Shown here one piece after another: positions 1-64,000 of a stretch of DNA of 64,000 nucleotides. The stretch's first letter is position 1, and every line of letters starts with the position of its first letter. A program made the position numbers and the translations under genes. Under the pieces are notes generated by a model, which had not been told where the DNA came from, did no database searches, and saw only the letters and a list, made by a program, of their open reading frames with translations. Source of the DNA: Apostichopus japonicus (taxonomy: Eukaryota > Echinodermata > Holothuroidea > Aspidochirotida > Stichopodidae); NCBI RefSeq assembly GCF_037975245.1, contig NC_092564.1, positions 9,833,984-9,897,983 on the forward strand, read 5' to 3'.

Positions 1-158
1 CCGAGGAGGTGCTTTTGGAGGACTACAGTCGCCGCCACGAACAGAAAAATTACTACCACAATCACAGCCACGGTGGCTTTGGCCAAGACAATGGCATGGA
101 TTTAGATGATGATGACGACGACGTGTCCTCTAGAGGGGTTCAGTGTCAGTCCCATTAG
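1..158 (+). CDS. DNAJA1: Last coding exon of a type-I HSP40 co-chaperone (DNAJA1/DNAJA4-like), partial
   Basis: Read from base 3, this gives an uninterrupted 51-residue tail that stops at 156-158. It starts EEVLLEDY, runs through a His/Gly-rich stretch and an acidic block (DLDDDDDD), and ends RGVQCQSH. An acidic linker followed by GVQCQ-x-x is the usual C-terminus of DNAJA1/DNAJA4 proteins. The last four residues (CQSH) form a CaaX box, which in this family is farnesylated and anchors the co-chaperone at membranes. Family members stimulate the Hsp70 ATPase and bind unfolded clients. The J domain, zinc-finger and substrate-binding domains must lie upstream of the window. Choice between DNAJA1 and DNAJA4 is not possible from the tail, and invertebrates usually have one co-orthologue. 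The tail seen here is short but diagnostic. Confidence 0.8.
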   Translation, partial: EEVLLEDYSRRHEQKNYYHNHSHGGFGQDNGMDLDDDDDDVSSRGVQCQSH

Positions 159-277
159 AGGGGAGAGATATATTATGTAATATCACCTCCGGTGTAGTAC
201 CATAGCCAGGGTCAGAGGTCATAACAATGTACTGTCATGTTTATGACAAAGTAATCGTATGAAACTTTTGAGCCTAA

Positions 278-283
278 AATAAA
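278..283 (+). terminator. Candidate polyadenylation signal for the DNAJA-like gene
   Basis: A canonical AATAAA lies 120 bases after the DNAJA stop codon. Two more AATAAA hexamers occur at 507-512 and 514-519, so the 3' end could lie at any of them. The sequence between is AT-rich and non-coding, as expected for a 3' UTR. Cleavage position cannot be decided from sequence. Confidence 0.4.
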
Positions 284-3200
284 TAATTAGTAACGCAATG
301 TGCAATCCTCCAAAAAAGTAAGGCATTTAAAGAGGCCATCTTTTAGGCCCAGTAGTCTAGCCACACCATACTTAAACAAAAGATATAATGTCGTACCAAT
401 GGCTCGGGTAAGAGGCTTGAAAATATAATCTGCTACTTGGTGTCCATCAAAATTGTCAGAAAAAGATGGAATTTGGTATCAGCCTCTTTGAACAAAACAG
501 TTTGAAAATAAACAATAAACCATTGTGTGGAGAGCATATGGATAAAGTATTTATCTGTACTGGATTAACTGGGCCATAAATTTAGTAAAATGTAAGGAGT
601 AGCCAAGCAGTAGTGAGCAGATTGACCTCTGAATAACTTTGAGTGGCATCCACTATTTGGGAATATAACATGAAAAATGGTGCACGTTTTACAACTCCAT
701 GAATAATGCAGCATTGATGAAGAATGTGATCATGTGTTTACTCTTTCATAATTTCACATAATGACAAGAAAAGTACTGATTTTTGTATTTTAAAAAGAAT
801 TGATTCACATAGAGTGGTAGGGGTGGGTTAAGGTGGGGGGGGGGGGGTGGGAGGAGAAGCAGGAGAAATGGAAGGCAGTAGGGATTAGTGAGAGTTGTTC
901 AGATCATCAGATATTTTGCCTCACAATTGTGGCTTTTTAGCCACCAAGAATTGTCAGTGAACAATGGTATATAGGGTTGCCATATGTTCCTAACAATTCA
1001 GTTTTGTCCTGGTTTACAAGCCTCCCGACTGAAATCTAAAAAAAAAACAATGTGGTATTTGTCTCAACATTCAGTCTAACCTTGGAACCTTGGAAAATGA
1101 TATTTTCTTGTCATTGGATATATGCATTGGTGTCAGCACAGGTTTATGAAGCATCTGGTCGATTTCTATCCAGGCTAGCAGTTTCCCCAATGTTACAACT
1201 GAAATAGAAGATATATTAAGCATACTCCAGTACGGTTGAAAGAAGTCGCAATAGTCGATATGTCCAGTGGCATTTGCACATGTGGTCAGTGATAATGATG
1301 GTACAGTGTGAACCATAATATATTTCTTCACTTATCATCTGGTTTGAACAGCAATGAAACAAGCCAATAGAATATACATTGGCGGGACTACGTGTGGAAG
1401 AAGGAAGTCGTCTCCAGTCGAATTGTTAAACAAATATGGCAACTGTAATCAAGAGAAATCTAAAACTTTATACAAGTAGTTAATATTCTCTTGTAACCTC
1501 CCCGGTCATCTTTGGTCCTTAACATAATTGTTTAAATCTTTGGAAAGCTGGCTCCAGTTGTTACATTGAGTAGTTGCCTTTGTCTTTATCCAAGTTTGTT
1601 ATTTTTAGAAGTGGTAACTGCACCAGAAGTAAGTGACACTCGGTTCCAGTCGTTATCTCTGCCCACGTTGTGCAAGGTCTGACAAGTGAACATTACATGC
1701 CTAACAATGCAATGTTTCTACTATCTTTTGGTTAATGAAAATCATGACAAAATATACCAAGAAGAACTGTTTTCCTGTTAAAATGCTATTAGATGAAAAT
1801 GTAGACTCCTTTCACTTAAATCATTCAGTAGAATTCTTTTGATGATATAAAAAAGAAAATTGACAAAAAGTAGTATTGTAGAGGTTTATCTTGCAAGATG
1901 TTTTTTCATTGTTTAATATCTTTTTTTTTTATCATGTCATGTCAGTACCTCTTGAAACTTACAGAAATAAAAAAGTAACTAAGGGTTTTTATTTTTCAAA
2001 AACAAGAATAAAATCGATTGTTTTTCTTACAAATGACACATAGAATGATGATTATAATAACATCTTTTGACATAGTTTGACTGGCCGAGTTTGGAAAAAT
2101 GTAAATTAAACCATTTATTTTAATGTTATCGTAACTTTCACGTAATTTTTACAAATCGCTGAGCACGTTTTCTTCCTGGTTTCAATATTTCTTTTCTTCT
2201 TAAAATTATTTTCAGGCAAATCCCTAATTTCTAACATTTTGATTGTATTCCAAGTTTGCCATAAGCGCTGTAAAATATTGGCATTTAATGACTGCCGGTT
2301 TTCCTGCAATTCGCTTTTGATTGAAAGTTGCTCTGGGATGTCAATTTGTGAGCGGAATATGATTTCCAAGCACGTTATAAGTTACGACCGCATCATAGAA
2401 AAAAAACGGTCATGTCCAGATAATGGGATTTATCTGTGCAGCCCTTTAGATGCATCTTGTTGAAAAAGTAAACAGATTTGAATTACTGTATAGAAATACA
2501 TTCATGTCTCAATGACCAACTATTGTAACAATTTGTGGAGTCTTATTAACTCAGTGTGACTTTTTAAAGAGCTTATTTTTTAACTTACAGAAAGAAAGAC
2601 GTTGGTTTTCTTAAATATTGCACCATTTGATAAAGTTTTTCAGTTTTATTGCATGTTGCTTTCAAATGACCTGTATGACTGTATATAAAAGAAATACAGA
2701 AATTCCCAGAAGAACCATTTCTTTGTGAAGTCTTTTTGGAAGAACTACAATGCAACACAGCCGATCTTTAGTGACAACCCTCTGTGACTCATAATTTGCT
2801 CTGGACTAATTTAGATTCTTTTTATAAACATTATTTCCATTGTCACCTTTGAAGGACCTTGTTCAGTGGGAAGACATCAATACAATCGAAATGTTTCTGT
2901 AGAGAAGAATCTTGCAAAATAATAGGTTCTTAAAGGTAATCAGTATAGGCCCAAATTCTAGCATGCGATAATTTGCGATAAGTTTTCAAAAAGTACTTTC
3001 GTGGAGGTCTTTACTCTCCAAATTGTTCTCTGACATTTTAAAGGAACACACAAGATGACTGAATGTCCCAGTGAGGAAAATATCCTCGAGGTTGTAATTA
3101 AACAGTTTAAGAATTTCAACCAAAGGTGACCATATTTGAATATCTAGCATATTTGCGGCCAATACAGCATACGTAGGAGGAAGCCGATTCAAAACCAAGG

Positions 3201-4024
3201 ATAGACCAACAAGAAAATTATGTGAAATTACAGATTTGTGCAGGTCCCACAAAATTGTTCCACAAAACATTGAAAACCACCTGCTAAAATTGCTCTTGTG
3301 TAGTGTTCCCAATTTCAGATTAACATAATTACATGCGCTATAGGTCTATGTGCATGGTGAAGGAGGGAGGGGAGGAGGAAGGTAGGGTCGATATGAAATG
3401 TGGAAGCAGTTACCCCCCCACACACACAAAATTAGCACCCCTTCTCCCCCTTCTCCCCACTGGCAGACTGAATATTACAAAAATACTAGTGTACCTGTAT
3501 ATTACATAAACAAATAACATGATTATGTGGTACAATTAACCTAAACAGCCAAAAATTCTTCAACATTGTTTCATAAGTTGCAAATCATATAGCACCATTT
3601 TGCATCTAGTAAGTCTGTGATCCTATTTGCTTGTACCAAGGAAGATATTTATAACCCTGCTTTGAGAAGAGAACGTTTTGTAATATTGATTGTAAAGGAC
3701 AAAGATTTCTTTCATTGTAGATGACACAAATCTTTCAAGAGAAACTTTTAGAAAGCCATGATATAAGGTTATGAACATCTCAACTTGAAACTGAACGAAA
3801 ACCACAGGCATGCTAGTTATGAACAATTAGAATGGTTAGTAAACTTTTATTTTAAAAATTTTAGAATTCCAAAATAAATCCCACTTTAGTAGGAATAATT
3901 TGCTTTCTAGGAGAGTGGTTTTTTCAGGTCAAAGCAGCTCCTCAGTGAATTTTGCTTCCTCATTATTTGTCCCCAGATGGTTTGCCCCCTTTTCAATGCT
4001 TCCTACAATCCAATTGGTTCTGCA
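284..4024. other. Intergenic stretch, no supported gene
   Basis: AT-rich sequence with only short chance reading frames (the longest is about 108 codons, with no recognisable motif). A G-run occurs at about 834-848 and a C-rich/poly-C patch at about 3,411-3,462. The first few hundred bases are probably DNAJA 3' UTR. I see no RNA gene or clear transposon end here. Confidence 0.5.
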
Positions 4025-4391
4025 TTTAAAGGCATTTAAGACTCGCCCCAAACCGTGTGCCGTGCACTGAAAAAGTTAACTTTCCATTGCTTGCAAGTGA
4101 AGTTTTTCTCTTGTCACTACAAAATGCAGACAGTAATGAAAAGTGATACCTTGTTATCTTTAGCTGGACCTGAGATGTCCATCGCTGTATCATTAGTACA
4201 CTGTGCTGTTGGTATTGACAAGCTGTTTGTACTGAGGTACACTAGTGTCTAATTACCGACGGTAGCAAGCAGTTTGTGCATTTTCTGGGATCGATGGTGG
4301 TATCTAACACTTCTGTTACACCTCATTCGAAACTATGTCAGATTACCGGCATTAGACGTTTCTTTTTGCGCGAGTCTTCACACCCTTTAAA
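4025..4391 (+). repeat. TTAA-flanked MITE, copy 1
   Basis: An element of about 370 bp begins TTTAAAGGCATTTAAGACTC and ends with the near-complement of that (GAGTCTTCACACCCTTTAAA). The two ends form imperfect inverted repeats next to TTAA. The interior matches sequences at 7,672-7,976, 24,907-25,267 (inverted) and 45,725-45,846. Its 65-codon open frame (RALKKLTFHCLQ...) reappears in the copy at 25 kb only because the DNA repeats; I do not consider it a gene. TTAA targets are used by piggyBac and Kolobok transposases, so a non-autonomous member of one of those groups is plausible. The assignment is inference. Confidence 0.7.
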
Positions 4392-7300
4392 TTAATTTTG
4401 CTAACATGAAGGAGAGGACGGCTCGAACCCCCTGTCATAACCGAATTCCATGTCCTTAATAGACCACCGTTCTTTAATTGGGTATCAAATAAAAAAAGCT
4501 CCATATGAAGCCGGATGCCGGGTCATTGAGCTGCCACTTTGGCAAGTTCACAATCGCCGAGTTTGGCAACAAGAGTCGTATTTTACGTCATAAACTATGA
4601 CGTCACAGCCTGTGTCAACAGAAACGTATACAAAACTTAGCCGTATGACCTTCTTGTCTCAGCTGTTTTGCACGTGATAGGCATGTAACATAAAGTACTT
4701 ATTGTTAACAAGAAGTAGAATTACACACATACAAACCCCAAAACTGAGCACAATAGCATTTTAAAAATGTATAATAATATTTTAAGTCTTAAAAGAAGTT
4801 TAAATCATGGTTAAAGCGCCACTTTTGTAACAAAAAATAATATTTCATCCCTATTGCAACTGGAACAATCCACTGTGGGCGGGCACTAGCCAACGAGATA
4901 TTGCTTCATATTCGCTCAACAAAAACATTGAAACTGGAATGGAAGTGAATATATACATACACACTGCACGTACTAATGTATCGCATAGTCCAAGGTGCAA
5001 GAGTTTCCGACCAGCTGTAGCAAAAGCTTAATTCTTTCGACCCTTGTTATTAACAAACGATTTTCATCAAAGAAGATGTTGAAAATAACCCTCATCTCCG
5101 ACTTACAGATAGTATTATGATGTATACTTTGTTAATCGCGTAGAATATTGGTTTTATTTCCGAAGTAGCAACATGATTTCGCAATTCGGTGAGTTCAGCT
5201 AGGCCTCAGGGATCGATCACATCTCATATAACTTTTCTCACTAGTAATAACTAAGGTAGGCTACAGGCTGGTACATAGTAGAAGGCTCTTCAGTACGTTT
5301 ACCACTCAAAATAAAACTTTCCATACAATTTGACCGACGATATTTTCACAAAACATCCAGTAGAAAAATTAACTTTCAATTATACCGCCGGAAGGTTACT
5401 ATGTAAATGCAAATGTGTAATGTAAAATGTAGACCAAAAGTTAGGCTAAAAAAAGTGGCCAAGTGCCTATAGGCCTTGATCAACATCTCTAAGTGAGGTC
5501 TTCTCTAAACTCCAAACACAGTTGGTTAGACTATGTAAGTTAAGATCTTGTAAGGTCTGTTATTGTTCAAAGTTTTAAGTTACGACTGTGTACTACAGTA
5601 ACTGTTTGAACTGTAAAATACCATGACGGGCGTACCAGGGCATAGGTGCAACCAGGGTTGTGCTCCAACAGGCAGGAGGCACCTCAGATGTAAGTAATAC
5701 TTTTCACGACTGAATATACGTCAACCCCCTGTACCCAGTGGAACACCAGTACTAAGGTGATTAACCGGTAGGCCAATCTGCCCATGTATCCCAACACAGC
5801 TTTGTGTACGACTCATATCAACTGTTGAGTACACAGTCATCAAGTCAAGTCATCACCACAATGCAAATTTAGACAGAATATTTAATTTCATATACATTTC
5901 AGACAAACAATAATACTGCTAATCTAGTTGGCATAGTAGTGACTAAATACTCATATCATGATGGAGGACAGTAAATGAAATGCCAGTCAGGATGAGGGTG
6001 GAGTACACAAAGTCCTCCATTCCACATACACAGCCTAATGTGCCTCCGACTTAGCAAATTGGTGACTGTGTACTCAGTGGAGGACAGACTGTGGAATTAC
6101 TTGGCAAAAAATGAATTCAGTCTTGCAACTAGTATAGTGAGTTCATATCTGTAGCTTAGTGTAATGTGAGGTACATGTAGTCAGCGTGTCTTTGGCGTAA
6201 CCAGTCAATTGTATAGATCCGCGATCTTGCAAATTTGGCAGTTTAGTCCCATTATCCTGAATTCACTGAAAGGTTGAATTTGGAGGAGTGTCATTTTCTG
6301 TTTAAAAAATTTGCAATGCTTAGCTTTTGAGAAACTAAATATTGTGTGTGTATAATGCTAAGGTAAATTAAGAACAGGGAGCTATTCTATTTTAGTAAAG
6401 AGTTGGTGTCCAAAGTCACAGTGATCCCAGTTGTATTGGACAGATCTGGGATCTGTTGTATATTAGCATATCAGCAATTACCATTGACCTTACAGTAACC
6501 ATCTGACACATAGTAGGTAGAGTTGAAGGGAAGTTCTATGCGACAGTCAAAATTGTAGACCAATGTACTACTTATTGCACAATAATAATGTTAGTGTTTA
6601 CACAGGTCCAAAAATCGGGAACCGGGTACCTGAGAGCCGTTACCCGTCGGGTACCTGGGAAAATATTGTTTATCCTCGTGTATCGCGATTTTCAAGAAAC
6701 TACATATTTGTTGCTATAATAAATGAATGATATTCTCCACTGGCAATGTTTTCATGTTCAAATACGTACAGGTGTAAGATAAGGTATAAAACCTTCCTCA
6801 ATAATTTCTATTTTGCTTTTGTTTCTTTCATTAACTTGTTAATAACTTGATATAATAAACATCACTACTAACATCGCAATGCTGCCGCTGCTAATGCTTG
6901 CTCTCCACCTCTATTGAATCAGCCATATAAACATCAAATTTAGCTCTTAAACAGTTTTTACTAGTACTATCTTTTATGCAGGCCCGGGGTTAGCATTTGC
7001 CGCGCGATTCGCGCAATTTAATCGCATTTGGAAAAAGTTTAGCAAAAAGCCATTTGCGATGATTATTTTCTAATTATCCCGTCTATAATCCATTAGTAAC
7101 ATCTCGAAAAATTCCTTGTCAGTTTTTCCTTCTATGAAATAATCGAATGAATAAATAATAATTGTGAGAATTCTTTCAATTTCTTCCACATGGTGGCCTA
7201 ACACCACACTAAGTTAATGGGGAAATCTAGCCTATACCGTTGAAATTGTGACGCATATAAGATATCCATGGAATACTTTCGTTATTGCTGTTATCAAATG

Positions 7301-7671
7301 ATTTGATGCACAAACCATAACTTGGGTCGACTTGAGATTATTAAAGGAGACCAATAGCAGGTGTTGGTTTTTTTGGTTTTGGGGGGGGGTTGTTTTTATT
7401 GGGGGGGGTTTCATCAGTAAAGTTATGTACTTCAGATAATACTTTTGGGCATCTACACTAAAAATGTTATGAATGTTACTTCTGACCTGAAAAATTCAAT
7501 GATTATACCTGCTCAGTTTAGTTTCATATTTGTAATTTTCTACTGTGCTGTCATGATATTCTGTGATTCCATGACTGATGCTGTATTCAGTGAAGTGCTA
7601 TGTATTCTGCAAGACTAAGAAAGTCTGTTCCAACTGCCATTCAAGCATTGAAATATAGTACTGCACTTAGA
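4392..7671. other. Intergenic stretch, no supported gene
   Basis: AT-rich and without coding signal. One small degenerate repeat is visible at about 6,614-6,660, where CGGGTACCTG occurs with a close variant about 30 bases away. An anomalous GC-rich patch lies at about 6,980-7,015 (CCCGGGGTTAGC followed by GCGCGATTCGCGC). These may be decayed transposon ends, but I cannot assign them. Confidence 0.45.
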
Positions 7672-7976
7672 GGCCCCAAACCGTGTGCCGCACTCTGAAA
7701 ATGCAGACAGTAATGAAACGTGATACCTTGTTATCTTTTATCTAGACATGAAATGTCCATCGCTGCTATGTACACTGTGTTGTGGGTATCGACTGTAGCT
7801 GTATGTATTGAATGTACTGTACACTAGTGTCTAATTACCGACAGTAGCAAGCTGTGTGTGTATTTTCTGGAAACGATGGTCGTGTCTAACACTTCTGTTA
7901 CACCTCATTCGAAACTAGGTCCTGGATTACCGGCATGAGTCGTTTCTTTGTGCGAGAGTCTTCACACCCTTTAAAT
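7672..7976 (+). repeat. TTAA-flanked MITE, copy 2 (internally deleted)
   Basis: This copy shares CCCCAAACCGTGTGCCG near its left end, the internal GACAGTAATGAAACGTGATA block and the right end GTCTTCACACCCTTTAAA with copies 1 and 3. About 55 bases of the interior found in copy 1 (between GCACT and the AATGCAGACAG block) are missing. The left inverted repeat is truncated, so this copy is probably old and immobile. Confidence 0.65.
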
Positions 7977-10900
7977 CATGTGTTAGTTCTGCGTTTCCAT
8001 CACCTTTGAAAGGTTTCATTCTAATTTCTTCCAAGAATTATTACCAATATAACCCATATTTTGGGAAGTCTGATTCATGAATACTGAAAAAAACACGTCA
8101 GATGAGTAGCTTGTAATGATATTACATGGTAATGACCATAATAAACTTATAATGCATATCCCATCATCAGAAATATCGATGAATTTTGGTCTCCCTGTCA
8201 ATTTTGACTATACAAACAAAAGTAGTGTTTGGTATTTAATGGTATTTAATTATCTTGTATTTTGTGTTGTAGCTTTCAGTTAAAACTGTACTACCTGTAT
8301 ATTTTCTGACGCTCAAAACCTCTTAGGATTGTCACTGATAGATATCAGGAAAATATTTTGCAAAATATATCATGAAAACTGCCATGATAGTGCAGGGAAT
8401 AATGTATCCATTATCGCATGAAAAAATGCACACAAAATTTGAAATCTAAATTATTCTCTATACTAGTGCACTGTGTGTGAGGTTAGCAGAATATGGCATG
8501 CCTGTGTATAATTGTCAGAGCCATCGGCCCTACATCGGCCCTAATGAGTTGCTTCATTTGGAGGTTGATTTGAGTTGCTGCCAGAAAAAATTTTCACAAT
8601 GTCGTACAGTATCTGCGAGGCAAAAAATTAACAAAATTATTTAAGTCGCCTGACTATTGAAAATTGAGTGACTTTGAGTCATCACTCTTTGCCATGTATA
8701 TTGTCATTGCTATATATGTTCAGTATGTCTGTATAGCATATTCAGTACAAAACAGAAAGCTTGCTTTATCAGTGACATGGTTCATCGCATGGTGGGTTTA
8801 AAGCTTTCTACAAATGCATTCATGGGAAGTTACCGAGCGGCATATTTGTCAAATATCATTTCTGTTGAGAGAAACTTCTAAACAATTACTAAAAGGAGCG
8901 AAAAGAACAGTGTTTTATTCTTGAACTTTAATCCCTGACATTTATTATACGTCAAATGTTCAACGTTTTACACATCATTCTTTTACTGTACTGTATAGGG
9001 CATTTGTAGCAACTGGTACACACTTTGTGTTTCTACTTTAGAGTGTTGTTAATTTGTTAGTCTTCAGCACACAGCGGATAATCCTGAGGGTTGTCAGGAC
9101 GGTCACCATCATATTCAATTCAATAAATTGGATCTTTAATTTAATTTCAAAATGTACCATTTGATACCATTTGAACATTTTGAAATGGTGAAAAACCTGT
9201 TGATTATTATGCTGTGAGAACACCCTCCTTGCTTTGGCCTGGCCAAAGCCTCCTGGAACCCATGCCAATCCACCCCTCTCCTCTCCTATCCGCTTCCCCT
9301 TCTCCCATCCCCTTTCCCCTTCTCCCATCCCTGTTTCAGAGGAAATATGACAGTTTACAGACATCTAGCTGAGAATAATTTTACCAATAGTAGAGTTACA
9401 TGTTAATCCACCTCCTTTGCATCAGACTGTAAAGCCAATAATTTGCTATCAGGCAAACGGGTGGGGTTAACTAAATTGGGACTGGACATGATTGAATGGT
9501 TAACCAAAGATGATGAAGACCAAGTAGGTAGGGATAATACTACATAACAAACTTCTAGATGGTAAACAATCTAACAGAGTACACAGTGTGGAATAGCTGT
9601 AAAACCAGCTGATATCTATGCAAGAGGGATTTTAAGTTTACGATTGAAGAGTGTTCTTCAAAGGTTTCTTAAGTTTTGGATTCTCTTGGTGTTTTTTATA
9701 AGGGGTAAGTTAATGGATCACTTTTACCACAAAATAGTCCTGTCTATGCCAAGTGCTATAAATACCCAAAGGTCACTATGTTAATCTGAATTCAGTCATA
9801 ACATCAAACTTAATATTGTAAGACAAAATCGAATAAATCATTAACTGGTGATGCTGATGGGAGATGTATAGGATAGGAATACTTTCATTTTCAAAAAAAT
9901 AAAATATTTGTATTTATTTTTTACTGTGTAAATTACTACTTTACACATTGAAATTTCTCTTTTTGTTAGTTAATAATCAAGTCTCCCTGGTCAGCAAGTA
10001 GTGACCATACAGTAATTATGCTACATTTACACTGCCTTTTACCCAACCATTCTTCAGTGATTGTATGCCTACCCTACAAGGAAGTTAACTATTCTTTAGA
10101 AATAGCTTCAAATTGGAAAGAAACTCCATTGTCTAACAATAAAACACAGTGTCTAACAATAAACACAGTTTTCAATGTAAAAACACTCAGTGAACAGAAA
10201 TCATTGCTTGACCATCAGCAACATCAGAAGTTGATCTGAACTGATCAACCACCATCAGAATGGATGGATTTTTTTCCAAATAAAGTCTTAAGAAGGAAAG
10301 GCAAAAAAGAAGCCAAATCTAGGATGTGGAAATAAGGTTTTAATCATTAACCTAAAATTTGAGTAAGTTATGTTTCTCATAGAAGGTTAGAAACCATCAT
10401 AAAATTTGTTATCAAAGTTGGAAATTTTTTTTTTGGACATTGTGTGGATGCTAGTTTCTTTCTTTCTCGTGTATCGCATAGAACATATGGTGCCCTTCAA
10501 GGATTTAATGAAAAGTTGTAAACTGTTTTATTGATACAAAACCAAAAGGACTTTCCTGTTTTCCTTCCTGATTGCTCCACAAAGTACTATCGATATCAGA
10601 TGGTGAAGGTGCAACTTGCTTTGTTCATAAAAATTGATATCGTGGAGTTACACATCTATTAAAAATAACTGCCTTGTATGTTTGTTTACCAGTACAGCTG
10701 TAGTGTAAACCATAACAAAACTATGGAAGTATAAAGCCTATCGGTGTAATATACTTCAAATAAGCACTATGTACAACACTGTTTGAAGACAGTGTGTATT
10801 GTAACAGGGGATCCTTTAACGTTTTGACTGAGGACGCTGTCGTGTCGGTCCTAATTCTGTGTGATCTGTATACCATGTTTATATCATCTCCAAAGATTTT

Positions 10901-12287
10901 GTGTATAATATATCTTGACCAGAAAGTACAGCTAGGTACAACTAACAATTTGTTTTAGTTCAAGGTGGATGCCAATGATGAATCACTCACTCAATCATCT
11001 TTATTAGGATAGTGAAGGTACCCTCATCAGCAGATCTGTGGTCCTTTGTCTGTCCCGTGATGTAATTAAGTCCTTTTCTTTCGCAGTGTAAGCTTTGTCC
11101 ATTTTCTGTAACATTTTGTTTTGAAAAGTTTAGACTATAGAGACAAAGCAGACCAAAGTATGGTAGTTACATATTGACGATTGCACGATACTGTTAGTAC
11201 TTTGTGTACAGTATTATGTATAGGCAGTCTCATACAAAATTTTTGGGAGGGATTGTCCCTTCTTGGTATTGCCCCTACTTGGTTTCATGTTTACAGGATG
11301 GTAGATTGGAGAGTTTTGAATTGTGTGATAGGGACATTCCCCCATTTGACCTTCAATTTCATTACATCTTTACTGAGTAGAGTATAGTGTATGGTACATG
11401 ATATGGCATTGTGGACTTTGTGGTAACTGGCTAGGTTGTAAATCTGCCATCCATGCTCCCAACTGGGACTCCACCCACACCAGAAGAAATGTTACCAGTG
11501 GTGGATGCCTACCATATTTATGGATCCCTATAGTACTCACTGTGTTACATGTACTGTATTGTAACATCTAGATGTGAATCATAACCTTGTCTTGTTAAGA
11601 CACTAGTATGTACAGCCTAGTGTACCTTTCTTTTTCACAAAGCTTTTTTCCGGTTTCTATTTGCTGTACTGCCCAGAGAACGCCCGTGGCAACGCTTTAG
11701 ATTGATACTAGGGTCTTTCACATTTCTCCCAAGCTATTTTATGTTTTCCTTTGATTTGGCAGATTTGCTTCGGAAAAGCAAAGAAGCCAATCAGGTTGGC
11801 CCTCATCACCCATAATGTTATTCAAGCCCTGCCTCCCACAGTGAACAATCACTTGGCGTTAGATTGGACTGCGAGACGGTCGCTAATTGCTGTAGAAGAA
11901 ACATGATCTCACATCACATGCAATTTCATAACAATAATATGAATAAAGATTTTGTGATTTGCATAAGTTCACGCCCCTCTTTGGAGAAATGTCCAAGACG
12001 TTTGTATCGGACAGATCCTCGGGCATGTAAAATACAGTGGGCAAGCACATTGGTGGTATGCAGAAACGGACTCTGGGGCATGTACAGTTTGCACGGGAGA
12101 AAAAGAGTATTACAAACGACTTGGCCAAGCCTAGTGATAACCTTGAAATTGTGTCAATGAGTTAGTTCTTAATTTCAGATGTGACTGTTTAGATTGAGTC
12201 TGCTCATTCATGTGAACTTAGTTTGAACTGGAAAATACCAGGAACAAGGGATGATTTGTTTTGCATGACATTGCACTGTAAATTTTT
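7977..12287. other. Intergenic stretch, no supported gene
   Basis: AT-rich and non-coding. A pyrimidine-rich tract at about 9,265-9,330 (repeated CCCTTCTCCCATCC) creates a low-complexity frame on the minus strand. The short frames around 11.9-12.1 kb overlap on both strands and show no recognisable domain. No RNA gene or transposon end was recognised. Confidence 0.45.
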
Positions 12288-12804
12288 CCCCTTCCAAACC
12301 TGTTTTAATATTGCAATGAGAGTTCAAACTTTATTTGACCTTCAAATAGTGGTTAATTGGTACTGGGTTTGAACATGGAGCTATTCGGTAATAGCCCCAT
12401 AAGTTGAATTAGGTGTCAGGGTTGAAAAGTTCTATTTTTAAAAAAAAAATTCCAGTATTTGCTCTTCAACAATAAGTTGCTTTTGTTCCTAATACCATGG
12501 AGCTATTTCGGTAATATTGGCCTGCAGGATTTTAGGAATTTTGGAATCGCTTAAGCCAAAAATCAGGAAGCCATAAATTTGCTGTCCTTCCATCCCCCCC
12601 CCCCATGCCCCCACCTTTCCCCTCCCAAACCTGTTTTGGATACACTAGTTAAAATTGTACTGAGAGTTCACACTTTATTTGACCATCAAATAGTGGTAAA
12701 TTGGTACTGGGTTTGAATCAGGTGTCAGGGCTGAAAAGTTCTCTGAAGGATAAGATTTTTTGCAGTATTTGCGCGTCTTCTACAATAAGTTGCTTTTGTT
12801 CCTA
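12288..12804 (+). repeat. Diverged local tandem duplication (two copies, about 320 bp apart)
   Basis: The sequence at 12,288-12,491 recurs at about 12,619-12,804. Shared blocks include CAAACCTGTTTT, CTTTATTTGACC, GGTACTGGGTTTGAA, AGGTGTCAGGG and AATAAGTTGCTTTTGTTCCT, in the same order and orientation. The copies differ by small indels and substitutions, so the duplication is not recent. No coding content is seen. Confidence 0.7.
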
Positions 12805-15800
12805 AAACTACTGTACTGTATGTACCCAGAATTTTTAATTGAAAGGGCATTAGCCTAGGTAATGCATATTCAGTGTTCATGTATTCATTATTGCGTCTTA
12901 CTCTTCTAATGATACTTTAAACAAGCTTGAAAAAATCAGCCTAGAAACAAATCAAAAACACGTTTATTACTGGGAAATAACACACCAATTTCGGATATAC
13001 TTTATAACACCAACAGTGTAAACTTTGACAACTCTCTGGTGTAAAACTATTCACTGCATATTCGAAAGAATTTGTTCAGTCAATTAATTAACCACATGGA
13101 CAAAATGAGCTGTACTAACACATCCTACAGTAGTTGAACAGACCATCAGATTGTTCCTGAGCTCTGTCTAGTCATTTATGAGTCACAAAATCATAGCCTA
13201 GACTGTATAATCTTTTTGGTATAGTGTTACTGTATATAGGCCTTGTGTTTTGCATACTGTTCAAGTACAGTGAGGTGTTTCTGACTCTGAGGAATAGAAC
13301 TGTCAATGAGTCACATACTGTAGCTAAGCCTTTGCATGTATTTGTCTTAAGTGAGACTTTATTTGTAGAATTGCTATATAAAACATCCAGGGCAATTATA
13401 ATTCCTTTAAGCAGTACTAGACTGTAGACCAGCTAACATGAATACATGCATTAATACTCTCCAGTCTATTATGACAGCATACATATGACAGCATACATGC
13501 TGAGTTTGTGATTCATTTCAATTAACTCCAATTTATGTTTCATGTACATATATGGACTTTACTACACATTAGAGAAAGTGTAGCCAGGTTTTGGTTGATT
13601 TTATGTTTTGTTGTTATTTACCATAAAAGTTCTTGTAGAGAAGTAGTGATTCAATATTTGGTAGAGTTTCATGAGTTGAGGGTTTGGTTAGATCCTTGGT
13701 AGTGTGTGCAGGAGAGGGTGGAGGGGGGATGTTGAAATAGGGCTCTGTTCATCTAATTAGTTTGTTTCTTTGCATTCAAATGAATTATCTAATTTCAATC
13801 ATTCAACACCAAGATTTGGTAAATGATCAATGAGAGATTGACTATAGAGCGGTATATGTTACGGTCGTATGTAATTCAATCTTGAAGTGTTAATACCACA
13901 AATTAGGTGCCATTTATGGCTACAATGTTAAAGATGCCAAGAATCAACCACAAATCAGCTTTAGATTTGCATTAAAACAGCTAGCCTAAAATGAGATATG
14001 ATTCTGAATTTGTGAGATATATTTTTTAATTGACTTATTTTTTTTGAATAACATAGAATAATAGTCATGTCAGTGTAGAATATCGAATGTAGATGTGACA
14101 CAGGGCATTTTGCGAAATCTAAATTATGTAGCTTATTAGAGGCCTGTGTAAACCATATTATAATCAGAGTTTGTAAAGAGTTTATAGAAGCTTGGCTATA
14201 TATAGTTTATTGAGCAGCACTATTAATCTCCCAATTTAATTTACATATAATTTACATCAGCCTGCCTTTTAACCTCCCATCTGCTGCCATTTGAACATCA
14301 TTTGTCAAATAATTTCTCATTTTTATAATTTTACCTGCCGTCTTTCCATACACCTGGAGTATATTTTACCCCTTAATTGTTTCACAGCTGTGATTGTAAC
14401 AAGACTACCCTAATAGAACTTTGTCCCATCGTTCATATGTATGCATGCTTAGCCATGCATTGTGCCCCGTGCAAACATACATATGTCTAGCCATATATAT
14501 GTATGGTCTAATTAAAATGCTTTCATCACCTAGTATTACATATATTTGGTTTCTTTGTATGACTGTCATGCCCAGCTGACCTGGTAGTCTAAAATTTCTG
14601 AATGCGTATAGTGCTGCCGTTAATATGAGTTTGTCCCTAGAGATCAGAATGAACTTGAATTTCCACTGATAATTCCAGGTGGAATAGGAATTCAATACAC
14701 AATTTTAGATGACTTGATGGTAGATGCTGTGCAGCTGGGACAGAAGAGTAATAAAAATTTAGTAAAGTATGAAATCTGGTAACTGTAGTACAGAGCTGTG
14801 TTTATATTGTAAATATATTCCTTAACAATAATAAATTATAAAGCATATATATGAATTAGTTGTTGTTTTTATGTGTAGTGCAGATAATTGAAGATGAGGG
14901 CTGAAAACATCCCTGAAACAACTGTTAATTCACAGATAAAACAACATTCTAGGACATTCTAGTTGATGAATAAAAAAGCAACTTGTAAACACATGCACAC
15001 ACACAAAGAAGTAGCTGTAGGACTTAATTACTGAATGGAATGGTATTGTATGACAGCTAGCCACTGATGATTAATTCAAGGATATTATTGACTAATATAT
15101 TACGAATAAATCATAAACCAACACACATGCAAAAAAAAACTGACTGTTGGATTTTTGATTAACTAACTTGTTTTGAAAGAAGAAAGAAATTTTGTAGTTA
15201 GCATTGCTTACAGTGCTCAAATTATTTTAATTTGTGAGGTTTTGAAAGGAAAAGCATGCTTCTTTATTTTTTTACATGATTGATTGATTACTTTTCGGTG
15301 AAGTTGTAAACAATGACTCAAAATAAAAAGCTTGGAAGTCGAGAGCGAACATGTTTTATGGCTATACCAGGATTCAAACCATAAACTTTTGGGTAATTCT
15401 TCGCGCGTTTCCATTGTTTATAATTTCCCAGTCAGTTTTTCTGTTGTTTATTAATTACTTAACTCAAAGCTTGACAGTATATTTATAATGGATGGGAAAT
15501 ATCACATATGCTTACAAATCACAATTTTGTCTTGCAATATGCATGATAAACAGAAAGGCAGCTTTAAATCATAAAATCTCTTCACAATTTCAATTTTTTT
15601 TTTGCGAACCCAATTTTGGCTGATACAGGACGCTAACCATATATTGTGACCTCATTATGTGTTCTAATTGTTGTGAACTTTACTCTGAGCTCTACTTTTC
15701 AAGGAATGTGAGCTTCTATATATATATATCTACATACTGTTTGTCGAGCCTATAATCTTTGATTCATTTACTGTATGTTGGAGGAGATCAAAGTCAGCCA

Positions 15801-16892
15801 TACTTTCCTGAGAAACTTGCACATGAAGAGACCAGTTCATTATATCTTGTTTGATATAGTTAATTACTTTTAAACTCAAAGTAGATGTTTATTTGCTCAT
15901 TTAATTAAACCATAAATGCATAAATTGTTTAAGCATGAAGGCAAACAGGAGAGATTACTGCAGTCGGTTTTAACAAACAGTTTGTGCAAATTCAGTAACA
16001 ACACCTTTTGAAGACATTTACTTTACCCAAAGAAAATAAATTAAGGCTTATTCTGTGCCTTCTACCAGTTTGACATATTTTGATCAGCAAATACAATCAA
16101 GTTATTAGAGAAAAAACAACAACCCAGCTATGGATGAAAATTATTAGCCTTCCTCGATTTCTTTCCAACTGTTAATTTAGTTGAACATAGTTATTCCAGC
16201 GATCATCCATTACATCGAGTTTAGATACAGCTTCGTTTGACATATAAGACAATCAAGGCAGCTTGCTATTTGATGAATGTACGCTGCCTGTTTATTGGAT
16301 TAACATTGCATTATTCAGACTAAGCCATGACGTTCACTCATAATTAAATGTTTCTGTATCTATTATACTCTGGGCACTCTGTTGTTTATATTTAACCATT
16401 CGAGTACCCAAGTAGTTAAGGGCAAGTAATGTAGTTTCATCCTTAGCAAGGGGGAAAAAAAAAATTAATATCACACAATATGCACTGTACATACATCGAA
16501 TAACTGTCTGGCTATTAAAGCAGGTACAGACGTAACCATTATCATATTGGTCTATGTCAGAGAGATACAGTAGCTGCCATGAACAGCCGAAACAGCTACA
16601 GTACAGCAAGTATGGATTATTCCATGTGGGAGATAGCACAGATTTAATTTTCCTTCACAATATAAAGCTCTGAAGTCTTGTGAGCCCACTAGTGCTTCAG
16701 TTTCCTATGTTTTTTCTTGATTTATTACAATGTTTATTTTCTGCCAAATATAGACTTTGTAAGCTCTTCAGACACCACCTAATGAGTGGCAGTGGTTTCA
16801 GTTTCAACGCCCATCAACATCCTACCTTGAAAAATTTGAAAAGGAAGGAAAAAGGAAAGGAAGAAAAGGGAAATGTGTTTCAAATTCTAGCC
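12805..16892. other. Intergenic stretch, no supported gene
   Basis: AT-rich (strikingly so between 14.1 and 16.2 kb), with only short chance frames. No RNA gene, transposon end or conserved exon could be recognised. Confidence 0.45.
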
Positions 16893-17045
16893 GCACTATG
16901 ACATCACAGATTTTAAAAAATTACAGCTCCCAGACATTATCATTAAGCGACTACATCTCCCAAACACAGCACTAAAACGGGCTATGACATCACAGATTTA
17001 CAAACTTAGAGCTCCCAGACACTACCATTAAGCGAGGATATCTTC
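16893..17045 (+). repeat. Two-copy tandem repeat of about 87 bp
   Basis: CTATGACATCACAGATTT followed by AGCTCCCAGACA and CATTAAGCGA appears at about 16,895 and again at about 16,982. Each unit carries TGACATCA, one base off the CRE/ATF consensus TGACGTCA. Whether this is functional is unknown. Confidence 0.6.
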
Positions 17046-17597
17046 CAAACCGAGCGAGACATTTCTTAGCTGTTTGGGGTACCAGTGGTTCTTCACCAAG
17101 ATCTCTGTCATAATATAAGGTAAAGATGATGGGGTTGAATTTGTATCTCCTTTTAATACCATGTTTTACTGACACACATACAACTGGATACCCCTCAGTG
17201 TATTAATTAGGCTCAACATTTACTATCGGCTTGAACTGGTGATTCACACTGATCGATTCATGTTAGTAGTATAGTGTACATTTATGTATAAATCTTCAAA
17301 CCAAAATTTAATCAGGGTTACTAGGTCAGACAGACTGTAGCTAATCTTCTCCAAGGCCCTGACGGATTATAAACAATTAAAATCGACACTCGATGACGTT
17401 TAAAGAGGAAAATTGAGGAACACATGAATATAGATTGAAAGCAAAACCTTAAGGTAGGTTACACAAGTTGTATTTAACTGGATTCCCATCTTAATTCAAC
17501 TAGGATATCTAGTGTGTATGGTTACATAAGTTACAAGCATTTTGACTGCTTTCCTTTGTAGCGATTTCTACACCGTTTAGTCAAATACGAAACCTTT

Positions 17598-17662
17598 TAA
17601 AATATATATATATGTATATATATATATATGTATATACACATATAGATATAAATAGATATATA
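17598..17662. repeat. TA-rich microsatellite
   Basis: Alternating AT/TA with interspersed TG and CA steps (ATATATGTATATATATATAT). It generates meaningless Tyr/Ile open frames on both strands. Confidence 0.85.
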
Positions 17663-20600
17663 TGCCAGTCAATAGTTATTACTGGTTCATTCCAGTCTGG
17701 AAATTTATTTTCATTTCTGAAATATGTAAAGGATCTTTCATATTTATATGATTGTGATATATCCTCCCAAAGTTTTACAGTCGTCATTATTTCACCATCG
17801 ATTGACAATTTTGGAGTGAGCAAAGGTAATAGTATATATATTTTCAAGGACGTAAGCCTCATCTTTAATTCAAACATTGATTGAAGTATGCATACCAAGT
17901 GTAAGTGTACACATACATGTGCATCTGGCTAGCTGCCTCAGGTACTAAACATCCAATGGTTTCACTGTACATCTCCAATGTCTCCTCCAATCACTAATTG
18001 CTAGAGTTTGCAAGGATGATTTATCTGTCTGGATCTATCCTCTCACTCAGTGTTTGTGAATTTTATGTTCAGCTACTACTGTAGACTTTACTAGACTGTA
18101 CTATGTACTGTAGCTCTGGTAACCTTGTATATCAACACATGGCAGTGTAGCTCTTGAAAAAAACATTAAAGAGGAAGGGAAACCCACCCCAATTATCCAT
18201 TCCCAACTCCCTCCTCCCCCCCTCCCCTCCCCTGCCGCCCCTCATGTGAAAAGAGGTGTGTTCTATGTAACATTCATGGAAATTATCAGACATACCCTTA
18301 CAATTGAAACCATAATTGTGATAATCAAAAGTGGGGAATTACCCAACCTGGTCTTTATCATGTGATAGAGACGCATTTGATAAAGGACTTCTTACACAGG
18401 TTCAAATAAATGTCATGTCAACAAGGCTGTTTACACATGTACCATGAACACAATGTGTGATGTCAAAAGTGTACAGTGACTAAAGGAAAGGGTGAAACCT
18501 GTCAGTTTAAATGTCATCAATTGTCTATTCATGTTTTCTTGGATGTCACTATATAGAGTAACACAGTAAAATATGTCAGTGTGGTGGGCACGAAAATTGA
18601 TCTTGCTGGCTGCAGTGATATGTTTAGCTAAGTCTGCAGGTCTGGTACACTTAACGGATGATCAAACCTCCTGTCCCCCTTGACAAAATTTGAAATTGCA
18701 TTTAAATGGAAAAATAACCATCAGGAATTTCTAGGTACGCATAGCCTATGTTTTATAATGTATGTTGAAATACCTTAGCAACTAGGCCTTTTAGTCAAAC
18801 CCCCCCCCCTTCCCCAAAGGATATATGACATGCATTTCCTTGGCTATCAGGTTTGTGCGGGCTTTACTAATTAATAGGATTTTTGAGAAACATTGTCGCT
18901 GGCAGCAAATGATTTGTGGGTGAAAAGTTGCTCACCTCTGTATACAGTACGTAAATTAATGCACATCTTTGAAAGAAAATTTGTAAAAAGAAGTGAATTA
19001 GCATTAAAATTAATTGGTAAAACATAGTGGTTATGTGATGTCAATTGGAGACATTCTCAAGTCCTGTTTCTGTACCAACTTTTAAAGCAGAATATCTGCC
19101 AAATTGGAATAAGAGTTTATCTGAAATTCTTTCTTTTTATTAAAAAGAATATAAATATGAACTCTTAATTTAGTTTTAATTACTCATCCCTAGGTTTAAA
19201 TAATCATGTATTTATAAAGGCTTAATTGTATACTGCATGCTGTGCTGCAAAATACCAGAAGTAGATTCTCAGAGGTCATGTGTCAGGTCAAAGCTGAAGA
19301 CAGACATGGTCACAGACCGTGAAATGGAAAAATTTAACCTCCCGGATGTGCTGGAACTGTTATAGATTACGAAACTGTTCAATTGTCAAATTAATTGTGT
19401 TCTCTTATAGTCCATCCAGTTAAGGCAACAGTGCAGCAACTTGATAACAGAGTGTATTTGTGGCACTCCTTAATTGCCTGGCTCCACACAAACCATTGTA
19501 CTCTCAATTTTGTGTTCACTATAGATACAAATAGTAGAACTGTAAACCAAAAGAACTTAAATAATCTAGATGCTCTTGTAACGCTATTGTATACATAAAA
19601 GGTGCAGGGTTTGAAGGAATTTATTAGGAAACTGAAGGAAAACAAATGGGAAACAACAATGTAAAGAGAATAAAAGTTTACCAATACCAAGAAATTTCCA
19701 TACAAGTTTCCTCAAACTTGCTGCTTGCATTTTTCCTCAGAGTTCTCTGAAAGGATTAATGGCCAAATTTTTGCACTGCCATTTTAAATTTCAAGGGAAA
19801 AGGGAAACCTTGGTATTATCTATTGTATTCTGTCTGCCGCAGTGTGTAACCCTTTTCAAAAAGTACAAACTTGTGATGACCTTCCACTTCATTTGTGTAT
19901 GATTAATTAACTAGTTGACAACAAGCAACAAGTAAAGTACTCTTACATGAGCCTTTTTGCAGTCGTTCATCTCAATCAGGTTTGAATAATGAAATTATTT
20001 GCAATTGGTCCATTGAAGTTTGCAAAAGGCTACTGTGTAGTGTGTCGCAGAGATAAAAAACGTCAATAAACAGAGACCCTCAAAGGATTAACTTCATTCA
20101 AGGATAAAAACAAGTTACCTTTAATGGTCAGGGTTACCCTTTATTTTGACTCGCAGGTTAGTGTTGATAAAGCTGGTTAGTGATTAAACCCATCCAGGAG
20201 AGTATAATTAAGACCCTTGTAAATACTTCAGTTCTTCTCTGTATAGATATATGCTCTCCAAGCCAGAGTACTTATCTGGGTTTATAGGTTTTACCTGAAC
20301 GATTATTGAGTTAAAGTAGCGTATGGGACTGATTTTGGTCAAGTTTATCAGGACTCTTTTGATAACACTCAAGCTTTAAAGCTGGATTTGGGAAACCTTA
20401 TTTGCTGGACAAGAGTCCATCATATTTTTAGTTTTCTTATCCTCTCATTCAAAATTGAAAAAAAGTTGAAAATTATTTTTTCCTTATAACGTCAATTGTT
20501 CTTCGAACATGTGATGCGTATTACATTTCTATTTGCCTTGTAGAATAATATAATAACACAATTTTATGATTTATGAATTTGTTTATGCAGCTTTTTCTGC

Positions 20601-23600
20601 TCCCTTACCCCTCCCAACCCTTCCCTGTCCTCTACCCTCTGAACGAATGTAAATATTCGGATGTGATTTATATTTGTAGCCTCCTTTACTGTATAAAGAT
20701 TTCACCCTCTCCTAATAGATTTTAGTAGGTAAGTTCCATATTAATCATTTCAATTGAATATCAGAAACATCTTTGGAATATTTCTGCAGCCTTCCCCGAT
20801 AGGTGTGCACATCAGATCGACATAAGAGACCCAGTGCATGTCGCAATGTAGCCTCGATGCATTTAATTGGAAGAATTCTGAACAGCACTTGTGAGATCAT
20901 ATTCTTAGTGATACACTGTACATGCTGTATATAGACTGTTATGATCATTCAAAGAATTTAGCAATTACTTGGAGGGATTGTCGGAGCTCCGGTAACGGTT
21001 ATATTCATAGTGTATGGTTGTATTCTGCTCTTATTAATACACACGTATGTAGGCATGTTAACACTGTTAGGTGTATACAGCTGCTATGATAGCAATGCTG
21101 GCATATCGATTGTAGTATGTTGGATGTTGCATAATACATTAATACAGCTATGTAGTGACCTTAAGTTTTTAAGGCATTCATATCAGATCAAACTATCAGT
21201 TTGGAATTATTGTTAGAAACATGTCTAGGTAAAATAATGATGACTACTAGGACTGTTGAACAGTTCACCCCACCAGTCCCCCCCCCCCCACCCCCTCCCA
21301 GCCCCAAAACACACACAAACTGTTCACCTCCCCACCAAGACTTTGAAATACATTCCAGAGAAATTGAAATCCTCTCTGGAATGAAAAATCATTTAAAAGT
21401 GCTGCAGCTTCCTAGAACCTCAGTAAGGCTCTGTGATACATTTTAGAGTATCCTTCATTCTGAATTTTTTTTTTCTTGTCTGAAAATGCTGCAGAATCGG
21501 TGGATCTGTGGACTATAGTCATATGTATATATAAAGGCAGGAGAGCACTAGATTGTTCGATGGATTTTGAATCAAAATGGTGCCAATTGATTTTTGCTTC
21601 ACATTATATACACTTTATTTAATAGCTGTATGTGTCAAGTGTACAAGATGTACATTACAGGGAATAATATAAGTGTTATAATTTAGTGTAGCAGCTTTGA
21701 AAGCTCTGAAGTCTGTCCCTTGGTTCCTGGTTAGTATACTATACTACACTATGCTATGGTTCCTGTTCCTACTACTAAGATGATTCCTATGTTAAAAAAG
21801 AAAAAAATGTGTGAATTACATGGTTGGACAATTAAATAAATAATTCCCTGCAGTTTGCCTAGTGCTCTGTATTGGTATCCTGTACTAGTCTATATCACAG
21901 ATTTACAAGTAGTATTGGAATTAAAATTTAGCAGGCTGTGTTGCACCACAGGACACAGGTATTTATACTGTATAATATATATTATGGGAAGATCAGACAC
22001 AATTAAGTAAGATATTCAAGGGCAGGAAAGCATCCAGTCATTTAAATAAAGGATAAACAAATGAATGAACAGATGGCTGAATTGATCAGCTGAGAACTAC
22101 AGAACAGTTAGTAATTAGACCATGGTTGGTCAATTAGAGTGGATATAAATAAACTGTAGTGCGTGATTGACCTTGTAGTTATAGATATTGAAACAATAGA
22201 AGTTAAAGGCTAGTTGGTTCAATGGTTATGTCCAGAGGGTTATTTGATTGCGGTCCTTTACTGTTTGTAAGGCTCGTAGACCCTTACAACAACAGGGAGT
22301 ACTTGTCTATTTAAAACTAGATAAAGTTAAAGTTGTTCTGGATACAGATATGGAATTTTTTAAATATTTTTGTAAGTGACTTATATAAGTTACAATCTTC
22401 CTTGCCTACAGCAAATACGCTCCTCTGCACAAATTCATGACTGAACACACAGTGTACTATTTCAGCGGTCAAGTCAAACGTGTCCACACACAGGAAAGTA
22501 GTGCTGACCATTAGAGCACTTGTGTTTACAATCATACGGTGGCTGGTCAATTAAATACGCCCAAGGATGAATCCTAATGGCAATACTTGGGGTAGTTAAT
22601 GCTATTAGGGAACAAATAATTAATGCTCAAGTGTACTTAAGGAGGGCTGTTTGTCTATAGGCAGGTTCGACTGTCATGAAAGTAAACACTGATATTGTAT
22701 TTATTCCATCTCTAATACCTGTCTCCATATGACTAAATTGTACTCTAGATTTACATTACCTGACTTGCTTAGATTGGTAACCTACTTGGTCACCTATTAT
22801 AAACAGCCTTTTCAATTATACAGCTCTTTATCAATATGTTGTTCCAGGGCCTCCAAATTCTCCAAAGCAAACCTAAGAAGGAGTAAGAAGAACCTTAAAT
22901 TTTTTGTAATCCTTCTCCAGTTTGCATACTTGCTGATGGGATATGTTTTCATGCATGTCTTCAACAAAAGCTGTGGATGAATTCTGTGATCTTCACATTA
23001 TACAAACATTCACTTTTAATTAATAGCTTGTTCACCCATGTATTGCAACAAGCACTTATATCTGCTATATAGAGGAAGCCACAGAAGTGGTTATTACTTT
23101 CCAGAACATTACAATAATGACAATTTTTGAGAGGCAAAGTAGAAACATTTAATCAGTCACTGCAGATGGAGGTTGGTGATATTGAACCATTTTAATGAGC
23201 TTTTGATGTGCAGCTTGGCACTTGAAATCCTTGCCAGCAACTCTATTTTTTAAATGAAAGACACTGGCAGGGTAATTCCTTGCTTACCGAAAATGGAAAA
23301 AACATAAGATAATGTTTGATCTTATGTTTTTTTTACTTTTCAATGTACCACCAGTGTTATTCATGGATGAAGTTACTGTATATCATTTGATGATTGAAAA
23401 GGACAGTGATAGTTTTTAAAACTAACAGAAAACTACGTAAAATTTGAAAAGCGTTTTTGAAGAAAAAACCATTCTCATTTTAAGAACTAGACCACGCCTA
23501 GATGTGAGTTTAGTAATGAATATGCAACACTGAACAGCGACGGTGTAACAAATGCATAGTACTCAAGTTTCAGTTTTAGATTTCAAATTTGAATTAAAAT

Positions 23601-24906
23601 GTTGAATTGGAAGCCACCCGGCATGAAGTTGTAATGCATATAACCTTGCGGGCTTCTCCCACATTAGTGGTCATTAAAATACATAGCTGCCTCATGGCCT
23701 GTATTTATTTATTTAGCTCCATGGAAGCATCAGCATGGTAATGCCTTGGTAAGGTATACAATATACACTAATCCTGTTAGATAATAGTAGGCTGTAAGAG
23801 TAGTGATACCGGTTGTTTTCTTCTTGACTTAATTCCTCTTCTACGTGAGGTTTTTTCACCGGACAACTATTTTCATATCATAGGACTTTAAAAGCGAGAT
23901 TATTGCTGAATTGATTATACAATAAAGATTGCAAGTCTGTGTTCCTTCGATCAGCTTCATCAAACGTCAGTTGGAACTTGAGCTAAAGTTAGTAGCCTAC
24001 TGTAGGTCTTAGTGTAATATTAGTAGCCTAGTCGGAGACCTAGCTCTAATAAACTTACGCTAGCTATGAGGCCTAGTCAGAGAGAGGTTGTGAAGATGAT
24101 CGAATGTCTGTGATAACAAGTGTAGTATTATGTGACCATCTAGGCTAGGTTTTGCACATTAACTACTGTTGTCACTAGTCTGCTATTCGTATCAACGATC
24201 AGCTGTTCTTTGAGAAAGGAGAGCTACTGAATATGCATTCAAGTGGGTTCCCTCATTGGCTTGTTTAAATGAAGAAGCATGGCGTAAACAGAATACATTA
24301 CTGCAGCTGATACATTTTTTGATACTTTCGATCATTAATATCTTAATTAATAAAAACGTCAATTGGTTACCTCAAATGGTAGGCAAACTGACTAAAGGAG
24401 TCAATAGATTATCTCAAATGATGAAAAACTTTGCTATTTTCTCAAAAATATTTCACAGTACTGTATATAAACATTGCCTTGTAACCCTGAACAAATATTT
24501 AAAGGGATTTTCTAGCTCAAAGTTGGTAAAACATGTCTATTTCACACAGGAAGACAGTTCTTTCTGGGTATTGAAACATTTTGGTTTAAAATTCTATACT
24601 GTAAAATGTATGACATGGTTGATGCATTCAAAGGGATTTCTACAAATCTCTTTTCCCGTTCTCACTTAATTCTGGGAAAACTTTAACTCACTTGCTCTAC
24701 ATTAGTCAGATAGTTACTGTATTTTAAATTTTGAGCAAATTGCATGACAAGGAATCATCAAACTAACTACTGTAACTGGCTGTCTGGTTTGAAAATGAAC
24801 AGTTTTATATATTTCCTTTTTCCAAAGGAACAGAATCAATTTAACATGTGCATGTGCTTTGACATTACGGAAGGGTTTGAATCGACAATCCATTGGCTAA
24901 TGCTCA
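17663..24906. other. Intergenic stretch, no supported gene
   Basis: AT-rich non-coding sequence with poly-C patches at about 18,215-18,240, 18,801 and 21,280. The longest frame is 137 codons (24,256-24,669, +). It has no domain I recognise, has an AT-driven composition and is of a length expected by chance in this much AT-rich DNA. No tRNA or other RNA gene was recognised. Confidence 0.45.
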
Positions 24907-25267
24907 TTAAAGGGTGTGAAGACTCGCGCAAAAAGAAACCTCTAATGCCGGTAATCTGACCTAGTTTCGAATGAGGTGTAACAGAAGTGTTAGACACCAC
25001 CATCGATCCCAGAAAATACACACACAGCTTGCTACCATCGGTAATTAGACACTAGTGTACAGTCAGTACATACAGCTGCGGTCAATACCCACAACACAGT
25101 GTACATAACAGCAATGGACATCTCAGGTCCAGCTAAAGATAACAAGGTATCACGTTTCATTACTGTCTGCATTTTGTAGCGACAAGAGAAAAACTTCACT
25201 TGCAAGCAACGGAAAGTTAACTTTTTCAGAGCGTGGCACGCTGTTTGGGGCGAGTCTTCAATGCCCT
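24907..25267 (-). repeat. TTAA-flanked MITE, copy 3 (inverted)
   Basis: In reverse orientation to copy 1. The left end reads TTAAAGGGTGTGAAGACTCG and the right end reads GGGGCGAGTCTTCAATGCCC, so the ends are inverted repeats around TGAAGACTCGC. The interior (GATAACAAGGTATCACGTTT and so on) is the complement of copies 1 and 2. TTAA is present at the left only; the right flank has mutated. Confidence 0.7.
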
Positions 25268-26223
25268 GAAACGACACCTACGGTACCTTTGTTCAATTCA
25301 ATCCAATCGTTGTACTCTTGCATCATGTGCGTGCAGCGTTTCGTATTTGAATTACGTTTCCTACCTTGAAATTGCATATATGTTATGACCTGACAACCTC
25401 TTCAGTGAAAGTTGAAACTGAGTCCAAATGATACATGATCAGAACAATAGAGTGATAAATAACGAAAGAGAACACATACTTTGTTAATTAATACAATGTA
25501 TATTTATGACATTACCTGTTTCTCTTGAAGTTCCCTTTTGATAAAGAAAAATAAATTCTGATATCTTCCACTATCATATAGGATCTGGAAAATTGCATTT
25601 TGGGAAATAGCATGGGACTTTCACTGAGATGCTTAGATTATGTCCCTCTTTAACAGCTCAAAAATGAACCTTCTGTATCATACTTTTATCTCTGAAAGTA
25701 CATCATAAATTAGCTAGTACTGCGTTGATAAGAACATTTCTCTCCCTAAAACAGCTTGAAAATGTCTTGTAATAAAACGTATGCTTTCTGAATGTCGTGC
25801 CCATTTGGTTAAGAGAGCCTGATGAAATTTGAGAATAGTTGACATTTAGCGAATGAATGTGGAATTGATTGTCGTCAGTCTGTTATGAATGCTACTGTAT
25901 GTACATCCACTTAAAGCTGACAACAGCCTGCATGCATGTTGGATAATAAAGGTGCTTTGAATGAATTTACTTGATTATCTGTCGTATACACACAAGAGAA
26001 ATAGACCTAGATACAAAGCAGAATGGAGGTGCTTACGTAGGACAGTTGGTAAATCTGTGGACGAGGAATTAATGTGTTAATTGGAACAGAACAGATATGA
26101 TTAGATTTTGTGATTTTCTTGGATCACATTTTTTGCCATATCATAATTTTTAAATTGTTTCAGTTTTGCTGATTTTTTTTTTTTTTGCCATCTCGCCTGA
26201 AGTTGAAATTTTTCAACGAATGG
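25268..26223. other. Intergenic stretch left of the transposon nest
   Basis: AT-rich, with no gene or repeat recognised. It ends at the TTGCA flank of the hAT-like element. Confidence 0.45.
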
Positions 26224-26597
26224 TTGCACAGGGGCGGATCCAGGATTTTGAGAAAGGGGGGGCCGACATCCCGATGGTAGCACTTTAGTGATCTGCATCC
26301 TGGGGGAGGGGTCTAGGGGGAGGGGTTGTCCCCCTCCCCCTTGGAAATTTTTGGTTAACTGTGAGTGCTTAGATGCAAAATGGTGAAACATTTCGCCAAA
26401 AACTAGAAAAACCAGAAACGTTGCAGACACGCTTTTTTGTGCACATATTTTTTCTCGATAGACAGATATTTAACAACGCTCAACAGTGCATGTACAATGG
26501 ATACACTATTATTGCGTCGATTCGTTTTTTCTTTTGCGCGAAAATTATGACACCAGATTCACCCCAAGAAAAAACATAAAACAAGATATATTCAATG

Positions 26598-26616
26598 AGA
26601 TAATTATGATATACTT
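26598..26616 (+). repeat. Left target-site duplication of the Penelope-like insertion
   Basis: AGATAATTATGATATACTT occurs here and, identically, at 35,198-35,216 in the same orientation. The two copies bracket the inverted repeats of the Penelope-like element and mark where it entered the hAT-like element. Confidence 0.8.
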
Positions 26617-26619
26617 ATT

Positions 26620-26705
26620 AATGAAAGGGGGGGTGTAGGCGGTTTTACACTATCTAATGCAACGTAGTCGCTAAGAACCTGAAGTATTTTTAAGGGAGGG
26701 CCCGA
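26620..26705 (+). repeat. Left inverted terminal repeat of the Penelope-like element
   Basis: Runs from AATGAAAGG through GTGTAGGCGGTTTTACAC and CTGAAGTATTTTTAAGGGAG to GGGCCCGA. It is the reverse complement of 35,113-35,194, apart from a G-run length difference and a few substitutions. RT coding sequence begins directly at its inner edge. Confidence 0.8.
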
Positions 26706-27182
26706 TAATAAGCGGAAACGGATCACCGACCGAAAAAATATCGGAATTTGTGGACTATTTCTTGCTTCCTATTGTATTAAAACAAAGCACCTATGTGAAA
26801 GACACAAATCACATTCTGAAAATTGTGGAAGCCACCCCGTTACCAAAAGCAGTAGTACTTGCTACACTCGATGTCGTCGCCATGTATACCAATACTCCCC
26901 AAGAGGAGGCATTAGATATATGTCAAGAAGTCTATGAAAAGGCAGAAAAAAGCGAATATGGAATAAATAAAATATCTTCCATATCCATGCGCAAACTAAT
27001 TGAACTTATTTTTAACAAGAAACTGTTTCGAGTTCAATAACCAATTCTATCTAAAAAAGATCGGTTGCGCCATGGGTAGCCAAGCCTCTCCGGAAATCTG
27101 TGATATCGTCATGCATAGACTGGAAAACCAGATTTTACCGACAGATAATAAAATCTTAAAATGGCTCCGCTATAGAGATGAA
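26703..27182 (+). pseudogene. Penelope-like reverse transcriptase, fragment 1 (upstream of the DIRS insertion)
   Basis: Begins in frame at the repeat boundary with PIISGNGSPTEKISEFVDY, then LPKAVVLATLDVVAMYTNTP. The DVVxxYTN block is RT motif A in Penelope-like elements. After LIELIFNKKLF the frame changes near 27,029: one extra base shifts it, so translation would stop at an early TAA. It then resumes as EFNNQFYLKKIGCAMGSQAS, where GxAMGSxxSP is RT motif B. It continues to WLRYRD at 27,165-27,179, the start of the catalytic YxDD motif C, where the DIRS element cuts in. The frameshift and the insertion both disable it. Confidence 0.85.
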
Positions 27183-27296
27183 AATTCACAGCGCGTACTC
27201 CCTCACCTCATATAACCTATGCATTACCGTATTAACCTCGCTCTAGCATCTGGCAATTTGTCTGTATGTAAGTGTGGCCATCTCCCTTCCGTAATT
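27183..27296 (+). repeat. Left terminus and inverted terminal repeat of the DIRS element
   Basis: Bases 27,202-27,296 are the exact reverse complement of 33,174-33,268 (95 bp). The outermost part, 27,183-27,201 (AATTCACAGCGCGTACTCC), is unique to the left end. Its complement is found in the internal complementary region. Confidence 0.92.
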
Positions 27297-27561
27297 GCCA
27301 GCTGTTACGCAAGTATCGCTCTCTTATTGCTCTCACTAAATCCTAAGATTTCAATTACTTCGTCTAAAGTTTATCGTTGTTTTTGTAATTCTTTTTCATC
27401 TATTCAACGTCCTGCACGTTTGAACTGCTTTTTGTCTTTGAAACGTTTTTTTCTTTCGTGATTTTCGAACGTTTTTTTGGTTTACCTCGTGAACGTGGTT
27501 CACGTAGCGTGGCTAGGCCCGCACCTTAGTGTAGCGTTCTCCTAGCGTTTATTTACTTCCA

Positions 27562-27775
27562 CGTACAGCAGTCGTGTACGTGGGCTTACTTGCAGTTAAG
27601 TAACTGCTTTGTTTAGTTCTTCATACTGTTTTCGTACAGCAGTCGTGTACGTTTTCCCTTTGCAGTAAAGTAACTGCCTTGTTTATTTTTCGTACTGGTT
27701 TAGATACGAATTTCTTACTGTTCACGTACAGCAGCCGTGTACGTTTTCATTCTGCAGTAAAGTAACTGTTTTTAA
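27562..27775 (+). repeat. Three repeated hairpin units in the DIRS leader
   Basis: CGTACAGCAGTCGTGTACG (or CAGCAGCCGTG) occurs at 27,562, 27,633 and 27,725. Each is followed about 30 bases later by GCAGT(T/A)AAGTAACTGC or a close variant. Both motifs are imperfect palindromes, so each unit could form two short hairpins. They lie between the terminal repeat and the first ORF, where the promoter and 5' UTR of the element should be. Confidence 0.75.
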
Positions 27776-27856
27776 TTTAGTTTTCACAGCTTCAGGTCTC
27801 GGAGATTTCTCAAAAAATTTTTTCGGAGATTTCTCGAAAAAAAAAAAAAAAAAAGG

Positions 27857-29780
27857 ATGGAAAACTGCCGTTCTTGTAAGCAGTTCCGTCCGTTCAAAGC
27901 ATGGGATAAGCATGATTTATGCCCAAAGTGTCGCCCATGCGGGAGTAAGCAGACCTGCTCCATTTGCCAGGACTGGACCCAGGAGCGCTGGGATTTGATC
28001 GGTACCTGGCTGGCGGATAAAGCCGCAGAAAAAAGAAAGAAGGCGGCTTCCTCAAAGCAGGGGAAAAAGAAGCCGCCGGCGAAGGAACCCCAGGCGGCCA
28101 TAAGAGATGGCATAAGCCCTAAACATGGGGGAACGGAGGGCGCCATACAAGATGGCTCAAACCCTCCTCAGGAACGGGTATCCATACGAGATGGAGCTAA
28201 TTCCCGTGCGGCGTCAGCTCAGCCACGGCCGCGACCCCAGGAGGGTCCGTCCACTTCAGGCCACGTGGAGTCCAGAAGCCCCCGAAGACAAGCGGTGGCG
28301 GACTTATTTACTTCAACTCCGGGGTCGTGGGACCACAACCGGAGAGATTTCTCGGGGTTCTCCCCGGAGAAGTACGGAACGGCGCCAAAGCCGAAGCAGA
28401 AGCCGTACCCACAGCCGTAGCCGCGGTAGGAGCCGGGAAAGACACCGGCGACCTCGACGCAGGTCGAGGTCTGGCTCGTCGCCCTCGTCCTCGAGCGGAC
28501 ATTCTTCTGGGCGACACAGGGCCAAGAAACGAAAGAGGAGACAATCCCCAGATCCGGGGCAGGCTCTCCTTTCCCAGGTTAAAGACCTCCTGGGACAATT
28601 GCTACAAAAGCCGAGTCAACAGGACCCGGAACAACAAGGGGCTCCGTCAATTCCACCACAACCGGCGCCACCGCCAGCACCGGTTACGGACGATCTCGCC
28701 CCTGAGGAGGCCCAGGCAGATCCCTGGGACGACGTCTCCTCCAGAGCTGATGATGCGCTGTCAATCGCAGCTAGTGCCCGCCTCCTCAGTGGAGACTCCG
28801 AGGCGGAGGATGAAGAACCCTTACGGGGTACAGAAATTTCGGCGGAAGCCTTTGAGAAGGCGACGGCAGTACTCCGCAGAGTCCTCGGCTTCGAGGAAAG
28901 GGTGGATGCGCGGGCCCACGAGGGGCCGGCATCCAAACTCACTTTGAACGCGGCCACCCAAAAGCCTCGAGCCTCCATCCCGGTGGATGTGGAATGTAGA
29001 GAGCGGTTCGAGGCGGTGGCACAGGCGAAACGCTGGACAGCCTTCCAGCGATCAGCCCATCGCACTTTCCACGTGGGCGACGAAGACTGGGAAAGTCTTT
29101 TCACGCCACCCCAAATCCCGCCTCAAGTGAAGGAGAGACTTCGGTCGGCGGGTGCCTTAGACGGCAAAGACAAGTTCAGGGAGAAGGGTGCACAGACCCT
29201 AGAATCCTCCCTGTTCGACGTAGATAGGGCCTCCCGCGCAGGGATGAAGTACTCGTCAGCCCTATTACTTTTCGCCGAGCTATTGAACAGATCGTTCCAA
29301 CAGGCCCAGGCATCGGGTATCTCCCGCAAAGATACCGCCGCCATCATTGCCCTCCTGGGACCCGTTTCCAGGATGGTATTAGACCAGTTCGCCCGCGTCT
29401 CGGTTAAGGCTACCTTGACACGTCGGGACCTGGTTCTGAACTCCCTGAATTGGTCGTCCAGATCCACGGCGGACGCGTTCCGCAACTTACCGATCCTGGG
29501 CAGCGACCTCTTCGGCGGCAAGTTCGATGACAAACTCCGGGAGGAGGCAGAGAGAATGAAATCTCTGAGGGAGGCGGATGAGCACATGTCCTGCCCGACC
29601 TCATCCTCGCGCCCACGTTTTGACTCAAGACAAGGTAGCCGCTCAAGATCCAGCTACAGTCAGAGTCGGGGCGCTCCGCGAACGCAGCAACAATCCGCTC
29701 CTTCGCGGCCCGAACACAGGCCGTACCGCCCGCAATACCGCGGAAGCCGCGGAAGCCGCGGGCGCGGTAAACGGCCCTAG
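27857..29780 (+). CDS. DIRS ORF1 (gag-like), frame-disrupted
   Basis: The ATG at 27,857 follows a poly-A run. The N-terminus has paired cysteines (CRSC, CPKCRPC, CSIC) suggesting a zinc-binding module. A Lys-rich stretch and three spaced IRDG/IQDG repeats follow. That frame stops at about 28,420. The frame one base over is open from 28,125 to 29,780 and continues with an Arg/Ser-rich (SRSRSRTHSRSRG) segment. After that come a Gln/Pro linker, an acidic region, a likely capsid-like alpha-helical domain (about 28,850-29,560) and an Arg/Gly/Ser-rich tail ending GSRGRGKRP. The switch point lies near 28,340-28,420. It needs either a +1 shift during translation or a single-base indel in this copy. 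Nucleic-acid binding is expected from the RS and RG regions. The ORF overlaps the RT ORF at its 3' end. Confidence 0.75.
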
Positions 29781-31851
29781 GGATGCCCACCCCACCGTAG
29801 CGGCCAAGGCCAAGGTGGGGGGGCGACTAAGAGTTTTCTGGGCTCACTGGGAGAAAATCGACCCAGGAGCCTGGGTACTGGACGTGGTAAAAAGGGGCTA
29901 CGAGATAGAGTTCTCGTCTACCCCACCCCAATATGGCCTCTTCGCAACCACGCCAGTACCCGAGATACCGGAAAAGCGGGCCGCCCTCGAGGACGAGATC
30001 AACAGTCTTCTCAAAAAAGGCGCCATTACGCGGGTCACCACCGCAAACGCGGACGGCCCCCTCTTCCGGTCCTCGTTCTTCCTCACGCCGAAGAAGAACG
30101 GGACTTGGAGGCCCATCCTGAACCTCAGACCTCTCAACAGGAGGTTCATCCGACCGGAGAGGTTCAGGATGGAGACTCTCACATCAATCCTCCACCTACT
30201 GCGCCCAGGGATGTGGGCATCCTCCGTCGATCTAAAGGATGCCTACCTACATATCCCCATCCGACTCGAGGACCAGCGGTTCCTCGCGTTCAGGTACAAG
30301 GCCATAGATTACCGCTTCACAGCGCTACCATTTGGCCTCTCCACGGCACCCAGGGTTTTCACCAGGGTAACAAGGGCGGTCCTGGCTCACCTCCGCCGAA
30401 ACGGGGTAATGGTGTTCGCCTACCTAGACGATTGGTTAGTACTCGGCAACTCCCAACAAGGGGCTCTCGCCAGTACAAACGCCACCGTCTCCCTCCTGAC
30501 GAAACTGGGGTGGTTAATCAATGTCGAGAAATCCAACCTCGTGCCCACTCAATCGATCATATACTTAGGGGCCCGTCTCGACCTCGCCAGCGGCATGGTC
30601 TACCCGACGGCCGAAAGAACGGCAAGCCTAGTGGCCACGGCCAGAAAAATACTAGGCAATCGGAATACCCCAGCGCTCACGTGGCAGCGCCTATTGGGGA
30701 AGATGGCGAGCTTCACAGACCTTCTAGACCTGTGCAGACTCAGAATGAGGCCGCTCCAGCGGCACCTCCTCAAACACTATGCCCCGGATCGGTCGTCGGC
30801 GGCAACGCCAATCCCACTTCCAACGGGGCTTCGCCCGTTTCTCACGTGGTGGGCAGAGTCGGACAGGATCGCGGCAGGGCGACCTTTCCGGAACCCAGCC
30901 CCTACAACGTCGATCACGACGGATGCCTCCCTCAGCGGCTGGGGAGCGGTATGGGGCACACACACAGTTGCCGGCGAATGGGCGGAGCCCGAGAGGGGTC
31001 TCCATATCAATATTTTAGAGACGGAAGCGGTCCTGAGGGCCGTACGTCACTGGGCAACCCACCTAACGGGCCACACTGTCACGGTCCGGTCAGACAACAC
31101 CACGACCGTGGCGTATATCAACCGTCAAGGGGGCACTCGATCCCTGGCCCTCCTACGCAGGACATGGGACCTGCTCGTCCTCTGCGACTCCCTTCGGATC
31201 GGCCTACGGGCGTCCCACCTAGCAGGGAAAGACAATATACTGGCAGACGCACTGTCCAGGGGGTATCTAGACAATGGGGAATGGGAGCTCTCCCGAACGT
31301 GGTCCGACCACATATTCCACCTGTTCGGCAGGCCGTCCGTCGACATGTTCGCGACGGCCAAGAACGCCAAACTCCCGACGTTCTGCTCCAGATACCACGA
31401 CCCGCAGGCCTGGAAGACCGACGCCCTAGTCGTCTCATGGGCGGGCCTCTCCATGTACGCCTTTCCCCCACTGGGATTACTCCGCAGAATTCTCACGATG
31501 CTTCGGGACGTGGAAGCGGACATGCTTTTGATCGCACCTTGCTGGCCCAATCAAGCATGGTTCCCACTCATCATCGAAATGCTGGTGGACCTACCATACA
31601 AATTCCCACCGGCCGCCAAGCTCCTCTCCCAACGGAGCGGCCACATAACCCACCCCGACATCACGAGCCTCCATCTAGCTGCGTGGAAACTCTCCGGCTC
31701 TCGCTCCAGACAGCGGGGTTTCCACCGGAGGTTGCGGACATTGCAGTGGATGCCCGCCGGCAGTCCACGGTTAAAACATACGATTCTAGACTGCACCGAT
31801 ACTATGTTTGGGCCGGGGACAACGCTGCTGATCCCGTGGAGGCCTCAGTAG
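29578..31851 (+). CDS. DIRS ORF2: reverse transcriptase / RNase H polyprotein with C-terminal extension
   Basis: The open frame runs 757 codons, overlapping gag by about 200 bases in a different frame. The conserved part starts near LRVFWAHWEKIDPG. RT landmarks are FFLTPKKNGTWRPILNLRPL, SSVDLKDAYLHIPI (motif A), ALPFGLSTAPRVFTRV (motif B) and VFAYLDDWLVLG (catalytic YLDD). RNase H landmarks are TTDASLSGWGA, the ILETEAV glutamate, RSDNTTTVAYIN and DALSRG. The last about 150 residues (SVDMFATAKNAKLPTF, MYAFPP, IAPCWPNQAWFP) match the region of DIRS elements usually annotated as a methyltransferase-like domain. I cannot confirm that activity. All catalytic positions I can identify are present. 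The frame ends after HPDITSLHLAAWKLSG, overlapping the recombinase ORF. Confidence 0.92.
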   Translation: MSTCPARPHPRAHVLTQDKVAAQDPATVRVGALRERSNNPLLRGPNTGRTARNTAEAAEAAGAVNGPRDAHPTVAAKAKVGGRLRVFWAHWEKIDPGAWVLDVVKRGYEIEFSSTPPQYGLFATTPVPEIPEKRAALEDEINSLLKKGAITRVTTANADGPLFRSSFFLTPKKNGTWRPILNLRPLNRRFIRPERFRMETLTSILHLLRPGMWASSVDLKDAYLHIPIRLEDQRFLAFRYKAIDYRFTALPFGLSTAPRVFTRVTRAVLAHLRRNGVMVFAYLDDWLVLGNSQQGALASTNATVSLLTKLGWLINVEKSNLVPTQSIIYLGARLDLASGMVYPTAERTASLVATARKILGNRNTPALTWQRLLGKMASFTDLLDLCRLRMRPLQRHLLKHYAPDRSSAATPIPLPTGLRPFLTWWAESDRIAAGRPFRNPAPTTSITTDASLSGWGAVWGTHTVAGEWAEPERGLHINILETEAVLRAVRHWATHLTGHTVTVRSDNTTTVAYINRQGGTRSLALLRRTWDLLVLCDSLRIGLRASHLAGKDNILADALSRGYLDNGEWELSRTWSDHIFHLFGRPSVDMFATAKNAKLPTFCSRYHDPQAWKTDALVVSWAGLSMYAFPPLGLLRRILTMLRDVEADMLLIAPCWPNQAWFPLIIEMLVDLPYKFPPAAKLLSQRSGHITHPDITSLHLAAWKLSGSRSRQRGFHRRLRTLQWMPAGSPRLKHTILDCTDTMFGPGTTLLIPWRPQ

Positions 31852-32744
31852 ACCAGGTGGCGGCCTTCCTACTCGAACTCTTCCGAGAAGGGAAGCAAAT
31901 AAGTGCAATTAGAAATTACCGCTCCGCAATAGCAGCGGTTCACAGCGGATTCTCGGATGGCTCCTCAGTAGGAACCAACCCGGTCCTCCGCCAGGTCTTA
32001 AGGGGCATGTTCCACAGACGCCCTCCCAGGCGCCGCCTGGCCCCGTCATGGGCCCTCCACGAGGTCCTGACGACCCTTGTGGGCTCTCCGTACGAGCCGT
32101 TACACAATGCTCCATTGGACAAACTAACACACAAAACTCTGTTTCTGATCGCGGCCGCCTCTGCCAGGCGCAGAAGCTGTCTCCACGCGCTCACCCTCCA
32201 ACGGGGGTTCACGAGGTTCGAACCAGGAGGAGTCAGATTACTACCTGACCCTCACTTCCTCCCAAAGAACCAATCAGTAACCTTTACCCCGAACGAGATC
32301 TTCCTACCGAGTCTGTCACAAGCCTCGTCAATCGCGGAAGACAAGCGCTGGTGCCCTGTCCGAGCCCTTAAGTGGTACATAGAGAGGACCAAACAGCTAC
32401 GTACCTCGGACAGGCTCTTCATTTTACCGCGGTCGCCCTACACCCCGGCCTCAAAGGACACCATTTCACGGTGGATGGCCGACTTAATTCGTGCCCACAC
32501 CCAGCCTGGGGAACCCGTCCGGGCGCACGACGTCCGAGGCCACGCCACGTCCAGGGCGTGGTTCCGGGGGGTTCCCCTGGAAGATATTATGAAGGCGGCG
32601 GCCTGGAAGACCCCGTCTTCCTTTGTCGCCTGTTATCTCACAAACACCCCTGCCACGGAAGGGGATTTTGCCCGAGCGGCCCTAGGTCCGCCGCCCGCGA
32701 GATCCTCGACCCACCGCCAGGGCTCCTGTGTCACAAATGCATAG
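31683..32744 (+). CDS. DIRS ORF3: tyrosine recombinase
   Basis: This frame is open from well upstream (30,105). The conserved protein begins near VETLRLSLQTAGFPPEVADI and overlaps the end of the RT ORF, so it is probably reached by frameshift or reinitiation rather than by its own clear ATG. The N-terminal SAM-like core-binding region is QSTVKTYDSRLHRYYVW to AIRNYRSAIAAVHSG. The catalytic domain shows the first arginine in AAASARRRSCLHAL, the His-x-x-Arg box in RAHDVRGHATSRAW, and the nucleophilic tyrosine in FVACYLTN. This enzyme replaces the DDE integrase of LTR elements and inserts a circular DNA without target duplication. The frame reaches a normal stop just inside the internal complementary region, with no disruption seen. 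Confidence 0.92.
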   Translation: METLRLSLQTAGFPPEVADIAVDARRQSTVKTYDSRLHRYYVWAGDNAADPVEASVDQVAAFLLELFREGKQISAIRNYRSAIAAVHSGFSDGSSVGTNPVLRQVLRGMFHRRPPRRRLAPSWALHEVLTTLVGSPYEPLHNAPLDKLTHKTLFLIAAASARRRSCLHALTLQRGFTRFEPGGVRLLPDPHFLPKNQSVTFTPNEIFLPSLSQASSIAEDKRWCPVRALKWYIERTKQLRTSDRLFILPRSPYTPASKDTISRWMADLIRAHTQPGEPVRAHDVRGHATSRAWFRGVPLEDIMKAAAWKTPSSFVACYLTNTPATEGDFARAALGPPPARSSTHRQGSCVTNA

Positions 32745-32833
32745 GTTATATGAGGTGAGGGAGTACGCGCTGTGAATTCCCCAAACCTTAACCGGTTTGT
32801 GAATTAACGAGCGACGTACTCACCTCATATAAC
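32736..32833. repeat. Internal complementary region of the DIRS element
   Basis: The first part (32,736 to about 32,778) is the reverse complement of the left terminus. The second part (about 32,777-32,833) is the reverse complement of the right terminus. They are fused at GTGAATTCCCC. In the DIRS replication model this region templates the junction of the two ends, giving a circular DNA that the tyrosine recombinase inserts. The match to both ends is essentially perfect, which argues that this copy is young. It starts just before the recombinase stop codon. Confidence 0.92.
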
Positions 32834-33173
32834 ATCCCGACCCGCCTCCCCACTATGGGGGACCTCGCGGACGGAACCATACAACCACGTCGGATACCCT
32901 CCTCGGATACTAGGGGAACTGGCCACACAGATATGACCATGTGACGGCCTTTCCCCCCAGGAATTTTCGAGGGATGTCGTGGGGTCCCGCCTACACCCAC
33001 CGACGACCCACTCTGGACCCACTTCGGGCCCACTCAGGACCCACCTGTCACCCACACCAGCCCACCTAGGGCCTCTTCAGGTGAGAATGTTTTTGGTTGT
33101 ATCCTCGGGGTTTCCGCCCCTTGGTCGATCCTCTCCCCCTTCTCCGTCCGGTGCCGCACCATTGCGGCCTGGA
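32834..33173 (+). other. DIRS 3' untranslated segment
   Basis: A GC-rich region between the internal complementary region and the right terminal repeat. It includes a low-complexity run of GGACCCAC-type repeats (about 33,000-33,065). No reading frame of significance was seen. Confidence 0.6.
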
Positions 33174-33309
33174 AATTACGGAAGGGAGATGGCCACACTT
33201 ACATACAGACAAATTGCCAGATGCTAGAGCGAGGTTAATACGGTAATGCATAGGTTATATGAGGTGAGTACGTCGCTCGTTAATTCACAAACCGGTTAAG
33301 GTTTGGGGA
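33174..33309 (-). repeat. Right terminus and inverted terminal repeat of the DIRS element
   Basis: Bases 33,174-33,268 mirror the left repeat. The outer 41 bases, from TACGTCGCTCG to GGTTTGGGGA, are unique to the right end, and their complement also lies in the internal complementary region. Confidence 0.92.
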
Positions 33310-33853
33310 TTCTATTGCATTACGACGGTTCACCTCAGGAACTTGAACAACTAGTAAACAGGTTGAATGAAATTCACCGCTTCTTAAAGTTTACGGTAGA
33401 AATATTACACACCGAGGTAACATACCTAGATTTGAAAATCTTCAAAGGTCCAAGGTTTGAAACCAATGGGTTATTAGACACCAAAGTCTACACCAAACCC
33501 ACGGAAACCTTCCAATACCTCGACAGAAACTCTGCACACCCACTTGCCACTTTTAAAGGCTTCATTAAAGGGGAAGTCTTACGATACGCACGTCTCTGTA
33601 ACAATGAGACTGATTTCTTACAGAAAAAGAATGCGTTCACAGAGAAACTGTTACTCCGTAACTATAAGAAAGAGGAAATTGCCTCAGCCACGAAAGGCAT
33701 AAAATTTGAAAACCGTGGGCAATACCTCACTACCAAACCTAAACAAAAGGAACCACCAATGGTGTTCAAGCTTACCTATACACCCCATATCAAAACCACG
33801 CATTTGAAAAATGTACTTTTGAAACATTGGCACTTAATCTTGCAACACGCGGA
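33310..33853 (+). pseudogene. Penelope-like reverse transcriptase, fragment 2 (between DIRS and MITE)
   Basis: Resumes in the same frame as fragment 1 just after motif C (ILLHYDGSPQELEQLVNRLN). It continues with EVTYLDLKIFKG, TKVYTKPTETFQYLDRNSAH and GEVLRYARLCN. These hydrophobic YLD and YTKPTDxxQYL-like blocks are the conserved RT thumb/C-terminal region of Penelope-like and telomerase-related RTs. There are no internal stops over about 180 codons. It is cut at LILQHA by the hAT-like MITE. Confidence 0.85.
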
Positions 33854-34704
33854 CAGGGGCGTAGCGAAGGTTTTTTTGTTGGGGGGTATGGAGGATTTGA
33901 TTTGCCGACGGATCTGGAAGTGGTGACTGAAATGGGGGAGGGGTCTAAATTTTTAGTTTTGAAACGTCCTTAGATGCAATCTGGTGCATATTTTAAGTCA
34001 AATTTGGCACCGTAGAATTTCCATTTCGATATTATTTTTATGGCAGTCGGCAGAAGAAGAATTAATTGGGACCAATTATCGAACTGTGTTTTCTCTTTCA
34101 CCGATCGTTGAAATAGTGAAACTTCGTGATGAAAATGTTCAGAAAACTTTCCGGTAATGAGAAATAACAACATTCATTGATATACAAGCGAGAAACGTTA
34201 AAAATTGTGTACAATTCGTGAGCCATGTCCTTAAGTTTTCCACGGAGAACGAATGACATCTGCGATGACGTCATTCTGAACAGAGGATAATAACAACACG
34301 TTGTCACACGATAGCACGACTCATGGGCTGCGGCCTATACGGAAGCCTTTAATTCCATTTCTTTCACTGAGTTGCCGGCGATTCTGGCACTCGTCTAGCT
34401 GAGCCTGGCTACAGTAGCTATACTGACGGCCGTGACATTATCAGTTATTTGCCGAGAGGTTTTTAACTTGCAGGCGTCGGGTGATTGGATTGGTGAATGA
34501 GTTTATCAGATGAATAACTGGAAAATCGAAATAACCGATAAAGAAGCTCCCGTTCTCCTTTTCTCTATTCAGCTTTCCTTCTTTCTTCCCCTTCCGCTCT
34601 CTTCACCTTTTCTCCTTTTGCCGACAGACCCAAAATTTGCCGACAGCAACCAAATTATTGGGGGGTGTGACACCCCCACACCCCCCCCGCTCGCTACGCC
34701 CCTG
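33854..34704. mobile_element. hAT-like MITE (851 bp) inserted in the Penelope-like RT
   Basis: It has perfect 14-bp terminal inverted repeats, CAGGGGCGTAGCGA and its complement. The 8-bp flanking duplications are CACGCGGA (33,846-33,853) and CACGCAGA (34,705-34,712), with one mismatch. CAGGGGCGTAGC ends and 8-bp duplications are characteristic of hAT transposons. No transposase is encoded. The subterminal block CCTTAGATGCAATCTGGTGC is shared, with changes, with the outer hAT-like element (about 26,370) and the fragment at about 63,630. Its removal restores the host element's reading frame. Confidence 0.88.
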
Positions 34705-34872
34705 CACGCAGAATTATCCAAACTGTTTCCAAAAGAACCGATTCTAGCCTACACAAGGGCCCAAAATCTCAAAGATTTACTTATTAACTCAAGGTTTCAT
34801 ACTAACGAAGAATCAGCTGACTCTCAAGGTTCACACGAAGCTCTTTTAGATGCTCCTATAGCTGCACTATGA
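34705..34872 (+). pseudogene. Penelope-like reverse transcriptase, fragment 3 (C-terminal end)
   Basis: From the MITE's right target duplication, the frame reads HAELSKLFPKEPILAYTRAQ, then NLKDLLINSRF, and stops at 34,870-34,872. Taking out the MITE and one 8-bp duplication restores a continuous frame from fragment 2. The FP-P-x-AYTRAxNLKDLL block is typical of the region after the RT in Penelope-like elements. No endonuclease domain follows. Confidence 0.8.
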
Positions 34873-35112
34873 GTCCATAAAAACTCGTGCACAGAAAATA
34901 GATGCATTTTGAGAACGAGACGCCCAGGCCGAATATAAAATATTCAAAGGCTACTACTGATGAAGCTCCTCCTATAAAGTTTGAGAGCGGAAACCGGTCT
35001 AGTTGGTCATAAGAACCTACACTAGTCTCTCCTACTATTAACAGTACACTCAATTCACCTAATAGGTGCAATTATGTTTCACCACGAGGAGCATGCTATA
35101 AGTTCATGTTCC

Positions 35113-35194
35113 TCGGGCCCTCCCTTAAAAATACTTCAGGTTCTTGGCGACTACGTTGCGTTAGATAGTGTAAAACCGCCTACACCCCCTTTCA
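35113..35194 (-). repeat. Right inverted terminal repeat of the Penelope-like element
   Basis: The complement of the left repeat, starting TCGGGCCCTCCC and ending CCCCCTTTCATT just inside the target duplication. Bases 34,873-35,112 between the RT stop and this repeat are non-coding 3' sequence of the element. Confidence 0.8.
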
Positions 35195-35197
35195 TTC

Positions 35198-35216
35198 AGA
35201 TAATTATGATATACTT
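35198..35216 (+). repeat. Right target-site duplication of the Penelope-like insertion
   Basis: An exact 19-base direct repeat of 26,598-26,616, immediately outside the right inverted repeat of the element. Confidence 0.8.
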
Positions 35217-35504
35217 GCTAACTGTGCATTGATTTTCCCTGACAGTAATAGTCAGCACTATAGTACTGAGCCGTATCTAATTAATACGTGATGTCGCGTA
35301 GGCCTGATAATTGCCTTAGTTTCAAATTTGGAATAAAAACGATCGCGTTTCAGGGAAGAGCAGCTGGATATATATTAGGCTTTTCTTTCACCAAGTTATG
35401 CCTATTAGGAATTTGAAGTACTCCCACATAAAAAAAACGCAACTGATTTCCAAAAAGGGGGGGCCGGGGCCGGGTCGGCCCCCCCTGGATCCGCCCCTGT
35501 TGCA

Positions 35505-36194
35505 TGATATATGAGGGTTAGTGTAGGGTCATGCGAGGTTCCCAGAATTACATTCTTGTAGGGGACATGGTCATGGATTTGCAAGTTAAAACTCAGAACA
35601 GAATATGGAAGATGAACGCAGGAAAAACAATAGTCTCAACTTGTGTTAGAACACAGGTGAGGGTTATCTGGTTCCCTCGTAAAACAAAGTGAAGAGGAAA
35701 AGGAATTCCAAAGATAACACACGCTTCTCTCCTGAACAACTTATTTACGTAACAAAGAGAAATATTTACACCCCTATCTGAGAATTCCTCCTACATTAGC
35801 ATCAGTTATAGATCAACTGAGGTCTTAATAGGAATCTTGTTATAAATCTTGGTAGAGTTTGGCAAAACCTTAAACAATTTGCTTTAAAAGAAGCTTCATG
35901 TGTATTTGTATGATACTGTCTCCATTGTCCAATCAATTGAGTTCAATTGTCTTCACAGGTCAATATTTTGTCAATTTTTTTAAGGCCACTAACATGGGAG
36001 TGACTGCACACCCAATTGCTAATGTAATCAGTAAAATTTGTTTGATTTTGGAGAATGAAATTTACTCTCAGTGGCGTAGGAAGGTACTTTTGAGTGGGGG
36101 GCTGAAGACTGATGGCCTGCCTGGGGGAGGTGTCTTTGTCAGGGTGTGTGGAGTGTTCATCTGTATTAATTATTGATTTCTGCTGTTTCTTTAG
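35505..36194. other. Stretch between the transposon nest and the first Atos coding exon
   Basis: AT-rich. It probably contains the end of a 5' intron of the Atos gene, because the first coding exon is preceded by a good acceptor (pyrimidine tract and TTTAG at 36,194). The non-coding first exon and promoter were not identified; they could lie here or upstream of the nest. Confidence 0.4.
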
Positions 36195-36415
36195 GTATTT
36201 CTAATGAGGTGATGGGAGCGGAAGGATCGGCAGCAGCTTGTGGAAATCTGAGTGCTCCCGATATGGATCCAGCGGATCTCTTCGTCGATCTAGGCATGCT
36301 GGTCTTGGAGAGTCGTAAGCCTCACCCTTCTGCCAAAGGACGGATTGAAAGTCCTCATTGTCCAGTGTCCAGCTGCAGGAAGAATTATCACGTCTGTACA
36401 AGGGAAGATCCTCAG
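36195..36415 (+). CDS. ATOSA: Atos exon 1 of the coding region
   Basis: The acceptor TTCTTTAG lies just before 36,195. The first 17 bases are 5' UTR and the ATG is at 36,212. It encodes residues 1-68, MGAEGSAAACGN to NYHVCTREDPQ, and ends CAG|GTATAT in phase 0. Starting behind an acceptor implies at least one upstream non-coding exon. Confidence 0.85.
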
Positions 36416-39400
36416 GTATATATTGAATTTTTCCTCGCAGAGGGTAACTGTCAACTGGCAATGAAGACTCAAGGAATCCTTTTAAGACGGGGGGGTGGGG
36501 GGAGGGGGAGGGGGGCATTGAGAGGTATAAATATAGAAATTATTATTGAAATTTTCCACTACACACTGTACCATGTTTGCAACAATCTTTAGAGCCATAG
36601 AAATTTTAGATGAGGATAGAGTGCTCCACCGTTCCCCCCCCCACCCCACCTCCGGACCTGCCACTGCATGGTACTGCCCTGTCATTTACTATAGGGACCA
36701 CAGGTGGGTAATCAGGACTACCACATTTGTCATTCATTGTTTCTCTCCCACATTTTTCAGTAGACCCACATGCACAACAACCTAAGATACAGTATTAAAT
36801 TTTACATTGCTTTTCGTTGGGGGTACTGGCAATAATGCTTCTGAAGCTTAATACCCCCCCCCCCATCCCGCCAGTTTACATTACCTTTATTTTCAGTTTC
36901 AATCTTGTCGACTTATCAACCTGTTTTATCATCTGATATCTTCCTTGCTGGCTGTTATAACTCGCTGACTGTAAACCACTCTAAATCGATAAATAGCTCA
37001 GTAATCGTACCTGAAATGCTAATGAATCCCTGCCAATGCCAGTCCTCAGTATTAGACTTGTAGATGAACCCTTAAACAAGCCTCTCAACATTTCATTAGT
37101 ATTTTTGTTCACCTGTCGGCTGTCTCTGAGGAGAGTGTTTCACAGACATTGATACATTATATAAACCAGAAGGATTGTTAATGTAAGTGACCCTGGAATA
37201 TTGATCGTCGCATGTTCGGCACTCCGATACGAAGGAGAGAACAAAGTGTGGATGTTGTGTATAAGTCTTAACTTAATATGCAGATGGAAAAAAACGACAA
37301 CATTTTAATGTGACCTTCTTGCATAAGCAATATGTTTTGCATTCAACATGTATGAGATAGAGTTTCAATCTACAAACAACCTGATGTAATTTAATACTAA
37401 ACCCTTCTTCGTTTCATAGTGCCAGGAAAAGGAGGCGGTTAAATCCTATATTCAGTTCCTCTGTCGCAATGCCATACCAATGTCCATAGAGGTGATGCTG
37501 TTTCCAGAGTGTTGCTACCAAAACCATAATAGAGTGGAGATTGGTGCCACATCAGAGGCAGGATGGCATGCAGATCAATCAGGTTCGGTTGCAGAGGCAA
37601 ACTACCATCTGCTGGAACAATGGATCGTACAGTTACTACCAAAGAGGTACCGTAACTGTTATATAGTCCAGTCCTCATCCCATCAAACTGAAGTGCAGAA
37701 CTTAATGTCCAGTTGCCGTCTAACGACCTTCAAATGTACTGACCTTCAAAATGTACTTTCAGGATAGGCGTTTCACTGCCCTTTCCTCCAACTTCCCCTT
37801 GCTCTATCCTCAACTTCCTTTCTCTGATTTAAACAAGGTCTGAGGTACTGAAAGAAAAAAGAAAAAGCTGCCACATAGGAGTTCAACAAACTTAATCGAC
37901 CTGTGTGTGGTTTTACAATTTCTTACGATGGGGGTGAGGTAGGAGTATGCAGGAGACACCGTACCCCTTCACCCCTCCACCTCCTTGTACCAGTTCTAGG
38001 GACATTAAATAGCCTAACTGCTCTTGGTTCTGTCCATTCTTACAATCCATAACTTGTTGTAGACATTTCACCGACATTTGCCAATTTAACGTGCAAAAAA
38101 TTAATCACCAGGACGTTCAATATTTGCGGTGATATATTGATGTTGTTGTTGTTGTTTACTTTCCTGCTTCAGGTTCCCAGATGGACTTGCAGAACCATAT
38201 TTACTCTTGCAGGCCGTGAGGTCCTTCCTGTGCTTCTCACAGATCAGCTCCTGGTTGAGTAACACCATGGGGCGATCACCAGAGACAATAGTCTACAGGT
38301 GAGATTATAAGGAATCTTGGATTGCCTGCACCAGCTCTTTCTGGCTCCTTAGTTACTTTCAAGAGAGATAGAAAAATGTTGTTCAATAAATAGCAAATAT
38401 TGTAACAAACCTTGTCAAAAACTGAATAATCATTCATCGCAAGAAAAAAGGATCCTTACCATACTGTACAGTAGTTCTTAAGGGCTGACTGTTACTTTCC
38501 ATCGATAGAATATTCTTAGATGCGAATGGGCCCACATGTAGCCTGTCGGCGATATGCGGCATGCTCATGCAATTTTCTGTGGCCTGCAGAACACTGAGAT
38601 ATTGGAGTAAATTTTTCATCGAACCATAAATTTATTGAAATAATGAATTCACTGAATGACTAAAAATGGGAAAAAACATTGAAAAATAACAGATTGTGTA
38701 CATATGGCAGACTTGTAAAAGCATAATCCAACATAACTGATAAATAATAGTAGAAGGTTCTGATCTTTTAGTTTTGTCTACCCTTTTTCCATGGGAGTTG
38801 GTAGATCCTTAGTTGTTGCGACCCACGGATTAGGTACAAAATTTTGCTGTGACTCACAAGATCAATTTCTATGTGCTCATACCTGGATCAAAAATATTCC
38901 ATGTTTATGAATAAAATAATATGCGATAACAATTCAAACAGGGAATAATGATTTTTCATGAGAAGTCAATCTTCTCTTCAACGTTCTTACTGACTGCGTT
39001 CAACACACAGAAATAGATAAACACAGTCCCTGTGATGTAAATTAAACTGGAAAATGGTGACAAATTTTCGGTTTTCATGGATTAAAGTCTCTTAGGATAA
39101 ACTGACATCATAATTGTTAGATGGCGGTGAGAACGACCTTTGATCCTTCGGACAAACGTATAAAGCCCCATAATATTATGTCCGTTAATTTCCAAGAAGT
39201 GACAAACACACTTGTGAGTCAAGTCTACCTTATTGAAAACAAGTTGAGGAAGTCTCAAAATGGTTATTAAAGTCATGTAAAATATGTATTGTCTTAGTAA
39301 AGCATTTGCATAACTTGTAATTAATAGCTAATTCCATACTGGCAGTTTGAAGACTACAAATAAAAAGAATGAGACCAAAAAAAGAAGAAAATAAAAGTTT

Positions 39401-42400
39401 TTCTTGGTTTCCGCAGTTTTATTGCACAGAAGGTATATACTTTCTTTCTCTTCTTAGAAAGGTTCAATTTTTTTATTTTTTTATTTTTTTTATTTTTTTT
39501 AGTGTTTTCATCAATTTAAGTTTTAATATTTTCATTGTTTTTATTTCTTTTCCTTGTTCATTTCGTATTAATTAAAGTTACTAATATTTTCATTGTTTTC
39601 ATTTTTTGCTCATGCAGAGTTTGTGCACCAGGGGAAGGCTTTGGGGCTAATTTTGAGGTGGAACCAGAGGTGCACACATTTCCTGTAATCAATATCACAA
39701 AGACAACTTCCATAAAAGTGTCGGTCGCGTACCCACCACGCCAGGATTACATCCCAACGATACCATGCAGTATTGACCACAGTGAGATCAGCAAACTGGC
39801 CATTGCCCAGAAGGGCCTCTTGTCCAGACTAGAAAAGAGGGAGAGAGATTTCTGCGAGAGGAGACGAGGAGGCCGCCACACAAAACCAGTCGATTCACAA
39901 TCTTCAAGTTCCGACGAGGGTTCTCTGGAAGAGAGAGCAGGAGCCAAATCAAAGAAAAACCCAAAGTTTCATAGACCAAAAGTGCCTGAACATCTCAAAG
40001 AGGAGCCCGATCTAGAGGTCTTTGAGAGATCTGTCAATGTTTCTAATTACTCCGGAGAGGAGATGCCAACGCTTAATTTGAGATACGAGCTTACTCCGAA
40101 GCAATACTACCCATTCCTAAATTCTTCGGACACCAGTCCACCACCCCCCTCGCAATCCAAGACGGACCAGGCATCACTCTCTCTTTGTCCATCCTCTAAA
40201 TCTTGGGAGCAATCTCTCGCAGACTTGGAGGTCAAGTACTCTTGTCTGAATCTCGACGACATACCGAGCACAGAGTGCTCCTCGTTCGAACAGGAGCAGG
40301 TGAAGTTTGACCCTCAAAAGGAGGTCTTTGAACTCCATAAGGTGAAACAGAGATCCAAATTCCAGGATAGCCGAGATGGGGAGGAGGAGGTAGAGGAGAG
40401 CCGAGATGAGGGAATCGTCTTCACCGCTCATCACGACAGTTTAGAGAACTTTGGCAGTCACGAGTTTGAGAGTGATTATTGGGAACAAAATGCCGATTTC
40501 AGTCCTATGCCTTTGGATCATAGGATACGAACGGTTTCAGATAGCGTAACCTGTTCACCAAATGTACGACATCAAGATGATTTTGTCACTCCTTTTACCA
40601 GAAATGTGCAATCCTTGCTATCCTCGGAAATAACTTGTAAGCCGATAAGTAGCTCACGATTATTCGGTGAAGACCTAGACAACGTAGATGACGAGGCCAG
40701 CTTTCAGAATGGTAGAGTTCCATCCTCTCAGAGATCTTCCCAACTGTGCGAGACGAGAGAAAATATATCAAGGTCTCAGCAAGTTATAGGAAGCTCTCCC
40801 AAGCCAGGCTTACTAAAGAATGTGCTCTCCAAGTCGGCACGTGATGTTCCAAACAAGGTGAGAAACAGTCGGGTCGAGGGTCGGGTCGAGGGTCGGGTCG
40901 AGGGTCAGGTCGGGCCGATGGGACAATTATGTCTAATGAAGAAGAAAACACATTACTCATTATCATGTATATTCCAAGACATTGTAATTGACCTTGGTCC
41001 TGGAGTTGTTGCCAAGCCTGGTCAGAGATTGATAGTTAAAAGTGTTGCTTTATCTACTACACATTGTGATGATTAAAAAAAATTATTACTACAAATATTT
41101 CGTGAATTTTATTGATTGATAAAAAAAAGGAACAAAATCTAAACATTCTAGTGACATTTATATTCAATTGCTACCATCTTCTTACCATCAGGGAACAATT
41201 AATCTGGTATAACATCGCAAAAGGTTATGCAAACTGTGCATGCTGCTACAGTATACAAGTGTAAAAACACAGTACGTTTTGAATGCAGGAACCATATCAT
41301 TTTATGAGAGACATAATTTTCATAGCCTTCAAAATGTATTTGCAAAATTTTGACTCGAAAATTGTTTCCCTGATCACTTTCAAGGTATTGATAGTTAAAG
41401 CTGTTAACGTTTTATGCCACAAGTGAACTTGCAGCAATAATTGTTACAATTTGTGTGTTTTTTTATCTAGATCTCCTCTTTTTATGGTAATCAACAGGGT
41501 AAAGAAATAACCAAAACATCTGCAATCTACACCCCAAAGAAACCACGGAAGACCTCCGATTATTCAGGAGCTTACATCTTCAACCCATCTACTGGCTTAC
41601 CTATCAACTCTAGTCCTGTGAGTAAAAATGCTGACTATTAAATGGCTACAAAAATGATTCAAGTGTGAGAAAATTTGGAAATTTTAAGTTTGATCATAAT
41701 TGTATCGAAGTCGGAATCGAGGTGACGATCCAAGCATCAGAAATTACCTGTGATACAATATTTTTTATGTACGATAAATTATGAAAATGTAAGCCGTGTA
41801 ACATCCATACCATGCACAGTTCTAAGTGCATCTTGCGTGTATATTATAAGATCTGTTTTGAATTTGTACATACATGGATTGGTATTCTACATCTTGTAAA
41901 TATTATCCAGCTTATGGCCCCCTCCCTCCATTCCCCCTCCATCTGCCCCCCCCCCTTCCCTCCGTTCCCATTCTGATTGATATTAGGTTCTCATTATGTT
42001 CTGCTATCTTCTAATTACCAATCCTCTGTGCGAAGTTTTTGCCTTAATTTGCTTCTTCAAACATATATGCCACTTTGCAAACTAATATTAGTTATCTTTC
42101 CATACGGGTCAATTACCCATTAACAAATTCATCCAATTTTCTTGTAATTTGACTGTAGGATGGTTAGTCATAACGTTTTGCACAAATGGAATTATTTTAT
42201 TCGGCTTTTGGCTGTATTATATTAAAAGCAGCTAGCTTGGGTTGGGGGGGGGGGACCTGTGAGACTGACAAACTGGAGGGGTTGAGGTATCATATGATGG
42301 TCTTCCTTTGCCAACTCAAGGAGACCTATTGTTTGGCTTGGATGGTATCGTTAAAATTCTGCAAAGGTGCTATGATCTTGTTGGTACTTTGATATGTATC

Positions 42401-45400
42401 GTTATCCAAGTGCACGTAATGGTAATTATTGTGGAAGGTAACTTGCACATAAAATGTTGTAAAATTCTCTTCTAAATATGTAATCTTCCTTTTGTAACAG
42501 GCCCTGTTGAGGAAAGCACAGACCACTGCTGACTGTACTTCTCTACTGCCATCTCTGGGTCCAATGAAAAGGTCTGTTGGAAACATATTTTACAAACTTG
42601 CTGGACTGTCGGTCCATATTACTGTATCATACATATCCTCCAATGGAGATGTGTGATCCCAGGTTGAACACATCAATGATCGTACCAATGTAAAATGTGC
42701 TTGATCCCAAATGCAAAAATGCTATTATGTGTTGTCTAAAAAGTACCTGTAGTTTCAAAGTTATGGAAAAAATTAAATAGAGTGCTCTTTTGTAGATAAC
42801 TATCCAAATACTTTAATTTGTGAAACCGTTGTAAGGAAAGTTTCATGGTAACTTGTTTTTTAAGTTTACCCCCACACATCAAATTGGCTTGTCTCACTCA
42901 GAAGTTTGTTCATCCCCTGTCCCCTCCCCCTCCCTCCTTCCCTCACTCCCAGATTGATCTTCTTACACACCCCTGCCCAATCCTGATTAGCAAATTGTAG
43001 GAAGTGATGTTATTGTCAATATTGGGTACTACTCCCCTTTCATCAACCCTCATGTCCTATGTTGATCACTACAGTACCAGTCTGACGCACGCTACAAATT
43101 AAGACAAAGCCGTCTAATAGCGACTTGTCTGCTTAAAGGTGGTCTTTTGCCTTTTCACCCCCAAGATCATATTGCAAAAACTTTGTAATTATAAATCTTT
43201 CTTTCCTAGTGCTCATATTTTTCATGATATCATATCTCACAGGCATCATATGTACTCAGTACATTGATAATTTGTTTTGAATGCATTGTGCATTCCTTGA
43301 AATGCCTGTAAGATATTTCTGTTGAATGAATCCTTCGGTGAGGGGAATATTAGAAACAGTTAGTGAGACCATGTGGTTAGGTAGCAAGTTGACAAAATAA
43401 AATTGATTAATTTTTTGGCTGTTGTTATTATTTTTTGTTTTTTTATGTACCCCCTTGCAGTTCCCCATCATGCAATAATTTGGAACAGCCCATGTCAACC
43501 CTCAGCCAGGCAACAAGAGTGCTAAGTACCAGTGCACCTGCAGCAACCAGCTGTCTATTGGGAAACTTTGAGGTGAGTCTCCTAATTCAAAGACCATGAT
43601 ACTCAGGAATTTGTCTTAAACACTGCATTTTGCATGGAACTCTGCCATAGTATTGTGGTACCATACTCGGTCATTAGAGGAAAGAACAAGGTCCTTGGAA
43701 ACATTACTTGTGACTTCATTCCTCAAAAAAAAAAAATGCACTAAAAATCGTAGGCATGAACTTAAGAGATTTCCCAGTAAGACAAAGTTCATCGGGATTA
43801 ACTATTTAGGACACAAAGTTTTGGGGGCATTTGATTAAAATTTCGATAATTTTGTCATACGGAGCAATCAAACAATTTTAATCACAAAGATATCTCAGAA
43901 TGAGGGTCATCTAACTACGAGTGTGATACAGGGATTGAAAACAATCCGATGCTTCGGCCTTTATATGCCAGAACTTGCTTAAGCAACACTGGGGAGAAGC
44001 AAAAAGCAAGTCTTAGATCTTTGTGGTGCTTGGTTGTTTTGTTAGCATTTTACAAATAAATTTTGATGATAGTGTCTTGAAAAACAGCTCGGTTCTGTCT
44101 CTGGATGCTTCCTTTAAAAGTCATCAATATTTACCTCACCATATGAATCCTGGTTTTGTTTCATTCTGTGCCAGTGGGTGTTCCTCACTAGTCACTACTG
44201 TAATAATGGGGAAGACAGTTGAGTTTGTAAACAAGTCCCATCTTTTAATCATTGCCAGTGTTTTTTCCTTTCGCTCGGCAGGGATTTTCCCGATTGGAGT
44301 CATAAACGACTGGAGTCAACTTTTATAAGTATCTCTCTGGGGAAGAATGTAGTGACAAAACCTGTTCACATCACTTCTTTTTAGAAATTAAAGTAACTCG
44401 AATCACGACTCGTTACAACATCGATATAAAATCTGATAGTTATTCAAATTCATATTTCATCAAAACTCTTTACTTTCATCCTCAAGGGTATTTCATTGTA
44501 AACTCTGTAAAGGAAAGCATTTTCTTACAGCAGGTATACTGTTGGCTACTTGATAACACTCCTGGTTGACTGGGAATAACTTAATGGTTAGGGTCATCCA
44601 TAGAGGGTAGCCTTGAGAACTTCCTAGTATTTCAACAACCTGGTGCAAACACTGACGACCTTCAAATGCAATCAATGCTTTCTTAGTCGTAAAACGCTGC
44701 TTCCCTCTATCCTATTGCAGGAATCTGTTCTCAATGGTCGTCTGGAACCCCTGGGAACCCTGGGAGGATTCACAGCCGAGATTGGAGCCAGCGGTTCTTT
44801 CTGTCCAAAACACGTGACGTATCCAGTCACGGTTTACTTCTTTAGCGTTGCTGATGAGGACGCTCCTTCATCATACTACGTAAGTCGATAAAGTGAATTT
44901 CTTTATTCGTCGTAATCAAGAAATATGACGTATTAGTTTTACCGTTATTAATCTCACCAACAAAAGTATGCTTTGGTCACCTTGCAGATGTAACTATATT
45001 TATGAACTGCTAAAGAGGCTTTTCTCTGGTTGCCTGGAAATATCTAATGACACTGAATTATTTCCTTGGTTGTGGCCGCCAACCACAAAGCTCGCATCTG
45101 GCATTCATTTGTTTCAATTGGAAACTACAATGTCTGGTTCATTTGTTTCTCTAGGAAAAGCTTGGCTTCTTTAACCGTGGATTAGTGGAATCCTTCGGCC
45201 TTGATGTGTTATTTTTCTACTATAATGGATGTTGTGTTATTTCAGTAGGAACATATGATCATTCATTCTACAGTTGAGTGCATTCAAGTTGCTTTCAACC
45301 AGTTGAATGTTAATAGATTTTTACCAGCAGTAAAGATTTTTATATCTTGAGTTTGTTTTCCTTGTACTTCAACAGGGTCACATTAACTTAGAAAACCTTG

Positions 45401-47762
45401 GCAAAAGAGGCTACCGTATTCCAAAGGCTGGGACAATACAAGTGGTGAGTGACATAAAATGATCATGTTTTGCTAAGTTTGACATCAGCAACCCGACAGT
45501 CCATCTGTATTGTCACGAAATATCCTGAAAAGATGAAATTGATCGCCCCACTTCCAAGGGGCAAACTTGGATGAAGTCTTGACCGGCCGCCGCCCTCAAT
45601 TTTACTCAATAATTTGAAGTATTATGACCTTTGAAAACATTTCTAAGGCAGGCTTAAAAAATAAAATATGTGGTTATTTTAGTATTTGTTCAAAAAGTCC
45701 ATGAATACCTCTGACTTGACGCTAGCAAGCTGTGTGTGTGTATTTTCTGGATTCGATGGTAGCACTTCTATTACACCTCATACGAAACTAGGTCAGATTA
45801 CCGGCATTAGACATTTCTTTTTGCGGGAGTCTTCACACCCTTTAAAACTGAGTGCCTATTGTGACTCCACGACAGAGAATTCAGTCAACGTATGTGGGGT
45901 GGAAGAAGGCAACAGACAAATTGCACGGATGCAAATATTGTTTTTACCTCTCTAATAGATTGCATTTCTGCTCTATTCCCATGACACTATATTATCATAG
46001 TTTAGGGTTAATTCGTCCCTTGTTTTGCATATTGACGAATTTGCATATTATTATATTTTGTTTTACGTAGTGACAAATGTTTTAGAAACATCTATATGCC
46101 CTTCAAATTGTTCTACATCATTTAAATTTTAGAACGGCAATAAAATATAATTTGTTGTCTGTATCTTAAATCTAAGGGACTGCTTAAAAGATATTATTTG
46201 TTATCAAAAATTCAGTTGCAAATCAGTGAAATGATTTGGACTGTGATATATTGTTTTTGAACATTCCTCAATACGTGAAACAGGACGAATTGTAAGGGTG
46301 TGTCTGAACCAAAATGCATTTCTATGAACTAGAAAGCCAATTCCATGATGCACAAAAATGATAAATGCAATATTTAAGGACCAAGGCAAATTTGTTTATA
46401 TAAAGATATAGTTTTGAATACAAATTGTTTATATAAAGATATACTATTGACACATGATATGTATATATATATATATTTATATATAATTGAAATCGTAATG
46501 AGTTGGAAAATCAAGAACAGTGAAAACCTTCCAGCCTCCACCGGGATTCGAACTCGGGCCTCCCGCTTTGTACGCGGACACCCTAACCACTATGGACGAT
46601 GATTGTATGTCCAGAGGTTCGAAACTGGTAAGGGAGATCGTAATTCCATTGTAGGCATTTGTCACCTGTATCAAACAATACTAGTTCTGTTTTTGGTGAC
46701 TTATTTTGCCTTACTCTAGAGATCAAACATAAATCTCCTTATCTATATACAAGCATCATTTTCATGGCAACCTCTTTTTATTTTGTCTTAGATTCTCTTC
46801 AACCCCAACAAGACTGTGGTGAAGATGTTTGTAATGAGGTACGATCTAAGTGAAATGCCCCCTAACTGCCAGACATTTGCAAGACAAAGGATATTTTACA
46901 TGCCCAGTAATGCTGATCCGGACGACGATAGTGAAAAGCAGCTACGATACCTTCTTCATCTAAGGTGAGTCCCCTCCTCATTTCAGACTCCTGTATTGCT
47001 TCATGATTGTGTTAAGGTGGTGTCTGTTTTACATTAAGTAATTCATTAATTTGGTCCAAAAGGCTGCATCAAACAATTTATAGGTGATGTTCAAGTCTGT
47101 TTTGAAGTCAGAAATAGCAAGTTTTTGAAGTCTGACATTTGTTTTGAAGTCGGATATCTGTTTTCTATGTCTGAATTCTGGTTACCAAACATGCAGACAA
47201 ACATACTTTTCCGTGATTGTTTTGGGCTGAGAGGAGCTTGGGGATCAGCCTGGATTCACACTGCTAATATATTTCAGAACTGAAATTCATCAAAATTGGC
47301 TGCTGGTCGATGGGGTGAAATCCTAAGAGTAAAAACCTCTGAAGTACATTTGCCTCCCTTTCCGTCCTTTGATCGAAATTATGAATCAGTTTCAAAACTC
47401 ATAAAAAACAAAAACAATAAAAATCTAGTAACGGGGTAATAATAACTAACACAATCATTTACTGTCCTGTCCCGATGCAGTTTTCCATGTGACTACGATT
47501 TCTCTGCTGTAGTATTAAACTCATTTTCCTGGTCTTAATTTCTATCCAGCTCACATGGTAGACCCTAGCATCATTTACGTCAAATTCGTTCTTTTCTTCT
47601 GGCAGATTTCAAAGCTCCCGATCTGGTCGAGTGTATCTGCACACTGATGTGAGAATGATTTTCGCCCGCCACTGCCCAGATTTAGAGTCCAGCCTAGGAA
47701 CATACGAACTTCGATCTTTCACAGAATTTCCGACTGACCCCCGGTTTTCTCCCAAGAAGTGA
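36212..47762 (+). CDS. ATOSA: Atos homologue (ATOSA/ATOSB, formerly FAM214), 11 coding exons
   Basis: The spliced model gives 885 residues. Exons are 36,212-36,415; 37,420-37,646; 38,173-38,298; 39,618-40,857; 41,498-41,617; 42,501-42,571; 43,461-43,572; 44,721-44,879; 45,376-45,444; 46,792-46,964; 47,606-47,762. Every junction is GT/AG and every phase joins without a stop. The N-terminus (DPADLFVDLGMLVLESRKP) and exons 2-3 match the conserved N-terminal region of Atos proteins. The large exon 4 is mostly disordered and acidic. Residues about 697-776 (LLGNFEESVLNGRLEPLG, GGFTAEIGASGS, GYRIPKAGTIQV) are the Atos-like conserved domain (DUF4210). Residues about 834-885 (SSRSGRVYLHTDVRMIF to FPTDPRFSP) are the C-terminal 'chromosome segregation' (Chromosome_seg) domain. 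Drosophila Atos is a nuclear regulator that raises metabolic enzyme expression during macrophage tissue invasion. The ATG at 36,212 has a purine at -3 and G at +4. Confidence 0.92.
37420..37646 (+). CDS. ATOSA: Atos exon 2
   Basis: The acceptor is TTTCATAG and the exon encodes CQEKEAVKSYIQFLCRNAIP to HLLEQWIVQLLPK, residues 69-143. The donor is AG|GTACCG, phase 2. The IPMSIEVMLFPECCY segment matches the conserved second block of Atos proteins. Confidence 0.88.
38173..38298 (+). CDS. ATOSA: Atos exon 3
   Basis: The acceptor is CTGCTTCAG and the exon encodes FPDGLAEPYLLLQAVRSFLC to SWLSNTMGRSPETIVYR. The donor is AG|GTGAGA, phase 2. The LLLQAVRSFLxFSQxSxWLS block is a hallmark of the family. 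Confidence 0.9.
39618..40857 (+). CDS. ATOSA: Atos exon 4 (large, mostly disordered)
   Basis: The acceptor CTCATGCAG comes before R/VCAPGEGFGANFEVEPEVHT. The conserved opening continues as FPVINITKTTSIKVSVAYPP. About 350 poorly conserved Ser/Glu-rich residues follow, with repeated acidic patches (DGEEEVEESRDEG). The donor is AACAAG|GTGAGA, phase 0. The frame happens to stay open through the donor to 41,076. Confidence 0.9.
40868..40915 (+). repeat. ATOSA: 12-bp microrepeat at the start of Atos intron 4
   Basis: Tandem GGTCGAGGGTCG units directly after the exon-4 donor. The run would read (RVEG)n if the intron were retained. Confidence 0.8.
41498..41617 (+). CDS. ATOSA: Atos exon 5
   Basis: Encodes GKEITKTSAIYTPKKPRKTS and DYSGAYIFNPSTGLPINSSP, phase 0 on both sides. 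The SGAYIFNPxTGLPxxSSP stretch is strongly conserved in Atos proteins. A second in-frame acceptor at 41,469-41,470 would add nine residues (ISSFYGNQQ) and has the better pyrimidine tract. Confidence 0.88.
42501..42571 (+). CDS. ATOSA: Atos exon 6
   Basis: The acceptor is TTTTGTAACAG and the exon encodes ALLRKAQTTADCTSLLPSLG-PMK plus two bases. The donor AAAAG|GTCTGT is weak, but it is the only one that joins in phase to exon 7, giving a serine codon across the junction. Confidence 0.75.
43461..43572 (+). CDS. ATOSA: Atos exon 7
   Basis: The acceptor is CCCCCTTGCAG and the exon encodes SPSCNNLEQPMS to TSAPAATSCLLGNFE. The donor is GAG|GTGAGT, phase 0. The SAPxxTSxLLGNFEE motif opens the conserved domain. 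Confidence 0.9.
44721..44879 (+). CDS. ATOSA: Atos exon 8 (start of the conserved DUF4210 domain)
   Basis: The acceptor is CCTATTGCAG and the exon encodes ESVLNGRLEPLGTLGGFTAE to ADEDAPSSYY, with donor GTAAGT, phase 0. GFTAEIGASGSFCPKH is nearly invariant across the family. Confidence 0.93.
45376..45444 (+). CDS. ATOSA: Atos exon 9
   Basis: A 69-base exon encoding GHINLENLGKRGYRIP and KAGTIQV, with acceptor TTCAACAG and donor GTGAGT, phase 0. It was identified by the GxxxPKxGTIQV motif. Confidence 0.92.
45725..45846 (+). repeat. TTAA-flanked MITE, copy 4 (right-end fragment)
   Basis: Matches the last about 120 bases of copies 1-3: AGCAAGCTGTGTGTGTGTAT, then GATTACCGGCATTAGAC, then GTCTTCACACCCTTTAAA. 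It lies in Atos intron 9, same orientation as copy 1. Confidence 0.65.
46480..46600 (-). repeat. tRNA-derived SINE in Atos intron 9
   Basis: The minus strand from about 46,598 reads a tRNA-like head. It has an A-box-like TAGTGGTTAGGGTG, an anticodon-type stem-loop CCGC-GTACAAA-GCGG, and a B box GAGTTCGAATCCCGG. A short non-tRNA body and a TA-repeat tail (46,455-46,480) follow. The acceptor-stem ends do not pair convincingly, so it is a SINE or tRNA pseudogene rather than a working tRNA. Confidence 0.7.
46792..46964 (+). CDS. ATOSA: Atos exon 10
   Basis: The acceptor is TTTGTCTTAG and the exon encodes ILFNPNKTVVKMFVMRYDLS to KQLRYLLHL. The donor is AAG|GTGAGT, phase 2. LFNPxKTVVKMFxxxYD is conserved. 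Confidence 0.93.
47606..47762 (+). CDS. ATOSA: Atos exon 11 (terminal)
   Basis: The acceptor is TTCTTCTGGCAG and the exon encodes FQSSRSGRVYLHTDVRMIFA to TEFPTDPRFSPKK, stopping at 47,760-47,762. It is the C-terminal Chromosome_seg domain. No canonical AATAAA was found close downstream; AT-rich variants near 47,835-47,875 may serve. Confidence 0.93.
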
Positions 47763-48780
47763 CAAATGCTCCAACTTAGAGAACTTCTTGTGTGGTGCAA
47801 TGTCGACTGTCGGAACTCTATTAGATTGCTTCGACAGTTTAATATAATATAATAGAATATATATTTATTTTATTTATTGGCATTAACTTCCTCTTATATT
47901 TACTAAAACCAGGCACCATTCCTTTGATTCAGTTTGGTTTTTCCTTGGTTTTTTAACAATATGATAATATATTAAAGTTCTTTTGAATTGTCTCAAATCT
48001 TGTAGGATGTAGTGAAGTTTATCTGCTTTCTTCTAGCCCAAACAGCCAAATGGAGTATGGCAAAAGAGGTACTGTTTCGATGTTTCTCCACATTGATAGG
48101 GACTGAAGAGGAGGGATGTGATAAGATTAAGGGGGGGGGGGGAGAGGTGAGGGAAGAATATTAAGCATTCTTAACTTGAAAAAGGTTTGTATTTTGGTCT
48201 TTCTAATGTTAAAACATCATGAAAGCAAAGCTTCTAAAATAACAAAAGTTGCTTCACATCATTAAACCTCGTTGCCATAAATTGACATGCTCTTTGAAGG
48301 TGAATTTGATAGATCTGTGAAGTACAGCATGTAAAAAGATTCGCCTTTCTAAGATAAGGAACCGACTCTGTGCTTGAAAATTTGGTAAACTGTACATTTA
48401 CAACATTTCTCAGTGAGAGATAATGCTGGTCGGGCTCAGTTTCAATGATTTCTTCCACCATAGCTGCCCCTCTCTCTCTCGCTCTCACCCCTTATCCCAC
48501 CCCCAAAACAGAACTGAACACCTCAAAAGTTTCGTTGGCCTAAGTTTGATGAATATATTTCTCTTACAGTCATAACCCTACAAATCCTTGCATTGGTGGA
48601 GGAGGGCAAACTTAGTCAAATATCAGCAAGTAGAATTAGAAAGTCGATGTGTAAAAAGTCCGAAACTGAGTGGACATTGGACCGTTTGTTATGATTCTGG
48701 TATACGTAGGATTGACTCTTTGTGATTACATAGGCAGGGCTAATTTGTCCAACTAGTTGTTCCAAGAAATGTATCAAATA
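47763..48780 (+). other. Atos 3' UTR and downstream flank
   Basis: AT-rich, with a G-run at about 48,133-48,144 and a CT-repeat at about 48,469-48,485. No gene was recognised. The first few hundred bases are presumably Atos 3' UTR. Confidence 0.45.
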
Positions 48781-49850
48781 ACAATGAATTATCAATATGT
48801 AAAGCTGAATAACACTGAATGATCAATATGTAAAGCTGTAGAAAATATCACTGAATGATCAATATGTAAAGCTGTAGGAAATATTACTGAATGATCAATA
48901 TGTAAAGCTGTAGGAAATATTACTGAATGATCAATATGTAAAGCTGTAGGAAATAACAATGAATGATCAATATGTAAAGCTGTAGGAAAATAACACTGAA
49001 TTATCAATATGTAAAGCTGTAGGAAATAACACTGAATGATCAATATGTAAAGCTGTAGGAAATAACACTGAATGATCAATATGTAAAGCTGTAGGAAATA
49101 ACACTGAATGATCAATATGTAAAGCTGTAGGAAATAACACTGAATGATCAATATGTAAAGCTGTAGGAAATAACACTGAATGATCAATATGTAAAGCTGT
49201 AGGAAATAACACTGAATGATCAATATGTAAAGCTGTAGGAAATAACACTGAATGATCAATATGTAAAGCTGTAGGAAATAACACTGAATGATCAATATGT
49301 AAAGCTGTAGGAAATAACAATGAATGATCAATATGTAAAGCTGTAGGAAATAACAATGAATGATCAATATGTATAGCTGTAGGAAATATTACTGAATGAT
49401 CAATATGTAAAGCTGTAGGAAATAACACTGAATGATCAATATGTAAAGCTGTAGGAAATAACACTGAATGATCAATATGTAAAGCTGTAGGAAATAACAC
49501 TGAATGATCAATATGTAAAGCTGTAGGAAATAACACTGAATGATCAATATGTAAAGCTGTAGGAAATAACACTGAATGATCAATATGTAAAGCTGTAGGA
49601 AATAACAATGAATGATCAATATGTAAAGCTGTAGGAAATAACAATGAATTATCAATATGTATAGCTGTAGGAAAATAACACTGAATGATCAATATGTAAA
49701 GCTGTAGGAAATATTACTGAATGATCAATATGTAAAGCTGTAGGAAATAACACTGAATGATCAATATGTAAAGCTGTAGGAAATAACAATGAATGATCAA
49801 TATGTATAGCTGTAGGAAATAACAATGAATGATCAATATGTAAAGCTGGA
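48781..49850. repeat. 36-bp minisatellite, about 30 tandem copies
   Basis: The unit is GAAATAACACTGAATGATCA followed by ATATGTAAAGCTGTAG. Most copies are identical; variants show AACAAT or ATTACT for AACACT and TATAGC for TAAAGC. Because 36 is a multiple of three, several minus-strand frames stay open for over 200 codons (repeating HIDHSVLFPTAL), but these are by-products, not genes. The high identity points to recent expansion or ongoing homogenisation. Confidence 0.95.
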
Positions 49851-52800
49851 GGCAAGACATGTATGTTTGCACCAGCTTTTGGTCAGTAAAACTGCCCCCT
49901 TTGGGTGGATCATAGGCCAATAGTACCACTATAATTGTTTTAATTTCAGTATGTCCAAATCGAGGGAGGGTGATTCCAATTTATACGTTTGCCTATTGTT
50001 GGGAAGGGGGGTGTGGGTATTTAGTTACAATGCACTGTAAATTTTGGTGCAACAACTGATTGTCTACCGAACCACCTCCAAAGCTGATTTGGTTGTCTGA
50101 ACAGAAATGTCTAGACGACCTTTAAAAATGTGCCCTGAAATGCCATTTATGAAGTTGATGTGAATTGTGATTGTGGAATATCAATCTGTACCTTGTTTTA
50201 TGAAAGTTGATTCACTCTGAGCAGATTGTCTCCCTTACTGAAGTAATAAAGTCATTTATTTTTATCTAACATCATTACACAAGGTATTACAAACCTCCTA
50301 ATATTGGTGAAATTATTAGCTGTTCTTTTTCAACCCAAATCAGACCATTCATGCATCTAATGATGATGATGCGTTGGTGGTATTGAGCTGTTCTTGTTTG
50401 GAAGAATCAAAGACAATGAACATTGTTGTGTGGCCATAAAAAAAATTGGAGAGTAGAAATAAAAAGTGATAAATGATTCAAGTAAAACCTGTCTACAGAG
50501 ATACTTTCAAACCAAACCTTTCAAGGCCTAAACTGTTCCCTTAATTGAAGCCATGATTCGTTGTCAACTGTCATTATGTTAGTTAATATGAAAGTAATTA
50601 CTTTGTTGTGCCTATGCTGATCTCTGCTTCAAGAACCATTGCTCATAAGCCAATTATTAAAACAAATATTATCAGCTAATAACACGGAAGAAACTACGGA
50701 TGAATGCTCCAGGCATTTTTCAACTCCACGTTGGCCTAAACTTACTTAAATCTTACTTGTGCTACAAAAGGCTGAAAAAATATACTTCTTTTATCTTTCT
50801 TTCTTTCTTTTTCTGAAGAGAGAGAAATTGAAAATGCCAAGGACTTGTGAATTTAGATTTGCCAGATAAAACAACAAGTTAGAGAAGCTTCAAAGTTAAT
50901 GAGATAAATTGGTCTGAAAGAAGCACACATGCAAGAAATCAGAGATCTATCACTTAAAGAGATTGAAAGATGTATCGGGGAGAATGGCATGTTTTTGGCT
51001 TCTCAGGCAGGCCATGGCCATACTATTAGACAGTATTGATGTTCTATCAATTTAGTTTGTGAGTGGAGAGTATGGTTGAAAAAAAGATTTAATCACTAGA
51101 TGGCTTCTTAAAAATTGCATGTTTGTAGCATGCATCTGTAAATTTGAGCACAGCCAGGGGGGGGGGGTAGGTATGAGGGGGGGTAGGGAGGTACTGAGGG
51201 GGGAGTAGGGTAATTGTGTAAAAGTCTTATTTGATAGATATATATCATTCCCTATTGCAGTAGCATACATAAGTTCATAACCCATTATAACTTATTATTT
51301 GATAAATAATAATTGATAAAGGAAATGAAAGAATCCAGTTTAGTGTTGACATGGCCTGGTATCAATCCACCAACCCCCCCCCCACCCACACCCGCTCCCA
51401 AATTACGAAGTGGTCTAAATGTGTCATCTTTCATCATGCAACCTCTACTGCATTGGCATACAATCAACTTTACCTCTCCTCCCATCTGTCAGTTTGAATG
51501 GATCATATATGTATGTGTTTGACTAATAAACAAAGAAGACGACTTTGTGCTTTCCCTCAGGCTACTGACTGCACATGACCCCCTCCCCTTCCCCTAATTT
51601 CTCTTGGTAAAGAGGTCTTTGGTGTAGTGAGTGTTTTGGTGAGTCAGCTATTTTCAAGATGAAATATTTTTTTTGCTTGCAATGAAGTTTGAGATCAAGT
51701 GAAGTAGATGAAGGGTGTGTTAAGTTTCCTTCCTTTCTTTTTCTCATTCTCTCTTCTTTTGTTTTCCTTTTTTAGATAGGATTATTGCAAATGTATATTA
51801 TTATAAACATTGAGAAACTTTCTTCAGGTTCTTATTTAACTAAACACTATTTATTGAGATATTTTATGCTTATTGGAAAAGTTATGATTATATTATGAAA
51901 TATTTGACTTATGTGGTATCAAAGAAAGACAGTTAGTAACCTAGATGTCCCGAGTTTCTTTTTTGATTTCTCTCTCTCTCATATTAAAAAGTAAAGGAAT
52001 GGCAGAAATTAATTGCTAAGAAAATTTGCCTTCATTGTTTTGCCTCAAGGTGTTAAATATCACTTGCATAATATTTGTGAGACAACTTACTACCCATGGC
52101 GGTTCATTTCGAACATGGCCGATGACGTAATTGTACATGAAAGGTCAAAGTTGAGCGGAAAAGGATTGAACCTAAAAGGGAGAGGTTCAACCACCGAGGG
52201 CATCGGGATCTGTGACAAACAGTGGTACTCGTAATTAATTTATGAAAACGTTTACTTTTTAATTGTCACAGAAGGCGGGGGCACGCTCCCTCTGTGCCCT
52301 TGTTCACCCTCCCCCCCCCCCCCTCCCACTGCTCCCGGATTTCATTTCAACAAAAATCACATTGTAGTTTATAAAAATTAAAAAAGTTAGCATAATTGTC
52401 ATTTAAGAGAACAGGTTTTCATTTTACAAAATGGGAAAAGGGGTGCTTTTAATAAACAAAAATATGGCACTTGTATGAAGAAAAGGATCGTTCGGAATTA
52501 TTCATAAAAAGGGAGAGGGAACGTGTTTTTCATTCCCCGTGTTTTCGCCGCCCCAGAACGAGATCAGTGGTCTGTATTGTTTTTATCTTTTGAACCACTG
52601 CGCGTCTTAACGAAACAAGACTCAACATTTGATGGAACATCTGGATCGAGAACAGTTTACCAGATGAAAATATTCTGTATTCCATCGAGCGGCAGGTGTA
52701 TTTCAAACTGCAATTTGGAGACTAATAAGACATTTCGACAAGAAAACTTGTAGAATAGCGGATGGAGTAAGAACTGACAAAGAAAGAAAATGACACCCTG

Positions 52801-54350
52801 CCACGCCCACCCCAACCTTTTACCCACAACTCTACGAAACCAGGCTACAGTGAAACAAACAAAAGAAGGACGGGATAACATGTAGGACACGTTAGGAATG
52901 ACAAGATAACAAAAGAGGCTTGTAACAAGTATTTAAGTTAGAAAATGTATGTACAAACGGTCACTCAAAGAGTTCCAGATCTTAGGACCAATGAAACGGG
53001 TAAAATGCTGAATGGAAGGAATTCAAACAATTTACAGGTGCTGATCGAGAGAATAGCTGAATCTAGTGCTGTGGCTTGTGCACAGAATAACGACTGGACA
53101 AGAAGAGGTTGAAACAATAAGGTAAAGCCCCATTACAAAATTGGAACATAAAGTAGCAGTTTGATGACTGCTGGTGACACGAAATCCTTCAGACCTTTTC
53201 GCCTTTCCACTTCCTCAGGGTTTTTTCTAGTCTTTTCCGAACTTTCATTTTCCATGTATCCTCACAGTCGATTATCTCCGGGGTATTTTCCTGTTATTAA
53301 AGCGCCCTAGAGCAGAAACAGTTTCCGTAGGACATTTTGTTATGTTTTTGACTATTTGTGACTATTGGTGTCATAACTTTTGATGATGACATTGTGTTCA
53401 ACGGAAAGGGGATTACTGTGAGAAAGAGAGTTCTTTGTGATATATACAAACCATGCACGGCCCTCTTTATGAAGAACATGAAGGATCTGCAGCCAAGGAG
53501 GATAGTTGTTGGCCCAAGTAGAATATTACAGCAAGATTACTAAGGTAGGATACTTGTATTATAAATAGAATGGAGAATTCTTTTTTGGCAGGTGAAATCT
53601 CAGTCGGTTAAGAATAACGATTCCTTTAGAAACTTTTTTTTACATTATATACATAATCGATGTGGTGCTGCCAAGTTAAATTATTATTAATGTAGTCACC
53701 TTATAATAATCAGCCATGCTCTACAAACGGAAAGACAATAGATTGGTTATCTTGGTATAAGGCATTTAAAAACAGTTTAGTAACTGCGAAACTTCTCTCG
53801 GCGTGTGAAAACTTCATTGTAGCAATTATTGAATATGATTTAATTATACACTATGTAACGAGAAAGAATTTGTAATTATAGAAAACTTTGAAAAATATAT
53901 GTTTGGAAAACTCTTAGAAAGTGAACATCAACACCAGGGGTTAGTTTCGATATCTCTAATATTTGATTTATTAAGTCCATACAATATTTATTGAGATATT
54001 TGAAGAGAAAAATACATTATTGTCGAGCACGGGATTTAAAGCGGTATACTATGTACTACTAACTGAGCTATCCAACCCTTGTCTGTTATGTTCTTGGCAA
54101 TGTAAATACTTGCACAACAACAAACTGGCTGTGAAATTAAGAGTAAAAGAAACTCGTATTCATTGCCTTCCGTTCGATCAGCATCTTCGGTGGATTGCTA
54201 ATAGGTTTCCAAGTCTAGTGGGTGATTAGAATCTCAGTATTCACACGTTGACCTCCCGTCCATCTTGTGTTCATTTTGGATGGCGCAGTAAACTCCTCGT
54301 ACTTAAAAGAATCAGGCATGATTGAAACCCATAATCAAGTTAAGAAGTGA
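49851..54350. other. Intergenic stretch, no supported gene
   Basis: AT-rich, with poly-G/poly-C runs (51,161, 51,371, 52,312) and only short frames. One small frame at 52,115-52,234 is listed separately. Another at about 53,360-53,543 (FDDDIVFNGKGITVRKRVL...) has no recognisable homology. No RNA gene or complete transposon was recognised. Confidence 0.4.
52115..52234 (+). CDS. Possible 39-residue small ORF, unrecognised
   Basis: The ATG at 52,115 sits in a strong Kozak context (AACATGG) inside a patch that is less AT-rich than its surroundings. It encodes a basic, Gly/Lys-rich peptide (MADDVIVHERSKLSGKGLNL...) with a stop at 52,232-52,234. I do not recognise it. It may be the first exon of an unseen gene, a real small ORF, or chance. 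Confidence 0.15.
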   Translation: MADDVIVHERSKLSGKGLNLKGRGSTTEGIGICDKQWYS

Positions 54351-54872
54351 TTAGACTCCTTCATCACTGTCGTCACCACTACCGGATTCGTCTCTTTTAT
54401 CTTGACTACAAGCGAAACAAACCTGAAAACAAACAAAATGACACTGAATGGAGGACGAGGTGTATCAAAGATTCAAAAGCACCAGGGGTGCACTCTTTAC
54501 AATTATAACGCATGCGTAATACGCTCTTATGGACAGTTATATATACAAAGCCATTAATACACGCCTTCACACCATGTGTAGAATCACTGTGGTCGTGAGT
54601 GGTACGGACACGTGTTCGATTCCTACCGTCGCCTAGACGAATCGTAAACTCAAAGGAAAAACATATCTCGTATAATTGATGCTTACTTTAATATCTTCCC
54701 AGCATTCTCGGCAGTACATGAAGTAACACCCCTTTGTTACACAATGGTATGACCGTTTGCTCTCCTTTTCGCTGCAGACCAGGCACGTTTTCTTCCCCAT
54801 CCCGACAATTGACATCCATCCACACAATCGAGGGAATTTAGATCTCAATATCGATGTTGAACCTAACTTCTC
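54351..54872 (-). CDS. Last two exons of a gene with a C-terminal RING-like zinc module (DCST1/DC-STAMP-like), partial
   Basis: The penultimate exon (54,872-54,687) follows an AAACAG acceptor. It reads EKLGSTSILRSKFPRLCGWM, then GKKTCLVCSEKESKRSYHC and GCYFMYCRECWEDIK, with donor GTAAGC in phase 0. The terminal exon (54,422-54,351) follows TTTTCAG and reads VCFACSQDKRDESGSGDDSD EGV and stop. Joined, the cysteines form CxxC...HC...C...CxxC(W)...CxxC, a C4C4-type RING-like arrangement. It resembles the C-terminal tail of DCST1-type proteins, multi-pass membrane proteins of sperm-egg fusion and ubiquitination. The transmembrane and DC-STAMP exons should lie at higher coordinates, but I could not find them up to the window end. 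The gene may have long introns, extend beyond the window, or be a fragment. Confidence 0.55.
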
Positions 54873-56080
54873 CTGTTTAATTAAGATGAATATGACAATT
54901 ATATGAGATGGTTGCCTTTTCTTTGTTCTTGTTTGCTTTCTTTTAATGAAACACTATCAACTAACATTAGTATACAAAGAATGGAAACCATTCATTATTT
55001 GTTTTATACAACACCTTCAAATTTGGATATAATTGGATGTAACATGCACTCATGCAAGAGATTGTTTTGAACAGACAGGTTTCTCTGCTCTCTAACCATT
55101 GAAGAAAAATGCTATCAAAAAAGTATAATACATGGTTCTATTTCATAGAGTGCAATAGAGCGGATTTTGCATGCAATCGAAGAGCAATTGACCAATCAAA
55201 TGGCCGGAATATAATTAGGTGTTGTATAATAACTAATAGTAGATTTCGACGTTGTATATGTAAAAAAAAAAAAATAGAATTTACAGGGACGGACAACAAT
55301 CACCTCCCCTCCCAAATACAAACAATTATACAAAAAAGGAAGAAATTATTAATAATGAAATATTTACAAGAGTTATAAAAACATTCCTAAGATGTGGTCA
55401 TGGGTTGGACGACCAATGCCTTAAATAAAAGGAGCATGTTGCGTTTAAGTATCACCCAAAGTGACAAATGCATACCGTTAATTGTGATCCTTACGCTACT
55501 CCAAACATGTACCAAACATACTTTAGCGAAAAACGTCTCGAATCTTACAAAATTTAGTAAAGGATAAACGTATTCGCCAGCAAAATGGCTTATTATCCAA
55601 CAATAAACCACGCCTATCATGATGTAGACAGTACAGTGCGTAATAGTCTTATACGAACGTTATGAAATGAGCTTGCATATTGCGTTGAAAATCTTTATAT
55701 CAACCAACACTCTACTGCGGTTTCCAATTAAAAGTTTAACCCTTTATAATATAAACAAAGAAATCGTGACTAAAATAATCCTTGGTTTACCGAAAATCCA
55801 CAAATCGACAATGACGTGACCGGACGTGACAAATAATACGCATATGAACACTTTGGTCAATTTGAACACGTTAAATTGGAATTTTGAAAAGCGAAATTTC
55901 GGAACATATCGTCAATGATATCGAAGGCCTCATACCTTAGGGCTAGAGCGTAAGCCTGGTCTATTATTTATTGTATTTATACGCCTTGAACTTTAATGAT
56001 TGATTCGTTTCACGAAACGTCTTATGCACCAACCAACGTTAACTATTTATACACTAATAGTATGTACATGCATGCAGGCT
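54873..56080. other. Probable intron or flank upstream of the RING-like exons
   Basis: AT-rich. A 77-codon minus-strand frame at 55,387-55,620 is hydrophobic but unrecognised, and I could not place splice sites around it. Nothing else was found. Confidence 0.35.
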
Positions 56081-56701
56081 CAAGGGCGGCGGAAGCACTT
56101 TTAATCTGGGGGGCACCGACATCAAAGGGCACTTTGCCGAAATTCGATAACTCTTATTGTATTATCTTATTTGCGTATACACATCACTCCATCAACGCCC
56201 CCCCCCCCCCCCCCTTCAAGGAAAATATGCATACAAGCACTGCAATATCCAAAACAAACAAGGGGAAACAAGGAACAAGTCTTCTTTTGAGACAAAATGA
56301 GGTGAAATCATGCTAGTTGCTAATGTAGGAATCTTCCGAATTAGAGTTTATTTCTTGTTAATATCTTAACAAGTGTTTTCCATTTGAAATAGCTTTGAGT
56401 TTGACCCACAGAAATTCATTAAAAGTCAGGGGCGTAGCCAGGATTTGCAAAGTTGTATGCAGGACTATCTGAGCGGAGCACCACCATCGGTTGGCGAGGA
56501 GCATACAAGAAAATTTTCGGTTTTACAAACCCCTCAGATGGCCGGAAACGGTCCTTCCCGAGTGATCATTCTGGTTCCCTGGCCTCTCGCTAACTTGATA
56601 AACCTCAATTTTTATGTAGCAATAGGGTACATTTTTAACCTGAGGAAAAGTGGGGGGGCACGTGCCCCCTGTGCTCCCCCCCCCCGGTTCCGCCGCCCTT
56701 G
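56081..56701. mobile_element. hAT-like MITE with CAAGGGCGGCGGAA ends
   Basis: The left end CAAGGGCGGCGGAA is repeated inverted at 56,688-56,701 (perfect 14 bp). GCAGGCT occurs immediately to the left (56,074-56,080) and three bases beyond the right end (56,704-56,710), suggesting an imperfect target duplication. It has G/C-runs near both ends and no transposase. A second element's left end (CAGGGGCGTAGCCAGG) begins inside it at 56,427. Confidence 0.65.
56427..56450 (+). mobile_element. Isolated hAT-like terminal sequence
   Basis: CAGGGGCGTAGCCAGG at 56,427-56,442 is a classic hAT MITE end. A matching inverted end was not found nearby, so this is a solo or truncated copy nested in the MITE at 56,081-56,701. 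Confidence 0.45.
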
Positions 56702-57666
56702 CAGCAGGCTGCAAATATCATAGGCCTACCTTTGATTTGCCCGCAAATTCGTTCGTGTTTACGAAAGTTTCAACACACGTAATGAATAATTGTTTAGCTT
56801 ATTTTTTTCTTCTCTTTGGAGGTTTTTATTGACAGTTTTCGTTTAGTGTAGGGAAATTGCTAAAACGCATGGGCCGCTCAGTTACATCTAGTATAGGACT
56901 AGTACATCAATTTAGGCTAAGTATAAAATTAGCGAAACTGGCGGTTCGTTTGTTGCTGTCTGACGTCACGTGATAGAGATGATTCAATTTGTTGATTTTA
57001 AAAATATGATTAAAGAAAGTGTGGTGCGCAAGCATAATTGTTTGGGCCAACAAATTTGTCATTTTTTACGAAATGATTTATAACTCGTCACGTATGGGGT
57101 TCGACTAGTACAAATTCAATCACAATAATCTCTCTTTCATCAATCGCTAGTTGCTATGTAAATGAATGTAATGTGACAAATGAATTGATAAAAAATCCAG
57201 ATAAACGCAATACGGACCTTCAACTCTTATAGTTTCCGTGGGTTTCTATACGTCATATAACAATAAACCCTTTAGTCATGAGCAGTCTAAAGCCATTCAG
57301 AGAAAATATTAAGATAATTATCTTCTCGTATTTTCACCAAAAAAAATGATTACTGCTCTCATAACATATATCCCATAACTTTAGTAAAAAACAATATTTA
57401 ACATGCAGGTATCAAGGATGGGAGATAAGAAAATACATAATGATAAATAAAGGTAAATTAAATATAAACCATCTGCAGTAACATTTTGATGGTGAGATAA
57501 CCGTTTATTGTGGCACCACTGTATAAAGTGAGTGAATTCAGGTTGAAGTTAATTGTAGAACGAGTGCTGCAGTGCTGCAGTACTTAAGTTCCCATCATAT
57601 ATAGCCTGAACACAAAAAGCATAGTAAACGTAGTTTCATCGATGCACTTTCATTCCCAATCATCGA
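56702..57666. other. Non-coding stretch, nothing recognised
   Basis: AT-rich. GACGTCACGTGA at about 56,962 combines a CRE-like and an E-box-like core; significance is unknown. Confidence 0.4.
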
Positions 57667-59632
57667 GTTACAATGAGACTGTGACTATACGTGGCGGTAA
57701 TATGTCTATTTTACATCACAATTCGATTTAAAAGAATTGACACTATGAATGTGCATTAGTCTGATACAACCCCCACACGATCAACCCCAAGGCAGTGGTG
57801 ACGTGCACGGATTTCAAAGGTGGTATAGGACTCGGGGGCTGAATATCCCAAATTCACCTCCGACCTGATCTTTTGTGTATAGGGGCATGAATCTTATATG
57901 AACCGGCAGTATAGGCGGAACAAATAGTGTACCGGAACGAGGAACTGTAGCTGTGGGCTGGTTGAATATGACACCCATGTAGATGGGTTGTTGTGGGGGG
58001 GGGGTTATTGTGGGTGGGGTTGCTCCAAATGGTGCATTCTGAGGTAGTTATAATTATATTAGGTATATACGGCCCTCAATGGAAGTTTGTGCTAATATAT
58101 ACTTTTGAATTTTGAAAAATCCCCCCGGGCTGCTAAGAATAATCAGATCACATTAAAATTTACTTTTAAACTTACTTCAAGTCTGTTCTCTCTCGCTAAC
58201 CGTAGCACTCGCTTTCTCATGTGTCTCAGATATCCTTCTCTCTTTCTTAAACAATCATTGTAGAGGAAAAGGATCCTGGTTTTCTCTCTCTGTACCCAAA
58301 AACAACAACAAAAAAACAATTTGTGTGTGTCATTTATGATGATGATAATGACGTCACTTTCATTTTAGTTTCTTTTTGTGATATTTGCAATCACAATATC
58401 TCGTCTGACAATTTTATATTTTACAACGATTTTTTTAATTTTTATTTTATTGCAATGAACATCTGGAAGAGAGATCGAATGTAGACAACAGATTCAAATT
58501 TAAAATTTATATATGTAATACTTAGTCATGCACATGGCACGTGCACGTGCATTACTAATTTAAGACGACATTTTATGTGTGTTTTTTGGTGCATATTAAC
58601 GTATCGCTAGTCATTTCTTGTTTATATAAATTATTTATTTTTTGAAATCTTCAATTAATTATAAAGTGTAAGATATCAACAAATGCATGTAAAAATAGGA
58701 ATTTGCAATGAACTTGTGAATCAAAAGTTTACACCTTTAACGAGTTTAGGTTCCTTCAATAAATTGATATTTAATCAAATTTCAAGTTCTAATATTTTAT
58801 TTTTCTTCAGTATAACGCTAAAGATGTAATTCAGTCTCTGTTATATAGAAGTAACAATAAATGAAATTTCGCTATGAGGGCAAGCCGTATGACATATTAT
58901 ACGGTTCTGCAAAGTTACATTGAGACTGTGACTATACGTGGCGGTATTACGGTATGTCTATTTTACATCACAATTCGATTGAAAACAATGGACACTGAAT
59001 ATGCATTAGTCTGATACAACCCCAACATGATCAACCCCAAGGCAGTGGTGACGTGCAAGGATTTCAAAGGTGGTAGGACTCGGGGGCTAAATATCCCAAA
59101 TTCAATATCTCGTCTGACAATTTTATGTTTAACAATGATTTTTTTATTTTTATTTTATTGCAATGAACATCTGGAATAGATCGAATGTAGACGACAGGTG
59201 TCAAATTTAAATTTATGTATTTATAATACTTAGTCATGAACATGGCACGTGCACGCGTGCATTACTAATTTAAGACGACATTTTATGTGTGTTTTTATTT
59301 AGTTCAAGGTGCATATTGACGTATCGAAGTCATTTCTTGTTTATATAAATAATTTATTTTTTGAAATCTTCAATTAATTTTAAAGTGTAAGATATCAACA
59401 AATCATGTAAAAATAGGAATTTGCAATGAACTTGTGAATCAAAAGTTTACACCTTTAACGAGTTTAGGTTCCTTCAATAAATTGATATTTAATCAAATTT
59501 CAAGTTCTAATATTTTTTTTTCCTTCAATATAACGCTAAAGATGTAATTCAGTTGTCTGTATATAGAAGTAACAATAAAGGAAATTTCGCTATGAGGGCA
59601 AGCCGTATGACATATTATACGGTCCTGCAAAG
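57667..59632 (+). repeat. Tandem duplication (unit about 1.25 kb), second copy with internal deletion
   Basis: The unit at 57,667-58,913 begins GTTACAATGAGACTGTGACT and ends with GGCAAGCCGTATGACATATT...CTGCAAAG. It is followed directly by a second copy at 58,914-59,632. The second copy lacks the counterpart of about 57,857-58,393 (roughly 540 bases), with the junction in a short TTCA/TCA microhomology. Elsewhere the copies differ by scattered substitutions and small indels. No coding frame is shared beyond chance. Confidence 0.88.
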
Positions 59633-60229
59633 TGAAATTCACAACGTTATTTCATTTATAGTTGATTTTCGAAAAGATTATAGGATTATAGGTCTGGCAG
59701 TATCGTTTAGCAACTTAGAGGGTTGCTTGTATGGTCTGGTGAACAGTGGTGTGTATATTATCAGAAATGTTTAAAAACGTTTAAGAAAGTTTCGTTATTA
59801 TGCGAATACTTTACGCTGTACAAAAGGGATTTTCAGCAAGTCCATTGTTTGGGGGGGGGGGGGGGGACATCTACAGGATTAAAACCCGATTCGGCTGGCA
59901 AAGTTAATGAACTAAAATAGGATGGATGGGATCGTAGATTTATCGGTCGGCTTGTAATAGCGAACAAATTTAGTATGACTTTCGATGGTCACGTCAAAAT
60001 CCGTTCAACTGTCTTTTGAGGGAATGGGGTTGGGGCGGTTATTTTCAGAGTCATAGTTTACCTTTTCATAGTGGTAGGCACATATTATTCTTCGTAATCT
60101 AAGTCCCCATGCCTCGAAGCAGAGGAAGAGCCAGACAGATACCCACAACGCACATATGTAAAGAAGCTGAAAGATTGGAAGTTTAGACGGGATTGGGAGA
60201 CATTCTGGAGAGAAAAGAAGATAAGATAA
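59633..60229. other. Non-coding stretch, nothing recognised
   Basis: Contains a long G-run at about 59,850-59,866. Frames here are short and run into the G-run. Confidence 0.4.
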
Positions 60230-60830
60230 TCAGAGTAAATCGCGATGATTACGTCATAGAAAGGGGGGGGGGAGGGGGGTGGTGGGGAGACCGTAAGTCC
60301 TACGAAATGATTACAGAGAACTCGCGTCAGAGTAAATCGAAATGATTACGTCATAGGAAGGGAGGGGGAGGGGGGTGGTGGGGAGACAGTAAGTACTACG
60401 AAATGATTAAAGAGAACTCGCGTCAGAGTAAATCGAAATTATTACGTCATAGGAAGGGAGGGGAAGGGGGTGGGGAGACAGTAAGTACTACGAAATGATT
60501 AAAGAGAACTCGCGTCAGAGTAAATCGAAATTATTACGTCATAGGAAGGGAAGGGAAGGGGGTGGGGAGACAGTGAGTGCTACGAAATGATTAAAGAGAA
60601 CTCGCGTCAGAGTAAATCGAAATGATTACGTCATAGGAAGGGAGGGGGAGGGGGGTGGTGGGGAGACAGTAAGTACTACGAAATGATTAAAGAGAACTCG
60701 CGTCAGAGTAAATCGAAATGATTACGTCATAGGAAGGGAGGGGAAGGGGTGGTGGGGAGACAGTAAATACTACGAAATGATTAAAGAGAACTCGCGTCAG
60801 AGTAAATCGAAAATGATGACGTCACAGAAG
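60230..60830 (+). repeat. Minisatellite of 92-97-bp units, each with a CRE-like site
   Basis: The anchor GTAAATCG recurs at 60,235, 60,332, 60,428, 60,520, 60,612, 60,708 and 60,802. Every unit contains a CRE-like core (ATTACGTCATAG in six units; TGACGTCACAG in the last), then a GGAAGGGAGGG-type purine tract, then TACGAAATGATTA and AGAGAACTCGCGTCAG. The length differences come from the G-tract. Confidence 0.92.
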
Positions 60831-61120
60831 GGGAAACGAAAACAACCTTGTATATTGTATGTTTTTGCCTGCCCCACGAACTTCGGGAAGAAATCTAATT
60901 GGCCTCAAATAGTGCCTAAAGTAATTAAATATTGTTCATACATACTTAGTAGAGATTCCTAAATCCTATTGGTCCATTCAGGTCAGCTGACCGTGGTTAA
61001 TCCTGTGAGTAACGCACGGTAAATTACGGGGCATCACTTTAATAAATCTTGGGTTATATGTAACCAAAAATGTTTTGTTTTATGATTTCCCCCCACACAA
61101 ATGGTAGTGTATGAATGAAC

Positions 61121-61286
61121 GGGGTTAATCAATGGTCTAGCGTGCGTTACTCACATGATTAATGCACTCCGGGTGTTAATGTTATCGCTGGATGCACTCG
61201 GGCTCCGCCCTTGTGCATCGCTTGCATTATCCTCCGATAGTGCATTAATCCTGCGAGTAACGCACGCTAGACCGTTGATTAACCCC
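61121..61286. repeat. Foldback palindrome with 48-bp arms
   Basis: The left arm (61,121-61,168) and right arm (61,239-61,286) are inverted copies sharing GGTCTAGCGTGCGTTACTC and ATTAATGCACT, around a 70-base spacer. The spacer itself has a smaller inverted pair (GATGCACTCGGG and its near-complement CTTGTGCATCG). A third arm-like piece (TTAATCCTGTGAGTAACGCA) lies at about 60,998. It is probably a foldback-type mobile element. Confidence 0.75.
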
Positions 61287-61415
61287 TTATTCACGGCGAA
61301 GTAAGGCAACTCTGAATTTGTTTCATATACATAAGGGTGGATAGTACGGCGGTCATTTAGAATATTACCACTACAAAGCTTAATCATTTTCGCGTCACTT
61401 TCTTTAATAATTTAC

Positions 61416-61491
61416 CTTTGTTTGTAGATATACCAGCGATGGTGTGTTGACTATCAAATGCCTCAAAAACTCGTTGAAATAACTGCGCCAT
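61416..61491 (-). CDS. Candidate first coding exon of a minus-strand gene, unrecognised
   Basis: The ATG at 61,491-61,489 (context AAAATGG) opens MAQLFQRVFEAFDSQHTIAG and ISTNK, ending at CAAAG|GTAAAT, a plausible donor, phase 1. The peptide is amphipathic and composition-wise protein-like, unlike most short frames here. It cannot splice directly to the RING-like exon at 54,872, since phase 1 would meet a stop. If it belongs to that gene, intermediate exons are missing. I do not recognise the sequence. Confidence 0.25.
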
Positions 61492-63515
61492 TTTCCCATG
61501 ACCGTGCACCGAAACCCGGAAATAATGTTCCCCTGTATGGAATAATAATAATATATATCTATATATTTTGGTGCACTTACCATATTTATATGGATTTCTT
61601 ATCTTTGAAAATACAGACGGCACCTAAGTCATTAAAATTTGAATGCAAGAAAGGGGAGGGGGGGGGGTGAGGGTGAGGGTTGGGGTTTGGGGGCAAACAA
61701 AATAATTTAAAAGAGAACCACACTTGCCGTGGAATTCAAAGTCGAGCTGACTATGGCGGTGAATTAGGTCGAGAGATGTGTAGAAGAAAAAATCAAACGC
61801 TAACAGCAACAACGTCACAAATACCTGACAAGAGAGGCGGATTGTGCCTTTAATCTGTGAAGAGAAGAATTGGATTCCAGTATAGTGAACTGTAATTTGA
61901 AAACGTAGCCGGGATTTTATTAGCTGGCTATTTGTCACTTGTTCTTAACAAAAACCACAATAACACATACCATATATAGCCATGTTATCAACATTCTGAG
62001 CATCATGCTGCGCTATCATGCCCGTAATAAGTCAACGGCAGTCCACTTTTTACGCCTCCGTACTTTTTTTTTTTATAAACAAATCACTGGTTATTATTGC
62101 ACTCCGTGAAAATCAATTCTACCACCTAAGACTTCATAATATTATAGTGGTGACTATACATGAAAGTTTATTAATGCCATATTAGGAGATGATATCTCCT
62201 CACTCTCTACAAGTCTGATGGTTCTATACAAAACGATGTAAATTTATCTGATGCCAACATAATCCTTCAGCTTTGATTTGATATGTGCGTTCCAAGGAGC
62301 GCAACCACGTATACCTCTGGCAGGGGGGGGGGCGGGGCGGGGCGGGGAACTTGGTTTCATCTACCACCTCCACTGACAGACATAATATTACAACAAACGT
62401 TCTAGTGTACAGCACATAAATATAACAGAGATACAACCCAAACAGTAAAATAATCTTCCACATTGTCTCAAAAGTTGCAAATTACAGCAAACGGGATGGG
62501 ACCCTTCTCCAGTGGATGACGTTACATCTTATACGAATATCATGTTGCTATCAGATCAAAAAAATTATAGGAATTGTTCATACTGTCAATACGCGTGGAT
62601 TGGAAGCATGACCTGGGAGGACAGTATAGAGAGGTATATTAGCATTAGGAAACTGTCCGTTGAGGCCGCCGTACAGTATTAGGCACAGCAGTAACATAAT
62701 TGTCCTATACCACCGATACAACCGTATTTGCTTCCCTAGACCAAATATATGCAAATCTTAGGGTTGCATCTAATTGAATGCCGCCCTCTCTCCCTCCATT
62801 GCATATAGTCTTGTAAGGAAAGAAGGGGGGGGGGCGGCAATATCACCTCCACTACCCTTTAAATCTCGTTTTGAAGCTGTTCTTATCTCGATGTATATGC
62901 TTAATGTATTCTCTCCAGTTGGCTGTAGATCGTTTTCTAGGATATATATATATATATGTTTCCCATTACGTGAGTATTCTCGTCTTTGTCTCGTTTTTGT
63001 CTCTGCTATTTACTCTGAGGTTTCTTTACTTGTATTTTGTGAGATTACAATTATTTGAATGGATGCTTTTAAAAGAACGTTTTAAAATGATAAATGATAA
63101 TCCAATTGTGCAATAAGTAAACTAAATAGAATTCGCAATAGCTCAAAAGATATCCCTCAAGATATAAAACTTATCCAACCCGTTTTATAATTCGCGCTAG
63201 TGGCTTTTTGGAATGGATCTCACGGTCTTTCCGAAGAATCAAATATAGATATAGGCTGTAATCCCATGCATAATATCAAAAGTATATATTTGTCGAGTTT
63301 TCAAGTTACACAAACAGGATATGTTGACGAAAACCTATGAAACTAAGTTACAATTCACTTGACAATATTGCTAAAATAACGAGATTTGTTACTTAAGTTC
63401 ACACACTTCAAAAATACGATATCTGATGACTTTTCAAGAAACATAAATATGACAGTCTTGAAGAAAAGTATCAAGTCGTACCGATTTCGTGTCGCGTTGT
63501 TTGACAATGTAAGAC
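61492..63515. other. Non-coding stretch, no supported gene
   Basis: AT-rich, with G-runs at about 61,658, 62,322 (GGCGGGGC repeats) and 62,825, and a short TA repeat at 62,942-62,958. No gene, RNA or complete element was recognised. Confidence 0.4.
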
Positions 63516-63665
63516 AGAGACGTAGCCAGGAATTTGAAAGGGGCTGAGCACATTTTGCGATTGATATGGGAGAAGTGTCTAAGGGGAGGGGTTCCCCCTC
63601 CCCTTTAAGATATCTTTTAACAATTGAAGGTCCTTAGGTGCGATCTGATGCAATGTTTTGCCAGT
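63516..63665 (+). mobile_element. Fragment of a hAT-like non-autonomous element
   Basis: GACGTAGCCAGGAATTTGAA resembles a decayed CAGGGGCGTAGCCAGG end. A self-complementary GGGGAGGGGTTCCCCCTCCCC and GGTCCTTAGGTGCGATCTGA follow, paralleling 26,310-26,400 and 33,930-33,990. No right end was found before the window ends. Confidence 0.5.
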
Positions 63666-64000
63666 TTCATCAATATCATATGATATCATAATATCAGCAG
63701 ATTTTGTTTCCTGTTTGAATTCTTTTACATGTTCTTTTACATACTATATCAGAAAGACAAACAGTGCTCTTTTACAATTTTTCAAGTAGGATGATTTTTG
63801 TTTATTGTCCAATGTCTGGACTTTAATACATTTGACAAACTTAACTGATGGACAATATAAACTTTCATATTTTGGTAAGACAGTCAGATGTGCAGTGGCC
63901 TAAAAACAAATATCGTTATCGCAGTGTATTAGCAGTGTAATAATTATTTATAGGAAGTGCGTATCGTGTACGATTGCTAGCTTAGCTTCATAACATGCTG

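Follow-up and report, generated by a model that had tools for sequence, protein, structure and literature searches.

A nest of four transposable elements in Apostichopus japonicus is probably a ready-made composite transposon later entered by a DIRS retrotransposon

RESULTS

The question raised by the locus

A 64-kb stretch of Apostichopus japonicus contig NC_092564.1 (hereafter the window, whose positions serve as coordinates) contains four mobile elements nested within 9.3 kb. The initial annotation took these as four separate landings, suggestive of a permissive site near the 5′ side of Atos. Downstream of the nest, on the + strand, lies an Atos-like gene with DUF4210 and Chromosome_seg domains, which we take to be Atos markers. 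Whether the nest records four local insertions or a history that mostly took place elsewhere was examined by comparisons within one assembly, GCF_037975245.1. With a probability of roughly 0.93 for the whole history, our reading is that an outer element, a Penelope-like element (PLE) and a MITE make up a single non-autonomous composite transposon, about 3.1 kb long and present in about two hundred copies, of which one landed here and then received a DIRS element.

Architecture of the nest

The outer element starts with CAGGGGCG and has perfect 16-bp inverted ends (CAGGGG...CCCCTG). Within it lies the PLE, itself host to the MITE (851 bp) and to a complete DIRS element of 6126 bp; without the latter the copy measures 3145 bp. 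All boundaries are present in the sequence, and the element identities and nesting first proposed were largely right, as was the order where one was given (the PLE entering the outer element, and both MITE and DIRS entering the PLE). The features of the composite are as follows (strand given where assigned).

26224-26228, left 5-bp target duplication of the composite, TTGCA, in host DNA (read from the sequence; rule common to 31 of 34 copies)
26229-35499, + strand, composite transposon copy: outer element with 5-bp target duplication (putatively hAT5-like) and all inserts
26229-26244, outer left terminal inverted repeat, CAGGGGCGGATCCAGG
26598-26616, left 19-bp target duplication of the PLE (left copy present in 20/20 fetched composites, with one substitution in L018)
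26617-35197, + strand, PLE, apparently 5′-truncated, interrupted by DIRS and MITE
26629-26705, PLE terminal inverted repeat, left arm
33846-33853, left 8-bp target duplication of the MITE, CACGCGGA
33854-34704, 851-bp hAT-like MITE inside the PLE, 14-bp ends CAGGGGCGTAGCGA
34705-34712, right 8-bp duplication of the MITE, CACGCAGA
35113-35189, PLE terminal inverted repeat, right arm
35198-35216, right 19-bp target duplication of the PLE
35484-35499, outer right terminal inverted repeat
35500-35504, right 5-bp target duplication of the composite, TTGCA (read from the sequence)

The PLE is bounded, as first described, by a 19-bp direct repeat, AGATAATTATGATATACTT, and by inverted repeats; the latter, originally put at about 85 bp, are 77 bp long ungapped (97% identity) and slightly longer with gaps. 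Its coding remnants lie around 26750-27182 and 33309-33853, and Pfam gave no reverse transcriptase match in these two fragments. RVT_1 was detected in two of three PLE frames from close copies (L036, E 2e-9; L040, E 7e-7) and was absent from the third (L042), and no Pfam match to GIY-YIG was obtained in the PLE frames examined, all of which are fragments. The element thus combines a reverse transcriptase (in close copies), inverted ends of pseudo-LTR type and a short target duplication. On its 5′ side, L040 carries an inverted piece of the PLE 3′ end, of other length.

Comparison of the PLE frame with NCBIfam, solved structures and phage records gave weak or no matches, to group II intron- and retron-type reverse transcriptases. 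A hammerhead ribozyme was considered for the PLE tail, which has a CTGATGA...GAAAC core at 34957-34994, and was rejected: Rfam gave no match and shuffled sequences folded equally well (z 0.19). The core was found in the window and L036 only, among 28 sequences scanned.

Outer element, PLE and MITE recur together across the genome

At no more than one mismatch, the assembly contains 204 left ends of the outer element, 172 outer–PLE junctions and at least 79 PLE–MITE junctions; reversed-pattern controls gave 0. Outer arm, PLE and MITE are collinear, with the same spacing, at other places. On contigs C1-C12, an exact left end lies upstream on the same strand of 38 of the 42 PLE–MITE junctions (mean for random shifts, 0.01); 37 of the 38 were found by a 0.5-3 kb rule, and the window copy was added by hand because the DIRS element lies in between. 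Twenty left ends were then read, every fifth of 100 listed among the 204 (exact matches on C1-C14, with L011 and L020 included), so that the sample is systematic rather than random. The results showed the PLE in 20/20, the MITE in 19/20 and DIRS, on both strands, in 0/20. The sole copy with no MITE within the piece read was L020; L071, in which MITE and PLE tail are inverted, is counted among the 19.

Mean pairwise divergence between copies was 1.3-2.0% in all six parts, and is skewed towards low values, above all in the left arm, because L001-L020 were picked as the best matches to the window's arm. Copies of less than 90% coverage were left out, leaving of 21 copies 21 for the left arm, 17, 14 and 14 for the PLE segments PLEa, PLEb and PLEc, 13 for the MITE and 13 for the right arm. 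In a PLE tree the composites split from the other copies with modest support (0.78), the outside copies being L039, L040 and L041 only.

Because outer element, PLE and MITE appear to travel as one unit, only two insertions, the composite and then DIRS, are needed at the window locus, and the argument for a permissive site near Atos is thereby removed. Four independent insertions would agree with the four boundaries, all of them real, and with a position upstream of an Atos-like gene, but this reading is scarcely credible, given that three of the four layers co-occur at many other places with shared junctions. In addition, seven of 38 other fetched composites carry a secondary insert of 0.36-1.3 kb, as judged by break points, implying that re-entry is common.

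The outer ends are flanked by 5-bp duplications that differ between sites

Target duplications were scored from exact outer ends, where the right end may shift by one base. The results showed a 5-bp duplication in 31 of the 34 copies scored as two-ended, with 30 distinct sequences; none of these 31 copies has 8-bp identity, and the flanks beyond differ. As for the exceptions, L061 has no duplication, L007 lies in a local repeat and matches over 8 bp, and the 'right end' of L001 is an end-like sequence before its own PLE tail, so that this copy should not count as two-ended. The frequency and variety of the duplications suggest that the composite was moved by means of its outer ends. Multiplication through segmental duplication, recombination or gene conversion among repeats would suit a composite without known transposase, and exchange between copies could even out divergence; however, duplications that start exactly at the outer ends in 31/34 copies, in 30 different sequences and with differing 8-bp flanks, make this highly improbable, and transposition by the outer ends is preferred.

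The hAT-like label first given to the outer element stood as regards the 16-bp perfect ends and TTGCA flanks, but not as a standard 8-bp hAT. With CAGGGGCGGATC-type ends and a 5-bp duplication, it would best fit the hAT5 group of hAT DNA transposons, for which PMC12730594 gives 5-bp target duplications. The same paper ascribes CA..TG ends and duplications of 2-5 bp to the CACTA/Mirage/Chapaev/Transib group, so that the CA..TG ends and 5-bp duplications of the outer element suit both. Membership of that second group is the less likely assignment, though a serious one: the outer arm and the MITE, which has an 8-bp duplication, have the common start CAGGGGCG, and in other composite copies a subterminal stretch of 80-90 bp is alike in the two (about 78-84% identity). 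This likeness favours a hAT-type relative for the outer element.

MITE-free copies have an unoccupied site

The 851-bp hAT-like MITE was correctly placed at 33854-34704 by the initial annotation. It has 14-bp ends, and its flanks, CACGCGGA and CACGCAGA, had gone unnamed as an 8-bp duplication. The change in the right copy was found in no other copy read at the MITE joints; composites with both joints read have the 8 bp at either end of the MITE, in some cases with one substitution. The suggested search for an unoccupied site succeeded within the same genome: the 8-bp target is single in 7/7 fetched MITE-free copies (with one substitution in L037), and of 511 candidates the best 40, which were scored, all span the empty site. 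MITE end matches numbered 232, against 79 in PLE context, a rough comparison since the patterns differ in reach; from these end-match counts, the MITE probably also occurs outside the composite.

Two of the MITE-free copies read, L037 and L042, have the outer element and PLE, and in both the left arm and the PLE are longer than in the main family. We infer that MITE entry into the PLE preceded most of the spread of the composite. That L037 and L042 are instead excision products, MITE entry predating the divergence of PLE copies, is very unlikely. Such MITE-free outer-plus-PLE copies number only two, which leaves this reading some room, but both have a clean site with a single CACGCGGA (CCCGCGGA in L037) and no footprint, five PLE copies that lie outside the composite show the same clean site, and the longer left arm and PLE also set the two apart.

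The DIRS element probably entered the copy after it had landed

The DIRS element interrupts the PLE of the window copy.

27183-33308, + strand, full-length DIRS1-like retrotransposon, interrupting the reverse transcriptase frame of the PLE at GATGAA/ATTC
27857-29780, + strand, two overlapping upstream frames (27857-28420 and 28125-29780), probably the gag region by position
29578-31851, + strand, reverse transcriptase and RNase H frame (RVT_1, E 2e-21; RT_RNaseH, E 5e-5, just under cut-off)
31650-32744, + strand, tyrosine recombinase frame (Phage_int_SAM_1, E 1e-4, just above cut-off; Phage_integrase, E 0.01, below cut-off)
32736-32833, internal complementary regions, pairing with both outer ends (arms 32736-32778 and 32778-32833, 100% complementary)

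The joins agree within 1-2 bases with those originally given (27,182/33,310). The element has inverted ends with complementary regions, reverse transcriptase/RNase H and recombinase, and no target duplication; the empty site reads GATGAA/ATTC. DIRS1-like elements join at a trinucleotide such as ATT, and in eight of nine other DIRS copies the right flank begins ATT, AAT or AGT; the ninth has an altered right end. No Pfam match was obtained for the upstream frames, nor for a methyltransferase domain at E 0.1 in the frames examined. G+C is about 60% in the coding part versus about 36-40% in the flanks.

An unoccupied DIRS site, likewise sought on the first suggestion, is intact in 17/20 other fetched composites of the same genome; of 206 candidates the best 40, which were scored, all span it. 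DIRS was absent, on both strands, from 45/45 other fetched pieces of composites and PLEs. The number of DIRS elements expected by density within any composite is 0.04 to 0.19 for 40 to 199 DIRS copies; the single case found, picked after the fact, is unusual, and by density not extraordinary.

Order of events

Two copies with PLE and without MITE point to the order outer element, PLE, MITE, amplification, landing at the window locus, DIRS. First, the PLE would have inserted into the outer CAGGGGCG-ended element by target-primed reverse transcription, duplicating 19 bp. A hAT-type MITE with an 8-bp target duplication would then have entered the PLE. A transposase from an unseen autonomous partner, presumably acting in trans on the 16-bp outer ends, may have spread the package to about two hundred places with a 5-bp duplication at each move, the passengers being presumably neutral cargo, while shorter sub-families arose. 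One copy would have landed at 26224/35504, and a young DIRS element would have recombined into its PLE without target duplication. The shared junctions at many places, 5-bp duplications that differ between sites, MITE-free intermediates and empty DIRS and MITE sites on which this order draws are read directly from the sequence.

Empty sites were found for DIRS and MITE, but neither a PLE-free outer element nor a second copy of the host empty site. A PLE-free outer element gave 0 matches in the genome at up to 3 mismatches, so the evidence for the first step is the 19-bp duplication. The bridging search gave one spanning match, L021, among the best 40 of 406 candidates, and as scoring covers these 40, more diverged PLE-free relatives could be hidden. 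L021 was rejected as a PLE-free ancestor: its left part is N and its join keeps the last PLE bases, TTCATTC, beside the 19-bp sequence, suggesting a probable internal deletion of the composite rather than an empty site. For the host site the assembly has no second copy: each side matches at 100% at its own locus only, and the flanks have elsewhere only partial matches of at most 92% identity. No insertion polymorphism was seen in the one assembly.

Given that the 204 left ends of the family yielded no copy free of PLE, the cargo could conceivably have made the carrier successful: the outer element would have spread only after it gained the PLE, because PLE or MITE sequence aids transposition or escape from silencing, and the stack of three unrelated elements would have become a new selectable mobile unit with sub-families of its own. 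We regard this reading as unlikely.

DISCUSSION

A readable nest need not be a local history: most layers here were probably built elsewhere and arrived ready-made. Counting such layers as independent hits would overstate insertion hot spots and misdate elements. In this case a class II element appears to have taken two passengers, one a class I element and the other a second DNA element, to about two hundred sites, and there are intermediates that make the steps of composite-transposon assembly testable within one genome.

The DIRS element resembles DIRS1-like retrotransposons, as described in PMC3266345, in its inverted ends, complementary regions that adjoin at a short circular junction, reverse transcriptase/RNase H and tyrosine recombinase, and lack of target duplication; it differs in the roughly 60% G+C of its coding part relative to the flanks and in having no methyltransferase domain detected in the frames examined. 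Like Pen2 of Adineta vaga (PMC3846280), the PLE copy is bounded by inverted terminal pieces (pseudo-LTRs in Pen2) with the target duplication outside. Unlike Pen2, whose duplication is 8-10 bp, the sea-cucumber PLE has one of 19 bp, no GIY-YIG was detected in its fragmentary frames, and it is carried by a DNA transposon. The outer element shares 5-bp target duplications and short inverted ends with hAT5 elements (PMC12730594), a likeness by ends and duplication length alone; unlike them, the composite has no visible transposase and carries a retroelement and a MITE.

None of the titles surveyed was recognised as an account of a composite of this kind or of PLE amplification within a DNA transposon, which does not imply absence from print. 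What is new is a hitchhiker composite family with sub-families; the kind itself is already known. In Pack-MULE-like capture, non-autonomous DNA transposons carry captured sequence (for capture in plants, see the review PMC13317346). As there, the cargo of the composite would be passively amplified between mobile ends; unlike there, it consists of two nested transposable elements that were probably gained by insertion.

Structure of the nest and its occurrence across the genome

The initial annotation described four transposon insertions by different mechanisms and suggested a permissive site close to the 5′ side of Atos. All of the boundaries it named were found in the window sequence, as listed here.

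26229-35499, outer element: 16-bp perfect inverted ends, TTGCA on both sides
26617-35197, Penelope-like element (PLE): 19-bp duplication, inverted ends 97%
27183-33308, DIRS: inverted ends and internal complementary regions
33854-34704, MITE: 14-bp ends, 8-bp duplication CACGCGGA, with a single change in the right copy in the window

In-silico removal of the DIRS restored GATGAA directly followed by ATTCTATTG. The same sequence was present in 17 of the 20 other copies compared, with no match in L005, L008 and L011. The frame across this empty site in the 17 copies is KWLRYRDEILLLYDGSP, which we take to resemble a reverse-transcriptase core motif.

One assembly (671.58 Mb, 35 contigs) was searched, with matches on C1-C23. 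The results showed that matches to the outer arm, the DIRS-free PLE joint and the MITE coincide with equal spacing on many contigs, for example at C8:4468173, 4468933 and 4469671, respectively. In 20 fetched copies of this composite, those components that are present (left arm, PLE pieces, MITE, right arm) follow one common order, each at ~98% identity to the window; several copies are interrupted by additional inserts or stop where the fetched piece ends. Pattern counts at ≤1 mismatch gave 204 left ends, 172 outer-PLE junctions and 79 PLE-MITE junctions genome-wide (reversed-pattern controls, 0 for all three); the figure of 79 is an undercount, because 76 of these junctions already spend the one mismatch. 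On contigs C1-C12, an exact left end lies upstream on the same strand for 38 of 42 PLE-MITE junctions (37 by a 0.5-3 kb rule, plus the window counted by hand), against a mean of 0.01 when junctions were randomly shifted. The remaining junctions are C8:35329064, C8:35334032, C11:9524117 and C11:6244652; the last is 6.7 kb away from the left end of copy L020 and may belong to that composite. Across the 45 pieces of composites and PLEs that were fetched, neither strand gave a DIRS match.

Systematic sample and composite forms

A sample not picked by similarity was taken as every fifth of 100 listed left ends (of the 204), comprising 18 newly fetched pieces, L011 and L020. PLE sequence was present in 20/20 and MITE sequence in 19/20, forward in 18 and, in L071, as a MITE piece inverted together with the PLE tail relative to the arm; no MITE sequence was found within the piece read for L020. 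The right arm fell inside the piece for 14/20. Two composite forms were seen. Seven of the 18 newly fetched pieces (L062, L063, L064, L067, L070, L072 and L073) have the first 156 PLE bases running directly into the MITE; L078 resembles this short form, but its break point is different. Additional tandem copies of approximately MITE bases 42-153 occur in 7/8 short-form pieces, the exception being L067. The composite thus falls into sub-families, which is what a propagating family would show.

Order of events

The MITE site was spanned without a MITE by all of the 40 best scored of 511 candidates; PLE copies lacking the MITE are common. In seven of these 40 (L036-L042), the 8-bp MITE target sequence is single, with one substitution in L037. 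L037 and L042 retain the outer arms and the same 19-bp PLE duplication, lack the MITE, and have a longer left arm and a longer PLE; they look like the stage preceding MITE entry. A tree of PLE parts, from which L036 and L038 were left out, placed the three independent PLE copies (L039-L041) and the MITE-free composites L037 and L042 apart from the MITE-bearing composites, with modest support (0.78). A PLE-free outer element was not found in the genome at ≤3 mismatches. L021 is a short outer-element copy across the PLE site, beside a run of N, and is probably an internal deletion of the composite.

The mean pairwise difference among composites was 1.3-2.0% in all six parts, as expected if the parts spread together. 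Of 45 DIRS matches, 20, window included, were 100% identical over 2901 bases, and the DIRS looks much younger than the composite.

The permissive-site claim

Judged from break points, 7/38 fetched copies (L001, L002, L005, L010, L012, L013 and L076) carry a secondary insert, 0.36-1.3 kb long, that shows an overlap of 5-9 bp at its ends. Since other composites also gather inserts, nest depth is no evidence for a special site. Under even scatter, a DIRS in any composite was computed to be expected 0.04-0.19 times. The layers and boundaries of the proposed nest stand, but not four local insertions: two suffice at this locus, and with seven of 38 other composites also re-entered, the permissive site is not upheld. 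The nest is best described, from its sequence, as a copy of a non-autonomous composite DNA-transposon family, with PLE and MITE as cargo, into which a DIRS has recently inserted. Known enzymes alone account for the mechanism; what is noteworthy is that a retroelement has hitchhiked to some two hundred sites and that intermediates are present.

The position of the nest on the 5′ side of the gene was confirmed by two domains to its right:

44.6-44.9 kb, + strand: DUF4210
47.6-47.8 kb, + strand: Chromosome_seg

Three other frames gave no Pfam match; by these two domains the gene is Atos-like. A tandem repeat array at 48792-49713 is open on the - strand, with a repeating YFLQLYILII-type frame.

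Transposition by the outer ends

Among 46 copies examined, including the window, 34 were scored as two-ended by a script tolerating ≤2 errors in the ends and a 1-base shift of the right end. A 5-bp duplication was found in 31/34, with 30 distinct sequences; identity over 8 bp was seen in none of these 31. L061 has no duplication, and L007 lies within a local repeat, its flanks matching over 8 bp. L001 was rejected as two-ended, its 'right end' being an end-like sequence before its own PLE tail. The window's TTGCA is therefore the normal family signature and not a decayed 8-bp hAT duplication. The TTGCA flanks of the hAT-like element originally proposed are thus real, but the standard 8-bp hAT duplication does not apply.

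Comparison with known elements

Groups of hAT with 5-bp duplications are described as hAT5, and a CACTA/Transib assemblage as having CA..TG ends and 2-5 bp duplications (PMC12730594). The outer arm and MITE share the common start CAGGGGCG and, in other copies, a subterminal stretch of 80-90 bp at ~78-84%; this similarity favours a hAT rather than a CACTA/Transib assignment for the outer element.

The PLE fragments in the window alone gave no RT match, and RT was matched in two of three sister-copy PLE frames (L036 and L040; none in L042). No GIY-YIG domain was seen in the PLE frames searched. Inverted terminal pieces and target duplications are described for Penelope elements (PMC3846280). A hammerhead-like core in the PLE tail (CTGATGA...GAAAC, 34957-34994; also in L036) was discarded, since Rfam gave no match and folding lent it no support.

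The DIRS coding region (27857-32744) has 59.6% G+C versus 36-40% in the flanks, a composition that raises the question of a horizontal origin, and its many near-identical copies suggest recent activity. In L057 and L058, a DIRS copy has an altered right end, beyond which the sequence flanking it on the left is repeated. The DIRS frames matched RVT_1, RNase H (weakly) and a tyrosine recombinase. DIRS1-like elements are described as making no target duplication when they integrate, which they do at a trinucleotide that is often ATT, and the structure of the DIRS in the window is as described there for such elements (PMC3266345).
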